NCBI RefSeq assembly: GCF_000964085.1
Contig: NZ_JZRB01000035.1
Coordinates: 1-64,000, forward strand
Origin: Luteibacter yeojuensis
GTDB lineage: Bacteria > Pseudomonadota > Gammaproteobacteria > Xanthomonadales > Rhodanobacteraceae
Length of the DNA: 64,000 bases
Direction: 5' to 3'
Position 1 is the first letter of the stretch. Every line of letters starts with the position of its first letter. The notes beneath the pieces are model-generated. The model was not told the DNA's origin, did not search any database, and worked only from the letters and a program-made list of their open reading frames with translations. The position numbers were made by a program, and so were the translations under genes. Below, in pieces: positions 1 to 64,000 of this stretch.

Positions 1-7
1 TACCCTC

Positions 8-889
8 CTACTCCCCCAAAGCCCCCAAGAACGCCTCCAGCACAGCCCCCCGATACCGCTGCCTGTGCAACAAGACGGAAAGCCCCCGCCTGAGATCGAG
101 GAACGGCGTCACCAGCACCGCCAGCCGCCCGGTGGCGACGGCATCCGCCACCGCCACCTCAGGCAGGCACGCGATGCCCAGCCCCGCGATCACCGCCTGC
201 TTGATCGCCTCCGACTGATCCAGCTCCAGCACCGTCCGCCCCGCGGGCAGCGCCGCCAGCGCGCGCTCGCTCAAGGCACGGGTGGCCGACCCGCGCTCGC
301 GCAACACCCACCGCTCCCCGGCGAAGTCGCCAGGCTTCAACCGCTTGCGGCGGGCGAGCGGATGCCCGGGCCGCGCGCACACCACCAGCCGATCCTCGCG
401 CCACGGCCGCGCCTCCAGCATGGGGTGTGCGACGGGGCCCTCGACGCAGCCGATATCCACGTCATGGTCGAGCACCCCCTGCGCGATGCGATCGGTGTTG
501 GCCACCGTGAGCCGCAACGCCACCGAGGGGTGCGCGTCCACGAACGGCCCGACGAGGTCGCCGACGAGGTAGTTGCCGACCGTGTTGCTCGCCCCCACCC
601 GCAGTTCGCCGCCCAAGGCCGTCACCGCGCCTGTCGCCCGGCGCCCGAACTCCGCATGCCGCTCCACCAGCTCGCGCGCCAGGGGCAGCAGGTCGCGGCC
701 ACGGTCGTTGAGGCGCAGGCGCCCGCGCTCCCTGTCGAACAGCGGCTCGCCGATCTGGCGCTCGAGCTCCGCCAGCGCCATCGAGGCGGCTGGCTGGCTC
801 AGGTACAGCCGCTCGCTGGCGGCGCGCACGCTGCCGGTCGTGGCGATGTCGACGAACACAGCGAGCTGGCGGGGGCTGAAGTTATGCAT
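8..889 (-). CDS. LysR-family transcriptional regulator (YeiE-like by position)
   Basis: This is a full-length 293-residue LysR-type regulator. The winged helix-turn-helix lies at about residues 5-64, with the typical run FVDIATTGSVRAASERLYLSQ. The effector-binding domain follows from about residue 90 to the end. It is divergent from a YeiH-type exporter with about 96 bp between the two starts, which matches the yeiE/yeiH arrangement of enterobacteria. It may therefore control that gene in response to a sulfur compound, but this is inference from position. A perfect TTATGCATAA palindrome covers its start codon, which suggests autoregulation. The family is certain; the effector is unknown. Confidence 0.93.
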   Translation of the reverse strand: MHNFSPRQLAVFVDIATTGSVRAASERLYLSQPAASMALAELERQIGEPLFDRERGRLRLNDRGRDLLPLARELVERHAEFGRRATGAVTALGGELRVGASNTVGNYLVGDLVGPFVDAHPSVALRLTVANTDRIAQGVLDHDVDIGCVEGPVAHPMLEARPWREDRLVVCARPGHPLARRKRLKPGDFAGERWVLRERGSATRALSERALAALPAGRTVLELDQSEAIKQAVIAGLGIACLPEVAVADAVATGRLAVLVTPFLDLRRGLSVLLHRQRYRGAVLEAFLGALGE

Positions 890-910
890 AAGTAGACCTT
901 ATGCATGCCA
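882..910. promoter_or_regulatory. Candidate LysR operator (two TTATGCAT repeats)
   Basis: TTATGCATAA at 882-891 is a perfect palindrome overlapping the regulator's ATG. TTATGCAT recurs at 899-906, 17 bp away and so on nearly the same DNA face. Location in the divergent intergenic region and dyad symmetry fit a LysR-type recognition and autoregulation site. No binding data are available, so this is a candidate only. Confidence 0.45.
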
Positions 911-985
911 TCAAGCATTTTCAATATCCTTATTGACGACGGCAGCGGAAAATAGCTGCATTCAGAAACCCAAGGCCAAGCCCCC

Positions 986-1999
986 ATGCCTGCCGTCGCC
1001 GCCGCACCCGCCCCCGAATCCCGCCTCCCCGGCATGCTGCTGGCGTTCGCCGTCGCCGCCGTGGCGTTCGGCCTCGGCCGCCTCATGCCGCTGGTGGGCG
1101 GCGCGGTGTGCGGCATCGTGCTGGGCATCCTTGTCCGCCACTTCGCCGCGCCGTCGGCCACGTTCCAGCCGGGCCTGCGCTACGCCAGCAAGCAGGTGCT
1201 GCAGTGGTCGATCATCGCGCTGGGCTTCGGCCTCAGCCTCACGCAGGTGGCGAAGACCGGCCTTGAGTCGCTCTCGGTGACCCTCGCCACCGTGGCCGCC
1301 GCCGGCCTCACCGCGTGGATCCTCGGCCGCGTGCTGCGCGTGCACGACAAACTGCAGGTGCTCATCGGCGTCGGCACCGCCATCTGCGGCGGCTCGGCCA
1401 TCGCCGCCGTGGTGCCCATCATCAAGCCCGACGACCACGACACCGCCTTCGCCATCAGCACCATCTTCCTGTTCAACCTGCTCGCCGTGCTGCTGTTCCC
1501 GGTGCTCGGGCACTGGATGGGCCTCTCCGACCTCGGCTTCGGCCTGTGGGCCGGCACGGCGATCAACGACACCTCGTCGGTGGTGGCCGCGGGCTACAGC
1601 TACAGCCATGCGGCGGGCGACTACGCCACCATCGTGAAACTCACCCGCGCCACGCTCATCATCCCCATCAGCCTGGCCATCGCCTTCATCGTCGCGTATC
1701 GCGAGAAGCGCAGCGGGGCCAGCGATTTCAGCCTGGCGAAGATCTTCCCCTGGTTCATCCTGTGGTTCCTCGTGGCCTCGGGCATCCGCACCGCCGGCCT
1801 TGTCCCCGAAGCGATCCTGCCCGCCATCCATTTCATCGCCGAGTGCCTGATCATCGTGGCCCTCACCGCCATCGGCCTCTCGGCCGACCTGCGCCGCATG
1901 GCGAAGACCGGCCCCCGCCCCATCCTGCTGGGCCTGGGCACTTGGGCGGCCGTGGCACTCGTGAGCCTGCTGGTGCAGCACCTGATCGGGCGGTGGTGA
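986..1999 (+). CDS. YeiH/UPF0324 family putative sulfate exporter
   Basis: This 337-residue polytopic inner-membrane protein has about ten hydrophobic segments. It contains family hallmarks such as GVGTAICGGSAIAAVVP near residue 130 and LWAGTAINDTSSVVAAG near residue 187. UPF0324/YeiH proteins are annotated as putative sulfate or sulfite exporters; the substrate is not firmly established. The ATG at 986 begins a short polar lead before the first membrane span. Its partner is the divergent LysR gene. Family assignment is strong, transport substrate tentative. Confidence 0.9.
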   Translation: MPAVAAAPAPESRLPGMLLAFAVAAVAFGLGRLMPLVGGAVCGIVLGILVRHFAAPSATFQPGLRYASKQVLQWSIIALGFGLSLTQVAKTGLESLSVTLATVAAAGLTAWILGRVLRVHDKLQVLIGVGTAICGGSAIAAVVPIIKPDDHDTAFAISTIFLFNLLAVLLFPVLGHWMGLSDLGFGLWAGTAINDTSSVVAAGYSYSHAAGDYATIVKLTRATLIIPISLAIAFIVAYREKRSGASDFSLAKIFPWFILWFLVASGIRTAGLVPEAILPAIHFIAECLIIVALTAIGLSADLRRMAKTGPRPILLGLGTWAAVALVSLLVQHLIGRW

Positions 2000-2008
2000 T
2001 GGTGTAGC

Positions 2009-2197
2009 GTGCGAGAGATCAACCCAAGCCTATACAACCACGCCGAATTCCACGCGAAGCTCGCTTCCGGCGATGGATTCCTGCGTGAGGTCATCGCCCA
2101 ACCGAAGCTCTTTGTGTTGGGAAGCGATACCGAAGCCACGACCCTGGCAGCGCGAGCTATCGCACTGTCCACGGCGGGGCGACCTCCGGGCACATGA
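2009..2197 (+). pseudogene. Remnant of a nucleotidyltransferase-type regulator (C-terminal fragment)
   Basis: About 40 residues starting REINPSLYNHAEF and running through FLREVIAQPKLFVLG resemble the C-terminal part of small winged-helix/nucleotidyltransferase-domain regulators, which carry the pattern N-P-x-Y-x-x-x-E-F...PK-x-F-x-x-G near their end. The DNA-binding and nucleotidyltransferase portions are absent: the coding frame only becomes open a few bases after the exporter's stop. No ribosome-binding site is visible and the tail drifts into low-information sequence. I read it as a gene remnant rather than a small protein. The family match is from memory of the motif and should be confirmed by a profile search. 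Confidence 0.5.
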
Positions 2198-2287
2198 AAG
2201 CCCCGCCAAAGGCAGCCGGCCTAGAGTGATACCGCGGGCTGTCGTGGCACCTCCCGGCGCCGGGCCCGTCGCGACTGGGAGGCCGCC

Positions 2288-2563
2288 ATGAACGATGACG
2301 TTGAATCGCGGGTGCTGGATATCGTCGCCAGGCAGAGCGGAAAAGACCGCGCCGCCGTTACCACCGAGACCACCCTGAAAGACCTCGGCGTCGACTCGCT
2401 CGAAGCCATCGAGATGGTGTTCGAGATCGAGGAAGCGTTTGGGGTCCAGCTCGCGGACGACCAGGCCCGCGATGGCACCGAGACGCTGCAGGGCCTCGTG
2501 GACGCCGTCCACATCGCCCTGGCCCATGCAGGGCACGCGGCCGGCCCCGCCCGGGCCGCCTGA
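2288..2563 (+). CDS. Acyl carrier protein
   Basis: This 91-residue acidic carrier protein has the phosphopantetheine attachment motif DSLEAIE at about residues 38-44, with the serine at about 39. It is preceded by a strong GGGAGG ribosome-binding site. Its length and the DLGVDS lead are typical of stand-alone ACPs. A ketosynthase follows 15 nt downstream, so the two probably form one transcription unit. The Ala/Pro-rich C-terminal tail is a little longer than in fatty-acid AcpP. The location outside a fab cluster suggests a dedicated carrier for a specialised acyl product rather than the housekeeping ACP. Confidence 0.93.
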   Translation: MNDDVESRVLDIVARQSGKDRAAVTTETTLKDLGVDSLEAIEMVFEIEEAFGVQLADDQARDGTETLQGLVDAVHIALAHAGHAAGPARAA

Positions 2564-2578
2564 CCACGCCACGGCGCC

Positions 2579-3811
2579 ATGCACGCCGTCGACCGCACGG
2601 CCATGCCCCGCGTGGTGGTCACAGGCATGGGCGCCATCAGCGCCCTTGGCCACGACGCCCATGCCCACTGGCGAGCGCTGCTGGCAGGCCAAAGCGGCAT
2701 CGCGGCCCTGGACCACCCACGGGCCGCCGAGCTGCGGGTAAAGATTGCCGCACAGGTGCGCGCCTTTGAACCGGCGCGGCATGTCGACGACCGCACGCTG
2801 CCCTTGCTGGATCGCGTCTCGCAGTTCGCCCTGCTAGCGGCGCGCGAAGCGGTCACGGCGGCCGGATGGGACCCCGAGACAACGCCCGGCCCACGCATCG
2901 CCGTGATCATCGGGACGGGCATTGGCGGCGAGACAAGCCGCGACGACGAATGCCGCAAGCTCTATGCGGAGGGCGCCGCGCGCGTGCACCCTTTCAGTAT
3001 CGTGCGGGCGATGGCCAGCGCGCCCGCCAGCCATGTCGCATCGGCATGCCATGCCATGGGCCCGGTGTTCGCGGTGACCAGCGCTTGTGCATCATCGAAC
3101 CATGCGATCGCGCAGGCCGTGCTCCTGCTTCGCGCCGGTGTCGTCGACGTGGCCGTCACCGGCGGCGCGGAGGCGTCCATGAGCTACAGCGTGCTGCGCG
3201 CGTGGGAAGCGATGCGCGTGCTGGCCGACGACACGTGCCGGCCGTTCTGTGCGCAACGCAAGGGCCTGGTGCTGGGCGAAGGCGCCGGCATGTTCGTGCT
3301 CGAATCGGCCACGCATGCCGCGGCACGCGGGGCCACGCCGCTGGCTGAGCTCGCCGGCATCGGCATGAGCTCCGACGCGGGCGATATCGTCGCGCCGTCG
3401 GCCGATGGTTCCGCGGCGGCGATGCGGGCCGCGCTGGCCGACGCCGGCATGCGCCCCAGCGATGTCGACCACATCAATGCCCACGGCACGGGCACGGTGG
3501 CCAACGACGTGACGGAAACACGCGCCATCCATGACGCCTTTGGCACCCACGCGGCGCGCATCGCCGTGACCTCCACCAAATCCATGCACGGGCACGCCCT
3601 CGGCGCCGCCGGTGCCCTTGAGCTTGTCGCTACCCTGGGCGCGCTGCGCGACGGCATCGTGCCGCCCACCGCCAACTTCCTCGACCGCGACGGGGCCTGC
3701 GATCTCGACATCGTGACAGGCGGCGCCCGGCGCATGGCCGTCCGCGCCGCCCTCTCGAACTCCTTCGCGTTCGGTGGCCTGAACGCCGTGCTGGCCGTGC
3801 GGCGCGCCTAA
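2579..3811 (+). CDS. Beta-ketoacyl-ACP synthase II-type condensing enzyme (FabF-like)
   Basis: This 410-residue thiolase-fold ketosynthase has the catalytic Cys in TSACASSNHA (about residue 170), the first His in HINAHGTGT and the second in KSMHGHALGAAGA. All active-site residues are present, so it should be active. FabF-type enzymes extend an acyl group with malonyl-ACP by decarboxylative condensation. It lies just downstream of a dedicated ACP, without ketoreductase, dehydratase or acyltransferase genes nearby, so it must borrow malonyl-ACP from fatty-acid synthesis. The ATG at 2603 (MPRVVVTG) is an equally possible start; neither has a clear ribosome-binding site. Its TAA stop overlaps the stop of the convergent ureohydrolase gene. 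Confidence 0.92.
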   Translation: MHAVDRTAMPRVVVTGMGAISALGHDAHAHWRALLAGQSGIAALDHPRAAELRVKIAAQVRAFEPARHVDDRTLPLLDRVSQFALLAAREAVTAAGWDPETTPGPRIAVIIGTGIGGETSRDDECRKLYAEGAARVHPFSIVRAMASAPASHVASACHAMGPVFAVTSACASSNHAIAQAVLLLRAGVVDVAVTGGAEASMSYSVLRAWEAMRVLADDTCRPFCAQRKGLVLGEGAGMFVLESATHAAARGATPLAELAGIGMSSDAGDIVAPSADGSAAAMRAALADAGMRPSDVDHINAHGTGTVANDVTETRAIHDAFGTHAARIAVTSTKSMHGHALGAAGALELVATLGALRDGIVPPTANFLDRDGACDLDIVTGGARRMAVRAALSNSFAFGGLNAVLAVRRA

Positions 3812-4683
3812 GCGGCGCTGCCACCATGGATGGCGTCGAGCAGCCGCAGGTTCAGCGCATGCTGCTGTGCCTGCCAGCCGGCCAGTTTGCCGGCATCGAC
3901 CTCGGGTTGCTCGTCCATCGCGCTGAGCTTGCGCTTCCACCAGCTACGGTAGGTGTAGCGCGAAATATCGCCGGTGATATCACTGCCCATGATGCGGCCG
4001 CGCAGGCTACGCAGGATGGCGAGGCCACCGGCCTCGGTCAGCGTGCCCTGGTCCCAGTTGGTCATGGCCACGTCGGGCGCGTAGGCATCCTTGTCGATGG
4101 AGAGGTACACCGGCTGGCCCGCGCGTGTCTGCGCATCGACGAAAGCATCGACCATGGCATGCGTATCGCTGAAGGAACGGAACGCACCCTGCAGGCCGAT
4201 CTTCGAGGCCCATGACGTATCCACGCCATTCGACCAGTACGTGAGCTTGCCGGCCCGCAGCGGCGCCAGGTAGTTTTCCCAGGCATGCCCGCGGCCGATG
4301 TCCGCGGACGTGATGCCGATGACATGCACATGGCTGACGCGCGGGAGCATGGCCACGCGCCGCACCCACGAGCCGCAGTGCACGCCGAACGGGAAGCGCA
4401 TGTTGTCGGGGTGGTTGTCGAGCACCACCACCTGGAACGCCTGCCTGCCCGGCACGCGCTCGACGAGCGGCCACGTGAGGTGGTGGAAATCGCCACTGCC
4501 GAGGAACACCGTGCCGTGCTCGCGCGGCAGCGAGGCATCGAGCATGTAGGCCAGCCGGCGCAGCTTGCCCAGCGAACAGCCGAAGCGGATGCGCTCCTCG
4601 TAGGCGCGCAGCGGCAACACCAGCCGCCCGGGAACGGGGCCGACGGAGCCGTCGAAATCAAGGACGATGGGTTGCGGCGTCAT
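3808..4683 (-). CDS. Arginase/ureohydrolase-fold protein
   Basis: This 291-residue protein has the di-metal motifs of ureohydrolases in order: GSGDFHHLT for the first His, LDNHPDN for the Asp/His/Asp cluster, and SIDKDAY for the final Asp pair. All six expected metal ligands appear present, so catalysis on a C-N bond, such as guanidino or amidine hydrolysis, is plausible. The sequence is divergent from arginase, agmatinase and formimidoylglutamase, so the substrate cannot be named. The start at MTPQPIVLDFDGS is preferred because upstream residues are not family-like. It overlaps the acyltransferase gene by 26 nt and sits last in the minus-strand part of the ACP/ketosynthase cluster. Confidence 0.8.
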   Translation of the reverse strand: MTPQPIVLDFDGSVGPVPGRLVLPLRAYEERIRFGCSLGKLRRLAYMLDASLPREHGTVFLGSGDFHHLTWPLVERVPGRQAFQVVVLDNHPDNMRFPFGVHCGSWVRRVAMLPRVSHVHVIGITSADIGRGHAWENYLAPLRAGKLTYWSNGVDTSWASKIGLQGAFRSFSDTHAMVDAFVDAQTRAGQPVYLSIDKDAYAPDVAMTNWDQGTLTEAGGLAILRSLRGRIMGSDITGDISRYTYRSWWKRKLSAMDEQPEVDAGKLAGWQAQQHALNLRLLDAIHGGSAA

Positions 4684-5722
4684 GGGCGGCCCATTCGCTG
4701 TCGGCTTCGAAATGGCGAGCGAACCGCGAGAGCACGGCGCGCAGCACGGGGTTGCGTAGGTAGACGGCATGGCGCGTCAGGTGGAACGATGCGCCCAGGC
4801 TCGCCTTCACCGCTGGATCGGTCCAGCCAGCGACGTAGTGCGTGAGCTGGCGCGCCAGGGCGTATTCCAGGTTCACGAACCAGCTGACGAAGTACAGGTC
4901 GAGCTCGCGCGCTTGCGGATAGGCAAAGCCCACGTACTTGTCGAGCAGCTTGCCGCCATGCTCGTAGCACAGGTTCCAGCCGACGAGCTGGCCCGCGTGC
5001 CGGTAGGTAAAAACCACCCCGCCAGGTTCACGCAGGGCGGCCGCGAAAAACGCGCGGGAAAGCTTGTCGAACTGCACCTCGCCCTGCGCATGCACGTTCT
5101 CGAAAAGGGCATAGAACGCATCGACGACGGCATCGCTGGCGAACGCCTCGCCGGTGCGCACAGTGGCGATCTCCAGCCGCGCACGGCTGCGCAACTTGCG
5201 TCGCAGGTTCTTCCGGCGCGAGTGCGAGAGCCGCGACAGGTACTCGTCGATGGACGCGAAATCGATGGCCACGTACGCCAGGGCCTGGCCTTCGACGATG
5301 ACATAGCCATGCTCGCGCGCCGCGTCCATGAACCGCCGCGTCCACGCCCGTTCCACGGCCGAGGTAAGCGGCGAGTCGACGGCAAGGTCTTTGACGATGA
5401 ACAACGGCTGCGTGCGCCCGTGGCAGCGGGCCCAGTCGGCGGCCACTTTCGCGGGCTGGCTGCCACCATGGAACAGTGCGTACTCCGACACCGTGGTGCC
5501 CGCGAAGCACGTGCGCACGCCCAGCAGCCGCTTCAACAGGGCCTGGAAGGGCAAGGCGGCCACGCGGCGGCGCAGGCCTTCGTCCGCCGTCGTGAGCACA
5601 TCGAAACGCGTGGTGAAAAGCGGAGCACCATCCACCGCCCGGGCTGGGGTGAACCCGTGGGGTGGATGGCGCTCGAAATGCCCGAGCAGCGCATCCGGCT
5701 CGAGCTGGTTCACGAACGCCAC
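4658..5722 (-). CDS. GNAT_6/BioF2-like acyltransferase
   Basis: This 354-residue protein has the signature of the GNAT_6 (CelD/BioF2, FemAB-like) acyltransferases. It carries the basic stretch SHSRRKNLRRKLRSRA at about residues 185-200, followed by a receiver fold with VFTYRHAGQLVGWNL and LDKYVGFAY. Such enzymes transfer acyl or aminoacyl groups to amines, and several occur in lipid or polysaccharide modification clusters. It lies between an aminotransferase gene (20 nt upstream) and a ureohydrolase gene (26-nt overlap), so the three are probably co-translated. A role in acylating an amine made by the aminotransferase, perhaps with the cluster's own ACP as donor, is inference. Confidence 0.8.
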   Translation of the reverse strand: MAFVNQLEPDALLGHFERHPPHGFTPARAVDGAPLFTTRFDVLTTADEGLRRRVAALPFQALLKRLLGVRTCFAGTTVSEYALFHGGSQPAKVAADWARCHGRTQPLFIVKDLAVDSPLTSAVERAWTRRFMDAAREHGYVIVEGQALAYVAIDFASIDEYLSRLSHSRRKNLRRKLRSRARLEIATVRTGEAFASDAVVDAFYALFENVHAQGEVQFDKLSRAFFAAALREPGGVVFTYRHAGQLVGWNLCYEHGGKLLDKYVGFAYPQARELDLYFVSWFVNLEYALARQLTHYVAGWTDPAVKASLGASFHLTRHAVYLRNPVLRAVLSRFARHFEADSEWAAHDAATHRP

Positions 5723-5742
5723 CGGCAGGCCAACCCGGTTTG

Positions 5743-7146
5743 TCAGCCGCGCTTGGCCAGCGTAAGCAGCTGGTCGAGCAACGCGATGGCCAGGTCGATT
5801 TCGTCGTGGCTGATGTCGAGCGACGGCGCGAACGTGATCACGTTCTTGTACCAGCCGCCCACATCAAGCACGAGACCGATCTTCTTGCCTTCGTGAGTCA
5901 GGCCGCCGGCCAGGCCGATGTCGACCATGCGATCAAGCAGCGCCTTGTTCGGCGTGAAACCATCGTCGGTGCAGATCTCGGCGCGCAGGGCGAGGCCAAG
6001 GCCATCGACATCACCGATTTCCTTGTGCCGCTTCTGCAGGTCGCGCAGGCCGTCAAGGAAGTGCCTGCCCTTCTCGGCCACCCGGGTTTCATAATCCAGC
6101 TCGTAACCCATCTGGATGACTTCCAGGCCAAGGGCGGTGCCCAGGGGGTTTGAGTTGAACGTGCTGTGCGTGGAGCCAGGCGGGAACACCGTGGGGTTGA
6201 TCAGCTCTTCGCGCGCCCAGATGCCCGATAACGGGTTCAGGCCGTTGGTAAGCGCCTTGCCGAACACGAGGACATCGGGCGTGACGCCGAAGTGCTCGAT
6301 CGACCAGAGCTTGCCGGTGCGCCAGAAGCCCATCTGGATCTCGTCCACGACCATGAGGATGCCGTACTTGTCGAGCACCTTCTTGAGGTCGATGAAGAAG
6401 TTCTTCGGCGGGATGACGTAACCGCCCGTGCCCTGGATGGGCTCGACATAGAACGCGGCGTACTCGGCCTCGCCCACTTTCGGATCCCACACGCCGTTGT
6501 ATTCGGTTTCGAACAGGCGCTCGAACTGGCGCACGCACGCGTCGGAGTATTCCTCCGGCGTCATGCCCTTCGGGCGGCGGAACGGGTAAGGGAACGGGAT
6601 GAACTGCGCACGCTCGCCAAAGTGGCCGAAGCGGCGGCGATAACGATAGCTCGAGGTGATGGACGATGCGCCCAGCGTGCGGCCGTGGTACCCGCCCTCG
6701 AAAGCGAACATGAGGCTCTTGCCGCCGCGCGCGTTGCGCACCAGCTTGAGCGAGTCTTCCACGGCCTGCGCGCCGCCCACGTTGAAGTGGCAGCGGCCAT
6801 CGAGGCCGAACTTCTTCTTCGCGTCGACGGCGATGGTCTTGGCGAGCTCGATCTTGCCCTGGTGCAGGTACTGGCTGGCCACCTGCGGCAGCAGGTCGAT
6901 CTGCGCCTTGAGCCGGTCGTTGAGGCGTTTGTTGCCGTAACCGAAGTTGACGGCCGAGTACCACATCTGCAGGTCGAGGAACGGGATGTTCTCGCTGTCG
7001 TAGATATAGCTTCCCTCCGCGTGGCGGAAGATCTTCGGCGGGTCGACGTAGTGCACGGTATCGCCGAACGAGCAGTACTTCGCTTCATCGGCCAGCAGCG
7101 CCGCGTCGTCGATGACGATATCGGGGGAAAGGGATTTCAGGTTCAT
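5743..7146 (-). CDS. Class III PLP-dependent aminotransferase
   Basis: This 467-residue fold-type I aminotransferase has the class III hallmarks: a Gly-rich cofactor region, AFEGGYHGRTLG, VVDEIQMGFWRTG with the cofactor-binding Asp, and FGKALTNGLNPLSG carrying the likely PLP lysine. The start at MNLKSLSP overlaps the upstream phosphatase stop by 4 nt (ATGA), which supports coupling. Reading further upstream gives Arg-rich sequence that is an out-of-frame copy of the phosphatase gene. Class III enzymes often act on omega- or beta-amino substrates, which would suit a beta-keto or aldehyde intermediate. The specific substrate is unknown. Confidence 0.88.
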   Translation of the reverse strand: MNLKSLSPDIVIDDAALLADEAKYCSFGDTVHYVDPPKIFRHAEGSYIYDSENIPFLDLQMWYSAVNFGYGNKRLNDRLKAQIDLLPQVASQYLHQGKIELAKTIAVDAKKKFGLDGRCHFNVGGAQAVEDSLKLVRNARGGKSLMFAFEGGYHGRTLGASSITSSYRYRRRFGHFGERAQFIPFPYPFRRPKGMTPEEYSDACVRQFERLFETEYNGVWDPKVGEAEYAAFYVEPIQGTGGYVIPPKNFFIDLKKVLDKYGILMVVDEIQMGFWRTGKLWSIEHFGVTPDVLVFGKALTNGLNPLSGIWAREELINPTVFPPGSTHSTFNSNPLGTALGLEVIQMGYELDYETRVAEKGRHFLDGLRDLQKRHKEIGDVDGLGLALRAEICTDDGFTPNKALLDRMVDIGLAGGLTHEGKKIGLVLDVGGWYKNVITFAPSLDISHDEIDLAIALLDQLLTLAKRG

Positions 7147-7859
7147 GCGGGCGTTTCCACGGTGTTCGGCACGGTAGTGGGCAGGACAGTCCTCGGCGGC
7201 AGGCCGCCGGCGAGCAGTTCGGGCAGCAGCGCCAGCGCTTCGTCGAAGCTGGCGATCGGCGCATACGGGATGCCGGCGGCGCGGCAGTGTTCTATAAGGC
7301 GGTTCTTCGCGAACACGAAGTCGACGCGATCGGCGGCGCAGAAATCGGAGGCGCCATCGCCAATGAGCAGCGTCTTGCCACCACGCTGCCGGGCCACGTC
7401 CACGCGCGCGCACTTGCAGGTGCCGCTGCGGCAGCCACGTGCACTGAACGGCGAGGTGAGTTTCCACTGGCGCGGGCCGGCCTGCTCGAGGTGGTTCGCC
7501 ACCGTGGGCAGCGTGTCGATGCCGTGGTTGGCGAGGATGGCGTGGATGGCGTGGTCAAGGCCATCGCTCACGATTTCAAGCGGTATGCCCTGCTCGATCG
7601 TCGCCCTCACGAAATCGGCGAAGCCGTGGTCGATGTGCAGGCGACCCAGGTGCGTCGCGAGTTCGTCGCGGCTCATGTCGAGCAACGCCACCTGGCCTGC
7701 CATGCACACGGCCGAACCGATGCGGCCCGCTCGCCAGTCGCGCTCCAGCACTTCCCAACCGGGGCGGCCATGGCGGTCGAGCAGCGAGTCGATGACGTCC
7801 TCCACGGCGATGGTGCCGTCGAAGTCGCAGAGGATGTTCCAGGCGGGCGTTGTATGCAC
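7143..7859 (-). CDS. HAD-IB phosphatase (MtnX/SerB-like)
   Basis: This 238-residue HAD-superfamily phosphatase has motif I DFDGTI with the nucleophilic Asp (about residue 12), motif II EIVSDGLD and motif III LIGDGASDF. It also has a Cys-containing stretch, CRSGTCKCA, typical of the MtnX-like/HAD-IB group. It is the first gene of the minus-strand operon and overlaps the aminotransferase by 4 nt. There is no methionine-salvage gene nearby, so MtnX function is unlikely. Removal of a phosphate from an intermediate of the cluster's pathway is more plausible, but unproven. Confidence 0.85.
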   Translation of the reverse strand: MHTTPAWNILCDFDGTIAVEDVIDSLLDRHGRPGWEVLERDWRAGRIGSAVCMAGQVALLDMSRDELATHLGRLHIDHGFADFVRATIEQGIPLEIVSDGLDHAIHAILANHGIDTLPTVANHLEQAGPRQWKLTSPFSARGCRSGTCKCARVDVARQRGGKTLLIGDGASDFCAADRVDFVFAKNRLIEHCRAAGIPYAPIASFDEALALLPELLAGGLPPRTVLPTTVPNTVETPA

Positions 7860-7991
7860 GGGCCAAGCAGCCGTTCGTCAGGTTGCCGCGAAGGCTAGGC
7901 GCACATCCTTTCGAGCCCCTTTCCCTTTTACGAAAGGCGTTTGTAAGCACTTTGTGGCAGGCTGACGTACCCATCTTCGTCACGATTACGC

Positions 7992-8756
7992 ATGCGCCGC
8001 ACATGCCTCGCCCTGCCCATCGCGCTCGCCCTTTGCCACGCCGCGCATGCCGAAGACGATACCCCCACCTATGCGTTCGGCGCGGGCGTGCAGCGCATGC
8101 CAGGGTGGCAGGGTTCGAAAAACACGCGCAACCAGCCGGTGCCCTACATCGACATCGAGCTGCCAGGCGTGGGCGAGCTTTCCACCACCGATGGCCTGAC
8201 GCTCGATGTCATCGGTGGCGCGCACTGGCACGGTGGTTTCTACGGAAACTGGTTGTGGGGCCGCACGCATGATGAACTCGGGCCGCGCCTTGGCGGCAAG
8301 GTGGCGTCGCTTTCGCCGCGCTGGCAGGGCGGTGGTTACCTCGAGTACGCGTTCAACGAGCGTTTCAGCCTTGGCGGCCACCTCGCGCACGACACCGCTG
8401 GCGCGGGCGCGTATGCCGCGCTGTATGCCGACTGGAAGCTACCCGACGTGTGGTACATCCAGCACTCGCTGGAACTGCAGGTGGAAGGCATGAACGGCGC
8501 GGGCATGGACCGGTTCTTCGGCGTCACGCCGGCCGAGGCGCAGGCCATCGGCACGGCGCCGTACCAGCCCGGCGCCGGCTGGCATTCCGCCAACCTCGAA
8601 TATGACGCTTTCGTGCCGACGTCGTTGCATACCGGTTTCGCGTTGGCGCTTTCGTACGCGCGGCTGTATGGCAACGCGGCAGGCAGCCCGCTCGTGCGCG
8701 AATTCGGCTCACGCCGCCAGCCGACCACCACGCTGGCGTTCGTGGTCCACTTCTAG
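7992..8756 (+). CDS. MipA/OmpV family outer-membrane protein
   Basis: This 254-residue protein has a cleavable Sec signal peptide (about residues 1-20, ending CHAAHA). The mature part has the MipA/OmpV pattern of alternating amphipathic strands: YAFGAGVQRMPGWQGS at the mature start, repeated GG-Y/F turns, and a terminal aromatic strand ending FVVHF, as expected for an outer-membrane barrel. MipA was described as a scaffold for murein enzymes in E. coli, while many relatives behave as stress- or surface-related porin-like proteins. It is a single gene facing away from the phosphatase operon and convergent with the CPBP protease gene 13 nt away. Confidence 0.85.
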   Translation: MRRTCLALPIALALCHAAHAEDDTPTYAFGAGVQRMPGWQGSKNTRNQPVPYIDIELPGVGELSTTDGLTLDVIGGAHWHGGFYGNWLWGRTHDELGPRLGGKVASLSPRWQGGGYLEYAFNERFSLGGHLAHDTAGAGAYAALYADWKLPDVWYIQHSLELQVEGMNGAGMDRFFGVTPAEAQAIGTAPYQPGAGWHSANLEYDAFVPTSLHTGFALALSYARLYGNAAGSPLVREFGSRRQPTTTLAFVVHF

Positions 8757-8769
8757 GGCGCCCGCGGCA

Positions 8770-9549
8770 TCACGCCAGGTCGGGATGCAGGTCGTCGCCT
8801 TCAAGATGCGTGGGGATCGCGAACAGCACGCCCAGCATGACGATGTGCGCCACGCCAGACAGAAGCGAGGCCCACACGGGTAGCGCGACGTCATAGGGCA
8901 GCACGGTGTCGATGAGCCGGTTCGCCAGGTTCCAGCCCCAGTGCAGGCCCACCGCCAGCCAGAGGTTGCCGGTGCGAACCACGGCGGTGGCGTAGGCCAG
9001 CCCGAAGCACAGCAGCATGAGGGCCTCGGCGGGGCCACCCGGCAGGTGGAAGACGTGGTTGAGCAGGTAGGCCAGCGCCGATACCAGCACGAAGGCCCAT
9101 GGGGCCCAGGGCGATCGCTTCGCGCGGTAAATGAAGCCCCGCGTGAGCAGGTCTTCGGAAAGCGATGGCAGGAAGGTCACGACCAGCGCCAGCGGCAGCG
9201 TGTACGCGAACGACATGGCCGCCGCGGCGGCCGTCTCGGGCGGCCGGGCAAGGTACACCCCCAGGGCCATGCCGACGCATACCGCCACGTACTTCAGCAG
9301 CAGTGCCAGCACGAGGCCGCCGGATACCCGCAGCGGCGTGCTTCGGCGCCACTCCAGCGCGTAGGCGTCGTAGCCACGGAAACCCAGCCAGCGGCCGATG
9401 GGCCATGCCAGCGCGAGCATCGCCACGAGGAACAGCGCAGCCACCCCCATGCTGTGGAAAACGCGCACGCCGATGCCTTCCGCCGCGCTGTACAGGGCAA
9501 ACAGGAAGGCGAACGCGATGACGACGCGCTTGCGGTCGACGGCAGGCAT
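8770..9549 (-). CDS. CPBP-family intramembrane glutamic protease
   Basis: This 259-residue membrane protein has about seven hydrophobic segments. The Abi/CPBP (Rce1-like) domain lies in the C-terminal half: motif 1 SEDLLTRGFIYR, motif 2 LLNHVFH and motif 3 HWGWN. Motif 1 normally reads EExxxR; here it is EDxxxR, so the second glutamate is an aspartate. The His ligands are kept, so the enzyme may still be active. CPBP proteins include CAAX-type proteases and bacteriocin self-immunity proteins; no bacteriocin gene is adjacent. It is monocistronic. Confidence 0.85.
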   Translation of the reverse strand: MPAVDRKRVVIAFAFLFALYSAAEGIGVRVFHSMGVAALFLVAMLALAWPIGRWLGFRGYDAYALEWRRSTPLRVSGGLVLALLLKYVAVCVGMALGVYLARPPETAAAAAMSFAYTLPLALVVTFLPSLSEDLLTRGFIYRAKRSPWAPWAFVLVSALAYLLNHVFHLPGGPAEALMLLCFGLAYATAVVRTGNLWLAVGLHWGWNLANRLIDTVLPYDVALPVWASLLSGVAHIVMLGVLFAIPTHLEGDDLHPDLA

Positions 9550-9641
9550 GGATTCCCCGGGAACGGTGGTGCGGGGCCCAGCTTAGGGCCGCGCCGGCCC
9601 GGACGCCATAGGCCAGGCGCAACCGAAGCGAGACAACCGGC

Positions 9642-9956
9642 TCAACGGTCGTCGCGGGTCCAGATGAAGCCGCCCTCTTCCTTCACGGGGAAGACCGCCA
9701 CCGGCTCGTAGGCCGGCGGGCAGGTGACCCCGCCCGTGCGCAGGTCGAAACGGGCGCCGTGGCGGACGCACTCCACCTCGTGGCCGATGACCGGGCCGCC
9801 CGCCAGCTCGCCGCCATCATGGGTGCACACGTCTTCGATGGCATGGAGCTCGCCGTCGATGTTGTAGACCGCGATGGCGGTATCGCCATCCCAGGCCACG
9901 CGGAACTCGCCGGGCAGCAGCTCGCTGCGCGTGCCCACTTTCACCCAGTCGCTCAT
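9642..9956 (-). CDS. Rieske [2Fe-2S] ferredoxin (non-heme oxygenase ferredoxin type)
   Basis: This 104-residue protein shows the Rieske cluster ligands as CTH at about residue 44 and CVRHG near residue 64 (C-x-H...C-x2-H). The size fits stand-alone Rieske ferredoxins of aromatic dioxygenase systems. It is the last gene of the suf operon and overlaps the preceding acetyltransferase gene by 4 nt. Such a ferredoxin next to suf genes suggests a role as a client or an electron carrier for the assembly machinery rather than in a dioxygenase, since no oxygenase gene is present. Confidence 0.9.
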   Translation of the reverse strand: MSDWVKVGTRSELLPGEFRVAWDGDTAIAVYNIDGELHAIEDVCTHDGGELAGGPVIGHEVECVRHGARFDLRTGGVTCPPAYEPVAVFPVKEEGGFIWTRDDR

Positions 9957-10486
9957 GCGCCGAGCTCCTTCACCAGGTACTCGAAGCGGAGGTCGTCGCG
10001 CTGGGGCAGGCCGAAGCGCTCGTCGCCATACGGGAAGGGCTTGGTGCGGCCGGTGCGGACGTAGCCGCGGCGCTCGTACCACGCGATGAGCTCGGCCCGG
10101 ATGTCGATCACCGTCATCTCGATGCGCTGGCACTGCCACTCCTGCACGGCGATGCGCTCCACTTCCTCGATGACGAGGCGGCCGATGCCCGTGCCCTGGA
10201 ACGGCGGGTGCACCGAGAACATGCCGAAGTAGCAGACCCCGTCCTGGCGCTCGATGTAGCACGACGCCGCCACCACGCCATCGCGCTCGAACAGCACGAA
10301 ACGCCCGTTAGGGCCCGTCAGCAGTTCTTCGATCTCGGTGATGTCGGTGCGGCGGCCGTGGAGGAAATCGGCCTCGGTGGTCCAGCCGGCGCGGCTGGCG
10401 TCGCCGCGGTAGGCGGATTCCACCAGCGCGGCGATGGTCGCGGCATCGGCGGGGGTGGCGGCGCGGAAGGTGTGTGTCGGGGTCAT
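9953..10486 (-). CDS. GNAT-family N-acetyltransferase
   Basis: This 177-residue single-domain GNAT has the acetyl-CoA loop in HPPFQGTGIGRLVIEE (Q-G-x-G-x-G) and a C-terminal WYERRGYVRTGR strand-turn typical of the family. The start MTPTHTFRAATPAD places the first beta strand at the N-terminus. Longer reading frames run back into a repeat element and are rejected. It overlaps the Rieske gene by 4 nt and lies 169 bp downstream of sufS, separated from it by a repeat pair. The substrate is unknown. Confidence 0.87.
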   Translation of the reverse strand: MTPTHTFRAATPADAATIAALVESAYRGDASRAGWTTEADFLHGRRTDITEIEELLTGPNGRFVLFERDGVVAASCYIERQDGVCYFGMFSVHPPFQGTGIGRLVIEEVERIAVQEWQCQRIEMTVIDIRAELIAWYERRGYVRTGRTKPFPYGDERFGLPQRDDLRFEYLVKELGA

Positions 10487-10513
10487 GGGGAGAATTCTAA
10501 GCCCGCTGAAAGC

Positions 10514-10646
10514 ATCGCGCGCAAGCGCGCTCCCACAGCAAGGGATGTCCCAAAGGAAGGGATGTCCCACAGGAAGGGATGTCCCACAGGGAGGTGTGCT
10601 CCACAGGGAAGGGTGGACCCTTTGTGGGAGCGCGCTTGCGCGCGAT
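10514..10646. repeat. Inverted REP pair enclosing four 17-bp tandem repeats
   Basis: A 23-bp GTGGGAGCGCGCTTGCGCGC-type element at 10624-10646 has its exact reverse complement at 10514-10536. Between them lie four 17-bp tandem units (10540-10607) of the form AAGGGATGTCCCACAGG; units 2 and 3 are identical and units 1 and 4 are diverged. The whole block sits between sufS and the GNAT gene. It could fold into a large hairpin that attenuates or protects the operon message. There is no Cas gene and the repeats are contiguous, so this is not a CRISPR array. Confidence 0.85.
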
Positions 10647-10655
10647 GGGGCTGCC

Positions 10656-11912
10656 TCAAAGCAGCAGTTTACGCACCCGCCCGATCGCCGCGATGAATTC
10701 ATCCACCTCGGCCTTCGTGTTGTAGAAGGCCAGCGAGGCGCGTAGGGTGGCCGGCACGCCGAAGAACTGCATCAGCGGGTGGGCGCAGTGGTGGCCCGAG
10801 CGCACGGCGACGCCCTGCAGGTCGAGCAGCGTGGCCATGTCGTTAGCGTGGGCAGCGTGGGCACCCTCGAGCAGGAATGACACCACCGGCTCCTTCTCTT
10901 TCGCCTGGCCGAAGATCCGCACGCCCGGCAGGGCCGCGATGGCGTCGGTGGCGTAGGCGAGCAGGTCCTGTTCGTGGGCCTTCAGGCGGTCGAAGCCGAT
11001 GCCCTCGAGGTAGTCGATGGCGGCCGTGACACCGGCGAAGCCCGCGATGTTCGGCGTGCCCGCCTCGAAGCGGTGCGGCGGGTCGGCGAACACGGTGCCT
11101 TCGAAGCGCACCTCGCGGATCATCTCGCCGCCGCCGAAGAACGGCGGCATGGCCATGAGGTGCTCGCGCTTCGCCCACAGCGCGCCGGTGCCGGTGGGCG
11201 CCAGCATCTTGTGGCCGGTGACGGCGTAGAAATCGCAACCCAGGGCCTGCACGTCCACCCGGCGGTGCGGCGCGGCCTGCGAGCCGTCGACCAGCAGCGG
11301 GATGCCACGCTTGCGGCACTCGCGGGCGATCTCGCGCACGGGGTTCACGGTGCCGAGCACGTTCGAAACATGGCCCACGCAGGCCAGCTTCACCTCCGGC
11401 GTCAGCAGCTTGAAGTACTCCTCGAGGATAAGCTCGCCGTTCGCGTCGATCGGCGCGGCCTTCACCGTGGCGCCGGTGCGCTCGGCCACGAGCTGCCACG
11501 GCACGATGTTGGCGTGGTGCTCCATCACGGTGGTGACGATGGCGTCGCCGGGCTTCAGGCGCGGCAGCGCATAGCTGTACGCCACGAGGTTGATGGCCTG
11601 GGTGGTGCCCGAGGTGAGGATCACTTCATCGCGCGAAGGCGCGTTGATGAAACGCGCCAGCGCGTCGCGCGCGCCCTCATAGGCGGCCGTGGCTTCCTCG
11701 CCAAGCGTGTGCACCGCGCGCGCCACGTTGGCATTGTGTTCGCGGTAGTGGCGATCCACCGCCTCGATGACCGACAGCGGCTTCTGCGAGGTGTTGGCGC
11801 TGTCGAAATACACCAGCGGCTTGCCGTGCACGGTGCGCGAGAGCAGCGGGAAATCGGCGCGGATGCGCTCGACGTCGAGCGGGAGGGGGGCGGTCTCGGC
11901 CCTGGCGTTCAT
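10656..11912 (-). CDS. sufS: Cysteine desulfurase SufS
   Basis: This 418-residue PLP enzyme releases sulfur from cysteine as an enzyme-bound persulfide for Fe-S cluster assembly. The PLP lysine is in VTGHKM (about residue 230) and the persulfide cysteine is in RSGHHCAHP near residue 370, the group II (SufS) motif. It starts at MNARAETAP; upstream residues are not family-like. It is 16 nt from sufD. No sufE or sufU partner lies in this operon, so its activator must be encoded elsewhere. Confidence 0.96.
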   Translation of the reverse strand: MNARAETAPLPLDVERIRADFPLLSRTVHGKPLVYFDSANTSQKPLSVIEAVDRHYREHNANVARAVHTLGEEATAAYEGARDALARFINAPSRDEVILTSGTTQAINLVAYSYALPRLKPGDAIVTTVMEHHANIVPWQLVAERTGATVKAAPIDANGELILEEYFKLLTPEVKLACVGHVSNVLGTVNPVREIARECRKRGIPLLVDGSQAAPHRRVDVQALGCDFYAVTGHKMLAPTGTGALWAKREHLMAMPPFFGGGEMIREVRFEGTVFADPPHRFEAGTPNIAGFAGVTAAIDYLEGIGFDRLKAHEQDLLAYATDAIAALPGVRIFGQAKEKEPVVSFLLEGAHAAHANDMATLLDLQGVAVRSGHHCAHPLMQFFGVPATLRASLAFYNTKAEVDEFIAAIGRVRKLLL

Positions 11913-11928
11913 GGCTTGGCTCCGGACG

Positions 11929-13250
11929 TTATTCGGCGGCGGTGCTGGCCGGCAGGCGCGCCACCAGCAGATCACCCAGGTGTTCGCGCAGGGCCTCGTT
12001 GGGCAGCGACTCGAGCGCCGCGCGGCAGAAGGCCAGCGTGAGGAGGCTGCGCGCTTCCACCAGGGGAATGCCGCGCGAGCGCAGGTAGAACAGCGAGCGT
12101 TCGTCGAGCTGGCCGATGGTGGCGCCGTGCGCGGCCTTCACCTCATCGGCGTAGATCTCGAGCTCGGGTTTCGTATCGATCTCGGCCGAGCCGGAGAGCA
12201 GCAGGTTCTTGTTGCTCAGCGAGGCATCGGTGCCGTCGGCACCTTCGGCGACGACGATGGCACCACGGAACACGCCGCGCGAGCGGCCGTCCGCGATACC
12301 GCGCCACAAGGCATCGGAGGCGGTATCGCGCGCCTTGTGGTGCACTTCCAGCTGGGTATCGAGGTGCTGGCGGCCGGCGAGGGCGAATACGCCGCGGGTA
12401 TCGAAGCGGGCACGGTCGCCCACCACTTCCGCGGTCAGTTCGTGGCGCACCAGCGCACCGCCCAGTTCCAGGGCATGCACGGTCGCCTGGGCATCGGCGT
12501 CGAGCCGCACCTGGCCACGGCGGATGAGCGTGGTAGCGGGCGAGGCATCCTGCAGGATGGCGAGGCCCAGCGTGGCGCCTTCGCGCACGGTGTAGTCGGC
12601 GACGACGGTGCCCAGCTGCGTGGCGGCTCCCGCCGACACGAAGTGTTCGACGATATCGACCGAGGCGCCCTTACCCACTTCCACGAGAACACGGGCATGC
12701 CATGCCGTATCGGCCTGCGCACCACTCGTCACATGGACGATCTGCAGCGGCTTCGCGACCTTCGCGTTATCCGCCACGCGCAGCACCACGCCATCGGTGG
12801 CGAGCGCGGCGTTGAGGTGCGCGAACGCATCGGCGGCACCGCGGCGGTAGCGGTTGGCCAGGGCGAAGCGCAGCGGCTCTGGCTGCGCGGCCAGCGCCAC
12901 GGCCAGCGGCGCCAGCTCGACACCGGTGCCGGCATCGAGCGAGGAAAGATCCGCGCGGAACACGCCATCGACGAAGACGGCACGGCCACCGTCGACGCCT
13001 GGCAGCGCAAACAGCGCGCCCGGCACGTCGGCGCCTGCGGCCATGGCGGCATCGGCCAGCGCGAGCGCGCGCTGCGAGAGCGCGCGCAGCGGGGTGTATT
13101 TCCACGCCTCGTTGCGGCCTTCCGGCAGGCCGGTTTCAGCGAAGGCCTCGAGGTTCTCGCGGCGCGCGGCGTCGAGCCACGCGATGCCCGTGGCGGGCAC
13201 GCCGGCGGCGGCATCCAGCGCCGCCCGCACGAACGGGGACGGCGCGCTGG

Positions 13251-13254
<4 letters not shown>
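11929..13254 (-). CDS. sufD: Fe-S cluster assembly protein SufD
   Basis: This 441-residue SufB/SufD-family beta-helix protein has the conserved C-terminal region GATIGQLDERSLFYLRSRGI, where the family places the cluster-scaffold histidine or cysteine face, and a central LEVHHKARDTASD. SufD pairs with SufB and SufC in the SufBC2D scaffold complex in the cytosol. The start MTSAPSPF overlaps the sufC stop by 4 nt (ATGA), which supports translational coupling. Confidence 0.95.
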
Positions 13255-14056
<802 letters not shown>

Positions 14057-14057
<1 letters not shown>

Positions 14058-14464
14058 CAGGGCGTGAGGTGCGAGAGCGCGTCGAGCGCGTCTTCACGGC
14101 GGTCCCAGGGCACGAAGAGGTGATCGTGCAGGAACGCGGAAACGGGGTTGCAGGGGATGCCGCGCTTGGCGAAGGCGGCGGAAACGGCGGCCATCATGCC
14201 CACGGCGGTAAGGCTGGATTGCACGCGCAGGGTGATGCAAGCCCACAGCATGCGATCGCCGCTCAGGTCGTCTTCGGTGACATCGACGATGAGCGTGGTG
14301 CCCTCGTCCTCGCGGAACATCATGAGCGCCTCGCCCATGCGCTCGCGGGCGCGCTCGTGCGAGACATGGATGAAACGTTTTGGCACCGGGTCGACGGCCG
14401 GGTCGAGCGCGGCGAGCAGCGCGCGCAGGTCGGAGGTGGACGCGGCGGAACCGGCGATGCCCAC
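14057..14464 (-). CDS. ACT-domain protein (COG3602/ACT_3-like) within the suf operon
   Basis: This 135-residue protein has an ACT-like C-terminal half: SSLTAVGMMAAVSAAFAKRGIPCN then FLHDHLFVPWDRREDALDAL, which matches the COG3602 (ACT_3/ACT_7) pattern. The N-terminal half has an FREDEGTTLIVD stretch. ACT domains bind amino acids and regulate enzymes; a link to cysteine or Fe-S supply is plausible but not shown. It starts with GTG only 3 nt after the sufB stop and its TGA overlaps the sufC ATG, so it is embedded between sufB and sufC. This position is unusual for canonical suf operons. Confidence 0.8.
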
Positions 14465-14467
14465 GGC

Positions 14468-15942
<1,475 letters not shown>

Positions 15943-15946
<4 letters not shown>

Positions 15947-16395
15947 GCGTTTGCCTGCGCGGGGTTGGCCGCGCCCTTCGCCGGCGCCGCGGGGCGCCCG
16001 GCCAGCATTTGTGCAAGGGTCATCCCACGCAGCACGCCATCGATGGCACCGGAGACCGACTGCCAGCTGCCGCTGACGCCGCACTGGGCGTGCCGATCGC
16101 AATGGCCCTGGGCGATGCTGCACTCGGTGAGGCCGATGGGGCCCTCCAGCGCCTCGACGATGTCGGCGAGGCTGATGGCCTCGGCCGGCCGCGCCAGGCG
16201 GTAGCCGCCGTTGACGCCGCGGAACGACTCCACCAGGCCGGCATGGCCCAGCAGCTTCAGCAGCTTGCTCACCGTGGGCAATTCCAGGCGCGCCTCGTCG
16301 GCGATCTGGGCGGTGCTCAGAACGTCGGCGGGGTGCGTGGCGATGACGGTCATCACCACGGTGGCGTAGTCGGTCAGGCGGCTGACTCTGAGCAT
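15943..16395 (-). CDS. Rrf2-family SUF regulator
   Basis: This 150-residue Rrf2-type regulator has the winged-helix segment [16 protein letters not shown] and the wing [13 protein letters not shown] cysteine cluster [14 protein letters not shown] at about residues 92-105 resembles the [2Fe-2S] ligand loop of IscR. It is first in the suf operon and overlaps sufB by 4 nt, so it is likely an Fe-S-sensing autoregulator of cluster assembly. The start chosen matches the family N-terminus, though no good ribosome-binding site precedes it. An upstream in-frame Met at 16458 adds 21 non-conserved residues. Confidence 0.92.
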
Positions 16396-16412
16396 CGTGG
16401 GGAGGGGGATGC

Positions 16413-16440
16413 GTGGAAACCGGACCAAAATGGTACTGTT
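16413..16440 (-). promoter_or_regulatory. Candidate promoter/operator for the suf operon
   Basis: The short dyad ACCA-AAA-TGGT lies at 16424-16434, about 29 bp upstream of the regulator's ATG, with outer GGACC and GGTAC halves. On the transcribed strand TACCAT here could act as a -10 element with TTGCGC 17 bp upstream as -35, so a bound Rrf2 protein would block polymerase. This is consistent with autoregulation. It is pattern-based and weak without a motif search. Confidence 0.35.
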
Positions 16441-16521
16441 TTCCGCTGCACCGCGCAATCCGCGCCCGCCATCCCCTGTAAGCCAAACCCCTCCCTATAG
16501 CACCAGCGAGGGTGGAACTCA

Positions 16522-16538
16522 CGCACCACATTGGCGCA
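16522..16538. promoter_or_regulatory. NtrC-type enhancer site
   Basis: The 17-bp near-palindrome CGCACCA-CAT-TGGCGCA closely matches the NtrC consensus TGCACCA-N3-TGGTGCA, with one mismatch in each outer arm. It lies about 55-70 bp upstream of the -24/-12 promoter of glnK, as expected for an enhancer-binding site. A weaker GCACCA half lies at 16500. Confidence 0.65.
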
Positions 16539-16570
16539 ATCCCATGCACATCACCCAACTAACCCACTGA

Positions 16571-18293
<1,723 letters not shown>

Positions 18294-18316
18294 GATTCAT
18301 CTCACAGTTTTGCTAC

Positions 18317-18348
18317 CGAAGGCCCGGCGCAAGCCGGGCCTTCGTTTT
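18317..18348 (+). terminator. Rho-independent terminator of glnK-amtB
   Basis: A perfect 12-bp stem CGAAGGCCCGGC / GCCGGGCCTTCG with a GCAA tetraloop is followed by TTTT. It begins 23 nt after the amtB stop. Confidence 0.92.
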
Positions 18349-18459
18349 GCGCGATGAGAAAAACGGACATGGCCGTCCAGACGCCTGTAGGCGTTGGCCC
18401 ACCTGGGAATGGCCACGTTTAATGCGATCGCAGCATTGTCATTCGCGCTTAACCAACGT

Positions 18460-18488
18460 TTGACAGCACAAAAACCGCCACCTAGAAC
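18460..18488 (+). promoter_or_regulatory. Candidate sigma-70 promoter for the TonB-dependent receptor
   Basis: TTGACA (18460-18465) is separated by exactly 17 bp from TAGAAC (18483-18488). The -35 is a perfect consensus and the -10 is partial. It implies an mRNA leader of about 140 nt before the receptor's start. The rest of the 18294-18634 gap holds only the upstream terminator and the leader hairpin. Confidence 0.55.
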
Positions 18489-18600
18489 CGGTGGGCGCCC
18501 GCTCCAGGGCGGCACGTCGCGGGGGTAGCGCGACACGCCGTTCGACGGGTGCTCCGCGCGGGATTCCCCCAGGGCCCGCCTCAACCAGAAATCAACCAAG

Positions 18601-18620
18601 GGGCCTTCCTTCGAAGGCCC
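18601..18620 (+). other. Leader hairpin upstream of the receptor
   Basis: GGGCCTTC-CTTC-GAAGGCCC forms a perfect 8-bp stem with a 4-nt loop and ends 14 nt before the ATG at 18635. There is no U-tract, so it is not a terminator. It may shape translation initiation or mRNA stability of the receptor message. Confidence 0.6.
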
Positions 18621-18634
18621 GGTAGGGGCTTTGT

Positions 18635-21600
18635 ATGTCGAAAAACCACTCCGCCCGCCTGTCGCCGCGCCACACCGCGCTCGCACTGGCGCTCGGCCTC
18701 GCCGCCACGGGCAGCGCCTTCGCGCAGTCGAACGCCTCCGGCGTCGTCTTCGGCCGCGTCTCGGCCGACCAGGGCACCGTCGTCCACCTGCAAAATGTCG
18801 ATACCGGCCTGGCCCGCGACATCACCGTGGATGCCGACGGCCGCTACCGCGCATCGTCGCTACCCGTGGGCCGCTACAGCGTCAGCGTGAAGCGCGACGG
18901 CGCCACCGTCGCCACGCGCGAGAACGTCAACGTGCAGGTCGGCTCGGGCACGGATGTGTCGTTCCTCACCGAAGCCGCCACCGCTGCCAACGCCGCGACG
19001 CTGGAAGGCATCCAGGTGACCGGCACCGCCCTGCCCTCGATCGACGTCTCGTCGGTGGATTCGCGCACGGTGCTCACGGCGGAGCAGCTGCAGAAGCTGC
19101 CCATCGCGCGCGATGTCACCTCGGCCGCGCTGCTCGCGCCCGGCGCCATCGGCGGCGATGCGCGCTATGGCAACGTCGCTTCGTTTGGCGGTGCCTCGGC
19201 GGCGGAGAACCAGTACTACGTCAACGGCTACGCCGTAACCAACGCCCTGACCGGCCTGGGCCTGATAAGCCTGCCCTACGACGCGATCGACCAGCAGCAG
19301 ATCTTCACCGGCGGCTACGGCGCCGAGTACGGCCGCTCCACCGGCGGCGTGGTGAACATGATCACCAAGCGCGGCGGAAACACCTGGAAGGCCGGCGGCC
19401 AGGTCATCTACACGCCCGAAGCGCTGCGCGACGACCCGCGCAACCTTTACCTGCGCAACGGCCAGCTGTACCAGGACCGCCACAAGAACAAGAGCTGGAG
19501 CACCGAATACTCCGCCTACATCAGCGGCCCGCTGATCAAGGACAAGCTGTTCTTCTACGCCACCGGCGACTTCATCCGCACGGAAGGCTTCACTCGCGGC
19601 TCCACCGCCGCCGCGACCGATACCGACTACACGACGAAGACCAACCGCTACCTCGCCAAGATCGACTGGAACATCAGCGACAACCACCTGCTCGAGCTCA
19701 CCGGCTTCAGCGACAAGACGACGGACGAGAGCCGCATCTCCGGCTACAGCTACGCGACGGGCAACCGCGGGGCCTACCGTGGCTCGCTGTACACCAAGAA
19801 TTACGGCACGGCCGGCGCCACGCCGGGCGGCGATGTGTACATCGGCAAGTACACCGGCTACCTCACCGATAACCTGACGATCAACGCGCTGTACGGCCAC
19901 ACCAAGACCCAGCACACACAGACGGTGAACTCCGTCGGCGGCGAGTGCCCGCTCATCACCGGCAACTTCAACGAGAACGGCACCACCGTGTTCCCGCCGA
20001 ACTGCTACCTGCAGGGCCAGCTGCTGGCACCGGGTGCGCAAGACAAGACCCACGGCTGGCGCTTCGACATCGAATACCGCCTTGGCGACCACGACCTGCG
20101 CGCGGGCGTCGATAACCAGACGCTGGAATCGTTCTCGGGCAACTCGTACGAGGGCCCGGATTCCGGCCGGCCCAACGGCGGCGCCTACTACTGGAGCTAC
20201 GGCAACACGCCGGCCAGCGGCACCATCACCGGCTACCCCGATGTGTTCTTCGAACCCGGCACCTCGCGTTACGTGCAGCGCGTGTACTTCTACGCGGCAT
20301 CAAACGTGAAGACCGTGCAGGAAGCGCAGTTCATTGAAGACCGCTGGCAGGTCAACGACCGCTGGCTCGCGTACATCGGCCTGCGCAACGAGCAGTTCAA
20401 GAACCTCAACGGCGGCGGCGACGTCTACGTGAAGCAGCGCCACCAGCTGGCCCCGCGCCTGGGCCTCACGTGGGATGTGTTCGGTGATTCGTCGCTGAAG
20501 ATCTACGGCAACGCCGGCCGCTACCACCTGGCCATTCCCTCGAACGTAGCCGTGCGCGCCGCATCGGGCTCGTACTTCCTCCGCCAGTTCGGCACGTTCG
20601 ACAGCATCGACCCGGTCACCGGCATGCCCATCGGCTTCGTGCCCAACGGCAGCGAATACGCCTCCAACGGTGCCGACGGCACCAGCCCCGACCCGCGCAC
20701 CATCGCCGCCAAGGGCATGGACGCGTACTACCAGGACGAATACATCCTCGGCTTCGACAAGCAGCTGGGCAACGACTGGGTGGTGGGTGCCAAGGCCACC
20801 CTGCGCAAGCTGAAGAGCTCGATCGACGACTTCTGCGATTCACGCCCGTTCGAGAACTGGGGCGAGCGCAACGGCGTGGACATGAGCAACGCCAACATCT
20901 CGGGCTGCTACCTGTTCAACCCGGGCAAGAGCAACACGTTCCAGGTCGACATGGACGGCAACGGCACGTTCCGTGACGTGACCCTGACGAAGGACGACTT
21001 CACCAACGACGGCATCGGCTTCCCCGACCTGAAGCGCAAGTACTACGCGCTGAACCTGTACGCCGAGAAGCAGTTCAACGAGAAGTGGTACGCGAAGTTC
21101 GACTACGTGTTCTCGCGCAGCTACGGCAACTCCGAGGGCATGCTGAAGTCCGACATCGGCCAGCGCGACCCGTCGGTGACCCAGGACTGGGACGCACCCG
21201 AAATCATGGTCGGTGCCAACGGCCCGCTACCGAACGACCGCACGCACCAGCTGAAGGCCTACGGCTTCTACCAGATGACGCCCGAGTGGCTGTTCAGCGC
21301 GAACCTGTCGGTGGCCTCGGGCCGCCCGGTGAACTGCATCGGCCTCGCCCCCGGCGACCCGATCCAGTACGGCGCGTCGTACTTCTACTGCGACGGCAAG
21401 CTCTCGCCGCGCGGCTCGCGGGGCCGCCTGCCGTGGACGCAGCAGCTGAACGTGGGCACCGAGTGGCGCCCGGCCTTCGCCGACCACAAGCTGGGTTTCA
21501 ACGTCGACATCTTCAATGTCTTCAGCCAGCAGCGCGAAACCAGCGTCATCGAAGTCGGCGAGAACGCCGCCGGCGTCCCCGTAGCTACTTATAAGCGTGC

Positions 21601-21655
21601 CAATTCGTACACCCAGCCGCGGTATTTCCGCTTCTCGGTCCGCTACGACCTGTAA
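18635..21655 (+). CDS. Oar-like TonB-dependent receptor
   Basis: This 1006-residue outer-membrane protein has a signal peptide (about 1-31, ending AFAQ) and a carboxypeptidase-regulatory-like Ig domain (about 34-105, GRVSADQGTVVHLQNV...DADGRYRASSLPVGRY). A plug domain (about 120-250) contains LPIARDVTSAALLAPG and YGAEYGRSTGGVVNMITKRGG, and a 22-strand barrel runs to the end. This is the Oar/TonB-dependent oligopeptide-type architecture common in Xanthomonadales; the ligand is unknown. The C-terminus ends VRYDL, slightly atypical because the last residue is not aromatic. It is a single gene with its own promoter and terminator and no tonB or exbBD nearby. Confidence 0.93.
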   Translation: MSKNHSARLSPRHTALALALGLAATGSAFAQSNASGVVFGRVSADQGTVVHLQNVDTGLARDITVDADGRYRASSLPVGRYSVSVKRDGATVATRENVNVQVGSGTDVSFLTEAATAANAATLEGIQVTGTALPSIDVSSVDSRTVLTAEQLQKLPIARDVTSAALLAPGAIGGDARYGNVASFGGASAAENQYYVNGYAVTNALTGLGLISLPYDAIDQQQIFTGGYGAEYGRSTGGVVNMITKRGGNTWKAGGQVIYTPEALRDDPRNLYLRNGQLYQDRHKNKSWSTEYSAYISGPLIKDKLFFYATGDFIRTEGFTRGSTAAATDTDYTTKTNRYLAKIDWNISDNHLLELTGFSDKTTDESRISGYSYATGNRGAYRGSLYTKNYGTAGATPGGDVYIGKYTGYLTDNLTINALYGHTKTQHTQTVNSVGGECPLITGNFNENGTTVFPPNCYLQGQLLAPGAQDKTHGWRFDIEYRLGDHDLRAGVDNQTLESFSGNSYEGPDSGRPNGGAYYWSYGNTPASGTITGYPDVFFEPGTSRYVQRVYFYAASNVKTVQEAQFIEDRWQVNDRWLAYIGLRNEQFKNLNGGGDVYVKQRHQLAPRLGLTWDVFGDSSLKIYGNAGRYHLAIPSNVAVRAASGSYFLRQFGTFDSIDPVTGMPIGFVPNGSEYASNGADGTSPDPRTIAAKGMDAYYQDEYILGFDKQLGNDWVVGAKATLRKLKSSIDDFCDSRPFENWGERNGVDMSNANISGCYLFNPGKSNTFQVDMDGNGTFRDVTLTKDDFTNDGIGFPDLKRKYYALNLYAEKQFNEKWYAKFDYVFSRSYGNSEGMLKSDIGQRDPSVTQDWDAPEIMVGANGPLPNDRTHQLKAYGFYQMTPEWLFSANLSVASGRPVNCIGLAPGDPIQYGASYFYCDGKLSPRGSRGRLPWTQQLNVGTEWRPAFADHKLGFNVDIFNVFSQQRETSVIEVGENAAGVPVATYKRANSYTQPRYFRFSVRYDL

Positions 21656-21726
21656 TCGCAAATCGCGCCACGCGGGCCCCCTCCCACCCGCGTGGCGCAA
21701 CTCCCCGATTCCGAGATTCTTCTCGA

Positions 21727-21751
21727 CCCGGCTGTGCAGCCGGGTTTTTTT
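21727..21751 (+). terminator. Rho-independent terminator of the receptor gene
   Basis: An 8-bp stem CCCGGCTG / CAGCCGGG is followed by seven T residues, 71 nt after the receptor stop. Confidence 0.93.
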
Positions 21752-21754
21752 ATC

Positions 21755-21970
21755 GGTGCATTCGCTAGCGCGAATGCGTGTCTTAAGCGGCGTTCGCCGC
21801 CTATTAGGTTGGGGGTCGAGGCGAAGAGCCCTTGGTGCCCACCCTCGCGTCCAAGGTTGCGGCTACGCCGCCATGTTTTCCATTCGCGCACGGGTGTGCG
21901 CTCCTACGGGCCTACGGCCGCTCTCTTGTGCGGAACTCGCCTCGAGGGTGGGCACCAAGGACTCTTTGCA
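21755..21970. repeat. Inverted-repeat element, copy 1
   Basis: This is the left copy of a roughly 215-bp element. It contains CTTGGTGCCCACCCTCG at 21831-21847 and its reverse complement at 21943-21959. Its inner end, 21911-21969, is a perfect 59-bp reverse complement of 22504-22562. Its outer end (21755-21847) matches 22630-22722 in inverted orientation with scattered differences. A REP-like GGGTGTGCGCTCCTAC lies at 21893-21908. Apart from this and the terminator, the 21656-22195 gap shows no convincing gene. Confidence 0.85.
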
Positions 21971-22195
21971 ACACGGAGGCGACATGGGGTCGAGCCACGC
22001 CCGCGGCGTGGGGTGCCCGCCCGGACAAGCGGCGCGGACAGCCGGTTGTCCGCGGACAGCGAAGCGCAACTCGCGGGTCATGGTGAGAATGGCTTGAAAC
22101 CGGGCTTTGCGGGCTCTTTTAGCAGTTGGCACGACCGATGCAACTCTTCTGGCGAAAGGGCAAACACGCCCACCCGCTAAGCCAAGGAGACCACC

Positions 22196-22327
22196 ATGAA
22201 AACCGAAACCTTCCTGCTTAAGACCTTCTTCGTCGCCGCCGTGCTGACCTGCATGCTGACGATGGGCGCGATGGTGACGACCGACCCGGCCCACGCGGCC
22301 GCCACGCTCATCGCCTCGGCCCATTAA
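22196..22327 (+). CDS. Small secreted or membrane-anchored peptide, 43 residues
   Basis: The start ATG has a strong AAGGAG ribosome-binding site seven bases upstream. The peptide begins MKTETFLLKTFFVAAV, continues with a hydrophobic run through CMLTMGAMV, then has DPAHAAATLIASAH, so it looks like a signal peptide or single membrane span with a possible AHA cleavage site. I do not recognise a family. It is enclosed by two inverted copies of a repeat, with no terminator directly after it. The good initiation site supports a real gene; function is unknown. Confidence 0.55.
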   Translation: MKTETFLLKTFFVAAVLTCMLTMGAMVTTDPAHAAATLIASAH

Positions 22328-22503
22328 TCCTCGACGCCCCAAGTCGCAACACCCATCACCCACCACCCTCCTCCTGATGCCTAGTACGTCGCGGTCGGCC
22401 CATCGCCCCGCGCACGCGCACCCTGCAGGCCGCCACCCGTGCGCGAGGCCCCGAGTCGTTCACGCGCATAGGCGTAGCTCGGCCACCAAACTGCCTCCGC
22501 GCC

Positions 22504-22722
22504 GCAAAGAGTCCTTGGTGCCCACCCTCGAGGCGAGTTCCGCACAAGAGAGCGGCCGTAGGCCAATTAAATAACGTCGTGCGCCGGCAGGCGCATTTCC
22601 TTATCGAACGCGGAGGACCTGTCTGAGCAGCGAGGGTGGGCACCAAGGGCTCTTCGCCTCAACCCCGCACGCAATAGGCGGCGAACGCCGCTGAAGACAT
22701 GCATTCGCGATAGCGAATGAAC
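22504..22722. repeat. Inverted-repeat element, copy 2
   Basis: This is the right, inverted copy of the element at 21755-21970. The 59-bp segment 22504-22562 is the exact reverse complement of 21911-21969, and 22630-22722 mirrors 21755-21847. It holds CTTGGTGCCCACCCTCG at 22514-22530 and its complement at 22630-22646. The rest of the 22328-22741 gap contains no supported gene. Confidence 0.85.
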
Positions 22723-22741
22723 CGCTAAAGCAACCCAGCCA

Positions 22742-23245
22742 TCAAGGCCGAACAGCCGTCACCTCGATCTCGATAAGAAAATTAGGACTAGCCAAAGCCG
22801 CCACCTGGAACGCACTACGCGACGGCAGATTCGGCTGCTCCTTCGTCCCAAAAAACTGCGTATACCCCGCCATGAAGCCCGCGAAATCCATCTTCCCGCC
22901 CTTCGCCGGGTCACCCACGAGGAACACCTGCATCTTCACCACGTCACCCATCGACATGCCCATGCCCTTCAGCTGCTTGTCGATCGCCGTGAGCACGCCG
23001 ACCGTCTGCGTCTTCGTATCGCCGTAGGCCTGCGGGCTATCCTTCGGCGCGCTGGTATCGGCCACCGGCGGCACCACGCCGCTGAGGAACACCAGCGACT
23101 TGCCGGCCGGTATTTCCACCGCGGCGGAGATGGGGAACGTGCTATTGGGAATCTTGTGGCGGACGACATCGGCGGCGAAGGCCGGCGTGGCCAGCAGGCA
23201 GCCGGTGGCAGCGGCAAGGGCGAACAGGGGGCGGAAGGGTTTCAT
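22742..23245 (-). CDS. Exported RidA-family (YjgF/Rid) protein
   Basis: This 167-residue protein has a Sec signal peptide (about 1-24, ending PAFA) followed by a Rid-fold domain: SLVFLSGVVPP, KQLKGMGMSMGDVVKMQVFLV, FFGTKEQPNLPSRSAFQVAAL and a final EIEVTAV strand. The Arg in PSRSAFQV sits where RidA enzymes bind the carboxylate of imine substrates. Rid enzymes hydrolyse reactive imines to ketones and ammonia. Export to the periplasm and operon linkage to an amine oxidase and cytochrome c (4-nt overlap) suggest it deals with imines made outside the cytoplasm. Confidence 0.85.
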   Translation of the reverse strand: MKPFRPLFALAAATGCLLATPAFAADVVRHKIPNSTFPISAAVEIPAGKSLVFLSGVVPPVADTSAPKDSPQAYGDTKTQTVGVLTAIDKQLKGMGMSMGDVVKMQVFLVGDPAKGGKMDFAGFMAGYTQFFGTKEQPNLPSRSAFQVAALASPNFLIEIEVTAVRP

Positions 23246-23658
23246 CGGGCATCCTCGGGCTTGGGTGCGGGTGGGCGGAAGGCCTTGACCTGCTCGGCCG
23301 TCACCGCGTCGGTGTAATGGTTGCCGAAATGCGTGCGGACGTAATTCACCACGTCGGCGGCCTGCTGGTCGTTGAGGATCATCGAGAACGCAGGCATGCC
23401 GCCGCGGCCGTTCATGACCATGACGATCGGATACGCAGCGGAGGCGAGTTTCGCGTTCGCCGCCAGCGCGGGGTAATGGCCCGCGCCCACGGCGCCTTTC
23501 GCATCGGGCATGTGGCAGCCCTGGCAGATATGCGTGAACAGCTGTTCGCCCGTGACGTGGGCGGCGTCTTTCTGCGAGAGGAAAGCGGCGTCGTTGTTTT
23601 GCGCGGCGGCCGTGCCGGCAGCGACGACGAGCATGGCGAACACGGCGGCGCGTTTCAT
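23242..23658 (-). CDS. Periplasmic c-type cytochrome
   Basis: This 138-residue protein has a Sec signal peptide (about 1-19, ending TAAA) and one haem-binding motif, CQGCH (about residue 45). An axial Met is likely in GRGGMPAFS near residue 88. The size and order fit a class I monohaem cytochrome. It overlaps the amine oxidase stop and the RidA start by 4 nt each. The placement suggests it takes electrons from the flavoenzyme and passes them to the respiratory chain. Confidence 0.9.
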   Translation of the reverse strand: MKRAAVFAMLVVAAGTAAAQNNDAAFLSQKDAAHVTGEQLFTHICQGCHMPDAKGAVGAGHYPALAANAKLASAAYPIVMVMNGRGGMPAFSMILNDQQAADVVNYVRTHFGNHYTDAVTAEQVKAFRPPAPKPEDAR

Positions 23659-25259
23659 GCCTTACCTCCCGCCACGGCCTTGCGGTGCAGCTGGCCGATC
23701 GCCGCGAGCGAGGAAAGGATGGCGCCCTCCTGCCACGCAGGCAGGTACGACGCGTGCTCGCCGGCGAGGACGATGCGGCCGTCGAGCGAGCACAGGTTGG
23801 CGTAGTGCTTCTCGCGTGCCTCGTCGGTCCACCAGCCGAAACACCCCAGCGTGGAGGGCACGCGGTGCCATGCCACCGAGATGCCGTTCTCGAATTCCTT
23901 CTTGTATTGCGGATGCAGCTGCGCGCCGTATTCCACGGCCTTGGCCACGCGCGTGGCCGGGTCGAGCGCGGTGAACTCGTAGGCTTCCATGAAGAACGCG
24001 TACGCACCCAGCAGCACGCCCTTGGCCGAGCCAATGCCGTGGGTGGGGTAGCCAATCATGCCGATGGGCAGGTCGGTGGTGCTGATGCCACCGTAGATGC
24101 GCTCGTCCGTTTCCCAGAAGCGCCGCTTGAACTGCAGGCCCACCTTCGCCGATGACATGTACGGCACGGCGGAGATCGCCGCGGCCTTTTCGGCGGAGAC
24201 CTGGATGGGGATCTGGCTGAGGATCGAGAGCGGGATGGTACAGACGCACCAGTCGGCCTTCGCCTGCTTCGCCTGCCCGGGCCTGGTGGTGTCCTCGTAG
24301 GTCACGGTCACCCCGTGGTCGTCCTGGGCGATGGCGGTGACCTTGCTGTTGTAGGTGATGGCCTGGGGGCCGAGTTCGCGGACAAACGCCTTGCCGATCG
24401 CATCCATGCCCCCGACGGGCTGCATCAGCGTGGTCTGGTATTCGTAGAGCGAACTCATGCCGAGCTGCTTCCACAGCCGCGAGTTGAGGATCTCGGAAAT
24501 GCCTACCGGCTTGGAAAAGCCCGGCTTGCCGTCGGGGCCGCCGCCCGGCTCTTTCGCGTAGCCGCGATGCTCGCTGCTGGCGCTGCCCATGACGTAGCGG
24601 AACTGGTTGTCGAGGCCGCCGAACTGGCGCAGCGATTCGAGGAGGATCTCGCGATCCTCCTTCGTGGCCATGTCGTCGAGCGCTCCCTTGCCCGAGGCCT
24701 TGGCCAGCAGCTCGGCGATGCCGCCGTGCCAGTCGGCCACCAACTCGCGCTGGCGCATCGGCTTGCCGCCCGCGTAGTCGGGGCTGTGCATGTAGGCGTT
24801 GTGGTTCACCTGCACGAAGGATTCGAGCTGCACGCCGAACTGGTGGCAGTAATCGAGCACGCCGGTGTGGTGGTAGGGGATGCGCCACGGCCCGGGATTG
24901 AAGTACAGCCCCTTGTCGAACTGGCAGGTCTGTTTGTGGCCGCCCAGCTCGGTGTATTCGTCGCCACCGCGCAGCGTCCAGTTGCGGCCGCCCGCGCGGG
25001 TGTTGTACTCGAGCACCTGCACCTTGTAGCCGGCCTTGCCCAGCTCATAGGCGGCGACAAGGCCGGCGAGCCCCGCGCCGAGCACGAGCACGCTGCCCTT
25101 GCCCGTGCCTTGCAGCGGCGGTGGGCGCCGGTAGGTGGATTCCGCGGCGAACCCCAGGTTCGCCATCGCCTGGTACATCAGCGCGCCCCCTCCGGCGACG
25201 CCAATCATGCGCAACAGGTCGCGTCTAGACATCGACGCGGCCGGGTTTTCACTCCCCAT
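23655..25259 (-). CDS. Tat-exported flavin monoamine oxidase/dehydrogenase
   Basis: This 534-residue protein has a twin-arginine signal, SRRDLLRMIG, at about residue 11. The FAD-binding Rossmann motif VLGAGLAGLVAAYELGKAGY is near residue 60, RAGGRNWTLRGG is the second FAD motif, and the C-terminal GEHASYLPAWQEGAILSS is typical of amine oxidases. It should oxidise an amine or amino acid to an imine in the periplasm. Downstream lie a cytochrome c and RidA. In Pseudomonas putida NicA2, a related flavoenzyme, a cytochrome c is the true electron acceptor; the same may hold here. ATG at 25259 is chosen over a GTG two codons earlier. Confidence 0.88.
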   Translation of the reverse strand: MGSENPAASMSRRDLLRMIGVAGGGALMYQAMANLGFAAESTYRRPPPLQGTGKGSVLVLGAGLAGLVAAYELGKAGYKVQVLEYNTRAGGRNWTLRGGDEYTELGGHKQTCQFDKGLYFNPGPWRIPYHHTGVLDYCHQFGVQLESFVQVNHNAYMHSPDYAGGKPMRQRELVADWHGGIAELLAKASGKGALDDMATKEDREILLESLRQFGGLDNQFRYVMGSASSEHRGYAKEPGGGPDGKPGFSKPVGISEILNSRLWKQLGMSSLYEYQTTLMQPVGGMDAIGKAFVRELGPQAITYNSKVTAIAQDDHGVTVTYEDTTRPGQAKQAKADWCVCTIPLSILSQIPIQVSAEKAAAISAVPYMSSAKVGLQFKRRFWETDERIYGGISTTDLPIGMIGYPTHGIGSAKGVLLGAYAFFMEAYEFTALDPATRVAKAVEYGAQLHPQYKKEFENGISVAWHRVPSTLGCFGWWTDEAREKHYANLCSLDGRIVLAGEHASYLPAWQEGAILSSLAAIGQLHRKAVAGGKA

Positions 25260-25367
25260 GGCCACACCCCGTATTGGCTACCCCGAGCCTCCAATTAACC
25301 ACACGTTGCAGCGCACAACAACGGGTCTTAAGCCATAGCACCGGCATGGTGCGTTAAGCTGCCGCGC

Positions 25368-26381
25368 ATGACGACTATCGACGACCGCGCCGCCGCCCGC
25401 CTCGCCTGGGCACGCCACGCCACCGGCCAGGCCGACCTGGCCCTCGAGCCCGCCTCCGCCGACGCCAGCTTCCGCAGTTACTGGCGCGGGTATGTCGACG
25501 GCCAGCCCGTGATCATCATGGATTCGCCGCCGGAGAAGGAAAACCCGGCACCGTGGGTGGAGATCGGCAAGCGCCTGCACGATGCCGGCCTGCACACGCC
25601 CACCGTGATGGTTGCCGACCTGGCGCAAGGCTTCCTGCTGATCGAAGACCTCGGCACGCGCACCTACCTGCCCGAACTGGACGCGACGACGGCCGACGCG
25701 TTGTATGGCGATGCGCTCGATGCCCTGCTGCGCATGCAGAAAGACGTCGACACCACTGGCCTGCCCGCCTTCAACCGCGAATGGCAGGTCATGGAAATGG
25801 AAATCATGCCGACGTGGTTCCTGCAGAAGCACCTCGGCGTCGACGTGGCATGCGAAGCGTGGGATATCGTCGAAGGGGCCTTCAGCGCCATCCTGCATGG
25901 CATCGCGGAACAACCACGCGCTTTCATGCACCGCGACTACCACAGCCGCAACCTGCTCATCACGCAAGAACGATCGCCGGGCATCATCGATTTCCAGGGC
26001 GCGATGGCGGGGCCGATCACGTACGATCTGGCCTCGCTGCTGCGTGATGCCTACGTGGTGTGGGAAAACGACCGCGTGGAAGGCTGGGTGGAGGCCTACC
26101 GCCTGCGCCTGCTCGACGCCCGCCTGCTGGATGAAACGGTGGATGCCGACCGTTTCCGCGGCTGGTTCGACATGACGAGCCTGCAGCGGCACATCAAGAT
26201 CCTGGGCCTGTTCTGCCGCCTGTATTACCGCGATGGCAAGGCGGGCTACCTCGGTGACATGCCGCGCGTACTCGATTACGTGCTGGGTATCGCCCGGCGC
26301 CATGCCGACGTGGCACCGCTCGCCGACTACATCGTGGCGAAGATCGGCGACCGCGATATCCGCGTGCCGGTGGCCGCATGA
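25368..26381 (+). CDS. amgK: N-acetylmuramate/N-acetylglucosamine 1-kinase AmgK
   Basis: This 337-residue aminoglycoside-phosphotransferase-fold kinase has MHRDYHSRNLLI as the catalytic loop and IIDFQGAMAGP as the metal-binding Asp motif. With MurU directly after it (4-nt overlap), it matches the AmgK-MurU peptidoglycan recycling route known from Pseudomonas, in which MurNAc is phosphorylated at the anomeric carbon. This bypasses de novo UDP-MurNAc synthesis and is linked to fosfomycin tolerance in that genus. It is divergent from the amine oxidase operon. Confidence 0.92.
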   Translation: MTTIDDRAAARLAWARHATGQADLALEPASADASFRSYWRGYVDGQPVIIMDSPPEKENPAPWVEIGKRLHDAGLHTPTVMVADLAQGFLLIEDLGTRTYLPELDATTADALYGDALDALLRMQKDVDTTGLPAFNREWQVMEMEIMPTWFLQKHLGVDVACEAWDIVEGAFSAILHGIAEQPRAFMHRDYHSRNLLITQERSPGIIDFQGAMAGPITYDLASLLRDAYVVWENDRVEGWVEAYRLRLLDARLLDETVDADRFRGWFDMTSLQRHIKILGLFCRLYYRDGKAGYLGDMPRVLDYVLGIARRHADVAPLADYIVAKIGDRDIRVPVAA

Positions 26382-27055
26382 AGCATGCGCTGATCCTGGC
26401 CGCGGGCCTGGGCCAACGCATGCGGCCGCTCACCGACGTGACACCCAAGCCGCTGCTCGAGGTGCATGGCAAGCCGCTCATCGTGCACCACATCGAGAAG
26501 CTCGTGGCCGCCGGCGTGCACTACATCGTCATCAATACCTCGCACCTGGCCGCCCAGTTCCCCGAGGTGCTGGGCGATGGCGCACGCTGGGGCGTGCGCA
26601 TCCGTTATTCATACGAGGGCCCCACCCCGCTGGAGACCGGCGGCGGCATGTTGAAGGCGCTGCCCTTGCTGGGGCCGGAGCCCTTCATCGTGGTCAGTGC
26701 GGATATCTGGAGCGACATCGATTACGCCGCGCTGCCGGCGGAACCCGCGGGCGAGGCCCACCTGGTGATGGTGCCGAACCCCGATTTCCATCCGCAGGGT
26801 GATTTCGCGCTGCGCGATGGCAGGCTTTACGACGACGGCGCGCCCGCGGGTGCCGAGCGGCTGACGTTCGGCAACGTGGGCGTGTACCGGCCCGGCATCG
26901 TGGCGAACGAGGCCCCTGGCGCCTTCAAGCTCGCGCCGATGTACCGCCGCGCCATCGCGCAGGGGCGCCTGGCCGGCGAACGCTACGACGGGTTCTGGCG
27001 CAACGTGGGCACCCCGGCGCAGCTGGAGCAGTTGCGGGGTGAGGTGAAGGGCTGA
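26378..27055 (+). CDS. murU: N-acetylmuramate 1-phosphate uridylyltransferase MurU
   Basis: This 225-residue nucleotidyltransferase has the N-terminal AAGLGQRMRPLTDVTPKPLLEV, the NTP-transferase signature with substrate Lys, and the metal Asp in VVSADIWSDID. It converts MurNAc 1-phosphate and UTP to UDP-MurNAc in cell-wall recycling. Translation is coupled to amgK by an ATGA overlap. A REP palindrome immediately follows the stop. Confidence 0.93.
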   Translation: MKHALILAAGLGQRMRPLTDVTPKPLLEVHGKPLIVHHIEKLVAAGVHYIVINTSHLAAQFPEVLGDGARWGVRIRYSYEGPTPLETGGGMLKALPLLGPEPFIVVSADIWSDIDYAALPAEPAGEAHLVMVPNPDFHPQGDFALRDGRLYDDGAPAGAERLTFGNVGVYRPGIVANEAPGAFKLAPMYRRAIAQGRLAGERYDGFWRNVGTPAQLEQLRGEVKG

Positions 27056-27061
27056 TCGCGT

Positions 27062-27139
27062 GTAGGAGCCCACACCCGTGGGCGACAGCTTTTGTCCGGG
27101 TGAGGCGAAAAGATGTCGCCCACGGATGTGGGCTCCTAC
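27062..27139. repeat. Inverted REP pair (GTAGGAGCCCACACC type)
   Basis: GTAGGAGCCCACACCCGTGG at 27062 and its near-exact inverse ending CTCCTAC at 27139 flank about 28 bp. Similar pairs recur at 52753, 59418 and elsewhere. The GTAG start is the hallmark of REP elements in Xanthomonadales and Pseudomonas. Confidence 0.88.
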
Positions 27140-27149
27140 GGCGATGCTC

Positions 27150-27377
27150 TTACTGGATGGTTTCCGAAGCGATCTCGCGGAGCCGCTCGCGGCCCAGCGC
27201 GAAGGCTTCGTTGTAGGCGCTGGTGACGTCGCTGAAATCGATGGAGCCGTTGCCGGCGTCGATCTCGTCACCAACGTGGTCGAGGATGCGGTAGCTCGAC
27301 CGGTAGAACTGCTCACCCGCGGCATCGTGATGTTTCACCGCGCGGGCGACGACCCTGAACTTGCTGTGATTTTCCAC
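27150..27377 (-). CDS. Small conserved-looking hypothetical protein, 75 residues
   Basis: A GTG start at 27377 is preceded by an excellent GGGGGGAGGAA ribosome-binding site six bases upstream, which decides it over the longer reading. The protein has HDAAGEQFYRSSYRILDHVGDE and FNEAF-like FALGRERLREIA features and is probably helical and soluble. I recognise no family. Two copies of a near-palindromic CATCG-CA-CGATG site lie about 75-140 bp upstream and may control it. A REP pair follows its stop. Confidence 0.6.
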   Translation of the reverse strand: MENHSKFRVVARAVKHHDAAGEQFYRSSYRILDHVGDEIDAGNGSIDFSDVTSAYNEAFALGRERLREIASETIQ

Positions 27378-27449
27378 TGAGTTCCTCCCCCCCTGGGAGT
27401 CTCTGATACTGCCCCGCAATCGTGACCGTTTCAAGTGACATCAAGGAGA

Positions 27450-27518
27450 TTCATCGCACGATGCGAGCACCAACCGCTGAAGGACGGATGACGTAGGTGG
27501 ATCACATCGTGCGATGAA
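27450..27518. promoter_or_regulatory. Paired candidate operators upstream of the 75-residue gene
   Basis: TTCATCGCACGATG at 27450-27463 and its exact reverse complement at 27505-27518 are 41 nt apart. Each arm is itself a dyad (CATCG-CA-CGATG), so each could bind a dimeric regulator. The spacing would also allow looping. They lie in the 153-bp gap between motB and the small gene's start. Confidence 0.5.
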
Positions 27519-27530
27519 AACGGAACACGG

Positions 27531-28424
27531 TTACTCGGGCGTGCCCGCCATGGCCACTTCGGACAGGGCGGCTTTCGCGGCATCGTGGGTCATGACCACG
27601 ATGCTGATGCGTCGGTTGATCGGCGCGGCCGGGTCGGCCTTGTCGAACGGAATGGATGCCGCCAGGCCCACCACGCGCGCCACTTTCGCCGGCAGCATGC
27701 CGCCATCGACAAGCGTGCGGCGCGCAGCGTTGGCGCGGTCGGCGGAGAGCTCCCAGTTGCCGTACTGGCTATCGGCGCGGATATACGGCGCGCTGTCGGT
27801 ATGGCCCGAGATGCTGATCTGGTTCGGCACCTGGTTGATGAAGCCGGCGAGCTCGTGGAGGATCTGCACCGTGTAGGCCTTAAGCGCGCCGCTGCCCGTG
27901 TCGAACATGGGGCGGTTCTGCTTGTCCACGATCTGGATGCGCAGGCCTTCGGAGGTGATGTCGAGCAGCAACTGGTCTTTGTAGGGCGCCATGGCCGGGC
28001 TGTCGGCGATGGCCTTGTCCAGGTCCTTCATCAGCTGCTCGAGGCGTTTCTTCTCCTGCGCCTTGGCCATTTTTTCCGCATCCTGCGCGGTGGCCGGCTT
28101 GGCGAACTTCTCCTGGTCGCCCGGGCCCTTTGGCAGGTCCATCGCGCCGCCGAGCTTGATCATGCTGGTGCTGGCGCCACCCGGGCCCATCTTGCCGCTG
28201 GGCGCCATGGTGCTCTGCCCGGCGGTCATGCTGGGGTTCTTGAAGTACTCGGAGATGGCCGCGCGCTGCTGCTTGGTGCCGGCACCTACGAGCCACATGA
28301 CGAGGAAGAAGGCCATCATCGCCGTGACGAAGTCGGCGTACGCGACCTTCCAGGCACCGCCATGGTGCCCGTGGCCGCCGGCCTTCTTCTTGCGGACGAT
28401 GATGACTTGCTTGAGCTCGGTCAT
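27531..28424 (-). CDS. motB: Flagellar motor stator protein MotB
   Basis: This 297-residue protein has a single N-terminal membrane span, AYADFVTAMMAFFLVMWLV, with the proton-carrying Asp. It also has a plug/linker region rich in Gly, Pro and Lys, and an OmpA-like peptidoglycan-binding domain (about 175-285) with ISISGHTDSAPY and LSADRANAARRTLV. With MotA it forms the inner-membrane stator anchored to the cell wall. It lies 6 nt downstream of motA. No other flagellar structural gene is close. Confidence 0.95.
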   Translation of the reverse strand: MTELKQVIIVRKKKAGGHGHHGGAWKVAYADFVTAMMAFFLVMWLVGAGTKQQRAAISEYFKNPSMTAGQSTMAPSGKMGPGGASTSMIKLGGAMDLPKGPGDQEKFAKPATAQDAEKMAKAQEKKRLEQLMKDLDKAIADSPAMAPYKDQLLLDITSEGLRIQIVDKQNRPMFDTGSGALKAYTVQILHELAGFINQVPNQISISGHTDSAPYIRADSQYGNWELSADRANAARRTLVDGGMLPAKVARVVGLAASIPFDKADPAAPINRRISIVVMTHDAAKAALSEVAMAGTPE

Positions 28425-28430
28425 CGTCGT

Positions 28431-29285
28431 TTACCGGGCCGCCTTGAGGTGGCCTTCCAGGTCCTGGAACGACGGCCGGCTGGACGAGGTGAGCGACTTG
28501 CGGGCGAACTCCACCGAGACCATGGGGTTGTAGCCGCGCAGGTTGGCCAGCAGGCCCACCTTCACGCACTCGAACGCGCGGCCGTCGGCGTTGACACGGG
28601 CCTCCATGGCGGCCGAGAGCGGGCCGATGAAACCGTACGACAGCAGGATGCCGAGGAAGGTGCCCACGAGCGCGCCGGCGATGTGCTCGCCGATGACGGC
28701 GGCATCGCCGTCGATGCTTTTCATGGTGATGACGATGCCCAGCACCGCGGCCACGATGCCGAAGCCCGGCAGCGCGTCGGCCATCTTCTGCACGGCCTGC
28801 GCCGGCGCGAGCGCCTCGTGGTGGTGGGTTTCCAGTTCCACGTCGAGCAGGGCCTCGAGCTCGTGCGGATCCATGCTGCCGCCCACGATGAGGCGCAGGC
28901 AATCGGTGATGAAATCGATGAGGTGGTGCTCCGCGACCAGGCGCGGGTAGGCCGAGAACAGGGCGCTGGCCTCGGGGTTCTCGATGTGCTCTTCCATGGC
29001 CAGCTGGCCGTCCTTGCGCATCTTGGTGAAGATGTCATAGAGCAGGGACAGCAGGTCGACGTAATCCTGCTTCTTGTACTTCGGGCCCTTGAACAGGGCG
29101 AGCATGTCGCGCGCGGAGCCCTTCACGATCTCCATCGAGTTCGCGCTGATGAACGCGCCCATGGCCGCGCCAAAGATGATCAGCAGCTCATAGGGCTGCC
29201 ACAGCGCGCCGATGGTGCCGTGTGAGAGGACGTAGCCGCCCAGCACCGAGACCAGGACGATGATTGAACCAATAATGACGAGCAT
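28431..29285 (-). CDS. motA: Flagellar motor stator protein MotA
   Basis: This 284-residue protein has four membrane spans, two at the N-terminus and two at about 170-225, and a large cytoplasmic loop containing MRKDGQLAMEEHIENP with the charged residues that act on FliG. LPGFGIVAAVLGIVITM matches the proton-channel helix 3. It is the first gene of the motAB pair. Confidence 0.95.
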   Translation of the reverse strand: MLVIIGSIIVLVSVLGGYVLSHGTIGALWQPYELLIIFGAAMGAFISANSMEIVKGSARDMLALFKGPKYKKQDYVDLLSLLYDIFTKMRKDGQLAMEEHIENPEASALFSAYPRLVAEHHLIDFITDCLRLIVGGSMDPHELEALLDVELETHHHEALAPAQAVQKMADALPGFGIVAAVLGIVITMKSIDGDAAVIGEHIAGALVGTFLGILLSYGFIGPLSAAMEARVNADGRAFECVKVGLLANLRGYNPMVSVEFARKSLTSSSRPSFQDLEGHLKAAR

Positions 29286-29366
29286 GACTTCACTTCCTCC
29301 CAGTCGGGTTCCTTATCGGCCGATGGGGCGCGAAGTTGAGGGGTGTCGTCACGTTTTCTACACGGT

Positions 29367-30680
29367 TTAAACCGCGCTGTAGAGCGCTCCGGCGTACCTT
29401 GGGAAAACCAGCCGAATACGCGTACCGATTCCGGCATCGCTCTCGATCTCCACGCCACCACCGGCCTGGGCCACGGTGCCGTAGACCTGGGCCAGGCCCA
29501 GGCCGGAGCCACCCTCCTTCGTCGTGAAGTACGGCTCGAACAGGCGCTGGCGCACCTCCTCCGACATGCCGCCGCCGGTATCGGCGATACACACGAAGAC
29601 CTGGCGGGCGGGCGGGTGCTCGCGCAGGCTCTCGGCGGCGTGCGCCTCGAGCAGCCGGTCGCCGACCTGGATGGTGAGCGTGCCCATGCCGGCCATGGCA
29701 TCGCGGGCATTGAGGCACACATTCATCAGGGCCTGCTCCAGGCCGTGGCGGTCGATCCATATGGGCAACGGCCCGGGCTGGCGCAGCACGTCGATGCCGA
29801 CGCGGCCGCCCATGCCGTGCCGGGCGAAATCGGCGAAGTTCTCGACCAGGTCGCCCAGGTCGATCGGCTCCGGCCGCGTGGGCTGGTTGCGGGCGAACGC
29901 CAGCAGCCGCCGGGTGAGCGCCGTGGCATGCCGCGCGCCCTCCACCGCGTAGGTGAGCATGCGGCGCTGCTGGGGGCTGAGCTCGTCGGCCTCGTCCTGC
30001 AGGCCCGAGAGGCTGACGATGACGGTCTGCAGCATGTTGTTGAAATCGTGGGCGATGCCGCTCACCAGCTGGCCGATGGCCTGCTGCTTCTGCGCCTGGT
30101 GGGCCGCCGCCTCGGCCAGGTCGCGGGCACGGCCGGCCATTTCCAGCTGCTCGCTGACGCCAGCCAGGCGGCTCTCGGCGTCGCGGCGGGCGAAGTGCTC
30201 GCCCTCGAAGCGCTCCATGAGGGTGCCGTACTGCGTGCTGGCGCTGGCCGAGCGTGCCACCGATTCGTTGAGGCGCTCCTGGAGCAGCTCGTTGATCGAC
30301 TCGAGGGCGGCCTGCAGCTCGACGCGCTCGGTCACGTCGCGGCTGATGACGATGAAATGGTCGATGGCGTCGTTGGCCACGACCGGGGCGACCATGACCT
30401 CCCACCAGCGCGACGTGCCTGCCGCGGTGCGACGGGGGCCGACGAAATCGACGCGCTCGCCGGCGCGGGCGCGCTCGAGCACGCGGGCGACCATGTCCCG
30501 GGCCTCGGGCGGCCACACGTCGAGCCACCTCGTGCCGATGAGCTGCTCGCCACCGCCGGGCGCCAGCGACATGCACCCCAGGCCGGCCACGAAACGGATG
30601 ACGCCGTCGCGGTCCAGCTCCTTCATGCAGTCGGCGGAGGCCTCGACGAATTGTCGGTACCGCCCTTCCCCTTCACTCAT
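29367..30680 (-). CDS. PAS-domain sensor histidine kinase
   Basis: This 437-residue soluble kinase has an N-terminal PAS domain (about residues 5-125, EASADCMKELDRDGVIRF...ISRDVTERVE) and a coiled-coil linker. The dimerisation/phosphoacceptor helix is GIAHDFNNMLQTV, and the HATPase carries MNVCLNARDAM (N box), DTGGGMSE (G1) and GSGLGLAQVYG (G2). No membrane span is seen, so it senses a cytoplasmic cue. It is divergent from a lone receiver protein, its probable partner. The start at MSEGEGRYRQ is preferred to an upstream TTG. Confidence 0.9.
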   Translation of the reverse strand: MSEGEGRYRQFVEASADCMKELDRDGVIRFVAGLGCMSLAPGGGEQLIGTRWLDVWPPEARDMVARVLERARAGERVDFVGPRRTAAGTSRWWEVMVAPVVANDAIDHFIVISRDVTERVELQAALESINELLQERLNESVARSASASTQYGTLMERFEGEHFARRDAESRLAGVSEQLEMAGRARDLAEAAAHQAQKQQAIGQLVSGIAHDFNNMLQTVIVSLSGLQDEADELSPQQRRMLTYAVEGARHATALTRRLLAFARNQPTRPEPIDLGDLVENFADFARHGMGGRVGIDVLRQPGPLPIWIDRHGLEQALMNVCLNARDAMAGMGTLTIQVGDRLLEAHAAESLREHPPARQVFVCIADTGGGMSEEVRQRLFEPYFTTKEGGSGLGLAQVYGTVAQAGGGVEIESDAGIGTRIRLVFPRYAGALYSAV

Positions 30681-30796
30681 CGCCACCGCGCCCCTGGCCT
30701 TGTCTGACGCCCCTCGGACCCCCTTATGACGCGCCGCGCGGGCGCCGTCTGTCAAGGCGGAACTGTCACGCCGCCGCGACGGGGCCCCGGCCTACA

Positions 30797-31195
30797 GTGA
30801 AAGCGTGTGCAACGACGGATCCGCCCGTGACCCCAGCCATCGCACCCGTCCTCGTGGTTGAGGATGATCGCAACGTCCTCGACATCACGAGCTTCGTGCT
30901 GGAGACGGCGGGGTACACCGTGCTGACGGCGATGAATGCCGACGAAGCCCTGCTCGTGCTCTCGGGCCACCCGGAGGTGGGCCTGGTGCTCACGGACGTG
31001 AACATGCCCGGCAAGATGGATGGCATCGACCTTGTGCGGGAGCTGCATCGCGCGGGCAACCCCGTGCGCTGCGTCGTGGTATCCGGCGACGCGCTGCATG
31101 CCTGCGACAGGCTGGGCGACCTGGCGCCCTTCCTCGCCAAGCCCTACGACCGCCGCTCGCTGCTGCAGGCCGTGGGCGACGCCCTGGCGGCCTAG
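30797..31195 (+). CDS. Stand-alone response regulator receiver protein
   Basis: This 132-residue single receiver domain has the acidic pair VVEDDRN, the phosphoacceptor Asp in LTDVNMPGK (about residue 65), a Thr/Ser switch in VVVSGDA and the Lys in FLAKPYD. There is no output domain, so it probably acts by protein contact or as a relay. It starts with GTG; a second GTG at 30827 would shorten the tail before the first strand. It is divergent from the PAS kinase. Its stop overlaps the convergent neighbour's stop as CTAG. Confidence 0.9.
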   Translation: MKACATTDPPVTPAIAPVLVVEDDRNVLDITSFVLETAGYTVLTAMNADEALLVLSGHPEVGLVLTDVNMPGKMDGIDLVRELHRAGNPVRCVVVSGDALHACDRLGDLAPFLAKPYDRRSLLQAVGDALAA

Positions 31196-31467
31196 CCGGC
31201 TTCGCTGGCCGGCTCGTCGTCGAACCCCGTCTCGCCCTCGGCGAACACGGGGGCGCCGTCGTCCTCCACGCCCATGACGAGGCCCAGCGCCTTCTCGGCG
31301 GCCGCGGCCGCGCTGGCCTCGTCGCGGAAGCTGCGGTTCTCGTAAACGGCGAAGTAGGTGGGGTACCCGCCCCCGGCCGGGTGCGACGACAGCAAGGCCG
31401 TGAACCGGGAGCCCTCGCGGGTGGCACCGCTGCGCAGGGTGAAGTGGGGGAACTCGCGTTCTGCCAT
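31192..31467 (-). CDS. Hypothetical protein, 91 residues
   Basis: This is a short acidic protein starting MAEREFPHFTLRSGA. A beta-rich N-terminal half (FTALLSSHPAGGGYPTYFAVYENRSF) is followed by an Ala-rich helix and an acidic tail, GEGETGFDDEP-like. I recognise no family. The start at 31467 is chosen because residues upstream are low-complexity Pro/Arg. Its TAG stop overlaps that of the convergent receiver gene. Confidence 0.6.
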   Translation of the reverse strand: MAEREFPHFTLRSGATREGSRFTALLSSHPAGGGYPTYFAVYENRSFRDEASAAAAAEKALGLVMGVEDDGAPVFAEGETGFDDEPASEAG

Positions 31468-31588
31468 GGGCGTGGGCCTGGTTGGGCGGGAAATCTTAGC
31501 GTACCCCGGGGCTTGTGGATCGTCTTGCATGCTTGGTCTGAAAAGGCAAGGAACCCGTTCAGCAAAGAGGCACTTGCCCCGCAGAATC

Positions 31589-31608
31589 TTGTAGGGTATT
31601 TCCTACAA
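31589..31608. promoter_or_regulatory. 20-bp palindromic operator upstream of a small membrane gene
   Basis: TTGTAGG-GTATTT-CCTACAA is a perfect 7-bp dyad with a 6-bp spacer, centred about 70 bp upstream of the ATG at 31668. The layout resembles boxes of NarL/FixJ-type regulators such as GacA (TGTAAG-N6-CTTACA). The regulator is not identified. Confidence 0.55.
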
Positions 31609-31667
31609 CCAAGCGGCCTCACATACTTTTCACGAAGACCGCGACACAGGGGTACAGGGGCAAGATC

Positions 31668-31910
31668 ATGTTGAACGTCATCACCACCGCGACGCCGCCT
31701 CGGCGCCTCGCGTGGACCATGGCTACCGTTTTGGGCGTGGCAGGCATCGTTGGCCTGGCACTGGCACCGCGCGTCGCGGCCGCCATCCCCCACACGGCGA
31801 TCCAGATGGTCTACGCGTGGCTCTGCTGCTCGCTCGTGGGCTCGGCCTACGTCGTCGTCTCGCTTGCGAACGACGCCGAGGGTGCCATCGAGGACAGTGA
31901 AGATTTCTGA
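31668..31910 (+). CDS. Small two-span membrane protein, 80 residues
   Basis: After MLNVITTATPPRR the protein has two hydrophobic segments, WTMATVLGVAGIVGLALA and AIQMVYAWLCCSLVGSAYVVV, and an acidic tail, NDAEGAIEDSEDF. I recognise no family. It has its own upstream palindromic box and a strong terminator 30 nt after the stop, which supports an independently controlled gene. The ribosome-binding site is only moderate (GGGGCAAG). Confidence 0.6.
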   Translation: MLNVITTATPPRRLAWTMATVLGVAGIVGLALAPRVAAAIPHTAIQMVYAWLCCSLVGSAYVVVSLANDAEGAIEDSEDF

Positions 31911-31940
31911 TCCCACGGCCGGGACGTTCATGGACGAAAA

Positions 31941-31966
31941 AAAACCCGCCGTGAGGCGGGTTTTTT
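31941..31966. terminator. Bidirectional rho-independent terminator
   Basis: AAAACCCGCC-GTGA-GGCGGGTTTTTT has a GC stem flanked by A and T runs. It can therefore end both the plus-strand small gene and the minus-strand yajC-secD-secF transcript. Confidence 0.9.
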
Positions 31967-31987
31967 CATGGGCCGGCGGCGACGCCC

Positions 31988-32962
31988 TCAGGGGCGGCGC
32001 GCCAGCTCCGGGTCTTCCTTGGCGCGGGGCATCAGGTCCTGCTTGGACACACCCAGCCACAGCAGGATGGGGCTGGCCACGAAGATCGAGGACAGCGTAC
32101 CCACCACGATGCCGATGAGCATGGTGATGGCGAAGCCATGCACCACCGGGCCACCGATGAAGAACAGGGCGGCCATGGTGATGCCCGTGAACAGCGAGGT
32201 GATGATGGTTCGCGACAGCGTGCTGTTGATGGAGCGGTTCAACACTTCCTCGGGGGTGGCGTTGCGGCTGGAGCGGAACAGCTCGCGGACGCGGTCGAAC
32301 ACCACCACCTTGTCGTTGATGGAATAGCCCACCACGGCGAGGACCGAGGCCAGCACCGTCAGGTCGAACTGGCGCTGGGTGATGGCGAAGATGCCCAGGG
32401 TGACCAGCACGTCGTGGACTTCGGTGGCGAGCGCCGCGATGGCGAAGCGCTTCTCGAAGCGGATCCACAGGTAACCCATGATGCCGACGATGACGAAGAT
32501 GACGGCGTAGATGCCGTCCGAGCGCAGCTCCTCGCCCACCTGCGGGCCGACGAAGGAGTATTCCTTCATGGACGCATCGGGGCGGGTGACCTGGATGGCG
32601 GCGACGACATCCTTGGCGATGCGCGCGGCGGCCTCGTCGCCCTTGGGCGCGGCGGCGGCGCCCGGGTCTTTCGCGTCATCCTTGGGCAGCAGGCGCACGG
32701 CCACCTCGCGGGTGCCGCCGACGGCCTGCACCAGCGGCTCGGCGATGCCGTGCTTCTCGAGCGCGTCGCGCACCTCGTTGGTATCGACCGGGTTCTGGAA
32801 GGCCACCGAGACCGACACGCCGCCCAGGAAGTCCTGGCCGTAGTTGAAGCCCTTGGTGACGATCAGGCCGATGGAGGCCAGCATGAGCAGGACGGCGAGG
32901 CCGATACTGAACCGGCGCAGGCCGAGGAAGTTGAAGTTGGCGTTGTGGTTGAAGATTTCCAT
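31988..32962 (-). CDS. secF: Protein translocase subunit SecF
   Basis: This 324-residue inner-membrane protein has six spans. The N-terminal part starts FNHNANFNFLGLRRFS, the periplasmic P1 domain follows (about 50-150), and the conserved VVGYSINDKVVVFDRVRE motif and SRTIITSLFTG segment lie in the C-terminal half. With SecD it uses the proton motive force to complete protein export. It lies 13 nt after secD and is last in the tgt-yajC-secD-secF unit. Confidence 0.96.
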   Translation of the reverse strand: MEIFNHNANFNFLGLRRFSIGLAVLLMLASIGLIVTKGFNYGQDFLGGVSVSVAFQNPVDTNEVRDALEKHGIAEPLVQAVGGTREVAVRLLPKDDAKDPGAAAAPKGDEAAARIAKDVVAAIQVTRPDASMKEYSFVGPQVGEELRSDGIYAVIFVIVGIMGYLWIRFEKRFAIAALATEVHDVLVTLGIFAITQRQFDLTVLASVLAVVGYSINDKVVVFDRVRELFRSSRNATPEEVLNRSINSTLSRTIITSLFTGITMAALFFIGGPVVHGFAITMLIGIVVGTLSSIFVASPILLWLGVSKQDLMPRAKEDPELARRP

Positions 32963-32975
32963 GGCGTTCCCCCCT

Positions 32976-34850
32976 TCAGACCGACAGGGTCTTGAGCTTG
33001 CGGCCGCCGTGGATCAGCGCGGTGATGGCATGCGTGAGCGTCACCGACGTGAACATCGACGTGAGGATACCGATGAACAGCGTGACGCCGAAGCCCTTGA
33101 TCGGGCCCGAACCCATGGTCATGAGGCCAAGCGCGGCCAGCAGGTGGGTGACGTTGGCGTCGAGGATGGTGGCCCACGCCTTGTCGTAACCCGTGCGGAT
33201 GGCGGCGTGCGGCGACGAGCCGTTGCGCAGTTCCTCGCGGATGCGTTCGCAGATGAGCACGTTGGCGTCGATGGCCATGCCCAGCGTCAGCACGATACCG
33301 GCGATGCCTGGCATGGTGAGGGTGACGCCGATGGCCGACATGACGGCGACGAGCAGCACGAGGTTGAAGAACAGCGCGATATCGGCCACCAGGCCGAAGA
33401 GCTTGTAGTAGATGGCCGCGGCAAGCAGCACCAGGCCGAGGCCCAGCATCACCGCCTTGAAGCCCTTGTCGATGTTGTCGGCGCCCAGGCTCGGGCCGAT
33501 GACGCTTTCACCGACGATATCGATGGGCACCGCCAGCGAACCACCGCGCAGCAGCAGGGCCAGCTCGGAGGCTTCCGAATCCGACGGCAGGCCGTTGGTG
33601 GAGAAGGTCTTGCCGAACGGACCGCTGATGTTGGCGTAGTTGATGACCTCTTCGGTGGTCTTCGGCGTCTTCACTTCCTTGCCGTCGACGATCTTGGTCT
33701 CGGTCGTGCGCGTGATGTAGAGCACCGCCATCGGCTTGCCGACGTTATCGTTGGTGAACTCCTGCATCTTGCGCGCGCCCGCCGAGTTCAGCGTGACGCT
33801 GACGTTGGGCGTGCCGTTCTGCTGGTCGCGGCCCGAGGTGGCGCTGACGAGTTCGTCGCCGCTGGCGATGACCTTCTTGCTGAGCAGGTACGGCCGGCCA
33901 TCGCGGCCGAAGTACAGCTTGGCATCGGGCGGCACGCTGCCCGAACGGGCGGCGTCCATGGCCTGTTGCGGCGTGTAGAGGCCGGCGCGGTACTGCAGCG
34001 TGGCGACGGCACCGATGATCTTCTTGGCCTCGGCCGTATCCTGCACGCCGGCGAGCTCCACCACGATCTGGTTGGCACCCTGCTGCTGGATCAGCGGCTC
34101 GGACACGCCCAGCGCGTTGACGCGCTGGCGCAGCGTGCTGAGGTTCTGCGTGATCATGCCCTGCGACAGTTCGCGCAGCTTGGTGGGCTTGATGGTGGCA
34201 TTGAGGATGAAGCGGTTGCCCGTGGCCGTGCCGTCCGCCACCGTGAGGTCCGGGTAGTCGGCGCCGATGAGCGACGCGGCCTTCTGCCGGTCGGCATCGG
34301 TGCGCAGCACCACGCCCACGCCCTGCCCGCGCGCGTTGCGGTTCACCGCGTCGAACGCCACGCCCTTGTCGTGCAGCAGCGAACGGATGTCGTCGGTGTA
34401 GCGCGTTTCCTGTGCGTCGACGACGGCGTTCTGGTCCACTTCCATGAGGAAGTGCACGCCGCCCTGCAGGTCGAGGCCGAGCGGCATGGAGTTGGCATTG
34501 ATGCCACGCAGCCACGCCGGCACGGTGGAGGCCTGGTTCAGCGCCACCGTGTAGTTATCGCCAAGCCCGACGCGCAGCGCGTCGGAGGCATGGGCCTGCT
34601 GGTCGGCGTCATTGAAACGCGCGAGCAGGCGGCCATCCTTTTCATTGACGTCGATGCTCTTGGCCGGCACCTTGGCGGTGGCCAGGAGGGTATCGACCTT
34701 GGCCTTCAGCGTTGCATCGACGGCGGCGCCGCGGTTGCCCGAGATCTGCACCGCCGGCTGCGGCGGGAAGACGTTCGGCAGCGCATAGACGAGGCCGACC
34801 AGCAACACGACAACGACCAGCGCGTACTTCCAGCGTGGAAAATCACTCAT
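32976..34850 (-). CDS. secD: Protein translocase subunit SecD
   Basis: This 624-residue protein has one N-terminal span, a large periplasmic region with the P1 motif GLDLQGGVHFLMEV, and five C-terminal spans with GPSLGADNIDKGFKAV and AIDANVLICERIREEL. It is an RND-superfamily export factor that acts with SecF and YajC at the SecYEG channel. It lies 29 nt after yajC. Confidence 0.96.
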   Translation of the reverse strand: MSDFPRWKYALVVVVLLVGLVYALPNVFPPQPAVQISGNRGAAVDATLKAKVDTLLATAKVPAKSIDVNEKDGRLLARFNDADQQAHASDALRVGLGDNYTVALNQASTVPAWLRGINANSMPLGLDLQGGVHFLMEVDQNAVVDAQETRYTDDIRSLLHDKGVAFDAVNRNARGQGVGVVLRTDADRQKAASLIGADYPDLTVADGTATGNRFILNATIKPTKLRELSQGMITQNLSTLRQRVNALGVSEPLIQQQGANQIVVELAGVQDTAEAKKIIGAVATLQYRAGLYTPQQAMDAARSGSVPPDAKLYFGRDGRPYLLSKKVIASGDELVSATSGRDQQNGTPNVSVTLNSAGARKMQEFTNDNVGKPMAVLYITRTTETKIVDGKEVKTPKTTEEVINYANISGPFGKTFSTNGLPSDSEASELALLLRGGSLAVPIDIVGESVIGPSLGADNIDKGFKAVMLGLGLVLLAAAIYYKLFGLVADIALFFNLVLLVAVMSAIGVTLTMPGIAGIVLTLGMAIDANVLICERIREELRNGSSPHAAIRTGYDKAWATILDANVTHLLAALGLMTMGSGPIKGFGVTLFIGILTSMFTSVTLTHAITALIHGGRKLKTLSV

Positions 34851-34879
34851 GCCTTGATTCCGTGGGTCTGAGGTTTGGC

Positions 34880-35221
34880 TCAGTTCTTCTTGAGGCTGCC
34901 CTTGGGCAGCACCTGGGTGACGGCACCCTTCTGCATCTGGACGACCACGCCCGGGGCGATCTCGACCTTGACGAAGGCATCGCCCACTTCCTCGACGCGG
35001 CCGGCGAGGCCACCGCTCATGACCACTTCATCGCCCTTGGCGAGGCCGGCCAGCAGGGCGCGGTGCTCTTTCTGGCGCTTCATCTGCGGACGGATCATCA
35101 TGAAATAGAAGATGGCGAACAGCACCGCCATCATGATGAGCGGCGAAAAACCGAGGGCACCCTGCTGGGGGGCGGCGGCCGGGGCGGCCTGTGCAAGGGC
35201 GGCGAACGGGAGAGTGCTCAT
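34880..35221 (-). CDS. yajC: Preprotein translocase subunit YajC
   Basis: This 113-residue single-span protein has a short Ala-rich N-terminus, the membrane segment PLIMMAVLFAIFYFMMIRPQMKRQKEH and a cytoplasmic domain with GDEVVMSGGLAGRVEEV. It joins the SecDF complex. It sits directly upstream of secD and downstream of tgt, the usual order. Confidence 0.95.
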   Translation of the reverse strand: MSTLPFAALAQAAPAAAPQQGALGFSPLIMMAVLFAIFYFMMIRPQMKRQKEHRALLAGLAKGDEVVMSGGLAGRVEEVGDAFVKVEIAPGVVVQMQKGAVTQVLPKGSLKKN

Positions 35222-35315
35222 CAGGTTTCTCGCAAGTCATGGAACGGCCAAGGAAAAGCGGCCATTCGCGTAAAAAGATCGTGGATTATGCCACGCCGAT
35301 CAGAAGCTTGGGGGC

Positions 35316-36504
<1,189 letters not shown>

Positions 36505-36578
36505 TTAGTTTAGCCGGGGAGCCGCTTCTAAAGCTTTCCCCGTCTCAGCCGATTCTTACGCCCAACAGGAGCTCGCCC

Positions 36579-37778
36579 ATGCGGGGCGGGCCCAGGCCCT
36601 CGGAGGACCTGCCCTTGATCATCCAGCCAACCAGCCTCGCCGCCCAGCTCTGGGCCGGCGCGGCCGCGGGTACCACGGCCGCCGCCGCCCAGTCCTGGGC
36701 GGTGGGCACGCTGCTGGCCGCCCGCGTGCTGGGCCAGACGGACGTGGGCAAGGTGCTCCTCGACATCGGCGGCATGGCCGTCGAGGCCGACGCGGCGGGT
36801 ACGCCGTTGCCGCAGCAGTTCCAGGTGCGCGTGATGACCCAGGGCGCCCAGCCGCAGCTGGAAGTCGTGGCGGGGAACACTGACGAGCGCGTGGCCATGC
36901 AGGGCCTGCGCGAGCGCCTGCCCCAGCAGAACGGCTACTCGCAGCTACTCAGCGTGCTCTCCGCCCTCGCCCGCCGCCCGGTGGCGCGGGTGCTGCCGGA
37001 ACCGCTGCGCACCGCGCTGGCCACGCTCGAGGCCTCGATCAGCAAGCCCGCCGAGCTCGGCACGCCCGAGGGCATGAAGCAGGCCATCGCCAAGAGCGGT
37101 GCGTTCCTCGAAGCCCACCTTGCCGCCCCGCACGACCCGGCACCGGCGAACGACGACTTCAAGGCGGCGCTGCTGGCGCTGCGCCGCACGCTGGCCGATA
37201 TACCGCAGACCCGCCAGGCGATGATCCAGGCGCCGTCCCGCCCGTTCACCGATACCCCGCCGCCGCTTGCCCAGCGCGCGCTGGTGGCGCAGCCGCGCGC
37301 GGCCGAGCTGCTGGCGGACGAAACCAACGCCGACGGCCTGGTCTCGCACCTGCGTACCGACGTGCGCGCAGCGCTCGCCCGCGTGGAGATCACCCAGCTC
37401 GAATCGCAGCCGCAGGCCGGCTTGTGGATGGTCGAGATCCCGCTGGCCGGCGTGCGCGGCTACGACGTGCTGCAGCTGCGCATCGAAGAAGGCAAACCGT
37501 CACCGGGCGAACCCGAGGGCACGTGGACCGTGGGCTTCGCCATCGACCCGCCGACGCTCGGCGCGGTGCAGGGCGAGATCCAGCTGCGCGGGCTGCGCGT
37601 GTCGGTGCGCCTGTGGGCGCAGTACCCCGAAACGGTGGGCCGCCTCGAGAACGCGTTCACGACGCTGCGCCGGGTGCTCGAGAAGAGCAACCTGCAGCTC
37701 GACCATTTCGCGTGCATGCATGGCCTGCCCGTGCCGACCAGCGCGTATAGCGCCGTCCTGCTCGAAGCGCGCGCATGA
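36579..37778 (+). CDS. FliK-like flagellar hook-length control protein
   Basis: This 399-residue protein has an Ala/Gln-rich N-terminal region and a C-terminal FliK-type domain at about 285-385: WMVEIPLAGVRGYDVLQLRIEE, TWTVGFAIDPPTLGAVQGEIQLRGLRVSVRLWAQ. This is the Flg_hook pattern in which a folded C-domain contacts FlhB. The ATG at 36579 has an AGGAG site seven bases upstream. It overlaps the next gene by 4 nt, and that gene encodes an FlhB-like tail, so the two may work as a pair. No other hook genes are nearby, so this may be a paralogue of the main FliK. Confidence 0.78.
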   Translation: MRGGPRPSEDLPLIIQPTSLAAQLWAGAAAGTTAAAAQSWAVGTLLAARVLGQTDVGKVLLDIGGMAVEADAAGTPLPQQFQVRVMTQGAQPQLEVVAGNTDERVAMQGLRERLPQQNGYSQLLSVLSALARRPVARVLPEPLRTALATLEASISKPAELGTPEGMKQAIAKSGAFLEAHLAAPHDPAPANDDFKAALLALRRTLADIPQTRQAMIQAPSRPFTDTPPPLAQRALVAQPRAAELLADETNADGLVSHLRTDVRAALARVEITQLESQPQAGLWMVEIPLAGVRGYDVLQLRIEEGKPSPGEPEGTWTVGFAIDPPTLGAVQGEIQLRGLRVSVRLWAQYPETVGRLENAFTTLRRVLEKSNLQLDHFACMHGLPVPTSAYSAVLLEARA

Positions 37779-38038
37779 GTCAGTCGCTACCCTCCCCGCG
37801 CCGCAGCGTCACGCTGCGGCTGGCCACGCCCACCAGCAACGGCAACACGCAGCGCATCGACGCTGATGGGGTGAAGGCCCTGCTCGAGCGTGCGCAGTCG
37901 CTTGGCCTGGCGCCCCAGCTGGATCCGCAGATCGCGACGCTACTGGCGGCGGTGCGCCTGCGCGAGGATGTGCCGGCGGAGCTTTACGCCGCGCTGGCGG
38001 CCGTGGTGGGGACGTTGCTTGAGGCGTCGCACGATTAG
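37775..38038 (+). CDS. Orphan FlhB C-terminal-like protein (FhlB/EscU family)
   Basis: This 87-residue protein resembles only the cytoplasmic domain of the FlhB/EscU export switch, notably DADGVKALLERAQSLGLAPQLDPQIATLLAAVRLREDVPAELYAALAAVV. The autocleavage NPTH motif is absent and the membrane domain is missing. Such FlhB paralogues (FhlB) occur in several proteobacteria and modulate export specificity. It follows the FliK-like gene with an ATGA overlap, which fits the known FliK-FlhB interaction. Confidence 0.82.
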   Translation: MSQSLPSPRRSVTLRLATPTSNGNTQRIDADGVKALLERAQSLGLAPQLDPQIATLLAAVRLREDVPAELYAALAAVVGTLLEASHD

Positions 38039-38049
38039 GGGTTCGGCGA

Positions 38050-39402
38050 TTACCGGATACCCAGCCCCTGGATGCTCGCCGCATCGGCCTCGAAGCCCGC
38101 CATCTCCGCGAAGCGGCGCCCGCGGTCGGCGTAATCCTTGAACTGGTCGAAACTCGGCGCACCGGGTGACAGCACCACCGTGCCGCGGCCGTTGAGCACG
38201 CGGCGCGCGGCACCGACGGCCGACGCCACGTCGATGGCGCGGTAGACGTTGGAAATGCCCGCCGCTTCGAGCTGGTCGGCGATGCGCGTGCCGTTGGCGC
38301 CCTGGCAGATGATCGCGTCGCAGCCCTGCTGGCGCATGGCCTGCACGAACACCGACCAGTCGAGGCCGCGATCGTGGCCGCCGACGATGAGCGCGACATG
38401 CTCGTCGTGCACGGCTTCCAGCGCGGCGAGGCTGGCCAGTGGCGTGGTGCTGATCGAATCGTTCACCCAGCGCAGGCCGTCGCGCACGCCCAGCGGCTGC
38501 AGGCGGTGCGGCAGGGGCACGAAGGTGGCCAGCGCGGGCGCGGCCGCGCGCGCATCCAGCCCCATGAGTTCGAGCGCCGCCAGCGCGGCACATGCGTTGA
38601 TCGCGTTGTGCAGGCCCGGCGCCGCGACGCGGTCGGCGCGGATCACGTCGTCGTCGCCACGGCGGATCCAGCCGTCCGCGACATGCCAGCCCGCAGCATC
38701 GCCAAACATATGCAGGCCCGGATGGCTGGCGGCGCGTTCCACCAGCGCCGGCTGCATGCCATTCACCAGCACGCGCGCCGAGGCGCACAGCAGCTTGAGC
38801 TTGTCGTCGACATAGCGCTCGCGCGAGCCGTGCCAGTCGAGGTGTTCTTCGTAGAGGCTGGTGACGACGCCCAGGTCGACACCCATGGCTTCGCCGGTCT
38901 GGAAGCTCGACAGCTCGATGACCCACAGCGCGGCGTCGCCGTCGTCGAGCTCGAGCAGTGGCAGGCCGATATTGCCGGCCAGCGCCGTACGCACGCCGAG
39001 CGAACGCGCAAGGTGCGCGAGGAACGCCGACGTGGTGCTCTTGCCCTTCGTGCCGGTGACGGCGATGGTGCGCGCGCCCGTATGCCCACCGAACCACAGC
39101 GCGGTGCCGGAGGTGAAACGCGTGCCGGCCGCCTGCGCGCCCAGCAGCTCGGGTTTGTACGCGGAGATGCCGGGCGATTTGATGACGACGTCGTAGCGTG
39201 CCAGCGCGGCCGTATCGGGCGGCGTGGCGTGCACCCGCGCATGCGGGTACGCCGCGCGGGCGGCCTCGGCTTCATCGGCACCCAGGTAGATATCGACGCC
39301 CTGCCCCGGCAGCCGCCGCGCCAGCGCATCGAGCGCGGCGCGGCCTTCGCGACCGAAACCCCAGACGGCGACGCGTTTGCCCGCGAGATCAGCCCAGCGC
39401 AT
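38050..39402 (-). CDS. murD2: UDP-MurNAc-L-alanine--L-glutamate ligase MurD2
   Basis: This 450-residue Mur ligase has an N-terminal Rossmann domain (KRVAVWGFGREG), ATP loop GTKGKSTTSAFLA, and the C-terminal domain with NDSISTTPLASLAAL. It overlaps murL by 14 nt. In Xanthomonas oryzae MurD2 adds L-Glu, not D-Glu, to UDP-MurNAc-L-Ala, and MurL then epimerises it. The adjacent murL strongly favours MurD2 over canonical MurD. The start MRWADLAGK matches the family N-terminus. Confidence 0.9.
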   Translation of the reverse strand: MRWADLAGKRVAVWGFGREGRAALDALARRLPGQGVDIYLGADEAEAARAAYPHARVHATPPDTAALARYDVVIKSPGISAYKPELLGAQAAGTRFTSGTALWFGGHTGARTIAVTGTKGKSTTSAFLAHLARSLGVRTALAGNIGLPLLELDDGDAALWVIELSSFQTGEAMGVDLGVVTSLYEEHLDWHGSRERYVDDKLKLLCASARVLVNGMQPALVERAASHPGLHMFGDAAGWHVADGWIRRGDDDVIRADRVAAPGLHNAINACAALAALELMGLDARAAAPALATFVPLPHRLQPLGVRDGLRWVNDSISTTPLASLAALEAVHDEHVALIVGGHDRGLDWSVFVQAMRQQGCDAIICQGANGTRIADQLEAAGISNVYRAIDVASAVGAARRVLNGRGTVVLSPGAPSFDQFKDYADRGRRFAEMAGFEADAASIQGLGIR

Positions 39403-40738
39403 CCAGGGCTCCGAGCAGGCGCGCCGGCACCAGGTGCGAGGCACCCGGCTGCAGCCAGGGTTCCAGCGCCAGCTCGGACGGATCCAGTTGCGGCAGGATC
39501 TCGCGGCGGAAGCGCGCCACCAGGGCGTCCTCCTGCCATTCCGGCCGGTTGGCGAGGGCGAACATGGCGGCGCGCGCTTCCGCGCCCTCGCCCACGCATT
39601 CGAACGGCTTGTGGTCGTGGAATTCGAGCAGTGCGTCGAACGCAGCGGCCAGGTCGGGATCGTCGAGCAGGTTGCGCCCGAAGATGGACGTGAGCCGCGG
39701 CTTGGGCATGAACGGCGCCAGCGCGAGGAACACGAAGTGGCACTTAGGGCACTGCCCGCACCAGCGGTCCGCCGGCTTGGGGCCGAGGATGCGGAAGTTG
39801 CGGTTGCAGCTGGAGAACACGCCGAAGTACTCGCCGCCCAGGCGGGCGAACGCGCTGGTGACGGCCAGCTCGGACCACGGCCGCAGCAGCGAGCAGTAAT
39901 CGAGGTCGGCGGCGACGTGCGAGTGCACGTAATCGTGGAAGGTCTTCTCGAAGCCGAAGCCCTTGCTCCACTGGTGGTTCACTTCCTGGCCGTCGTATTC
40001 CAGCGTGGCCACCGACGCCGAACGCTCGTTGGCGAACACGATGGAGTCGTACCCGTAGAGCACGGCCGCGACGACGAGGATGGCGGAGTTGATGGCGGTG
40101 ACCGGAATGTGCCCGTTCCACGCGCCCAGCCGGTTCAGTTCGAACAGGCCCGGCGCCAGCTCGCGCGAGATGTTGAGCGTGGAGAGACCCGTGCGCGCGG
40201 CGCACTCGGCGATGAGCGGCGAATTGCCCACCCACGCGGCCGTGGCGTCGGCACCGATGGATTTGACCGCCTCCACCGCCACCACCGAATCCTTGCCACC
40301 GCCGATGGGCAGCAACGAGCGCTTCGGCAGGCCGATGGCCGGCGCCGCCACCGGTTTCGCCGCGCTGGACGGGAAGCGGATGCGGCCGCGCAGGTCGAGG
40401 CGGTTGCGGTACGCGAACTCGGCCAGGCCGTGCACGTACAGCGCATCGAACATCGCCGCGCCTTCGTCATCCAGCGGCGCGCCTTCCACCACGATGGCCG
40501 GCGGGATGCCGGCCTTGTAGTAGCTGACGCCCGCGACCAGGTGCAGCAGGCGCAGGGCCGCGGCGAACGCGGCCTCGCGGCCGGCCGGGATGGCCGGGGC
40601 GCCGGGGAACGTGATGCGCTCCACCAGTTCCGGGCCATCGTCGAACGCATAGGCCAGTTCCGCCACGCCATCGGCATAGGCATGGCGCACGAAACGGAAG
40701 CGCTGGCTTTCGCGCGGGTCGGCTTGCACGTCGGTCAC
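39389..40738 (-). CDS. murL: UDP-MurNAc-L-Ala-L-Glu epimerase MurL
   Basis: This 449-residue protein matches MurL of Xanthomonas. It has a PP-loop-like segment LLPIGGGKDSVVAVEAVKS (about 143-161), NISRELAPGLFELNRLGAWNGHIPVTAINSA, and a Cys cluster, WCGQCPKCHFVFL. MurL inverts the terminal L-Glu to D-Glu using ATP, which replaces glutamate racemase for the stem peptide. The GTG start overlaps the lysAC stop by 4 nt (GTGA). It is followed by murD2, and the operon order lysAC-murL-murD2 links it to wall precursors. Confidence 0.92.
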   Translation of the reverse strand: MTDVQADPRESQRFRFVRHAYADGVAELAYAFDDGPELVERITFPGAPAIPAGREAAFAAALRLLHLVAGVSYYKAGIPPAIVVEGAPLDDEGAAMFDALYVHGLAEFAYRNRLDLRGRIRFPSSAAKPVAAPAIGLPKRSLLPIGGGKDSVVAVEAVKSIGADATAAWVGNSPLIAECAARTGLSTLNISRELAPGLFELNRLGAWNGHIPVTAINSAILVVAAVLYGYDSIVFANERSASVATLEYDGQEVNHQWSKGFGFEKTFHDYVHSHVAADLDYCSLLRPWSELAVTSAFARLGGEYFGVFSSCNRNFRILGPKPADRWCGQCPKCHFVFLALAPFMPKPRLTSIFGRNLLDDPDLAAAFDALLEFHDHKPFECVGEGAEARAAMFALANRPEWQEDALVARFRREILPQLDPSELALEPWLQPGASHLVPARLLGALDALG

Positions 40739-43347
40739 GGCAGGAGCACCTCGTCAGCGGCGTCGCGCAGGTTGTACCGCGACGCCATCACGGCGCCGTA
40801 GGCGCCCCCCTGTGCAATAAGTATCACGTCATCCTCGAACGATTCGGGCAGGCGCCGGTCGGAGCCAAGGATATCGCCTGTCTCGCAGATCGGGCCAACC
40901 ACCTGGTACATCGTGGTGGCGGGCGCGCCGAAGCGCGTCAGGTTGGCGATCTCGTGCCGCGCATCGTAAAGCGCGGGCCGGATGAGGCTGTTCATGCCCG
41001 TGTCCAGCCCCAGGTAGCGGATGTTCGCGCCCTTTTCCTTCTCCTGCGTGACGCGCGCCAGCAGCACGCCGGCGTCGGCCACGAGGAACCGGCCCGGCTC
41101 CATCCACAGCTGGAACTGTGGGTAGGCCTGGCGCACCGAGGTGAGCACGCGATCGAGCGCGATCATGTCGAGCGGCGCCTCGCCCGGGTGCGAGGGCACG
41201 CCGAGGCCGCCACCGATGTTCAGCACCTCGATGGTGCCGATGCGCTCGGCCAGCGCCGCCAGCTGCGAGTACACCTCGCCCCAGTGCGCCGCGTCGAGGA
41301 TGCCCGAGCCCAGGTGCGCATGCAGGCCGATGACCCGCGCGCCGGCATCGTCGGCCAGGCGCAGGAAGCGGTCCACGTGCTCGATGGGCACGCCGAACTT
41401 GCTGCCCGTGCCGCCCGTCTTCACTTTCTGGTGGTGGCCCAGGCCACGGCCCAGGTCCACGCGCAACACGATGGCGCGGCCGCGGAACAGCTCGCCCCAG
41501 TGCTCGATGGGGTGCAGCGCATCGATGGTGATGGTGGCGCGGGTGGCCAGCGCGGCCTCGAAATCGCGGCGCGCGGCGAAGTTGGGCGTGAACAGCAACG
41601 GCGCGCTTTCGGGCACGACGGCCGCGACCGCCTCGAGTTCACCCGGCGAGACGCATTCGAACGCGAAGCCCTCCTCCGCCAGCACCTTGAGGATGCCGGG
41701 GTGGGTATTGGCCTTTACCGCGTAGTGCGCGCGGTCCACCGCCTGCAGCAACTTCACCTTGCGCGCCTGCGCACGCACGGTGGGCAGGTGGTAGACGTAA
41801 CGCGGGCTGCGCTGCGCGGCCAGCTCGAGCAAGCGCGGGCGCTCGCCCTGCCACCACGCGGCGGCGGGCAGCGCGGCCTCGCCACTGCCGTAGAGCGCCT
41901 GCCACGCCGGGCCGAACACCATGCTGTCGTCGGTGCGCAGCGCGCCGGCGCCGATGAGCATCTCGTGCAGGCGCGGCAGGATATCGTCCACCACGTCCTC
42001 GTCCACCACGAAGGTGAGGTTGAGGTTGTTCGACGACTGCGAGATGAGGTGCACGCGCAGCTGGCCGAACTCGGCGAGCACCGCGGAAAGCTTGTGCAGC
42101 ATCGAACGCATGCCACGCCCCACCAGCGTGATGGCGGCGCACGGCGCGATGACCTTCACCCGGCACACGCGCGCCAGGTCGGCCGCGAGCGCGGCGATGG
42201 CGTCCGAATCGAGCAGGTTCTCGGTCGGGTCGAGCGAGACCGTGACGTTGGTTTCAGCCGAGCCAATGAGGTCCACCGACAGGCCGTGGCGCTTGAACGC
42301 ATCGAACACGTCGGCGAGGAAGCCCACCTGCTGCCACATGCCCACCGATTCCATCGACACCAGCGTGATGCCCTTGCGCGCGCTGATCGCCTTGATGCTG
42401 GGCGCGTGCTCGCGCACCTCGGGGCCGATGACCGTGCCCTCGAGCTCGGGGCGGTTGGTGTCTTTCACCAGCAGCGGCACGCGCGGCTCGCGCAGCGGCG
42501 ACAGGCAGCGCGGGTGCAGCACCTTCGCGCCCGTGGAGGCGATTTCCTGGGCTTCTTCATAGTCCAGGCGCTGCAACAGGCGTGCACTGGCCACCTGGCG
42601 CGGGTTGGCGCTGAACATGCCGGCCACGTCGGTCCAGATCTCCACGCGCGCCGCCGCCAGCAGCGCACCGAAGTACGCCGCCGAGGTATCCGAGCCACCG
42701 CGGCCGAGCAGCACCGTGCGGCCTTCTTCGTCGCGGGCGATGAAACCCTGCGTGATGAAGACCTCGCCACGCGCGGCCAGGGCGGCGGAAAGCGCCGGGT
42801 CGGGGTGCGGTTCGACCATGGCCGAAAGCAGGCGGGTGCGCTCGTTCTGGTTCGGCAGCGCCACCGCGTTGAGGCACTCGCGCGCATCCAGCCACTGGGT
42901 GGGCAGGCCATTGGCGGTGAGGAACGCGGCGCCCAGCGCGCTGGACATGAGCTCGCCGTGCGCCTGCACCGCGGCCTGCCAGGCCAGCTCGCCCAGCGCC
43001 GCCGGGCCGGCCTCGGCCAGCACCGCGAGGCCGTCGAGCCGCGCGCCCAGGGTCTCCGGCAGGGCCAGCGACATCTCGCCCAGCAGGGCATGGTGGCGAT
43101 CGGCCAGTGCGGCGGCCGCATCCGAGCGGCGTTTCGATTCCGTGTGCGTGCAAAGCTGTTTCAGGCCGTCGGTGATACCGGACAGGGCCGAGACCACGAT
43201 CAGCACGCGCGCGCCTTCGGCGCGGCGGCTGGCGGCCAGCTCGAGGATATTGCGCCAGCGCGCGGCGGTGGCCACGGAGGTGCCGCCGAACTTCATGACG
43301 ATCCAGGGCGCGTTGTCAGGCAACGGCGCGTTTGCGTTCTCGCTCAC
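40735..43347 (-). CDS. lysAC: Bifunctional aspartate kinase/diaminopimelate decarboxylase
   Basis: This 870-residue in-frame fusion has two halves. Residues about 12-470 are aspartokinase (VMKFGGTSVA, RGGSDTSAAY, and two ACT repeats with SVDLIGSAETNVTVSLD). Residues about 500-870 are DAP decarboxylase (PLP lysine in HYAVKANTHPG, GSKFG, HLGSGI, GGGLGVP). It thus carries the first and last enzymes of lysine synthesis, and joins aspartate entry to DAP consumption. The same fusion is characteristic of Xanthomonadaceae. The GTG start at 43347 with an AAGAGA site gives the conserved N-terminus; longer readings start in repeat DNA. Confidence 0.95.
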   Translation of the reverse strand: MSENANAPLPDNAPWIVMKFGGTSVATAARWRNILELAASRRAEGARVLIVVSALSGITDGLKQLCTHTESKRRSDAAAALADRHHALLGEMSLALPETLGARLDGLAVLAEAGPAALGELAWQAAVQAHGELMSSALGAAFLTANGLPTQWLDARECLNAVALPNQNERTRLLSAMVEPHPDPALSAALAARGEVFITQGFIARDEEGRTVLLGRGGSDTSAAYFGALLAAARVEIWTDVAGMFSANPRQVASARLLQRLDYEEAQEIASTGAKVLHPRCLSPLREPRVPLLVKDTNRPELEGTVIGPEVREHAPSIKAISARKGITLVSMESVGMWQQVGFLADVFDAFKRHGLSVDLIGSAETNVTVSLDPTENLLDSDAIAALAADLARVCRVKVIAPCAAITLVGRGMRSMLHKLSAVLAEFGQLRVHLISQSSNNLNLTFVVDEDVVDDILPRLHEMLIGAGALRTDDSMVFGPAWQALYGSGEAALPAAAWWQGERPRLLELAAQRSPRYVYHLPTVRAQARKVKLLQAVDRAHYAVKANTHPGILKVLAEEGFAFECVSPGELEAVAAVVPESAPLLFTPNFAARRDFEAALATRATITIDALHPIEHWGELFRGRAIVLRVDLGRGLGHHQKVKTGGTGSKFGVPIEHVDRFLRLADDAGARVIGLHAHLGSGILDAAHWGEVYSQLAALAERIGTIEVLNIGGGLGVPSHPGEAPLDMIALDRVLTSVRQAYPQFQLWMEPGRFLVADAGVLLARVTQEKEKGANIRYLGLDTGMNSLIRPALYDARHEIANLTRFGAPATTMYQVVGPICETGDILGSDRRLPESFEDDVILIAQGGAYGAVMASRYNLRDAADEVLLP

Positions 43348-43461
43348 GGTTCTCTTTGCGTTGGTTGGGGAAATCAAAGAAAAATCCGACCGAGTGTTGC
43401 GCCGCAACGCACAAAACGCAACGCCCCTACGAAGCGGCGTCAACCTGACGAAGCGGCGTCC

Positions 43462-43501
43462 GTAGGAGCGCACACCCGTGCGCGAAAAGCCAACGAAGCG
43501 G
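43462..43501. repeat. Single REP element upstream of lysAC
   Basis: Forty bases from GTAGGAGCGCACACCCGTGC are identical to 52753-52792, which shows recent copying or strong conservation. GAAGCGGCG trimers flank it. The rest of the 43348-43608 gap contains no gene. Confidence 0.85.
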
Positions 43502-43608
43502 CGACGAGGCAACCTCCCTTAGAGCGACCGACCCAATCCCCCTCTTCCCATCACCCCCCATCCCGGCCATCCTCACCCTCCCAACCCACCTCGCGACCCA
43601 AGCGCCCC

Positions 43609-44925
43609 ATGGAAAACCCCGGATACGCCCGCCGCCTCACCCTCTTCGACGCCGCGCTGATCGTCGTCGGCGGCATCATCGGCGGGGGCATCTTCCTGAA
43701 CCCGGGTATCGCGGCGCAGCGCACCTCCTCGGGGCTGGTGCTGCTTGGTCTCTGGGTGGGGGCCGGCCTGCTCACCCTGGTGGGCTGCCTGTGCTACTCC
43801 GAGCTCGGCGCCCGCCGCCCGCAGGCCGGCGGCAGCTACGTCTACCTGCGCGAGGCCTTCGGCGAGCTGGCCGGGTTCCTGTTCGGGTGGACGATGCTGC
43901 TGGTGATCTACAGCGGCAGCGCCGCCGCGGTGGCCACCATCTTCGGCACCTACGCCACGTCGGTGTTCGGCCTGCCCGCGAACCTCGTGAAGCCGCTGGC
44001 CGTCGGCGCCCTGGTCTTCGTCACCGGCATCAACCTGTTCGGCATCAAGCTGGGCGCGCGCATCCAGAACGTGTTCGCCATCCTCAAGCTGGCCGCCATC
44101 GCCGTGCTGGTCGTCACCGGCCTCGCGTTCGCGGGCGCCGGCACCACGCAGGCCTTCAGCAGCTCGCCGATGCCGCCCGGGGCGGGCGGCATCGCGGGTG
44201 CCCTGCTGCCCGTGCTGTTCGCGTTCTCGGGCTTCAGCTACCTCAACAACCTGGCCGGCGAGGTGCGCGACCCGCAGCGCACGCTGCCACGCGCCCTGGT
44301 GCTGGGCATGCTCGTCGTCATCGCGGCCTACGTGCTCACCAACTACGCCTACCTGGCCGTGCTGGGCCACGACGGCCTGGCCGCCAGCAGCGCCCCGGCC
44401 GCCGACGTGATGAGCCGCGTCTTTGGCGACGCCGGCGCCAAGGTCATCGCCATCGGCATCGCCATCTCGACGCTGGGCTTCTGCAACATCACGCTCGTGG
44501 CGGGCGCCCGCGTGCTGCAGGTGATGGGCGAGGACGGCCTGTTCTTCGCCAGCGTGGCCCGCCTGCACCCGGTGCACCGCACGCCCAACATCGCCCTGGG
44601 CGCCCTCTCGGGCTGGGCCATCCTGCTGGTGCTGGCCGCCAACTACGGCCAGCTGCTCGATTTCGCCACGTTCGGCGACTGGGCCGCCTATGCCGTCACC
44701 ATCGCCACCCTGTTCTGGTACCGCCGCCACGTGAAGGAGCGCCCCAGCTTCGTCACGCCGGCCTACCCCCTGCTGCCCCTCGTGTTCATGGCCACCGTCG
44801 TCGCGGTGGTGGTGGCCTATGCATGGTCGAAGCCGCTCAGCGCCGCCGTCGTGTGCGGCGTGGTGCTTGCCGGGCTGCCCGTGTACGCCGTGTGGCGACG
44901 CCTGTTCAGTAAACTCGCTCGCTGA
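43609..44925 (+). CDS. APC-family amino acid permease
   Basis: This 438-residue inner-membrane protein has about twelve spans. The substrate-binding GGIIGGGIFLNPG in span 1 and FAFSGFSYLNNLAGEVRDPQRTLPRAL are typical of the APC superfamily; the latter E-x-R-P/D-like motif occurs in many amino acid permeases. The substrate cannot be assigned. It is 48 nt upstream of a molybdenum hydroxylase pair and may supply or clear its substrate. Confidence 0.9.
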   Translation: MENPGYARRLTLFDAALIVVGGIIGGGIFLNPGIAAQRTSSGLVLLGLWVGAGLLTLVGCLCYSELGARRPQAGGSYVYLREAFGELAGFLFGWTMLLVIYSGSAAAVATIFGTYATSVFGLPANLVKPLAVGALVFVTGINLFGIKLGARIQNVFAILKLAAIAVLVVTGLAFAGAGTTQAFSSSPMPPGAGGIAGALLPVLFAFSGFSYLNNLAGEVRDPQRTLPRALVLGMLVVIAAYVLTNYAYLAVLGHDGLAASSAPAADVMSRVFGDAGAKVIAIGIAISTLGFCNITLVAGARVLQVMGEDGLFFASVARLHPVHRTPNIALGALSGWAILLVLAANYGQLLDFATFGDWAAYAVTIATLFWYRRHVKERPSFVTPAYPLLPLVFMATVVAVVVAYAWSKPLSAAVVCGVVLAGLPVYAVWRRLFSKLAR

Positions 44926-44973
44926 ACGGGGGCCCGGATGCCACAATGGCCCGGTTCAGCTTGAGGAAAGCAG

Positions 44974-45525
44974 ATGGCACAGCAAGGCCCGACGTCGCCC
45001 GTACCCGTTCCCCCCACGCAGGGCGCCACCGAGGTGCCGCCCAAGCCCGTACGCGAAGGCATCGACCTGATCGTCAACGATGAGCGCTACCGCCACACCG
45101 GCGACAAGGCCATGCCGTTGCTGTGGTACCTGCGTGACGTGCTGCGCCTCACGGGGGCGAAATACGGCTGCGACCAGGGCAATTGCGGCTTCTGTACCGT
45201 GATCGTCGACGGCAAGGCCGTCGCCAGCTGCCAGGCGAAGATGGAAACCATGGCCGGCAAGCGCGTCACCACCGTCGAGGGCCTCGCCGGCAAGGACGGC
45301 ACGCTGCATCCGGTGCAGCAGGCGTGGATCGACGAGGACGCCATCATGTGCGGGTTCTGCCAGCCGGGCCAGGTCATGGCCGCCGTGGATCTCCTCAACC
45401 GCCAGAAAAACCCCTCCGATGCCGACATCGACAAGATCGGCAACCTTTGCCGCTGCGGCAGCTACGGCCGCATCCGCAAGGCGATCAAGCGCGCCGCCGG
45501 CACCATGAAGGAAAAGAAGGCATGA
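44974..45525 (+). CDS. [2Fe-2S] subunit of a molybdenum hydroxylase (IorA-like)
   Basis: This 183-residue protein has a roughly 28-residue Pro-rich lead, a plant-type ferredoxin site (CDQGNCGFC, then a Cys near ASCQ) and a second cluster domain (MCGFCQPG...LCRCGSYGRIRKA). These two clusters transfer electrons from the molybdenum site. It matches the small subunit of isoquinoline 1-oxidoreductase. It overlaps the large-subunit gene by 4 nt. The substrate is unknown. Confidence 0.92.
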   Translation: MAQQGPTSPVPVPPTQGATEVPPKPVREGIDLIVNDERYRHTGDKAMPLLWYLRDVLRLTGAKYGCDQGNCGFCTVIVDGKAVASCQAKMETMAGKRVTTVEGLAGKDGTLHPVQQAWIDEDAIMCGFCQPGQVMAAVDLLNRQKNPSDADIDKIGNLCRCGSYGRIRKAIKRAAGTMKEKKA

Positions 45526-47798
45526 GCGGCGAGGTCAAACTCTCCCGCCGCCGCTTCCTGAAGTACGCCGCGGGCACCGCGGGCGCCCTTGTCATCGGCA
45601 TCGGCACCGTCGAGGCCGCCGAGCGCCCCGTGCCGCTTGCGCTGCTGGGCGATGCCTGGGCCCAGGTCGGGCCCTATATCCGCGTGGCGGCCGATGGGCG
45701 CACGTTCATCGGCGTGCGCGACCCGGATAACGGCGAAGGCACGGCCACGTCGCTGGCGCGCATCATCGCCGACGAGATGGACGCCGACTGGAACCGCGTC
45801 GTGGTCGAGTACCTCGGCCTGGGCATCGAGAAGGGCAACGGCGAACCCAAATTCACCTACGGCCGCCAGCGCAGCGGCGATGCCACCAGCATCCCCGCCG
45901 CGTGGGCCGACCTGCGCCAGGCCGGCGCGCTCGCCCGCTGGCTGCTGCTGCAGGCGGCCGCGCGCCGCCTCGGCGTGCCGGCCGAGCAGCTGCGCGGCGA
46001 GGGCGGCATGGCCGTCGCCGCCGACGGCCGCCGCATCTCCTACGGCGACCTCGCCAGCGCCGCCGCGGGCATCGACGCGCCCGCCACGCCGCCCCCGGTC
46101 AAGGCCGCCGAGCGTTACACCCTCATCGGCCAGCCGGCCGGCGATATCGACGCCCGCGCCGTCGTCACCGGCGCGCTGCGCTACGCGGCCGACGAATCCA
46201 TCGGCGAGCCGCTCATCGCCGTGCTGGCCCGCTGCCCCTACCCGGGGGGCTCGCTCGATGGCGCCGACCGCGACGCGGCCGGCAAGGTCGAGGGCGTGTT
46301 CGCGGTGGTCGACGTCACCCCCGAACAGGGCCAGGCGCCCGGCATGGCCGCGCAGGCGCCCGCCATCGCCGTCATCGCGCGCGATACGTGGGCCGCGCTG
46401 AAAGGCCGCGAGGCCCTCAAGGCCACGTGGAAACCGGGCCAGGCCACCGAGCCCTCCGCCGGCGACCTCGAGAAGAAAGCGCTTGCGCTGTTCGACGACG
46501 ACACCGCCACGCCCAGCACGGTGCGCAACGATGGCGATGTCGCCACCGCACGCAAGAAAGCCGCGCGCGCCCTCGAATCCACCTACGTGCAGCCATGGGT
46601 GGCGCATGCCACCGCCGAGACCCCCAACTGCCTGGTGCGCCTCGACCCGGATACGAGCATCACCATCGTCGCGGCCACGCAATCGCCCCGCCAGGTCTAC
46701 GCCGTGGTGCAGCGGATGACCGGCTTCGGCCCCGACCAGGTCTACATCCGCGTGCCGCGCGGCGGCGGCGGCTTCGGCCGCCGGCTCGAATCCGATTACA
46801 TCGCCGAGGCCGTGGCCATCGCCCAGGCCAAGAAGCCGCAGGAGATCCAGAACCGCCCGGTGCGCGTGCTGTGGACCCGCGACGACGACCTGGCCCACGA
46901 CTACTACCGGCCGTTCGCGGTGCACCGCCTCAACGCCTCGCTCGACAAGAAGAAGGCCATCGTCGGCTGGCACCAGCGCATGGCCAGCCCCTCCGTGCTC
47001 GCCGGCCGCGCCACCCCGCCCGACCGCCTCTGGCAGTCCGAGCTGGTGCCCGATGCGCTGCCGGCCGGCCTCGTGCCGAACTACCGCAGCGACTACTACC
47101 CGCTCGATTCCCTGCTGGCGCGCGGCGAGTGGCGCGGCTCGCCGCATGTTACCCCCACGTTCGCCAGCGAAAGCTTCATCGACGAGCTGGCCCACGCGGT
47201 AGGCGCCAACCCGCTCGACTACCGCCTGCAGATGCTGGGCGACGCGCGCCAGCTGCCGTACAACGGCCGCGGCGGTCCCATCGATACCGCCCGCATGGCC
47301 AACGTGCTGAAGCTCGCCGCCGACAAGCTCGACTGGAGCCGCTGGCTGCGCAGCGAAAACGGCCTGGGCATCGCCTGCGCCTACGTGTTCGGCACCTACG
47401 TGGCGCATGCCATCGAGGTGGCCCCCACGCAGGACGGCATCGATATCCACCGCGTGGTGTGCGTCGCCGACGTGGGCCGCGCCGTGAACCCCCTGGGCCT
47501 GGCCGCCCAGCTCGAGGGCGCCACGCTCGATGCGCTGTCCACCGCGCTGAACCTCGCCATCACCGTGAAGGACGGCAAGGTGCAGCAGGCCGGGTTCAAG
47601 GATTACCCTGTGTCCGCCACGCAGCCGATGCCTTACGAGGTGGAGACCGTGATCGTGCCGTCCACGGCCGATCCTGCCGGCGCCAGCGTCATCGGCATGC
47701 CCTCGGCGGCACCGGCGCTGGCCAATGCCGTGTTCCGCGCCACCGCCGTCCGCGTCCGCAGGTTGCCCCTGCTGCGCGAGCTGGCTCGCCTGCGTTAA
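45522..47798 (+). CDS. Molybdopterin-binding large subunit (IorB-like), unusual active site
   Basis: This 758-residue protein has a twin-arginine signal, SRRRFLKYAAG, for export with its partner. Molybdopterin-binding stretches include VRVPRGGGGFGRRLESDY-like sequence (about residue 415) and the C-terminal SAAPALANAVFRAT. In this superfamily the C-terminal GxGEP loop carries the catalytic glutamate. Here the loop reads VIGMPS, so the expected Glu is a Met. The enzyme may be inactive or have altered chemistry. No XdhC-type maturation factor is adjacent. Confidence 0.88.
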   Translation: MSGEVKLSRRRFLKYAAGTAGALVIGIGTVEAAERPVPLALLGDAWAQVGPYIRVAADGRTFIGVRDPDNGEGTATSLARIIADEMDADWNRVVVEYLGLGIEKGNGEPKFTYGRQRSGDATSIPAAWADLRQAGALARWLLLQAAARRLGVPAEQLRGEGGMAVAADGRRISYGDLASAAAGIDAPATPPPVKAAERYTLIGQPAGDIDARAVVTGALRYAADESIGEPLIAVLARCPYPGGSLDGADRDAAGKVEGVFAVVDVTPEQGQAPGMAAQAPAIAVIARDTWAALKGREALKATWKPGQATEPSAGDLEKKALALFDDDTATPSTVRNDGDVATARKKAARALESTYVQPWVAHATAETPNCLVRLDPDTSITIVAATQSPRQVYAVVQRMTGFGPDQVYIRVPRGGGGFGRRLESDYIAEAVAIAQAKKPQEIQNRPVRVLWTRDDDLAHDYYRPFAVHRLNASLDKKKAIVGWHQRMASPSVLAGRATPPDRLWQSELVPDALPAGLVPNYRSDYYPLDSLLARGEWRGSPHVTPTFASESFIDELAHAVGANPLDYRLQMLGDARQLPYNGRGGPIDTARMANVLKLAADKLDWSRWLRSENGLGIACAYVFGTYVAHAIEVAPTQDGIDIHRVVCVADVGRAVNPLGLAAQLEGATLDALSTALNLAITVKDGKVQQAGFKDYPVSATQPMPYEVETVIVPSTADPAGASVIGMPSAAPALANAVFRATAVRVRRLPLLRELARLR

Positions 47799-47823
47799 TC
47801 AACGAACGTCCCCGGGGTAAAGC

Positions 47824-48591
47824 ATGTCCACCGCATCATTCACCTCGGGAGCCGCCGCGCCACGCCGCACCGACGCCGACCTCATCGCCGGCAACAAGCG
47901 CTTCTACGATGCGCTGTGGGCCGATGCCCGCCTGTGCGCGCCCGAGCGTTTCAACACCTGGCCGCTGGTCTCGGAGCTGGCCGCCCGCGCCACCAGCCGC
48001 CTGGAGGTGGCGCCGGGCCTGCGCCCGCGCCTGCCGCTGGCCGATACCCAGTTCGTCGACCTGTCGCGCCCGGCCCTGTCCGAGCTGCGCCGGGCCGGCG
48101 CGCGGGTGGCCAACGCCATGATCGGTGCCCTGCCGTTCCGCGATGGCGCGTTCGATTTCGTCTGCGCCTTCGACATCCTCGAGCACGTGGTGGACGACGA
48201 CGGTGCCCTCGGTGAACTGGCCCGCGTGGCGGTGCCAGGGGCCAGCCTGCTGCTGTCCACCCCGCTGCACCCCGACGCCTGGACCCCGTTCGACGATTTC
48301 GTGGGCCACTACCGCCGCTACGAGCCCGAGGCCATCCGCGCCCTGCTCGCGCGCCATGGCTTCACCATCGAGCGCAGCGCCGTCTACGGCATGCAGCCCA
48401 AGTCGTCGAAGCTGCTCGACCTGGGCCAGTATTTCCTCACCCACCACCGGGCCCGCGCCATGTGGTGGTACAACCGCGTGTTCATGCCGCTGGGCATGCG
48501 GTTCCAGAAGCCGCTGGCCTTCAAACCGGGCTTCGACCCGGCCCCCGGCGTCGACGAGGTCCTGCTGGTCTGCCGCAAGGCAATTACTTAA
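47824..48591 (+). CDS. SAM-dependent methyltransferase, class I
   Basis: This 255-residue protein of Methyltransf_11 type has a degenerate SAM loop, LEVAPGLRPRLP, the acidic turn FVDLS, ALPFRDGAFDFVCAFDILEHV (motifs II and post-II), and a C-terminal region FDDFVGHYRRYEPEAI. It probably modifies a small molecule or lipid; the substrate is not evident. It is 25 nt after the IorB-like gene and may be co-transcribed. Confidence 0.85.
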   Translation: MSTASFTSGAAAPRRTDADLIAGNKRFYDALWADARLCAPERFNTWPLVSELAARATSRLEVAPGLRPRLPLADTQFVDLSRPALSELRRAGARVANAMIGALPFRDGAFDFVCAFDILEHVVDDDGALGELARVAVPGASLLLSTPLHPDAWTPFDDFVGHYRRYEPEAIRALLARHGFTIERSAVYGMQPKSSKLLDLGQYFLTHHRARAMWWYNRVFMPLGMRFQKPLAFKPGFDPAPGVDEVLLVCRKAIT

Positions 48592-48675
48592 ATCGAGCAA
48601 AAACAGGGGCTTTACATATGGCGCGGCGCAACTGGTTATGATGCGCCACCTCCACGTCCCCCGGATTGAAGCGGC

Positions 48676-49959
48676 ATGCTCTACCTGATGCACGAATGGC
48701 AGCGGTCCATGCTCAGCCCGCTGTCGTACTGGGCCGAAGCCGGCGCCAAGATGTTCGGTGACCTCGCCAGCCCCTTTGCCCGCATGCCTGGCGCCGACCG
48801 CGCCGCTGCCGGCTACGAGCTGATGTTCCGCCTGGGCAAGGCCTACGAGAAGCCCGAGTTCGACATCCACAGCGTGCACGCGCATGGCCACGACGTGGCC
48901 ATCGTGGAGCAGGTGGCGATGAGCAAGCCGTTCTGCACGCTCAAGCGCTTCAAGCGCTTCAGCGACGACCAGGCCACCGTCGACAAGATGAAGCACGACC
49001 CGGCGGTGCTCGTCGTGGCGCCGCTTTCCGGCCACCACAGCACGCTGCTGCGCGATACCGTGCGCACGCTGCTGCGCGACCACAAGGTGTACATCACCGA
49101 CTGGGTCGACGCCCGCATGGTGCCGCTGCAGGAGGGCTCGTTCTCCCTCGCCGACTACGTGTCGTACATCGAGGACTTCATCCGCCACGTGGGCGTCCAC
49201 CGCGCGCACGTGGTCTCGGTGTGCCAGCCCACCGTGCCGGTGCTGGCCGCGGTATCGCTCATGGCCGCGCGCGGCGAGGCCACGCCCGCCACGCTCACCC
49301 TCATGGGCGGGCCCATCGATACCCGCGAGAGCCCCACCAGCGTCGATAACCTGGCCACCACGCGGCCGCTCTCGTGGTTCCGCAACCAGCTCATCCACAA
49401 GGTGCCCTACCAGTACCCCGGCGCGGGCCGCGAGGTGTACCCGGGCTTCCTGCAGCACGCGGGCTTCCTTGCCATGAACCCCAGCCGGCATGTCATGTCG
49501 CACTGGGATTTCTACGAGAACCTGCGCAAGGGCGACCTGGACGACGCCGAGGCGCACCGCAAGTTCTACGACGAGTACAACGCCGTGCTCGACATGCCGG
49601 CCGAGTACTACCTCGACACCATCGAAACCGTGTTCCAGGAACACCGGCTGCCCAAGGGCACGTGGGAAGTGCACGGCGAGCTGGTCAAGCCCGCGAAGAT
49701 CAAGGACACCGCCCTGCTCACCATCGAGGGCGAGCTCGACGATATCTCGGGCCTGGGCCAGACCGAAGCCGCGCACGGCCTGTGCAAGGGCATTACCAAG
49801 AAGCGCAAGAAGCACATTACCGTGGAAGGCGCCGGCCACTACGGCATCTTCAGCGGCCGCCGCTGGCGCGACGTGGTGTACCCCCACGTGCGCGACTTCA
49901 TCAAGCAGTACGACAAAGGCAACAGCAACACCGGCGCGCAAGGCACCCGCAAGGCCTGA
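48676..49959 (+). CDS. phaZ: Intracellular polyhydroxyalkanoate depolymerase
   Basis: This 427-residue alpha/beta hydrolase has a lipase-like box with a Cys nucleophile, VSVCQPTVP (about residue 182), and typical PhaZ features: VAPLSGHHSTLLRDTV, YITDWVDARMVP, and the C-terminal catalytic His in GAGHYGIFSGRRWR. It breaks down stored polyhydroxybutyrate to monomers or oligomers. No phaC, phaA or phaB gene is in the window. A REP palindrome begins 13 nt after the stop. Confidence 0.92.
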   Translation: MLYLMHEWQRSMLSPLSYWAEAGAKMFGDLASPFARMPGADRAAAGYELMFRLGKAYEKPEFDIHSVHAHGHDVAIVEQVAMSKPFCTLKRFKRFSDDQATVDKMKHDPAVLVVAPLSGHHSTLLRDTVRTLLRDHKVYITDWVDARMVPLQEGSFSLADYVSYIEDFIRHVGVHRAHVVSVCQPTVPVLAAVSLMAARGEATPATLTLMGGPIDTRESPTSVDNLATTRPLSWFRNQLIHKVPYQYPGAGREVYPGFLQHAGFLAMNPSRHVMSHWDFYENLRKGDLDDAEAHRKFYDEYNAVLDMPAEYYLDTIETVFQEHRLPKGTWEVHGELVKPAKIKDTALLTIEGELDDISGLGQTEAAHGLCKGITKKRKKHITVEGAGHYGIFSGRRWRDVVYPHVRDFIKQYDKGNSNTGAQGTRKA

Positions 49960-49971
49960 AAAAGCCGCCAT

Positions 49972-50015
49972 GTGGGAGCGCGCTTGCGCGCGATCGCGCG
50001 CAAGCGCGCTCCTAC
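49972..50015. repeat. Near-perfect 44-bp REP palindrome
   Basis: GTGGGAGCGCGCTTGCGCGC and its inverse meet around GATC, with a single mismatch in the outer arm. It lies between the convergent phaZ and SLC13-type genes. The GTAG end (rc of CTAC, 50012-50015) supplies the TAG stop of the transporter gene. Confidence 0.9.
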
Positions 50016-51115
50016 AAGAGCAGCGCGCCTATCGCGGCCATCACCACGAAGAACGGCACCGACCACGCGTGGAACGCGCCCCAGGCGCGCTTCTCGCCCA
50101 GCAGCCGTAGCGCGATGAGGTTGGCCAGCGAGCCCAGGATGAAGCCGAAGCCGCCGACGTTCACGGCCCACGCCAGCGTGCGCCAGTCGTGTGAATACTC
50201 GGCCAGCAGGATCGCCGCGGGCACGTTGCTCACCACCTGCGAGGCCAGCGCTCCCGTGGCGAACAGGTGCAGCGGCTGGTGCAGGTCAAGCGCGCCCAGC
50301 CATTGCCTGATGATGCCCAGGCCCGCCAGCATGCGCAGGTCGATGAACATCAGCACGAAGGTGAGCAGCAGGCCCCAGTCGATGGCGGCGAGCACCTTGC
50401 GGCGGAACAGCGCGAATGCCACGAACAGGCCAAGCAGGCCCCAGGCGGCGTGGTGCGCGTCGGCGAGGAACAGGAAGGGGATGTAAAGCACGGCGCCCAC
50501 GATGAGCATGGCGCGGTCGAGCCCGCTGTCGACGTGCTCGTGCACCTCCAGCGGCGTGCCCGGGAACGCCACGGCCGTGAGCGCCAGCAGCAGCGCCATG
50601 GCGATGGCCACCACCGGCAGCATCTGCCAGACGAAGCCGCCAAAGCCGATGCCCCACTGCTGCCAAAGGAACAGGTTCTGCGGGTTGCCTATGGGCGTGA
50701 GCATGGAGCCGGCGTTCACGGCCAGGGCCTCGAAGATGACCAGGCGCATGGCCGGTATCCGGGCGATGCGGCACATGCTGAGCGTGAGCGGCACCATCAC
50801 GAACAGCGACACGTCGTTGGTGAGCAGCATCGACAGCAACGCCGTGGCGCCCACGAGGCCCAGCGCGGCCAGCCGGCGCGTGGGCGTGTGGTCGATGAGC
50901 CAGCGGCCGGCATGCGCCAGGGCGCCGCTTTGCTCCACGGCCTTGGTGAGGATGAGCAGGCCGGCGAGCGCCGCGATGGTGGGCCAGTCGACCAGCGACG
51001 GCCAGCTGGCGATGCGCGCCGGCATGGCCACCGCGAAGAGGATGGCCACGCCGAGCAGCACGAGGAAAAACACGTCGCGGCGCAGGTTGCGCAACGACTC
51101 AGGCAGCCACGTCAT
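50012..51115 (-). CDS. SLC13/ArsB-NhaD-type anion or ion transporter
   Basis: This 367-residue membrane protein has about eleven spans. LLTNDVSLFVMVPLTL and VNAGSMLTPIGNPQNLFLWQ are the conserved hairpins of the CitMHS/ArsB/NhaD superfamily, and VVSNVPAAILLAEY is the repeat-related second hairpin. It probably moves a carboxylate, sulfate or similar anion; the substrate is unknown. Its TAG stop is formed by a REP element, so the C-terminus may have been defined by repeat insertion. Confidence 0.85.
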   Translation of the reverse strand: MTWLPESLRNLRRDVFFLVLLGVAILFAVAMPARIASWPSLVDWPTIAALAGLLILTKAVEQSGALAHAGRWLIDHTPTRRLAALGLVGATALLSMLLTNDVSLFVMVPLTLSMCRIARIPAMRLVIFEALAVNAGSMLTPIGNPQNLFLWQQWGIGFGGFVWQMLPVVAIAMALLLALTAVAFPGTPLEVHEHVDSGLDRAMLIVGAVLYIPFLFLADAHHAAWGLLGLFVAFALFRRKVLAAIDWGLLLTFVLMFIDLRMLAGLGIIRQWLGALDLHQPLHLFATGALASQVVSNVPAAILLAEYSHDWRTLAWAVNVGGFGFILGSLANLIALRLLGEKRAWGAFHAWSVPFFVVMAAIGALLL

Positions 51116-51173
51116 CCGGGGGATCCGACCTCAAGGTGAGGTGGATCATAGCGAACCGGTATGTCGTCGAACT

Positions 51174-51267
51174 GTAGGAGCGCGCTTGCGCGCGACATCT
51201 TTCGCCCAAACGCAGCAGGCCCTGCAGCAGTATCGCGAAAGATGTCGCCCGCAAGCGGGCTCCTACG
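51174..51267. repeat. Inverted REP pair, mixed type
   Basis: GTAGGAGCGCGCTTGCGCGC at 51174 and the partner ending GGGCTCCTAC at 51267 differ in the loop side (GCGCGCTTGCGCGC versus GCCCGCAAGCGGGC), but share GACATCTTTCGC inverted. It lies between the transporter and DUF2807 genes. Confidence 0.85.
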
Positions 51268-51274
51268 GGCACCC

Positions 51275-52048
51275 TCAGCGGAACTTGTCGGGGATATCGA
51301 CCTTGCCGGTGACGCCCTTGTGGTCGACATCGCCGCTGCCGGCGGTGCGGACGTGCAGGTCGCCCTTCACGCCGTCCACGTCGAGGTCGCCCGAGCCAAT
51401 GGTGCCGACATCGACGTTGCCCGTGATGTCGGTGAGCTTGGCGTCACCCGAGCCCACGGTGCCGATGCTGACGCCGCCGTTGATGGTGCGGGCGGTGAAA
51501 TCGCCGGAACCAACGCTACCCACTTCGATGGGGCCGCTGTTGGAGACCTTGACGTCGCCGGAGCCCACGTTGGCTTTGACGCGGCCGCGCACGCCATCGA
51601 CGATGAGGTCACCCGAGCCGGCGGCGCTCTCGAGCGACGCCACGCCACGCACCTCGGCATCGCCCGAGCCGACCTCGACGATGACGGGGAGGTTGGCAGG
51701 CACGTTGGCCTCGACCTTCAGCTCGGCGTAGGAGCCGCCCCAGTTCATGTGCCAGCCGCTGTCCTTGTTGCGCAGCTCGACGACCAGCGTATCGCCCTGC
51801 TTCGACTGCACGACCTCGAGGTTATCGGCGATGGCCTGGGTGGAGCCACAGGCGCGGCCATGCGCGCCCGGCTTGCCACCGCCACTGCCGTTCACCTTGA
51901 GGTCGAACGAGTTCACGACAAAGCGGACGGCCTTGACCGACGACAGGTCGAAATCGAGGTTGCGGTCCGCGTGGAACTTGCATTCGGGGTTGTCGGCCAT
52001 GGCGGCCAGCGGCGTGAGCAGTAGCGCGGCGAAAATGAGGTGACGCAT
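51275..52048 (-). CDS. DUF2807-type secreted beta-helix protein with GSGD repeats
   Basis: This 257-residue protein has a signal peptide (about 1-18, ending AAMA). From about residue 120 it contains eight VGSGD/AGSGD repeats spaced about 18-20 residues apart, for example ESAAGSGDLIVDGVRG and ANVGSGDVKVSNSG. This regular spacing predicts a right-handed beta-helix or solenoid (head-GIN/DUF2807 family). A cell-envelope location is likely. Function is unknown. A REP pair follows its stop. Confidence 0.83.
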   Translation of the reverse strand: MRHLIFAALLLTPLAAMADNPECKFHADRNLDFDLSSVKAVRFVVNSFDLKVNGSGGGKPGAHGRACGSTQAIADNLEVVQSKQGDTLVVELRNKDSGWHMNWGGSYAELKVEANVPANLPVIVEVGSGDAEVRGVASLESAAGSGDLIVDGVRGRVKANVGSGDVKVSNSGPIEVGSVGSGDFTARTINGGVSIGTVGSGDAKLTDITGNVDVGTIGSGDLDVDGVKGDLHVRTAGSGDVDHKGVTGKVDIPDKFR

Positions 52049-52218
52049 GGGTGGTGCCCTCCGGTGATGATGCGGTGTGCCGGTCATGGATGCAGCCCGC
52101 CCGCAGAAGGTTGCAATGCGCGTTTTCACACGAAACTGACCGGACGGCAACCGGGCAGTCAACCGCGGGCGGGCAGCCACGTTTTCTCCCGTGCAACAGC
52201 CACCCGGAGAGACACCCC

Positions 52219-52746
52219 ATGCAACGCAAGACCCTGCTCGCCAGCGCCGCCTCCCTCCTCCTTGCCGGTTCGGCCGCCTTCGCTTTCGCGCAGGACGCCG
52301 CCCCCAAGGCCCCCGCCGCCCCGGCGGCCAACACCACCCAGCCGGCCCCGCAGCAGCGTGACGGCGGCCCGAAGTGGGGCCACGACCACGGCGGCCCGCG
52401 CGGCGACCACGGCCAGTGGGGCCACGGCCGCGGCCACGAAATGAGCGGCGTCATCGGTGACCTGCGCGGCCTCGAGCGCCTGTACATCATGAGCGGCCGC
52501 CAGAAGGAACTGCCGGCGCTGTACAACAGCGTGCTGGCCAAGTCGCAGAACCCCATGGTGCGCGACTACGCCTACCGCCACCTCGCCCGCGCGCAGATGG
52601 CACCGGCCAATGTCGACGCCGCCATCGCCACCATGAAGAAGAGCCTGGACGAGAACCTCGCCAACGACCAGAAGCGCCACGAGGAAATGGCGGCGTTCAA
52701 GGCCCGCATGCAGCAACGCACGCAGACGGCACCCAGCGCGCAATAA
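52219..52746 (+). CDS. His/Gly-rich periplasmic hypothetical protein
   Basis: This 175-residue protein has a signal peptide (about 1-24, ending AFAFAQ), a low-complexity His/Gly/Asp segment (KWGHDHGGPRGDHGQWGHG, about 52-72) and a helical domain (DLRGLERLYIMSGRQKELPALYNSVLAKSQNP...). The His-rich part could bind metal. The helical part has the length of a small hairpin repeat fold. I recognise no family. The ATG at 52219 is chosen because it starts the signal peptide. Confidence 0.7.
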   Translation: MQRKTLLASAASLLLAGSAAFAFAQDAAPKAPAAPAANTTQPAPQQRDGGPKWGHDHGGPRGDHGQWGHGRGHEMSGVIGDLRGLERLYIMSGRQKELPALYNSVLAKSQNPMVRDYAYRHLARAQMAPANVDAAIATMKKSLDENLANDQKRHEEMAAFKARMQQRTQTAPSAQ

Positions 52747-52752
52747 GAAAAT

Positions 52753-52851
52753 GTAGGAGCGCACACCCGTGCGCGAAAAGCCAACGAAGCGGTGTAACCG
52801 CACCCGTTGCCTCTTCGCGAAAAGCTGTCGCCCACGGGTGTGGGCTCCTAC
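52753..52851. repeat. Inverted REP pair, compound
   Basis: The left arm GTAGGAGCGCACACCCGTGC shares 40 bp with the element at 43462. The right arm is of the GTGGGCTCCTAC type. It begins 7 nt after the His-rich gene's stop and its right end overlaps the mazG stop codon. Confidence 0.87.
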
Positions 52852-53639
52852 GGTTCCTGCGCTTTGACCTTTCGCCAAAGGGCTTCCTGCTCCTCCAGCG
52901 AGTAAGAAGCCAGCGTGCGCCCCTCGCTTTCGGCCAGGGCTTCCATGCCGCGGAAGCGGCGTTCGAATTTCTGGTTCGCACCGCGTAGCGCACGCGAGAC
53001 ATCGACCTTCGCGTGGCGTGCGAGGTTGGCGGCGACAAACAGCAGGTCGCCGATTTCATCCGCGAGGCGCTCGTCGTCGGCCCCGTGCTCGAACTCGTGG
53101 CGCACCTCGTCGAGCTCTTCTTCGAGCTTCGCCAGCACAGGCCGGTGGTCGGGCCAGTCGAAGCCCGTGTTCGCCGCGCGCTTCTGCAGCTTCACCGCGC
53201 GCTGCCATTCGGGCAGGCCGCGCGAAATCCCGGCCAGCGCGCTGGTGTCGTCTCCGCCCTTCGCAAGGCGTTCTTCCGCCTTCAACCGGTCCCAGTCGCG
53301 CGAGCGCGCGGCATCGCTTTCGTGCGTCACGTCGCCAAACACATGCGGGTGCCGGCGCTCCATCTTGTCGCAGATGGCCGCGACCACGTCCGCGAACGCG
53401 AACTCGCCGGCTTCTTCCGCCATGCGCGCATGGAACACCACCTGCAGTAGCAGGTCGCCCAGTTCGTCGCGCAGGTCGTGCATGTCGTGGCGGTCGATGG
53501 CGTCGGCCACCTCGTACGCCTCTTCGATGGTGTACGGCGCGATGGTGGCGAAGCTCTGCTTCACGTCCCAGGGACAACCGTCGGTCGGATCGCGCAGGCG
53601 CGCCATGATCGCGAGGAGGTCGTCGATGGGTCGTGGCAT
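52848..53639 (-). CDS. mazG: Nucleoside triphosphate pyrophosphohydrolase MazG
   Basis: This 263-residue protein has two MazG domains: EEAYEVADAIDRHD with DELGDLLLQVVFHARMAEE, and LEEELDEVRHEFE with LADEIGDLLFVAANLARH. The E-x-x-E...E-x-x-D sites bind metal. It hydrolyses NTPs to NMP and pyrophosphate, a housecleaning role that also lowers ppGpp-related stress in E. coli. Its TAG stop lies inside a REP element. It is 3 nt after cysQ and last of the gspN-hisN-nudE-cysQ-mazG operon. Confidence 0.94.
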   Translation of the reverse strand: MPRPIDDLLAIMARLRDPTDGCPWDVKQSFATIAPYTIEEAYEVADAIDRHDMHDLRDELGDLLLQVVFHARMAEEAGEFAFADVVAAICDKMERRHPHVFGDVTHESDAARSRDWDRLKAEERLAKGGDDTSALAGISRGLPEWQRAVKLQKRAANTGFDWPDHRPVLAKLEEELDEVRHEFEHGADDERLADEIGDLLFVAANLARHAKVDVSRALRGANQKFERRFRGMEALAESEGRTLASYSLEEQEALWRKVKAQEP

Positions 53640-53642
53640 GCG

Positions 53643-54458
53643 TCAGGCGTCCGGGTCGATGAGCCGTGCGGCCCAGTCGATGCTGGTGTCGCCGCAGGCG
53701 ATGAATTCGGGGTTGATGAGCGAATCGCGTGTGTTGTAGCGGAACGGCCGGCCGGCGAGATCGAGCACGGCGCCGCCGGCCTCCTCCAGCACGCACTGCG
53801 CCGCGGCCGTATCCCATTCGGACGTGGCGCCCAGGCGCAGGTACACGTCGGCGTCGCCGCGGGCGATGACGCAGAACTTCAGCGAGGAACCCAGCGCGAA
53901 GGTCTCGTGCTCGCCCAGCCGGCCCAGCAGCGTGGCCGCGCGGACGCCCGCGTGCGAGCGGCTGCCCGTGACGCGCAGCAGGCCGTTGGCCCGGCGGGTG
54001 TGGATCGCCTCGCGCGGCGCGCCAGGCGTGGCCTCGCGCCATGCACCGTGCCCCTGCGCCGCGGCGTAGAGATCGCCCGTGACGGGCGCGAGCACCACGC
54101 CGAGCACCGCACGGTGGTCTTCGATGAGCGCGATGTTTACCGTGAACTCGCCATTGCGCTTCACGAACTCGCGGGTGCCGTCGAGCGGATCGACCAGCCA
54201 GTAGCGGCGCCATGTGCGGCGCTCGGCCCAGGGCGCGGCCAGCGCTTCCTCGGAGATGACCGGGACGCCCGGCGCGATGGCCTGCAGGCCCTGCGCGATG
54301 ACCTTCTGCGCGGCGAGGTCGGCCGCCGTGACCGGCGAGGCATCGGCCTTCTGGATGACTTCGAAATCCTGCGCGTAGATGGCGAGGATGGCCCCGGCGG
54401 CCTCGCGCGCGATGGCGCAGACGTCGTCGAGCCAGGCCTGCGGGCGCGGCGCGCTCAC
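53643..54458 (-). CDS. cysQ: 3'(2'),5'-bisphosphate nucleotidase CysQ
   Basis: This 271-residue inositol-monophosphatase-family enzyme has VISEEALAAPW, the metal motif LVDPLDGTREFVKRNGEFTVNIAL and the second site GATSEWDTAAAQCVL. It clears PAP from sulfate assimilation and supports envelope metabolism. The start is GTG, overlapping the nudE stop by 4 nt (GTGA). A paralogue, hisN, lies two genes upstream. Confidence 0.92.
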   Translation of the reverse strand: MSAPRPQAWLDDVCAIAREAAGAILAIYAQDFEVIQKADASPVTAADLAAQKVIAQGLQAIAPGVPVISEEALAAPWAERRTWRRYWLVDPLDGTREFVKRNGEFTVNIALIEDHRAVLGVVLAPVTGDLYAAAQGHGAWREATPGAPREAIHTRRANGLLRVTGSRSHAGVRAATLLGRLGEHETFALGSSLKFCVIARGDADVYLRLGATSEWDTAAAQCVLEEAGGAVLDLAGRPFRYNTRDSLINPEFIACGDTSIDWAARLIDPDA

Positions 54459-55015
54459 GCGGGCTGGTAGCGGCCGGCGAGGTACTCGCGGGCCATGAAG
54501 AGGGCGGCGATGGAGCGGCCCTCGGTGACATCGTCGCGCGCCAGCAGCTCGTGGAGTGCATCCAGGCGCCACGGCACCACTTCCAGTTCCTCGGGCTCGT
54601 CGCCCTGCAGGCGCTCGGGGTAGAGATCTTCGGCCAGCACCACGTGCGCCAGGTGGGTCATGTAGGACGGCGACAGCGACAAGGTGCCGAGGATCTTCAG
54701 CTTGCGCGCACCGTAGCCCACTTCTTCCTTCAGTTCGCGGTTGGCGCCCTGCTCGGTGGTCTCGTCCTGGTCGAGGCGGCCCTTGGGCACCCCCAGCTCG
54801 TAGCGATCGACGCCGACGCCGTACTCGCGCACCAGCAGCACGGTGTCGGCATCGCGCATGGCCACGATGAGCACCGCGCCGAAACCGCTGCCCTTCAGGC
54901 GCTCGTACGTGCGGCGCTCGCCGTTGGAGAATTCGAGGTCGACCTGCTCCGCCTTGCGGAGGGGGCTATCGGGCGCGTCGCGCGTGGCGAGGATGGTGGG
55001 GCGCTTGTTCATCAC
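54455..55015 (-). CDS. nudE: ADP compounds hydrolase NudE
   Basis: This 186-residue Nudix hydrolase has a perfect Nudix box GX5EX7REUXEEXGU at about residues 78-100 (G...E...RELKEEVGY). It degrades ADP-ribose, NADH and diadenosine polyphosphates. NudE naming follows its operon position with cysQ and similarity of N-terminal sequence NKRPTILATRD. It overlaps hisN and cysQ by 4 nt each. Confidence 0.88.
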   Translation of the reverse strand: MMNKRPTILATRDAPDSPLRKAEQVDLEFSNGERRTYERLKGSGFGAVLIVAMRDADTVLLVREYGVGVDRYELGVPKGRLDQDETTEQGANRELKEEVGYGARKLKILGTLSLSPSYMTHLAHVVLAEDLYPERLQGDEPEELEVVPWRLDALHELLARDDVTEGRSIAALFMAREYLAGRYQPA

Positions 55016-55797
55016 GCGATTGTAGCGCCGCGCAGCCGTTCGAGCGCCGTGGCGTGGATCGCGGGCGTGCCGGCGAGCACATCACGGCTGGCGAGCCCCA
55101 GCGCGCCACCGTCGAGCTGCGTGAAGACGCCGCCCGCTTCGCGGACGATGACGGCCAGCGCGGCCACGTCGAGGATACTGACATCGGATTCCAGCACCAG
55201 GTCGAGGCCGCCGCGTGCCAGCAGGTGGTAGTGGCAGAAATCGCCATAGCCACGGATACGGTTGCTCTCGCGGATGAGTTCGCCCAGCACGCCCCAGCGC
55301 GCATCGGCGGTAAGCGTCTTGACGTTGCCCGTGGAGAGCGCGGCCTGCGCGAGCGCCTGCGTGCCCGCCACCTGCACGCGTTCGCCGTCGAGCCACGCGC
55401 CGCGGCCCTTCACCGCCCACATGCGCTCGCCGTACACCGGCGCGGACGACACGCCCAGCACCAGTTCACCGTGGTGCATCAGCGCGATCTGCGTCGAGAA
55501 GAACGGCGTGCGGCGCACGAAGCTCTTGGTGCCGTCGAGCGGGTCGACCAGCCAGAGCCATTCGCGCGTGGTGTCATCGGCGCCGTACTCCTCGCCATAG
55601 ATGCCCGCCTCGGGCAGCGCCGCGGCGAGGATGCCGCGGATGGCCAGCTCGCTTTCGCGATCGGCCACCGTCACCGGCGTGTCATCGCCCTTGGTGATGA
55701 CATCGACGCCGGCGCGCCAGTAGTGCTGGATGATCTCGGCTGCCGCGCCCGCGGCGTCGCGGGCGGCGGAAAGGGCCTTGTCGAGCGTATCGGTCAT
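55012..55797 (-). CDS. hisN: Histidinol-phosphatase, inositol monophosphatase family (HisN)
   Basis: This 261-residue protein has metal motifs IYGEEYG, LVDPLDGTKSFVRRTPFFSTQIALM and DVSILDVAALAVIVREAGG. The family includes HisN histidinol phosphatases and general inositol monophosphatases; the sequence around FSTQIAL and SILDVAALA favours HisN. It overlaps gspN by 4 nt. Histidine genes are not nearby, so the name is likely but not certain. Confidence 0.82.
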   Translation of the reverse strand: MTDTLDKALSAARDAAGAAAEIIQHYWRAGVDVITKGDDTPVTVADRESELAIRGILAAALPEAGIYGEEYGADDTTREWLWLVDPLDGTKSFVRRTPFFSTQIALMHHGELVLGVSSAPVYGERMWAVKGRGAWLDGERVQVAGTQALAQAALSTGNVKTLTADARWGVLGELIRESNRIRGYGDFCHYHLLARGGLDLVLESDVSILDVAALAVIVREAGGVFTQLDGGALGLASRDVLAGTPAIHATALERLRGATIA

Positions 55798-56567
55798 GGG
55801 GATACCGCGGGGGCGAGCCCGGCCTTGCGGGCCAGGGAAACGGAGCCGTCCGGCCGCACGGGGCCAAAACGGGCGATGAGGTGGGTGAGCGCGGTATCGG
55901 CGATGCGCGGCACCAGCGCGCCCTCCATGCGCCAGCCCAGTGGCGATGCGGCCACGCGCGCATCGACGGCCAGCGAGCCTTCGCCATCGTCTTTCAGCGT
56001 GGCATGCAGCACGCCACCGGCCGACGACGCCTTGAAGGCGATGCCACCCAGGGTGACGTGGCCCTCGGGGGTTTTGACGGCGGCGGCGCGCCAGGCCACG
56101 TCGGCGTCGAGCGTGACCGGCCAGTTGCCTTGCAGGTCGGCCTGGGGAACCTTGCCCTCGACCACGCCCACCGGCACCAGCTCGCGGGGCAGCCCCGGGC
56201 TGGCGAGCGCCGCGGCATCGAGGCGGAAATCGACGTCGCGCCACTGCACGCGGTCGGCCTCGGTGCGATCCATGTGGCCGTCGAAGCGGCCCGCGCGGCC
56301 ATCGAGGTGGATGTCGAGGTGGGTGCGGCCGAGGATCACGTCGCGGCCGAGGGTCCAGGTGGCGGCGCCGAGTTCAAGCCCCTCCTGGGTCATGACGCGC
56401 CCGGCGCGGCCGTTCCACACGGTGCCCGAGAGATCGTCCAGCACCACGCCACGGGCTCGCTGCACGACGAACGGCACCGCCACGCTTGCCGGCAGGAACC
56501 AGTAGAAAAGGCCGGTGGCGAGCACCAGCACCAGGACAAGCAGGCCGATCCGGCGGAACCACTTCAC
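55794..56567 (-). CDS. gspN: Type II secretion system protein N
   Basis: This 257-residue inner-membrane protein has one N-terminal span (VKWFRRIGLLVLVLVLATGLFYWF) and a periplasmic domain with VQRARGVVLDDLSGTVWNGRAGRV and GNWPVTLDADVAW, matching GspN. It belongs to the type II secretion machinery, yet no other gsp gene is adjacent. It starts at GTG 56567 after an AAGAGGT/GGAG site and overlaps hisN by 4 nt. It is the first gene of this operon and is divergent from bioA. Confidence 0.82.
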   Translation of the reverse strand: MKWFRRIGLLVLVLVLATGLFYWFLPASVAVPFVVQRARGVVLDDLSGTVWNGRAGRVMTQEGLELGAATWTLGRDVILGRTHLDIHLDGRAGRFDGHMDRTEADRVQWRDVDFRLDAAALASPGLPRELVPVGVVEGKVPQADLQGNWPVTLDADVAWRAAAVKTPEGHVTLGGIAFKASSAGGVLHATLKDDGEGSLAVDARVAASPLGWRMEGALVPRIADTALTHLIARFGPVRPDGSVSLARKAGLAPAVSP

Positions 56568-56623
56568 TCCAGTACCTCTTGGCGAAACTTGAGGACACGG
56601 CGCGGCGGGGCGATGATGGGCGG

Positions 56624-57967
56624 ATGACCGACGCCTTTGTAGCCCGCGACCTCTCCGTCCTCTGGCACCCGTGCACCCAGATGCACGACCACGAAACCCT
56701 CCCCATGGTACCTGTCGCGCGTGGCGAAGGGGCATGGCTGGTCGGCACCGATGGCCAGCGCTACCTCGATGCCGTGAGTTCGTGGTGGACCAACCTGTTC
56801 GGCCATGCGGAGCCACGCATCGCCGGCGCCCTGAAGGACCAGCTCGACCGCCTCGAACACGTCATCTTCGCCGGCTTCACCCATGAACCGGCCGTGGAGC
56901 TGGCCGAGGAACTGGTGCGCATCACGCCGCCCGGCCTCGAGCGCGTGTTCCTGGCCGATAACGGTTCGGCCGCCATCGAGGTGGCGCTGAAGATGAGCTT
57001 CCACTACTGGCTCAACCGCGGCCACGGCGAGAAAACCCGTTTCATCGCGCTCACCGGCAGCTACCACGGCGAGACGCTGGGGGCGCTCTCGGTCAGCGAC
57101 GTGGCCCTGTACCGCAAGACGTACGCCCCGTTGCTGCTCACGCCGACGCTGGCGCCCTCGCCCGATGCCTACGAAGGCGAACCCGGCGAAACGCCCGGGG
57201 AAACCGCCACGCGCCGCCTCGGCGAGATGCGCGCGATCCTCGAGCGCCATGCGCATGAAACCTGCGCCGTCATCGTCGAGCCACTCGTGCAGTGCGCCGG
57301 TGGCATGCGCATGTACCACCCGTCGTACCTCACGGGCCTGCGCGCGTTGTGCGACGAATTCAACGTGCACTTCATCGCCGACGAGATCGCCGTGGGCTTC
57401 GGCCGCACGGGCACGCTGTTCGCATGCGAGCAGGCTGGCGTATCGCCCGATTTCATGTGCCTGTCGAAGGGCCTCACCGGCGGCTTCCTGCCGCTGTCGG
57501 CCGTGGTCACCACGCAGGACGTGTACCAGGCGTTCTACGCCGAATACGCGGCGGGCAAGGCCTTCCTGCATTCGCACAGCTACACGGGCAACCCGCTGGC
57601 ATGCCGCGCCGCGACGGCCACGCTGGCGATCTTCCGCGACGACCCGGTGCTCGAACGCAACCGCGAGCTCGCCGCGCACATGGCGGCGCGCATCGCGCCG
57701 CTGCGCGACCACCCGCATGTGGCCGACGTGCGCCAGACAGGCATGATCGCCGCCATCGAGCTGGTGGCCGACAAGGCCACCCGCACGCCCTTCCCCGCCG
57801 GCGACCGCCGCGGCATGCGCGTGTACCGCCATGGGCTGGAGAACGGCGCGCTGCTGCGGCCGCTGGGCAACATCGTCTATTTCATGCCGCCCTATGTGAT
57901 CCGCGAGGACGAGATCGATTTCATGGTCGATACGGCCATCGCCGGTATCGCGAAGGCCGTGGCCTAG
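56624..57967 (+). CDS. bioA: Adenosylmethionine-8-amino-7-oxononanoate aminotransferase
   Basis: This 447-residue class III aminotransferase has LWHPCTQMHDHET, the BioA-specific N-terminal motif, YHGETLGALSVSD, FIADEIAVGFGRTG, and PLP lysine in LSKGLTGGFLPLS. It makes 7,8-diaminopelargonate for biotin, using SAM as amino donor. It starts at MTDAFVARDL. The stop overlaps the convergent isomerase stop as CTAG. bioB, bioF and bioD are not in the window. Confidence 0.95.
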   Translation: MTDAFVARDLSVLWHPCTQMHDHETLPMVPVARGEGAWLVGTDGQRYLDAVSSWWTNLFGHAEPRIAGALKDQLDRLEHVIFAGFTHEPAVELAEELVRITPPGLERVFLADNGSAAIEVALKMSFHYWLNRGHGEKTRFIALTGSYHGETLGALSVSDVALYRKTYAPLLLTPTLAPSPDAYEGEPGETPGETATRRLGEMRAILERHAHETCAVIVEPLVQCAGGMRMYHPSYLTGLRALCDEFNVHFIADEIAVGFGRTGTLFACEQAGVSPDFMCLSKGLTGGFLPLSAVVTTQDVYQAFYAEYAAGKAFLHSHSYTGNPLACRAATATLAIFRDDPVLERNRELAAHMAARIAPLRDHPHVADVRQTGMIAAIELVADKATRTPFPAGDRRGMRVYRHGLENGALLRPLGNIVYFMPPYVIREDEIDFMVDTAIAGIAKAVA

Positions 57968-58590
57968 ATCCGCGACAGGCCCACGGGCAACGCGCCCAGG
58001 CGGGCCATCTCGCCCTCGGCGAACATGCCGGGGTCGTCGAGGTAGGCCATGGCGAAGTCGTGGGCATCGGCGCCCCAGAACAGCTCGCCATCGATGACCA
58101 GCGTGGGCACGCCGAACAGTTTGTCGCGCATGGCGTGTTCAAAATTCGCCTGCAGGGTTTCCTTCACCTGCGGCGTGCCCAGTGCCGCGCGCACGTCGGT
58201 GATGCCGAACGAGGCCGCGAGTGGCGCCAGCGCCTCGGGCGTATCCGCCGCGCGGCCGTGGGCCCAGATCCATTCGTAGATGGCACCCACCGCTTCCACC
58301 GTGTTGCCCGCCGCCACGCACAGGCGCAGCGCAGGCAGCGGGTTGAACGGGTGGCTTGGCGGGAAGCGCAGCGGCATGTGGGCCTGCCGCGCGCGCCACA
58401 GGGCGTAGCGATAGGTGAATTCGCGTTTGCACGGGATCTCGGCGGGCCCGAGGTGGTTCATCTGCTTGAGCAGCGCGCCGAACAACATGGGCCGCAGGGC
58501 GACCTCGCGGCTGGCGGCCAGCTCGCGGATGGCGGGCCATTGCAGCCAGCAGAACGGCGAGACGAAGTCGAAATACCAGGCGATGGGCAT
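57964..58590 (-). CDS. 2-hydroxychromene-2-carboxylate isomerase-like (DsbA-fold) protein
   Basis: This 208-residue thioredoxin-superfamily protein of the GST-kappa/HCCA isomerase type starts PIAWYFDFVSPFCWLQW with the catalytic Ser position, has GVPTLVIDGELFWGADA near residue 165 and an inserted helical domain. It lacks a CxxC, so it is not an oxidoreductase. In aromatic degraders the family isomerises naphthalene metabolites; here no such pathway is adjacent, so the real substrate is unknown. Confidence 0.88.
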   Translation of the reverse strand: MPIAWYFDFVSPFCWLQWPAIRELAASREVALRPMLFGALLKQMNHLGPAEIPCKREFTYRYALWRARQAHMPLRFPPSHPFNPLPALRLCVAAGNTVEAVGAIYEWIWAHGRAADTPEALAPLAASFGITDVRAALGTPQVKETLQANFEHAMRDKLFGVPTLVIDGELFWGADAHDFAMAYLDDPGMFAEGEMARLGALPVGLSRI

Positions 58591-58673
58591 GCAGGTGCTC
58601 CCAGGGCGTTGGCGTCGACGATAGCCGCCCGCGCAGGCCGGTACAATGGCGGTTCCGTGACACAGGCCCCCGC

Positions 58674-59408
58674 ATGCGCACCATCCGCATCCACGTCGAC
58701 CAGCCGCTGGCCACCGGCCAGCAGATCACCCTGCCCACGCAGGCCGGCGAGCACGTCGCCCGCGTGCTGCGCATGCAGCCGGGCGACCCTGTCGTGCTGT
58801 TCGCAGGCGATGCACCCATGGAATTCGATGCCACGCTGAGCGGTGTCGGCAAGCGCGAGGTCGTGGCGCTGGTGGGCGAAGGCCGCGCGCTGGCCAATGA
58901 ATCCCCGCTCGGGCTCACGCTGGCCCAGGGCGTGGCGCGCGGCGAGAAGATGGACCTGATCGTGCAGAAGGCCACCGAACTCGGCATCGCGCGCATCGTG
59001 CCGCTCATCACCGAGCGCTCCGAGGTGAAACTGGATGCCGCCCGCGCGGAGAAGCGCCTGCTGCACTGGCGCGCCGTGGCCGCCAGCGCGTGCGAGCAGT
59101 CGGGGCGCGCGGTGGTGCCGGTGATCGAGCCCGCCATCGCGCTGAACGCGTGGCTGGGTGCGCTGGGTGAAGGTGGGCCGATGCGGCTGGCCTTGTTGCC
59201 CGAAGGCACGAAGCGGCCCGCGGAGCTGGGCCTTGCCGGGGCCGCGCTCATCGCTATAGGGCCGGAAGGCGGCTTTGGCGAGCGCGACCGCGCGGCGCTG
59301 GCCGGTGCCGGGTTCACGGGGTTGAAGCTGGGGCCGCGCATCTTGCGTACCGAGACCGCGGGGCTTGCTGCCATCGCGATGTTGCAGGCCCTCTACGGCG
59401 ACGTTTGA
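58674..59408 (+). CDS. rsmE: 16S rRNA m3U1498 methyltransferase RsmE
   Basis: This 244-residue SPOUT-class enzyme has a PUA-like N-terminal domain and a knotted C-domain with IGPEGGFGERDRAAL and LGPRILRTETAGLAAIAMLQAL, the RsmE signature. It methylates U1498 of 16S rRNA with SAM. It is monocistronic, with a REP cluster 10 nt after the stop. Confidence 0.95.
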   Translation: MRTIRIHVDQPLATGQQITLPTQAGEHVARVLRMQPGDPVVLFAGDAPMEFDATLSGVGKREVVALVGEGRALANESPLGLTLAQGVARGEKMDLIVQKATELGIARIVPLITERSEVKLDAARAEKRLLHWRAVAASACEQSGRAVVPVIEPAIALNAWLGALGEGGPMRLALLPEGTKRPAELGLAGAALIAIGPEGGFGERDRAALAGAGFTGLKLGPRILRTETAGLAAIAMLQALYGDV

Positions 59409-59417
59409 TGCGCCGTC

Positions 59418-59514
59418 GTAGGAGCCCACACCCGTGGGCGACAGCTCTTCGCGAAAAGCTCTCGCCCACGGGTGTGGGCTCCTACTGCACTGTGGGAGCG
59501 CGCTTGCGCGCGAT
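59418..59514. repeat. REP cluster: inverted pair plus a third element
   Basis: GTAGGAGCCCACACCCGTGG at 59418 and its inverse ending CTCCTAC at 59485 form a hairpin. A GTGGGAGCGCGCTTGCGCGC element follows at 59492-59514. The cluster lies between convergent rsmE and the aldo-keto reductase gene. Confidence 0.88.
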
Positions 59515-59522
59515 GCTCTTGC

Positions 59523-60488
59523 TTACAGCGCGGCGTCGATCGTCGCCATCACGTCATCAGTGAGCAGCGGCACGGCATCCAGCGCCTTCAGGTTCTCCTC
59601 GAGCTGCCGCGGCTTGCTCGCGCCGAGGATCACCGTCGATACGTGCGGGTTCTTCAGGCACCACGCCAGCGCCATCCGCGCCAGGGGGATACCAAGGCCG
59701 TCGGCGATCGGCGCCAGCTTGCGTACGGTCTTGAGCGCCGCGCCATCGTTTTCCAGCAGCGCATCGCGTAGCCACGCGTAGTCCGGGTGGCCCAGGCGTG
59801 AATCGTCCGGCACGCCGTCGTTGTACTTGCCCGTGAGCAGGCCCGAGGCCAGCGGCGACCAGATGGTGGTGCCCATGCCGTGCGCGCGGTACAGCGGCGC
59901 GTAGTCCTTCTCGACGCGGTCGCGGTGCAGCAGGTTGTACTGCGGCTGTTCCATCGACGGCGCGATGAAGTGGTTCTCGCGCGCCACGCGGTGTGCTTCT
60001 TCGATCAGTTCGGCCGGCCACTCGCTAGTGCCCCAGTAGAGCACCTTGCCCTGGCGCACGAGCAGGTCCATGGCCATGACGGTTTCCGCCACCGGCGTAT
60101 CGGGGTCGGGCCGGTGGCAGAAATACAGGTCGAGGTAATCGACGCGCAGGCGCTCGAGCGCCTGGTGCGCGGCATCGAACACGTGCTTGCGCGAGAGGCC
60201 GCGCTGCGTGGGCTTCGGATCCGTGACCGCACCGAAATACACCTTGCTCGATACGCAGTACGCATCGCGCGGCAGGCGCAGGTCGGCGATGACATCGCCC
60301 ATGAGGCGCTCGGCGTCACCGGCGTTATAGGTCTCGGCGTTGTCGAAGAAATTGATGCCGTGGTCGTACGCCAGCGCGATGAGCTCGCGCGCGGCGGAGC
60401 GGCCGACCTGGCGGCCGAACGTGACCCACGCGCCATACGACAGTGCCGACAGCTTGAGGCCGGTGGTACCGAGGCGACGGTATTCCAT
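59523..60488 (-). CDS. Aldo-keto reductase, YghZ/potassium-channel beta-subunit type
   Basis: This 321-residue NADPH-dependent reductase has the catalytic set FFDNAETYNAG (Asp and Tyr), VSSKVYFG (Lys) and YLDLYFCHRPD (His). C-terminal cofactor residues lie in PHVSTVILGASKPRQLEEN. YghZ-like enzymes reduce aldehydes such as methylglyoxal. It is 9 nt beyond pgpA and on the same strand, so it may be the tail of the ribBA-to-pgpA operon. Confidence 0.9.
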   Translation of the reverse strand: MEYRRLGTTGLKLSALSYGAWVTFGRQVGRSAARELIALAYDHGINFFDNAETYNAGDAERLMGDVIADLRLPRDAYCVSSKVYFGAVTDPKPTQRGLSRKHVFDAAHQALERLRVDYLDLYFCHRPDPDTPVAETVMAMDLLVRQGKVLYWGTSEWPAELIEEAHRVARENHFIAPSMEQPQYNLLHRDRVEKDYAPLYRAHGMGTTIWSPLASGLLTGKYNDGVPDDSRLGHPDYAWLRDALLENDGAALKTVRKLAPIADGLGIPLARMALAWCLKNPHVSTVILGASKPRQLEENLKALDAVPLLTDDVMATIDAAL

Positions 60489-60497
60489 GGAGGGCTC

Positions 60498-61028
60498 CTA
60501 GACGAGCAGGAAACGGAACTGGTGAAGCACGACGTGCTGGATCGCGTAGAGCGCGATGCCCGCGAAGATACCGGCGATGACGTCATCGAGCATGACACCC
60601 ATGCCGCCTTTCACGCGTCGATCGAACCAGCCGATAGGCCAGGGTTTCCACACATCGAACAGGCGGAACAGGCCAAAGCCCAGCGGTATCCACGCGGCAC
60701 CGGGCACGGCGACCAGCGGCAGCAGGGCGATCCACTGCCCGACGAATTCATCCCACACCAGGCTGCGATGGTCGTCCACGCCGATGGTGCGGCCCGCCGC
60801 GTCGCAGGCCCACACGCCCAGCGCGAACGACAGCACGATGACCACCAGCCAGCCCCACGCCGAGAGCACGGGCCACAGCAGCAGCCACGGCACGAGGGCG
60901 GCCAGCGAACCGACGGTGCCCTGTGCCTTCGGGGCGAGGCCCGAGCCGAAGCCGGTAGCCACCCACCCGGCGGGCGTGGCCATGAGGCGGCGGCGTGCAG
61001 CCGGGTCGAGCGTGTACTTGGTGCTCAT
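60498..61028 (-). CDS. pgpA: Phosphatidylglycerophosphatase A
   Basis: This 176-residue inner-membrane protein has GFGSGLAPKAQGTVGSLAAL, VWDEFVGQWIAL with the catalytic acidic residues, and KGGMGVMLDDVIAGI. It dephosphorylates PGP to phosphatidylglycerol. It overlaps thiL by 4 nt; the nusB-thiL-pgpA order is conserved in gammaproteobacteria. Confidence 0.95.
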   Translation of the reverse strand: MSTKYTLDPAARRRLMATPAGWVATGFGSGLAPKAQGTVGSLAALVPWLLLWPVLSAWGWLVVIVLSFALGVWACDAAGRTIGVDDHRSLVWDEFVGQWIALLPLVAVPGAAWIPLGFGLFRLFDVWKPWPIGWFDRRVKGGMGVMLDDVIAGIFAGIALYAIQHVVLHQFRFLLV

Positions 61029-61975
61029 GCGAAGTGGTTCCAGCCCGCGCGCCGCGGCACGCGCGCTCCACCGGCGCCATCGAGGACGCGCACGCCGGCG
61101 CCTTCGACGATGCGGCCGATGCGCGTGGCGCCGCAGCCCACGCGGGCGAGATCGGCCGCGACCTCGCTGGCCTTGTCGGCGGGCACGGTGAAGCACAGCT
61201 CGTAATCGTCGCCGCCGGCCAGCGCGAAATCGATGGCGTCGGCGTCGTGGAAGTGCGTGAGCATGGCGGAGGACCGCGGCAGCAGCGCCGGGTCGATCTC
61301 GGCGCCCACGCCGCTTCGCGTGCAGATGTGGCCGAGGTCGGCGACGAGGCCATCGGAGACATCGACGCACGCCGTGGCGATGCCACGCAGTGCCTGCCCG
61401 GCGGCCACGCGCGGTGTCGGCCGGTTCAATCGCTCGACCAGCGCGGCATACGGCGCCGGGTCGGCTTCCGCCAGGCAGCGCAGGCCCGCGGCGGCATCGC
61501 CCAGCGTGCCGGTGACCATCACCGCGTCGCCCACGCGCGCGCCGGAGCGCAGCAGCGCCTGGCCGGGCGTGGTGAAGCCGTGCACGGTGACCGTGATGGT
61601 GAGCGGGCCACGCGTGGTGTCGCCGCCGATGAGGGCGAGGCGGTACGGCGTGGCCAGCTCGGCGAAGCCGCGGGCGAGGCCATCGATGAAGGGTTCCTCC
61701 GCCGCGGGCAGGGTCAGCGCCAGCAACGCCCACGCGGGCGTGGCGCCCATGGCGGCGAGGTCGGAGAGGTTCACCGCAAGCGCCTTCCAGCCGATGTCGG
61801 CGGCGGCCGTGCCCTTCGGGAAGTGCACGCCCTCGACGAGGGTGTCGACGGCGATGGCCAGCTCGCGACCCGCGGGCACGGCGACCACGGCGGCGTCGTC
61901 GCCGATGCCGAGCGCCACGTCATCGCGGGCGACATCGGTGTGCCGGCGGATGCGTTCGATGAGGTCGAATTCCAT
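61025..61975 (-). CDS. thiL: Thiamine-monophosphate kinase
   Basis: This 316-residue PurM-fold kinase has GIGDDAAVV, DTLVEGVHF, LSDLAAMGATPAW and ACVDVSDGLVADL. It makes thiamine pyrophosphate from TMP and ATP. It starts MEFDLIERIRR, 16 nt from nusB. Confidence 0.95.
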   Translation of the reverse strand: MEFDLIERIRRHTDVARDDVALGIGDDAAVVAVPAGRELAIAVDTLVEGVHFPKGTAAADIGWKALAVNLSDLAAMGATPAWALLALTLPAAEEPFIDGLARGFAELATPYRLALIGGDTTRGPLTITVTVHGFTTPGQALLRSGARVGDAVMVTGTLGDAAAGLRCLAEADPAPYAALVERLNRPTPRVAAGQALRGIATACVDVSDGLVADLGHICTRSGVGAEIDPALLPRSSAMLTHFHDADAIDFALAGGDDYELCFTVPADKASEVAADLARVGCGATRIGRIVEGAGVRVLDGAGGARVPRRAGWNHFA

Positions 61976-61991
61976 GCCGGCCCCGGACCGG

Positions 61992-62438
61992 TCAGCGCTT
62001 CTCGGCCGTACGCCAGTGCGTGGCCAGTTTGTCGAGCACGCCATTCACGTAGCTGTGGCCGTGGTCGGCACCGAAGCGCTTGGTGGCTTCCACCGCCTCG
62101 TTGATGACCACGCGGTAGGGCACGTCGGGGCGGTATTTCAGCTCGTAGGCACCCATGCGCAGCGCGGCGCGCTCGATCGGGTCGATCTGGGCCACGTCGC
62201 GGTCGACGAACGGCTTGATGCCCTCGTCCAGTTCCTTGACGTGCTGCTCGACGCCGCGGAGCAGGTCTTCGAAGTATTCCTGGTCGGCGACCTGCATGTC
62301 CTGCTCGTGGCGGAACTGCTCGATGACGCTGCCCATGCGGGCGCCGCCCACCTGCCAGGCATAGAGGGCCTGCAGGGCACGGCGGCGGGCGCGCGAGCGC
62401 GCGGCGAGGTCGATGCCGTGCGGAGGGGTGTTATTCAT
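61992..62438 (-). CDS. nusB: Transcription antitermination factor NusB
   Basis: This 148-residue all-helical NusB has [16 protein letters not shown] at the N-terminus and [29 protein letters not shown], the family signature. It binds boxA RNA with NusE in rRNA antitermination. It overlaps ribH by 4 nt. Confidence 0.95.
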
Positions 62439-62902
62439 TTGCCGAGTTTCGCATAGAGGTTGGACATTTCGATCGCGACCATGGCCGCGTCGGCGCCCTT
62501 GTTGCCCGCCTTGGTACCGGCACGCTCGATGGCCTGCTCGATGCTGTCGGTGGTGAGCACGCCGAAGGAGACCGGCACGCCCGAGGCGTAGGCGGCCTGC
62601 CCGAGGCCCTTGGCGGCTTCGCCGGCCACGTAATCGAAATGCGGGGTGGAACCGCGGATGACGGCACCGAGGCCGATCACGGCGGCGTACTTGCCCGAGG
62701 CGGCCACCTTGTGCGCGGCCTGGGCGATTTCCCACGCGCCGGGCACGCGGATGAGGTCGATCGCGTCGTCCTTCACGCCGTGGCGCACCAGCGTATCGCG
62801 CGCGCCTTCCACCAGCGGTTCGACCACGAACGCGTTGAAGCGGCCGGCGACGATGGCGAAACGGCCCTTGGGGGTGGCGAAATCGCCTTCGATGATCTTC
62901 AT
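62435..62902 (-). CDS. ribH: 6,7-dimethyl-8-ribityllumazine synthase
   Basis: This 155-residue lumazine synthase has [45 protein letters not shown] with the catalytic His, and [20 protein letters not shown]. It condenses the pyrimidine and dihydroxybutanone phosphate in riboflavin synthesis. It lies between ldcA and nusB. Confidence 0.96.
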
Positions 62903-62945
62903 GGGGGTCCTTATGGGGCGTGGGGCCGCCGTGCGGCCGGGTATT

Positions 62946-63878
62946 TTACGGGGTTTTGGGGCGCGGGTGGCCGCTGAAGGCCAGGCTGGCCTGGCCGCCG
63001 GCCACGCGCAGCCGCCCGGGGGTACCGAACGGCAGGGTGAACTTGGTGGGGCCGTGGCCAAAGGGCAGGCCCCGCACGAAGGGGATGCCCGAGGCCGCGG
63101 CGACGCGCTCGAACGCCACGCCCAGGTCATAGCCGTTGTCGTATTCGGCCACGCGGCAGCTGGTGAAATCGCCCACCAGCACGGCCTTCTGCCGGCCGAG
63201 CACCCCTGCGTGCAGCAGGTGGTAGAGCATGCGTTCGACGCGGTACGGGGGCTCGGCGATATCCTCGATGAAGAGGATGCCGCCCTCGATCGACGGGAAA
63301 TACGCCGACCCGACCAGGCTGCCCAGCATGGCCAGGTTGCCGCCCCACACCGTGCCTTCCACGGCCAGGTCGGCCGATTCCGGGCTCTCCCACGTGGCCA
63401 CTGCCTCGTCGGCCGCCAGCGCGGCCCAGAACTGGCGCCACGTGAGCGGGTCGAGCTCGGGGGCGCCGAAGTCGGGGCCGAGCATGGGGCCACCCAGCGT
63501 CACCACGCCGCTGCGGGCGAGCAGCGCGCATTGCAGGGCGGTGAAATCGCTGTGCCCCACGAGGGCCACGGGCGCACCGCCGAGCCGTGCGCGCAGGCCG
63601 TCGTAATCGAGCAAAGGCAGCAGCGGATGCGCGCCATACCCGCCACGGATGGCGAGCACCACGTCGGGCAGCGGCTTCGACGCGTCGGCAAGGGCATTGA
63701 GGTCGGCGGCACGCTGGGCGTCGCTGCCGGCGAAGCGCAACTCGCGCCGCTGGAGCACCTCGCGGCCATGCACGCGGTGCCCCGCCGCCTCGAGTCGCTC
63801 GATGCCAATGCGCATCGCATCGGGGTTGTGCGGGTAGCCGGCGGGGGCGATCAGCTGGATATCGTAGTGGGCTGCCAT
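62946..63878 (-). CDS. ldcA: LD-carboxypeptidase (peptidoglycan recycling)
   Basis: This 310-residue S66-family peptidase has the nucleophile Ser in [11 protein letters not shown] (about residue 105) and an N-terminal [16 protein letters not shown]. The Glu/His pair lies in the C-terminal half ([16 protein letters not shown] and [12 protein letters not shown] regions). It removes the terminal D-Ala from tetrapeptides during murein recycling and so complements amgK-murU. It interrupts the usual ribBA-ribH adjacency, starting 9 nt after ribBA. Confidence 0.9.
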
Positions 63879-63887
63879 GGGTCAGGT

Positions 63888-64000
63888 TTAGCTGGCCTGC
63901 TCGACCACTTCAAGGCCGAAGCCAGAAATGCCCACGAACCGGCGTGGCGTGCCCATGACGCGCAGCCGCTTCACGCCCAGGTCGGCGAGCACCTGCGCAC
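63888..64000 (-). CDS. RibBA/GTP cyclohydrolase II-like C-terminus (partial)
   Basis: Only the last 36 residues are in the window; the gene runs off the right edge. They read AQVLADLGVKRLRVMGTPRRF, then VGISGFGLEVVEQAS to the TAA. The SGFGLEVVE ending and LGVKRLRVM match the C-terminal tail of GTP cyclohydrolase II or the fused RibBA. Position before ribH supports a riboflavin gene. The full gene must be read outside this window. Confidence 0.75.
   Translation of the reverse strand, partial: AQVLADLGVKRLRVMGTPRRFVGISGFGLEVVEQAS

Follow-up and report, generated by a model that had tools for sequence, protein, structure and literature searches.

A gene set with a ureohydrolase-fold enzyme in Luteibacter yeojuensis that recurs among Proteobacteria and may make an envelope aminolipid

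The Arn pathway (ArnBCADTEF) places L-Ara4N on lipid A. MprF, an aminoacyl-phosphatidylglycerol synthase, pairs with a hydrolase, as in lpiA-atvA, and its C-terminal domain is aminoacyl-tRNA-dependent, as are FemX and Sbb17. The Caulobacter operon for bacterial ceramide comprises spt, bCerS and an ACP gene, and the accessory set of exosortase A (XrtA) comprises a FemAB protein, an ACP and hydrolases. In class III aminotransferases that act on omega-amino acids (GABA-AT, OAT type), a C-terminal Arg binds the substrate carboxylate. Polymyxin sensing by mipBA-ParRS in Pseudomonas aeruginosa is described in the main text of PMC10936184, which places a two-component system directly up- or downstream of most mipA loci and puts an RND pump under mipBA-ParRS control.

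We analyzed the window, 64,000 nucleotides of contig NZ_JZRB01000035.1 of Luteibacter yeojuensis, in which an earlier note had described six adjacent genes of named families (Table 1). ORFs and Pfam agreed with that description, Pfam families confirming the assignment of all six, and the genes are real. The note knew of no named pathway with this set. We likewise found no published description in literature searched by titles and abstract starts, with most subscription papers outside its scope; the passages of PMC9040847 concern other genes, and those of PMC10516422 treat arn and mprF.

Table 1. Genes of the locus and the adjoining barrel gene.
Feature	Positions	Strand	Evidence
ACP, acyl carrier protein, 91 aa	2288-2563	+	PF00550 48.2 bits; phosphopantetheine Ser37
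KS, FabF-type ketosynthase, 410 aa	2579-3811	+	Pfam ketoacyl-synt N and C; PRK07314
Ureohydrolase-fold metal hydrolase (ARG), 291 aa	3808-4683	-	Pfam Arginase (PF00491) 28.9 bits, cut-off 22
Tandem-GNAT (FemX/MprF-C fold) N-acyl- or aminoacyl-transferase, 354 aa	4658-5722	-	Pfam FemAB_like, Acetyltransf_6
AT3, class III PLP aminotransferase, 467 aa	5743-7146	-	PF00202 237 bits; K297
MtnX-like HAD-IB phosphatase, 238 aa	7143-7859	-	Pfam HAD; TIGR01489 85.8 bits, cut-off 81.6; PDB 2fea E 5e-16
MipA/OmpV outer-membrane barrel	7992-8756	+	PF06629 84.6 bits; divergent from HAD; likely associated

KS ends in TAA at 3809-3811 and the ureohydrolase gene, on the opposite strand, in TAG at 3808-3810; the two stop codons have two bases in common, which bears out the overlap reported earlier. 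On the minus strand, HAD and AT3 overlap by 4 nt, a gap of 20 nt separates AT3 from GNAT, and GNAT and the ureohydrolase gene overlap by 26 nt; these spacings fit the coupling that had been proposed. KS could also start at 2603, and the ureohydrolase start at 4683 is our choice, the mechanical ORF beginning at 4770. The catalytic motifs were intact, again as claimed: C170, H302, K334 and H339 in KS, D12 and D14 in HAD, the binuclear metal ligands (H, DxHxD, DxD) of the ureohydrolase, the Schiff-base lysine of AT3 (invariant in 86 sequences) and S37 of ACP (only three sequences compared). Residue numbers in KS, AT3, HAD and ACP are by our own counting, and the conservation alignments (86 to 107 sequences) contain some loci twice.

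The earlier note had held that it would be refuted if neighbours were not conserved in related genomes; they were conserved. Among 80 named loci with the ureohydrolase, GNAT lay beside it in all 80, KS and ACP in 68 each, and HAD and AT3 in 51 each, with two further AT3 matches at 23-27% representing a different PLP enzyme. The unrelated window neighbours YeiH, LysR and CAAX protease were found in 5, 6 (one a 26% match) and 9 of the same loci. Because many loci end at contig ends or at the 10 kb flank, these counts are lower bounds. The same families, differently ordered, turn up throughout the family and also in some Xanthomonadaceae and other gammaproteobacteria; Rhizobium, Agrobacterium, Roseomonas and Xanthomonas have them on plasmids. 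Contiguous full sets of ~13 kb were present in Rhodanobacter, Frateuria and some Dyella, and Xanthomonas sacchari comes close to this arrangement; Rhizobium, Agrobacterium, Phyllobacterium and Aureimonas have compact operons that lack KS, ACP and DegT. Identifications were based on tblastn/blastp and Pfam, and part of the genomes were assigned to Rhodanobacteraceae, Xanthomonadaceae, Luteibacter, Xanthomonas, Pseudomonas or the alphaproteobacteria by their named relatives. Genes in fetched loci came from a simple ORF caller, so that starts were misplaced and some genes fused or missed; loci L236-L253 were remapped by tblastn, independently of that caller.

Matches to the ureohydrolase fell into two types, the main one in 110 genomes (E 4e-60 or better) and a divergent one in 25. 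Of the 197 family genomes, 108 had both ureohydrolase and DegT and 77 had neither, with ureohydrolase alone in 2 and DegT alone in 10; the Fisher statistics for co-occurrence ignore shared ancestry, and presence was scored from hand-copied lists by E limits (1e-150 for AT3, 1e-40 for DegT, 1e-110 for KS). Sixteen genomes of the genus have both genes, and in 13 of these the two lay at least 40 kb apart or on separate contigs; ureohydrolase, DegT and KS were jointly missing in 3/19 genomes of the genus. Recurrence in shuffled order, together with co-loss, indicates that the clustering is not a matter of local chance, and a chance neighbourhood was rejected.

The functional unit extends past 2288-7859, and the six-gene unit of the earlier note was too small. 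Contig C83 of the same genome carries a two-component system, an alpha/beta hydrolase, two ArnE/ArnF-like EamA half transporters and a DegT enzyme, and MipA stands beside HAD. The recurrent core consists of the HAD phosphatase, a PLP aminotransferase, the ureohydrolase, the alpha/beta hydrolase, the FemX/MprF-fold transferase and the two half transporters, often adjoined by the two-component system. Add-ons are DegT, ACP-KS, a fatty acid desaturase, a cyclopropane synthase, an ABC exporter and MipA. One Rhizobium operon contains both FA_desaturase (PF00487, 100 bits) and CMAS (PF02353, 303 bits). An ABC permease was present in 35/80 loci and an outer-membrane channel in 34/80; a search with the permease only gave a single 28% match in the window's genome, which we took as absence of the relatives' exporter permease.

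The wider set resembles the Arn pathway in its DegT/ArnB-superfamily aminotransferase, its paired EamA half transporters and its PmrAB/QseBC-like regulators. ArnE or ArnF was the best NCBIfam match for all four half transporters tested, but the best scores (33.8 and 26.1 bits) fall far under the curated cut-offs of 92 and 99, so that they are not assigned to these equivalogs. The kinase (QseC/PmrB-like) and regulator (PmrA/TctD-like) adjoin the hydrolase and also score under all curated cut-offs; a sigma-54 type occurs in Roseomonas and Aureimonas. In Roseomonas, an undecaprenyl-diphosphate phosphatase (UppP) adjoins DegT, a further likeness. In contrast, Arn has no counterpart for ACP, KS, GNAT, ureohydrolase or desaturase, and no ArnA, ArnC, ArnD or ArnT was annotated in eight plasmid regions, for which the gene table is incomplete. 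MipA adjoins the set in 29/80 loci and in three loci of family f161 (Pseudomonas, as judged from named relatives), and is annotated near it in Rhizobium BG4 and Phyllobacterium. A MipA barrel adjoining a two-component system recalls mipBA-ParRS, but EamA and aminotransferase go unmentioned in the main text of PMC10936184.

The emphasis that the earlier note placed on ACP and KS did not hold up. Neither gene was present in 17/18 loci outside the family, both were unseen in 12/80 named loci (some truncated), and KS was missing from 8/16 core-bearing genomes of the genus; ureohydrolase, DegT and aminotransferase were kept without KS in 8 of the 19 genomes of the genus. By this distribution the gene set does not centre on ACP-KS, which is an optional addition. 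KS belongs to the PRK07314 subfamily (412 bits, cut-off 387) but falls short of the FabF equivalog TIGR03150 (420.9 bits, cut-off 493.75), and ACP scores under every listed NCBIfam ACP cut-off. As in the Caulobacter ceramide operon, an ACP and an N-acyltransferase are predicted to acylate an amine into a lipid, but here the amine would stem from a class III/GSAM aminotransferase and HAD; no serine palmitoyltransferase was annotated in the eight plasmid regions. The XrtA set likewise unites a FemAB-like protein, an ACP and an alpha/beta hydrolase, and our hydrolase weakly matches TIGR03101, but at 26 bits it lies far under the curated cut-off of 203, and no exosortase was annotated in the same eight regions.

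The best structural matches of GNAT were Sbb17, the MprF C-domain and FemX. The GNAT family assigned by the earlier note stands, but an acyl donor alone is too narrow: with the FemX/MprF tandem-GNAT fold, either acyl-ACP or aminoacyl-tRNA could serve as donor. The set shares with MprF/lpiA-atvA the tandem-GNAT transferase fold, an alpha/beta hydrolase partner and a flippase function. It differs in that GNAT does not match the MprF domain PF09924 and lacks a fused membrane domain, and in adding PLP, phosphatase and ureohydrolase steps. PF09924 was above cut-off in 147/197 family genomes, including the window's genome, where a true MprF lies on contig C54. Because the two coexist, the gene set is not a plain MprF replacement, and that candidate was ruled out.

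AT3 is a class III aminotransferase that lacks the Arg of the omega-amino acid (GABA-AT, OAT type) group: the Arg present in 7vno and 9wqz is Thr438 in AT3, and this Thr is invariant in 86 sequences. In six close relatives the AT3 protein shows 96-98% identity, but its fourfold sites only 62-73%; in eight relatives, fourfold-site identity is 60-73% for AT3 versus 33-68% for the other five genes. On these identities we rejected recent transfer as the cause, and the high AT3 identity would mainly reflect constraint, perhaps with some codon bias. Three genomes of the genus retain AT3 but have no ureohydrolase, DegT or KS (HAD adjoins AT3 in L102, the one examined), so AT3 may also serve a separate function. 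L181 and three loci of family f108 do not have AT3 next to HAD, and a GSAM-family enzyme adjoins HAD in place of AT3 in Roseomonas, Aureimonas and two loci of Dokdonella.

By its PF00491 match and metal ligands the ureohydrolase-fold enzyme is a member of its superfamily. It does not score as an agmatinase or arginase of known guanidino substrate, since TIGR01230, the only curated match listed, gives 16.3 bits versus 174, and the sequence search of the PDB returned no convincing relative (best E 0.66).

From the observed gene content, co-inheritance, intact active sites and folds, we infer the substrates, reaction order, donor, product and trigger as follows. Our preferred reading, quite possible if short of probable, is an envelope operon, split in two pieces in this genome, that produces an acylated amine (an aminolipid), flips it across the membrane and trims it. 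AT3 and HAD would turn a phosphorylated keto or aldehyde precursor into a small amino compound by amino transfer and dephosphorylation. The FemX/MprF-fold GNAT would then form an amide between this compound and an acyl or aminoacyl group, the acyl group coming from ACP where ACP-KS is present and from a housekeeping carrier elsewhere. Two enzymes, the ureohydrolase-fold one and the alpha/beta hydrolase, might then trim this conjugate or release the amine from it, and the two half transporters would flip the product over the inner membrane, with the ABC/TolC exporter carrying it onward in some species. KS, DegT, desaturase or cyclopropane synthase would add lineage-specific tailoring. The trigger is probably envelope stress, acting via the two-component system, sometimes with MipA. 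Several points count against an aminolipid: the role that a ureohydrolase might have in a lipid pathway lacks an explanation, the tandem-GNAT fold is alike for acyl, aminoacyl and acetyl donors, and the half transporters score far under the ArnE/ArnF cut-offs. To these are added the separate persistence of AT3 and its distance from HAD in some loci, the loss of KS in half of the genomes that bear the core, the exporter permease missing here and the true MprF in the same genome.

The interpretation given in the earlier note was partly supported. A joint pathway that probably combines an amine with an acyl chain agrees with our reading. A short soluble product does not: because of the rhizobial desaturase and cyclopropane synthase, the ArnE/ArnF-like half transporters and the ABC exporter in part of the family, we favour a membrane lipid. 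More tentatively, these genes might represent a class of proteobacterial envelope aminolipid pathway that moves horizontally and has so far gone undescribed, with a head group from a class III/GSAM aminotransferase and HAD, a FemX-fold transferase, ureohydrolase-fold maturation, an ArnEF-like flippase and an envelope-stress two-component switch with MipA. If so, many plant- or soil-associated Proteobacteria (Luteibacter, Rhodanobacter, Dyella, Rhizobium, Agrobacterium, Xanthomonas sacchari), and Roseomonas, would have a membrane amine in common, some carrying its genes on plasmids; a ureohydrolase-fold enzyme would gain a place in lipid metabolism, and the set would be a tractable one for tying unidentified aminolipids to genes.

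A secreted small natural product, either an acylated amine or a guanidine-derived compound, is somewhat unlikely; here KS-ACP would set the chain, AT3, HAD, DegT and the ureohydrolase would make the amine, and an ABC/TolC pump would secrete it. This comes closest to the view of the earlier note. The tripartite ABC exporter with its outer-membrane channel in many relatives, the patchy, plasmid-borne spread resembling that of secondary-metabolite clusters, and the frequency of ACP-KS in the 80 loci speak for such a product. However, the exporter permease was not found in the window's genome, ACP-KS is mostly missing outside the family, half of the genomes in the genus that bear the core do without KS, the desaturase and cyclopropane synthase point to an acyl chain that sits in a membrane, and the constraint on AT3 is unusually strong for secondary metabolism. 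The structural matches of GNAT, all aminoacyl-tRNA-dependent, would also suit a lipid aminoacylation resembling a split MprF, in which GNAT charges a lipid with an amino acid taken from tRNA, the half transporters flip this lipid, the alpha/beta hydrolase removes the amino acid, and the ureohydrolase converts an arginyl to an ornithyl head group. The transferase/hydrolase pair is like lpiA/atvA, and we consider this alternative unlikely.

It is very unlikely that two or three independent modules (AT3-HAD, with or without the exporter; hydrolase-EamA-EamA, with or without ACP-KS; and ureohydrolase-GNAT-DegT) merely lie side by side. Such modules would account for the three genomes of the genus that keep AT3 but neither ureohydrolase nor DegT nor KS, and for the 17/110 ureohydrolase genomes without a close AT3. 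They would also fit genus g17, which lacks ureohydrolase and DegT and has AT3-HAD-exporter (three genomes) and hydrolase-EamA-ACP-KS (four genomes) at separate sites. Against them, a distant class has single operons that unite all core members (GSAM replacing AT3 in one case), and in the two Dokdonella loci the GSAM-family enzyme holds the place of AT3 beside HAD.

An ORF check of the window recovered the six open reading frames as the earlier note had stated them, down to the overlaps between genes and the shared bases of two stop codons, and Pfam concurred with all six family assignments made there: acyl carrier protein (ACP), ketosynthase (KS), ureohydrolase-fold enzyme, GNAT transferase, class III aminotransferase (AT3) and HAD phosphatase. 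An NCBIfam search of the six proteins gave no entry for the GNAT. The catalytic residues described as intact were indeed so, and were also conserved among orthologues (only three sequences were compared for the ACP). Luteibacter is the closest match to the window's genome: named Luteibacter loci had ureohydrolases up to 72-75% identical to that of the window, with the same flanking genes.

We counted neighbours in 80 named loci gathered through an alignment of the ureohydrolase. The GNAT was present in all 80, KS and ACP in 68 each, the DegT enzyme in 63, the alpha/beta hydrolase in 62, the EamA half transporters in 61 and HAD in 51. AT3 was likewise found in 51 loci (53 matches, two of which were a different PLP family). 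Less frequent were an ABC permease (35 of 80), an outer-membrane channel (34) and the MipA barrel (29), and ordinary neighbours from the window were scarce (YeiH 5, LysR 6, CAAX protease 9). Gene order and orientation varied from genus to genus: the window has ACP-KS pointing towards the ureohydrolase gene, and both Rhodanobacter and Frateuria have it between AT3 and GNAT, on the opposite strand in the former and on the same strand in the latter. Because the gene families recur in altered order, this comparison of loci indicates that the clustering of the six genes reflects a shared function.

The six-gene unit of the earlier note proved too small. The gene set is bigger, and forms one stretch in Rhodanobacter, Frateuria and some Dyella, comprising HAD, AT3, ACP, KS, GNAT, ureohydrolase, DegT, two EamA genes, alpha/beta hydrolase, and ABC exporter with outer-membrane channel. 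This contiguous set spans ~13 kb in the four loci measured (12.6-13.1 kb; L070, L071, L074 and L113), and Xanthomonas sacchari has the same gene content within the extent of the fetched region. The window's genome carries the second half on another contig, C83 (locus L096), as one minus-strand run of response regulator, histidine kinase, hydrolase, EamA, EamA and DegT. Sixteen genomes of the genus possess both halves: ureohydrolase and DegT were 40-55 kb apart in nine and 120 kb apart in one, side by side in three, and on different contigs in three, including the window's. A search of the window's genome for the relatives' exporter permease did not find it (one 28% match).

A survey of 197 genomes of the family, counting the main type of ureohydrolase, found 110 with this gene and 118 with DegT. 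The two occurred together in 108 genomes; 2 had ureohydrolase without DegT, 10 had DegT without ureohydrolase, and 77 had neither (Fisher p 1e-40, ignoring ancestry). In one of the two ureohydrolase-only cases (G001, locus L085) the DegT gene is cut at a contig end, and the other genome (G182) is 87% complete; the ten DegT-only genomes belong to one genus, g25. Within the window's genus, 8 of 19 genomes had ureohydrolase, DegT, AT3 and KS together, 8 had the first three without KS, and 3 had AT3 without ureohydrolase, DegT or KS. These presence patterns therefore link ureohydrolase to DegT, make KS an optional member, and show AT3 to be the gene that persists most within the genus. Two findings run counter to a single unit, however: genus g17 carries AT3-HAD-exporter and hydrolase-EamA-ACP-KS with neither ureohydrolase nor DegT, and a close AT3 is absent from 17 of the 110 ureohydrolase-bearing genomes. 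A divergent lineage of the family (L088, L089, L107) has a compact run of ureohydrolase (~32-35%), EamA, hydrolase, GNAT (~30%), EamA, ACP and KS; the run is shorter at L222 and L223 of the same lineage, where ureohydrolase and GNAT are not labelled.

AT3 was 96-98% identical in amino acids among six close relatives, against only 62-73% at its fourfold sites, which we read as strong purifying selection and not as recent exchange. In the same relatives its neighbours were far less conserved: KS, GNAT and ureohydrolase (where present) were 72-81% identical, and their fourfold sites 43-64%. The window also encodes a further class III aminotransferase, which has 29% identity to AT3. In separate lineages a GSAM (HemL-family) enzyme replaces AT3 beside the HAD phosphatase.

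Locations of the aminotransferases, the replacements of AT3 and the separate LPG synthase
Feature	Location	Remark
AT3	window:5743-7146	
Second class III aminotransferase	window:56717-57925	
GSAM beside HAD	L168:18812-20200	Dokdonella
GSAM beside HAD	L176:18224-19612	Dokdonella
GSAM beside HAD	L251	
GSAM beside HAD	L252	
MprF-type LPG synthase	G000:C54:9754-10614	window's genome; PF09924, E 8e-97, open frame 997 aa

Beyond the family, the ureohydrolase was found in 19 of 149 genomes from the next family (inferred to be Xanthomonadaceae; five of the 19 had a divergent form), and in 19 of 398 genomes of a phylum survey. Of the latter matches, 6 fall in the same order, 8 come from two other families of Gammaproteobacteria, 2 are from another class, and the remaining 3 are weak (E 2e-4 to 5e-4). 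Outside the order there were ten strong loci, and we examined the neighbours at each. Four loci of family f108 had AT3, GNAT, ureohydrolase and DegT, with half transporters, hydrolase and HAD where the contig continues; three of f161 had ureohydrolase, EamA, HAD, AT3, hydrolase, GNAT and MipA. One locus (L240) showed no more of the set than GNAT, ureohydrolase and a pair of half transporters. Another (L244) read HAD-AT3-ureohydrolase-EamA-hydrolase-GNAT-EamA-sensor kinase-regulator, an arrangement shared by L245 as far as its contig extends. Among the 18 loci from outside the family (L236-L253, the plasmid regions below included), KS and ACP occurred in Xanthomonas sacchari only.

In a plasmid collection of 72,556 records, AT3 was found in 34 (E 1e-120), with 16 from Rhizobium, 10 from Agrobacterium, 5 from Bartonella and a single record from each of Xanthomonas, Sinorhizobium and Phyllobacterium. 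A rhizobial GNAT as query gave 41 plasmid records, 11 of them Roseomonas, where DegT lies within the set and is adjoined by an undecaprenyl-diphosphate phosphatase. The operon of Rhizobium CIAT894 and Phyllobacterium (Rhizobium proteins checked by Pfam) comprises a two-component system, HAD, AT3, arginase, EamA, fatty acid desaturase, hydrolase, GNAT, EamA and cyclopropane synthase; that of Agrobacterium fabrum reads HAD-AT3-arginase-EamA-hydrolase-GNAT-EamA, with genes for TolC and an ABC exporter coming next. The plasmid of the bat-associated Bartonella sp. HY328 (L249) departs from this pattern: it has AT3 (80% identical), GNAT and ureohydrolase only, and an MBOAT acyltransferase lies two genes beyond this reduced set.

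Literature searches on the gene set and related leads turned up no description of it, in keeping with the earlier note, which knew of no named pathway. Tests on the curated models did not support membership of the set's half transporters in ArnE/F, membership in MprF, or membership of KS in the FabF equivalog, and the window's genome encodes a separate MprF-type LPG synthase. On these grounds we classed the gene set as a putative variant among envelope lipid modification operons.

Going beyond the observations cited, we infer how the set may work. AT3 and HAD adjoin in most loci seen (exceptions L181 and L237-L239), which fits a transfer of an amino group by AT3 to a phosphorylated ketone or aldehyde, with HAD then removing the phosphate; the GNAT transferase would next form an amide. 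The ACP-KS of Xanthomonadales and two enzymes of the rhizobial operons, the desaturase and the cyclopropane synthase, led us to propose a fatty chain for the product, and the half transporters to propose its transfer across the inner membrane. Pseudomonas aeruginosa MipA is reported to bind polymyxin and act with ParRS, and most mipA loci to have a two-component system close by (PMC10936184). By analogy with MipA-ParRS, the occurrence of MipA and a two-component system suggests that the gene set may be under an envelope-stress switch.
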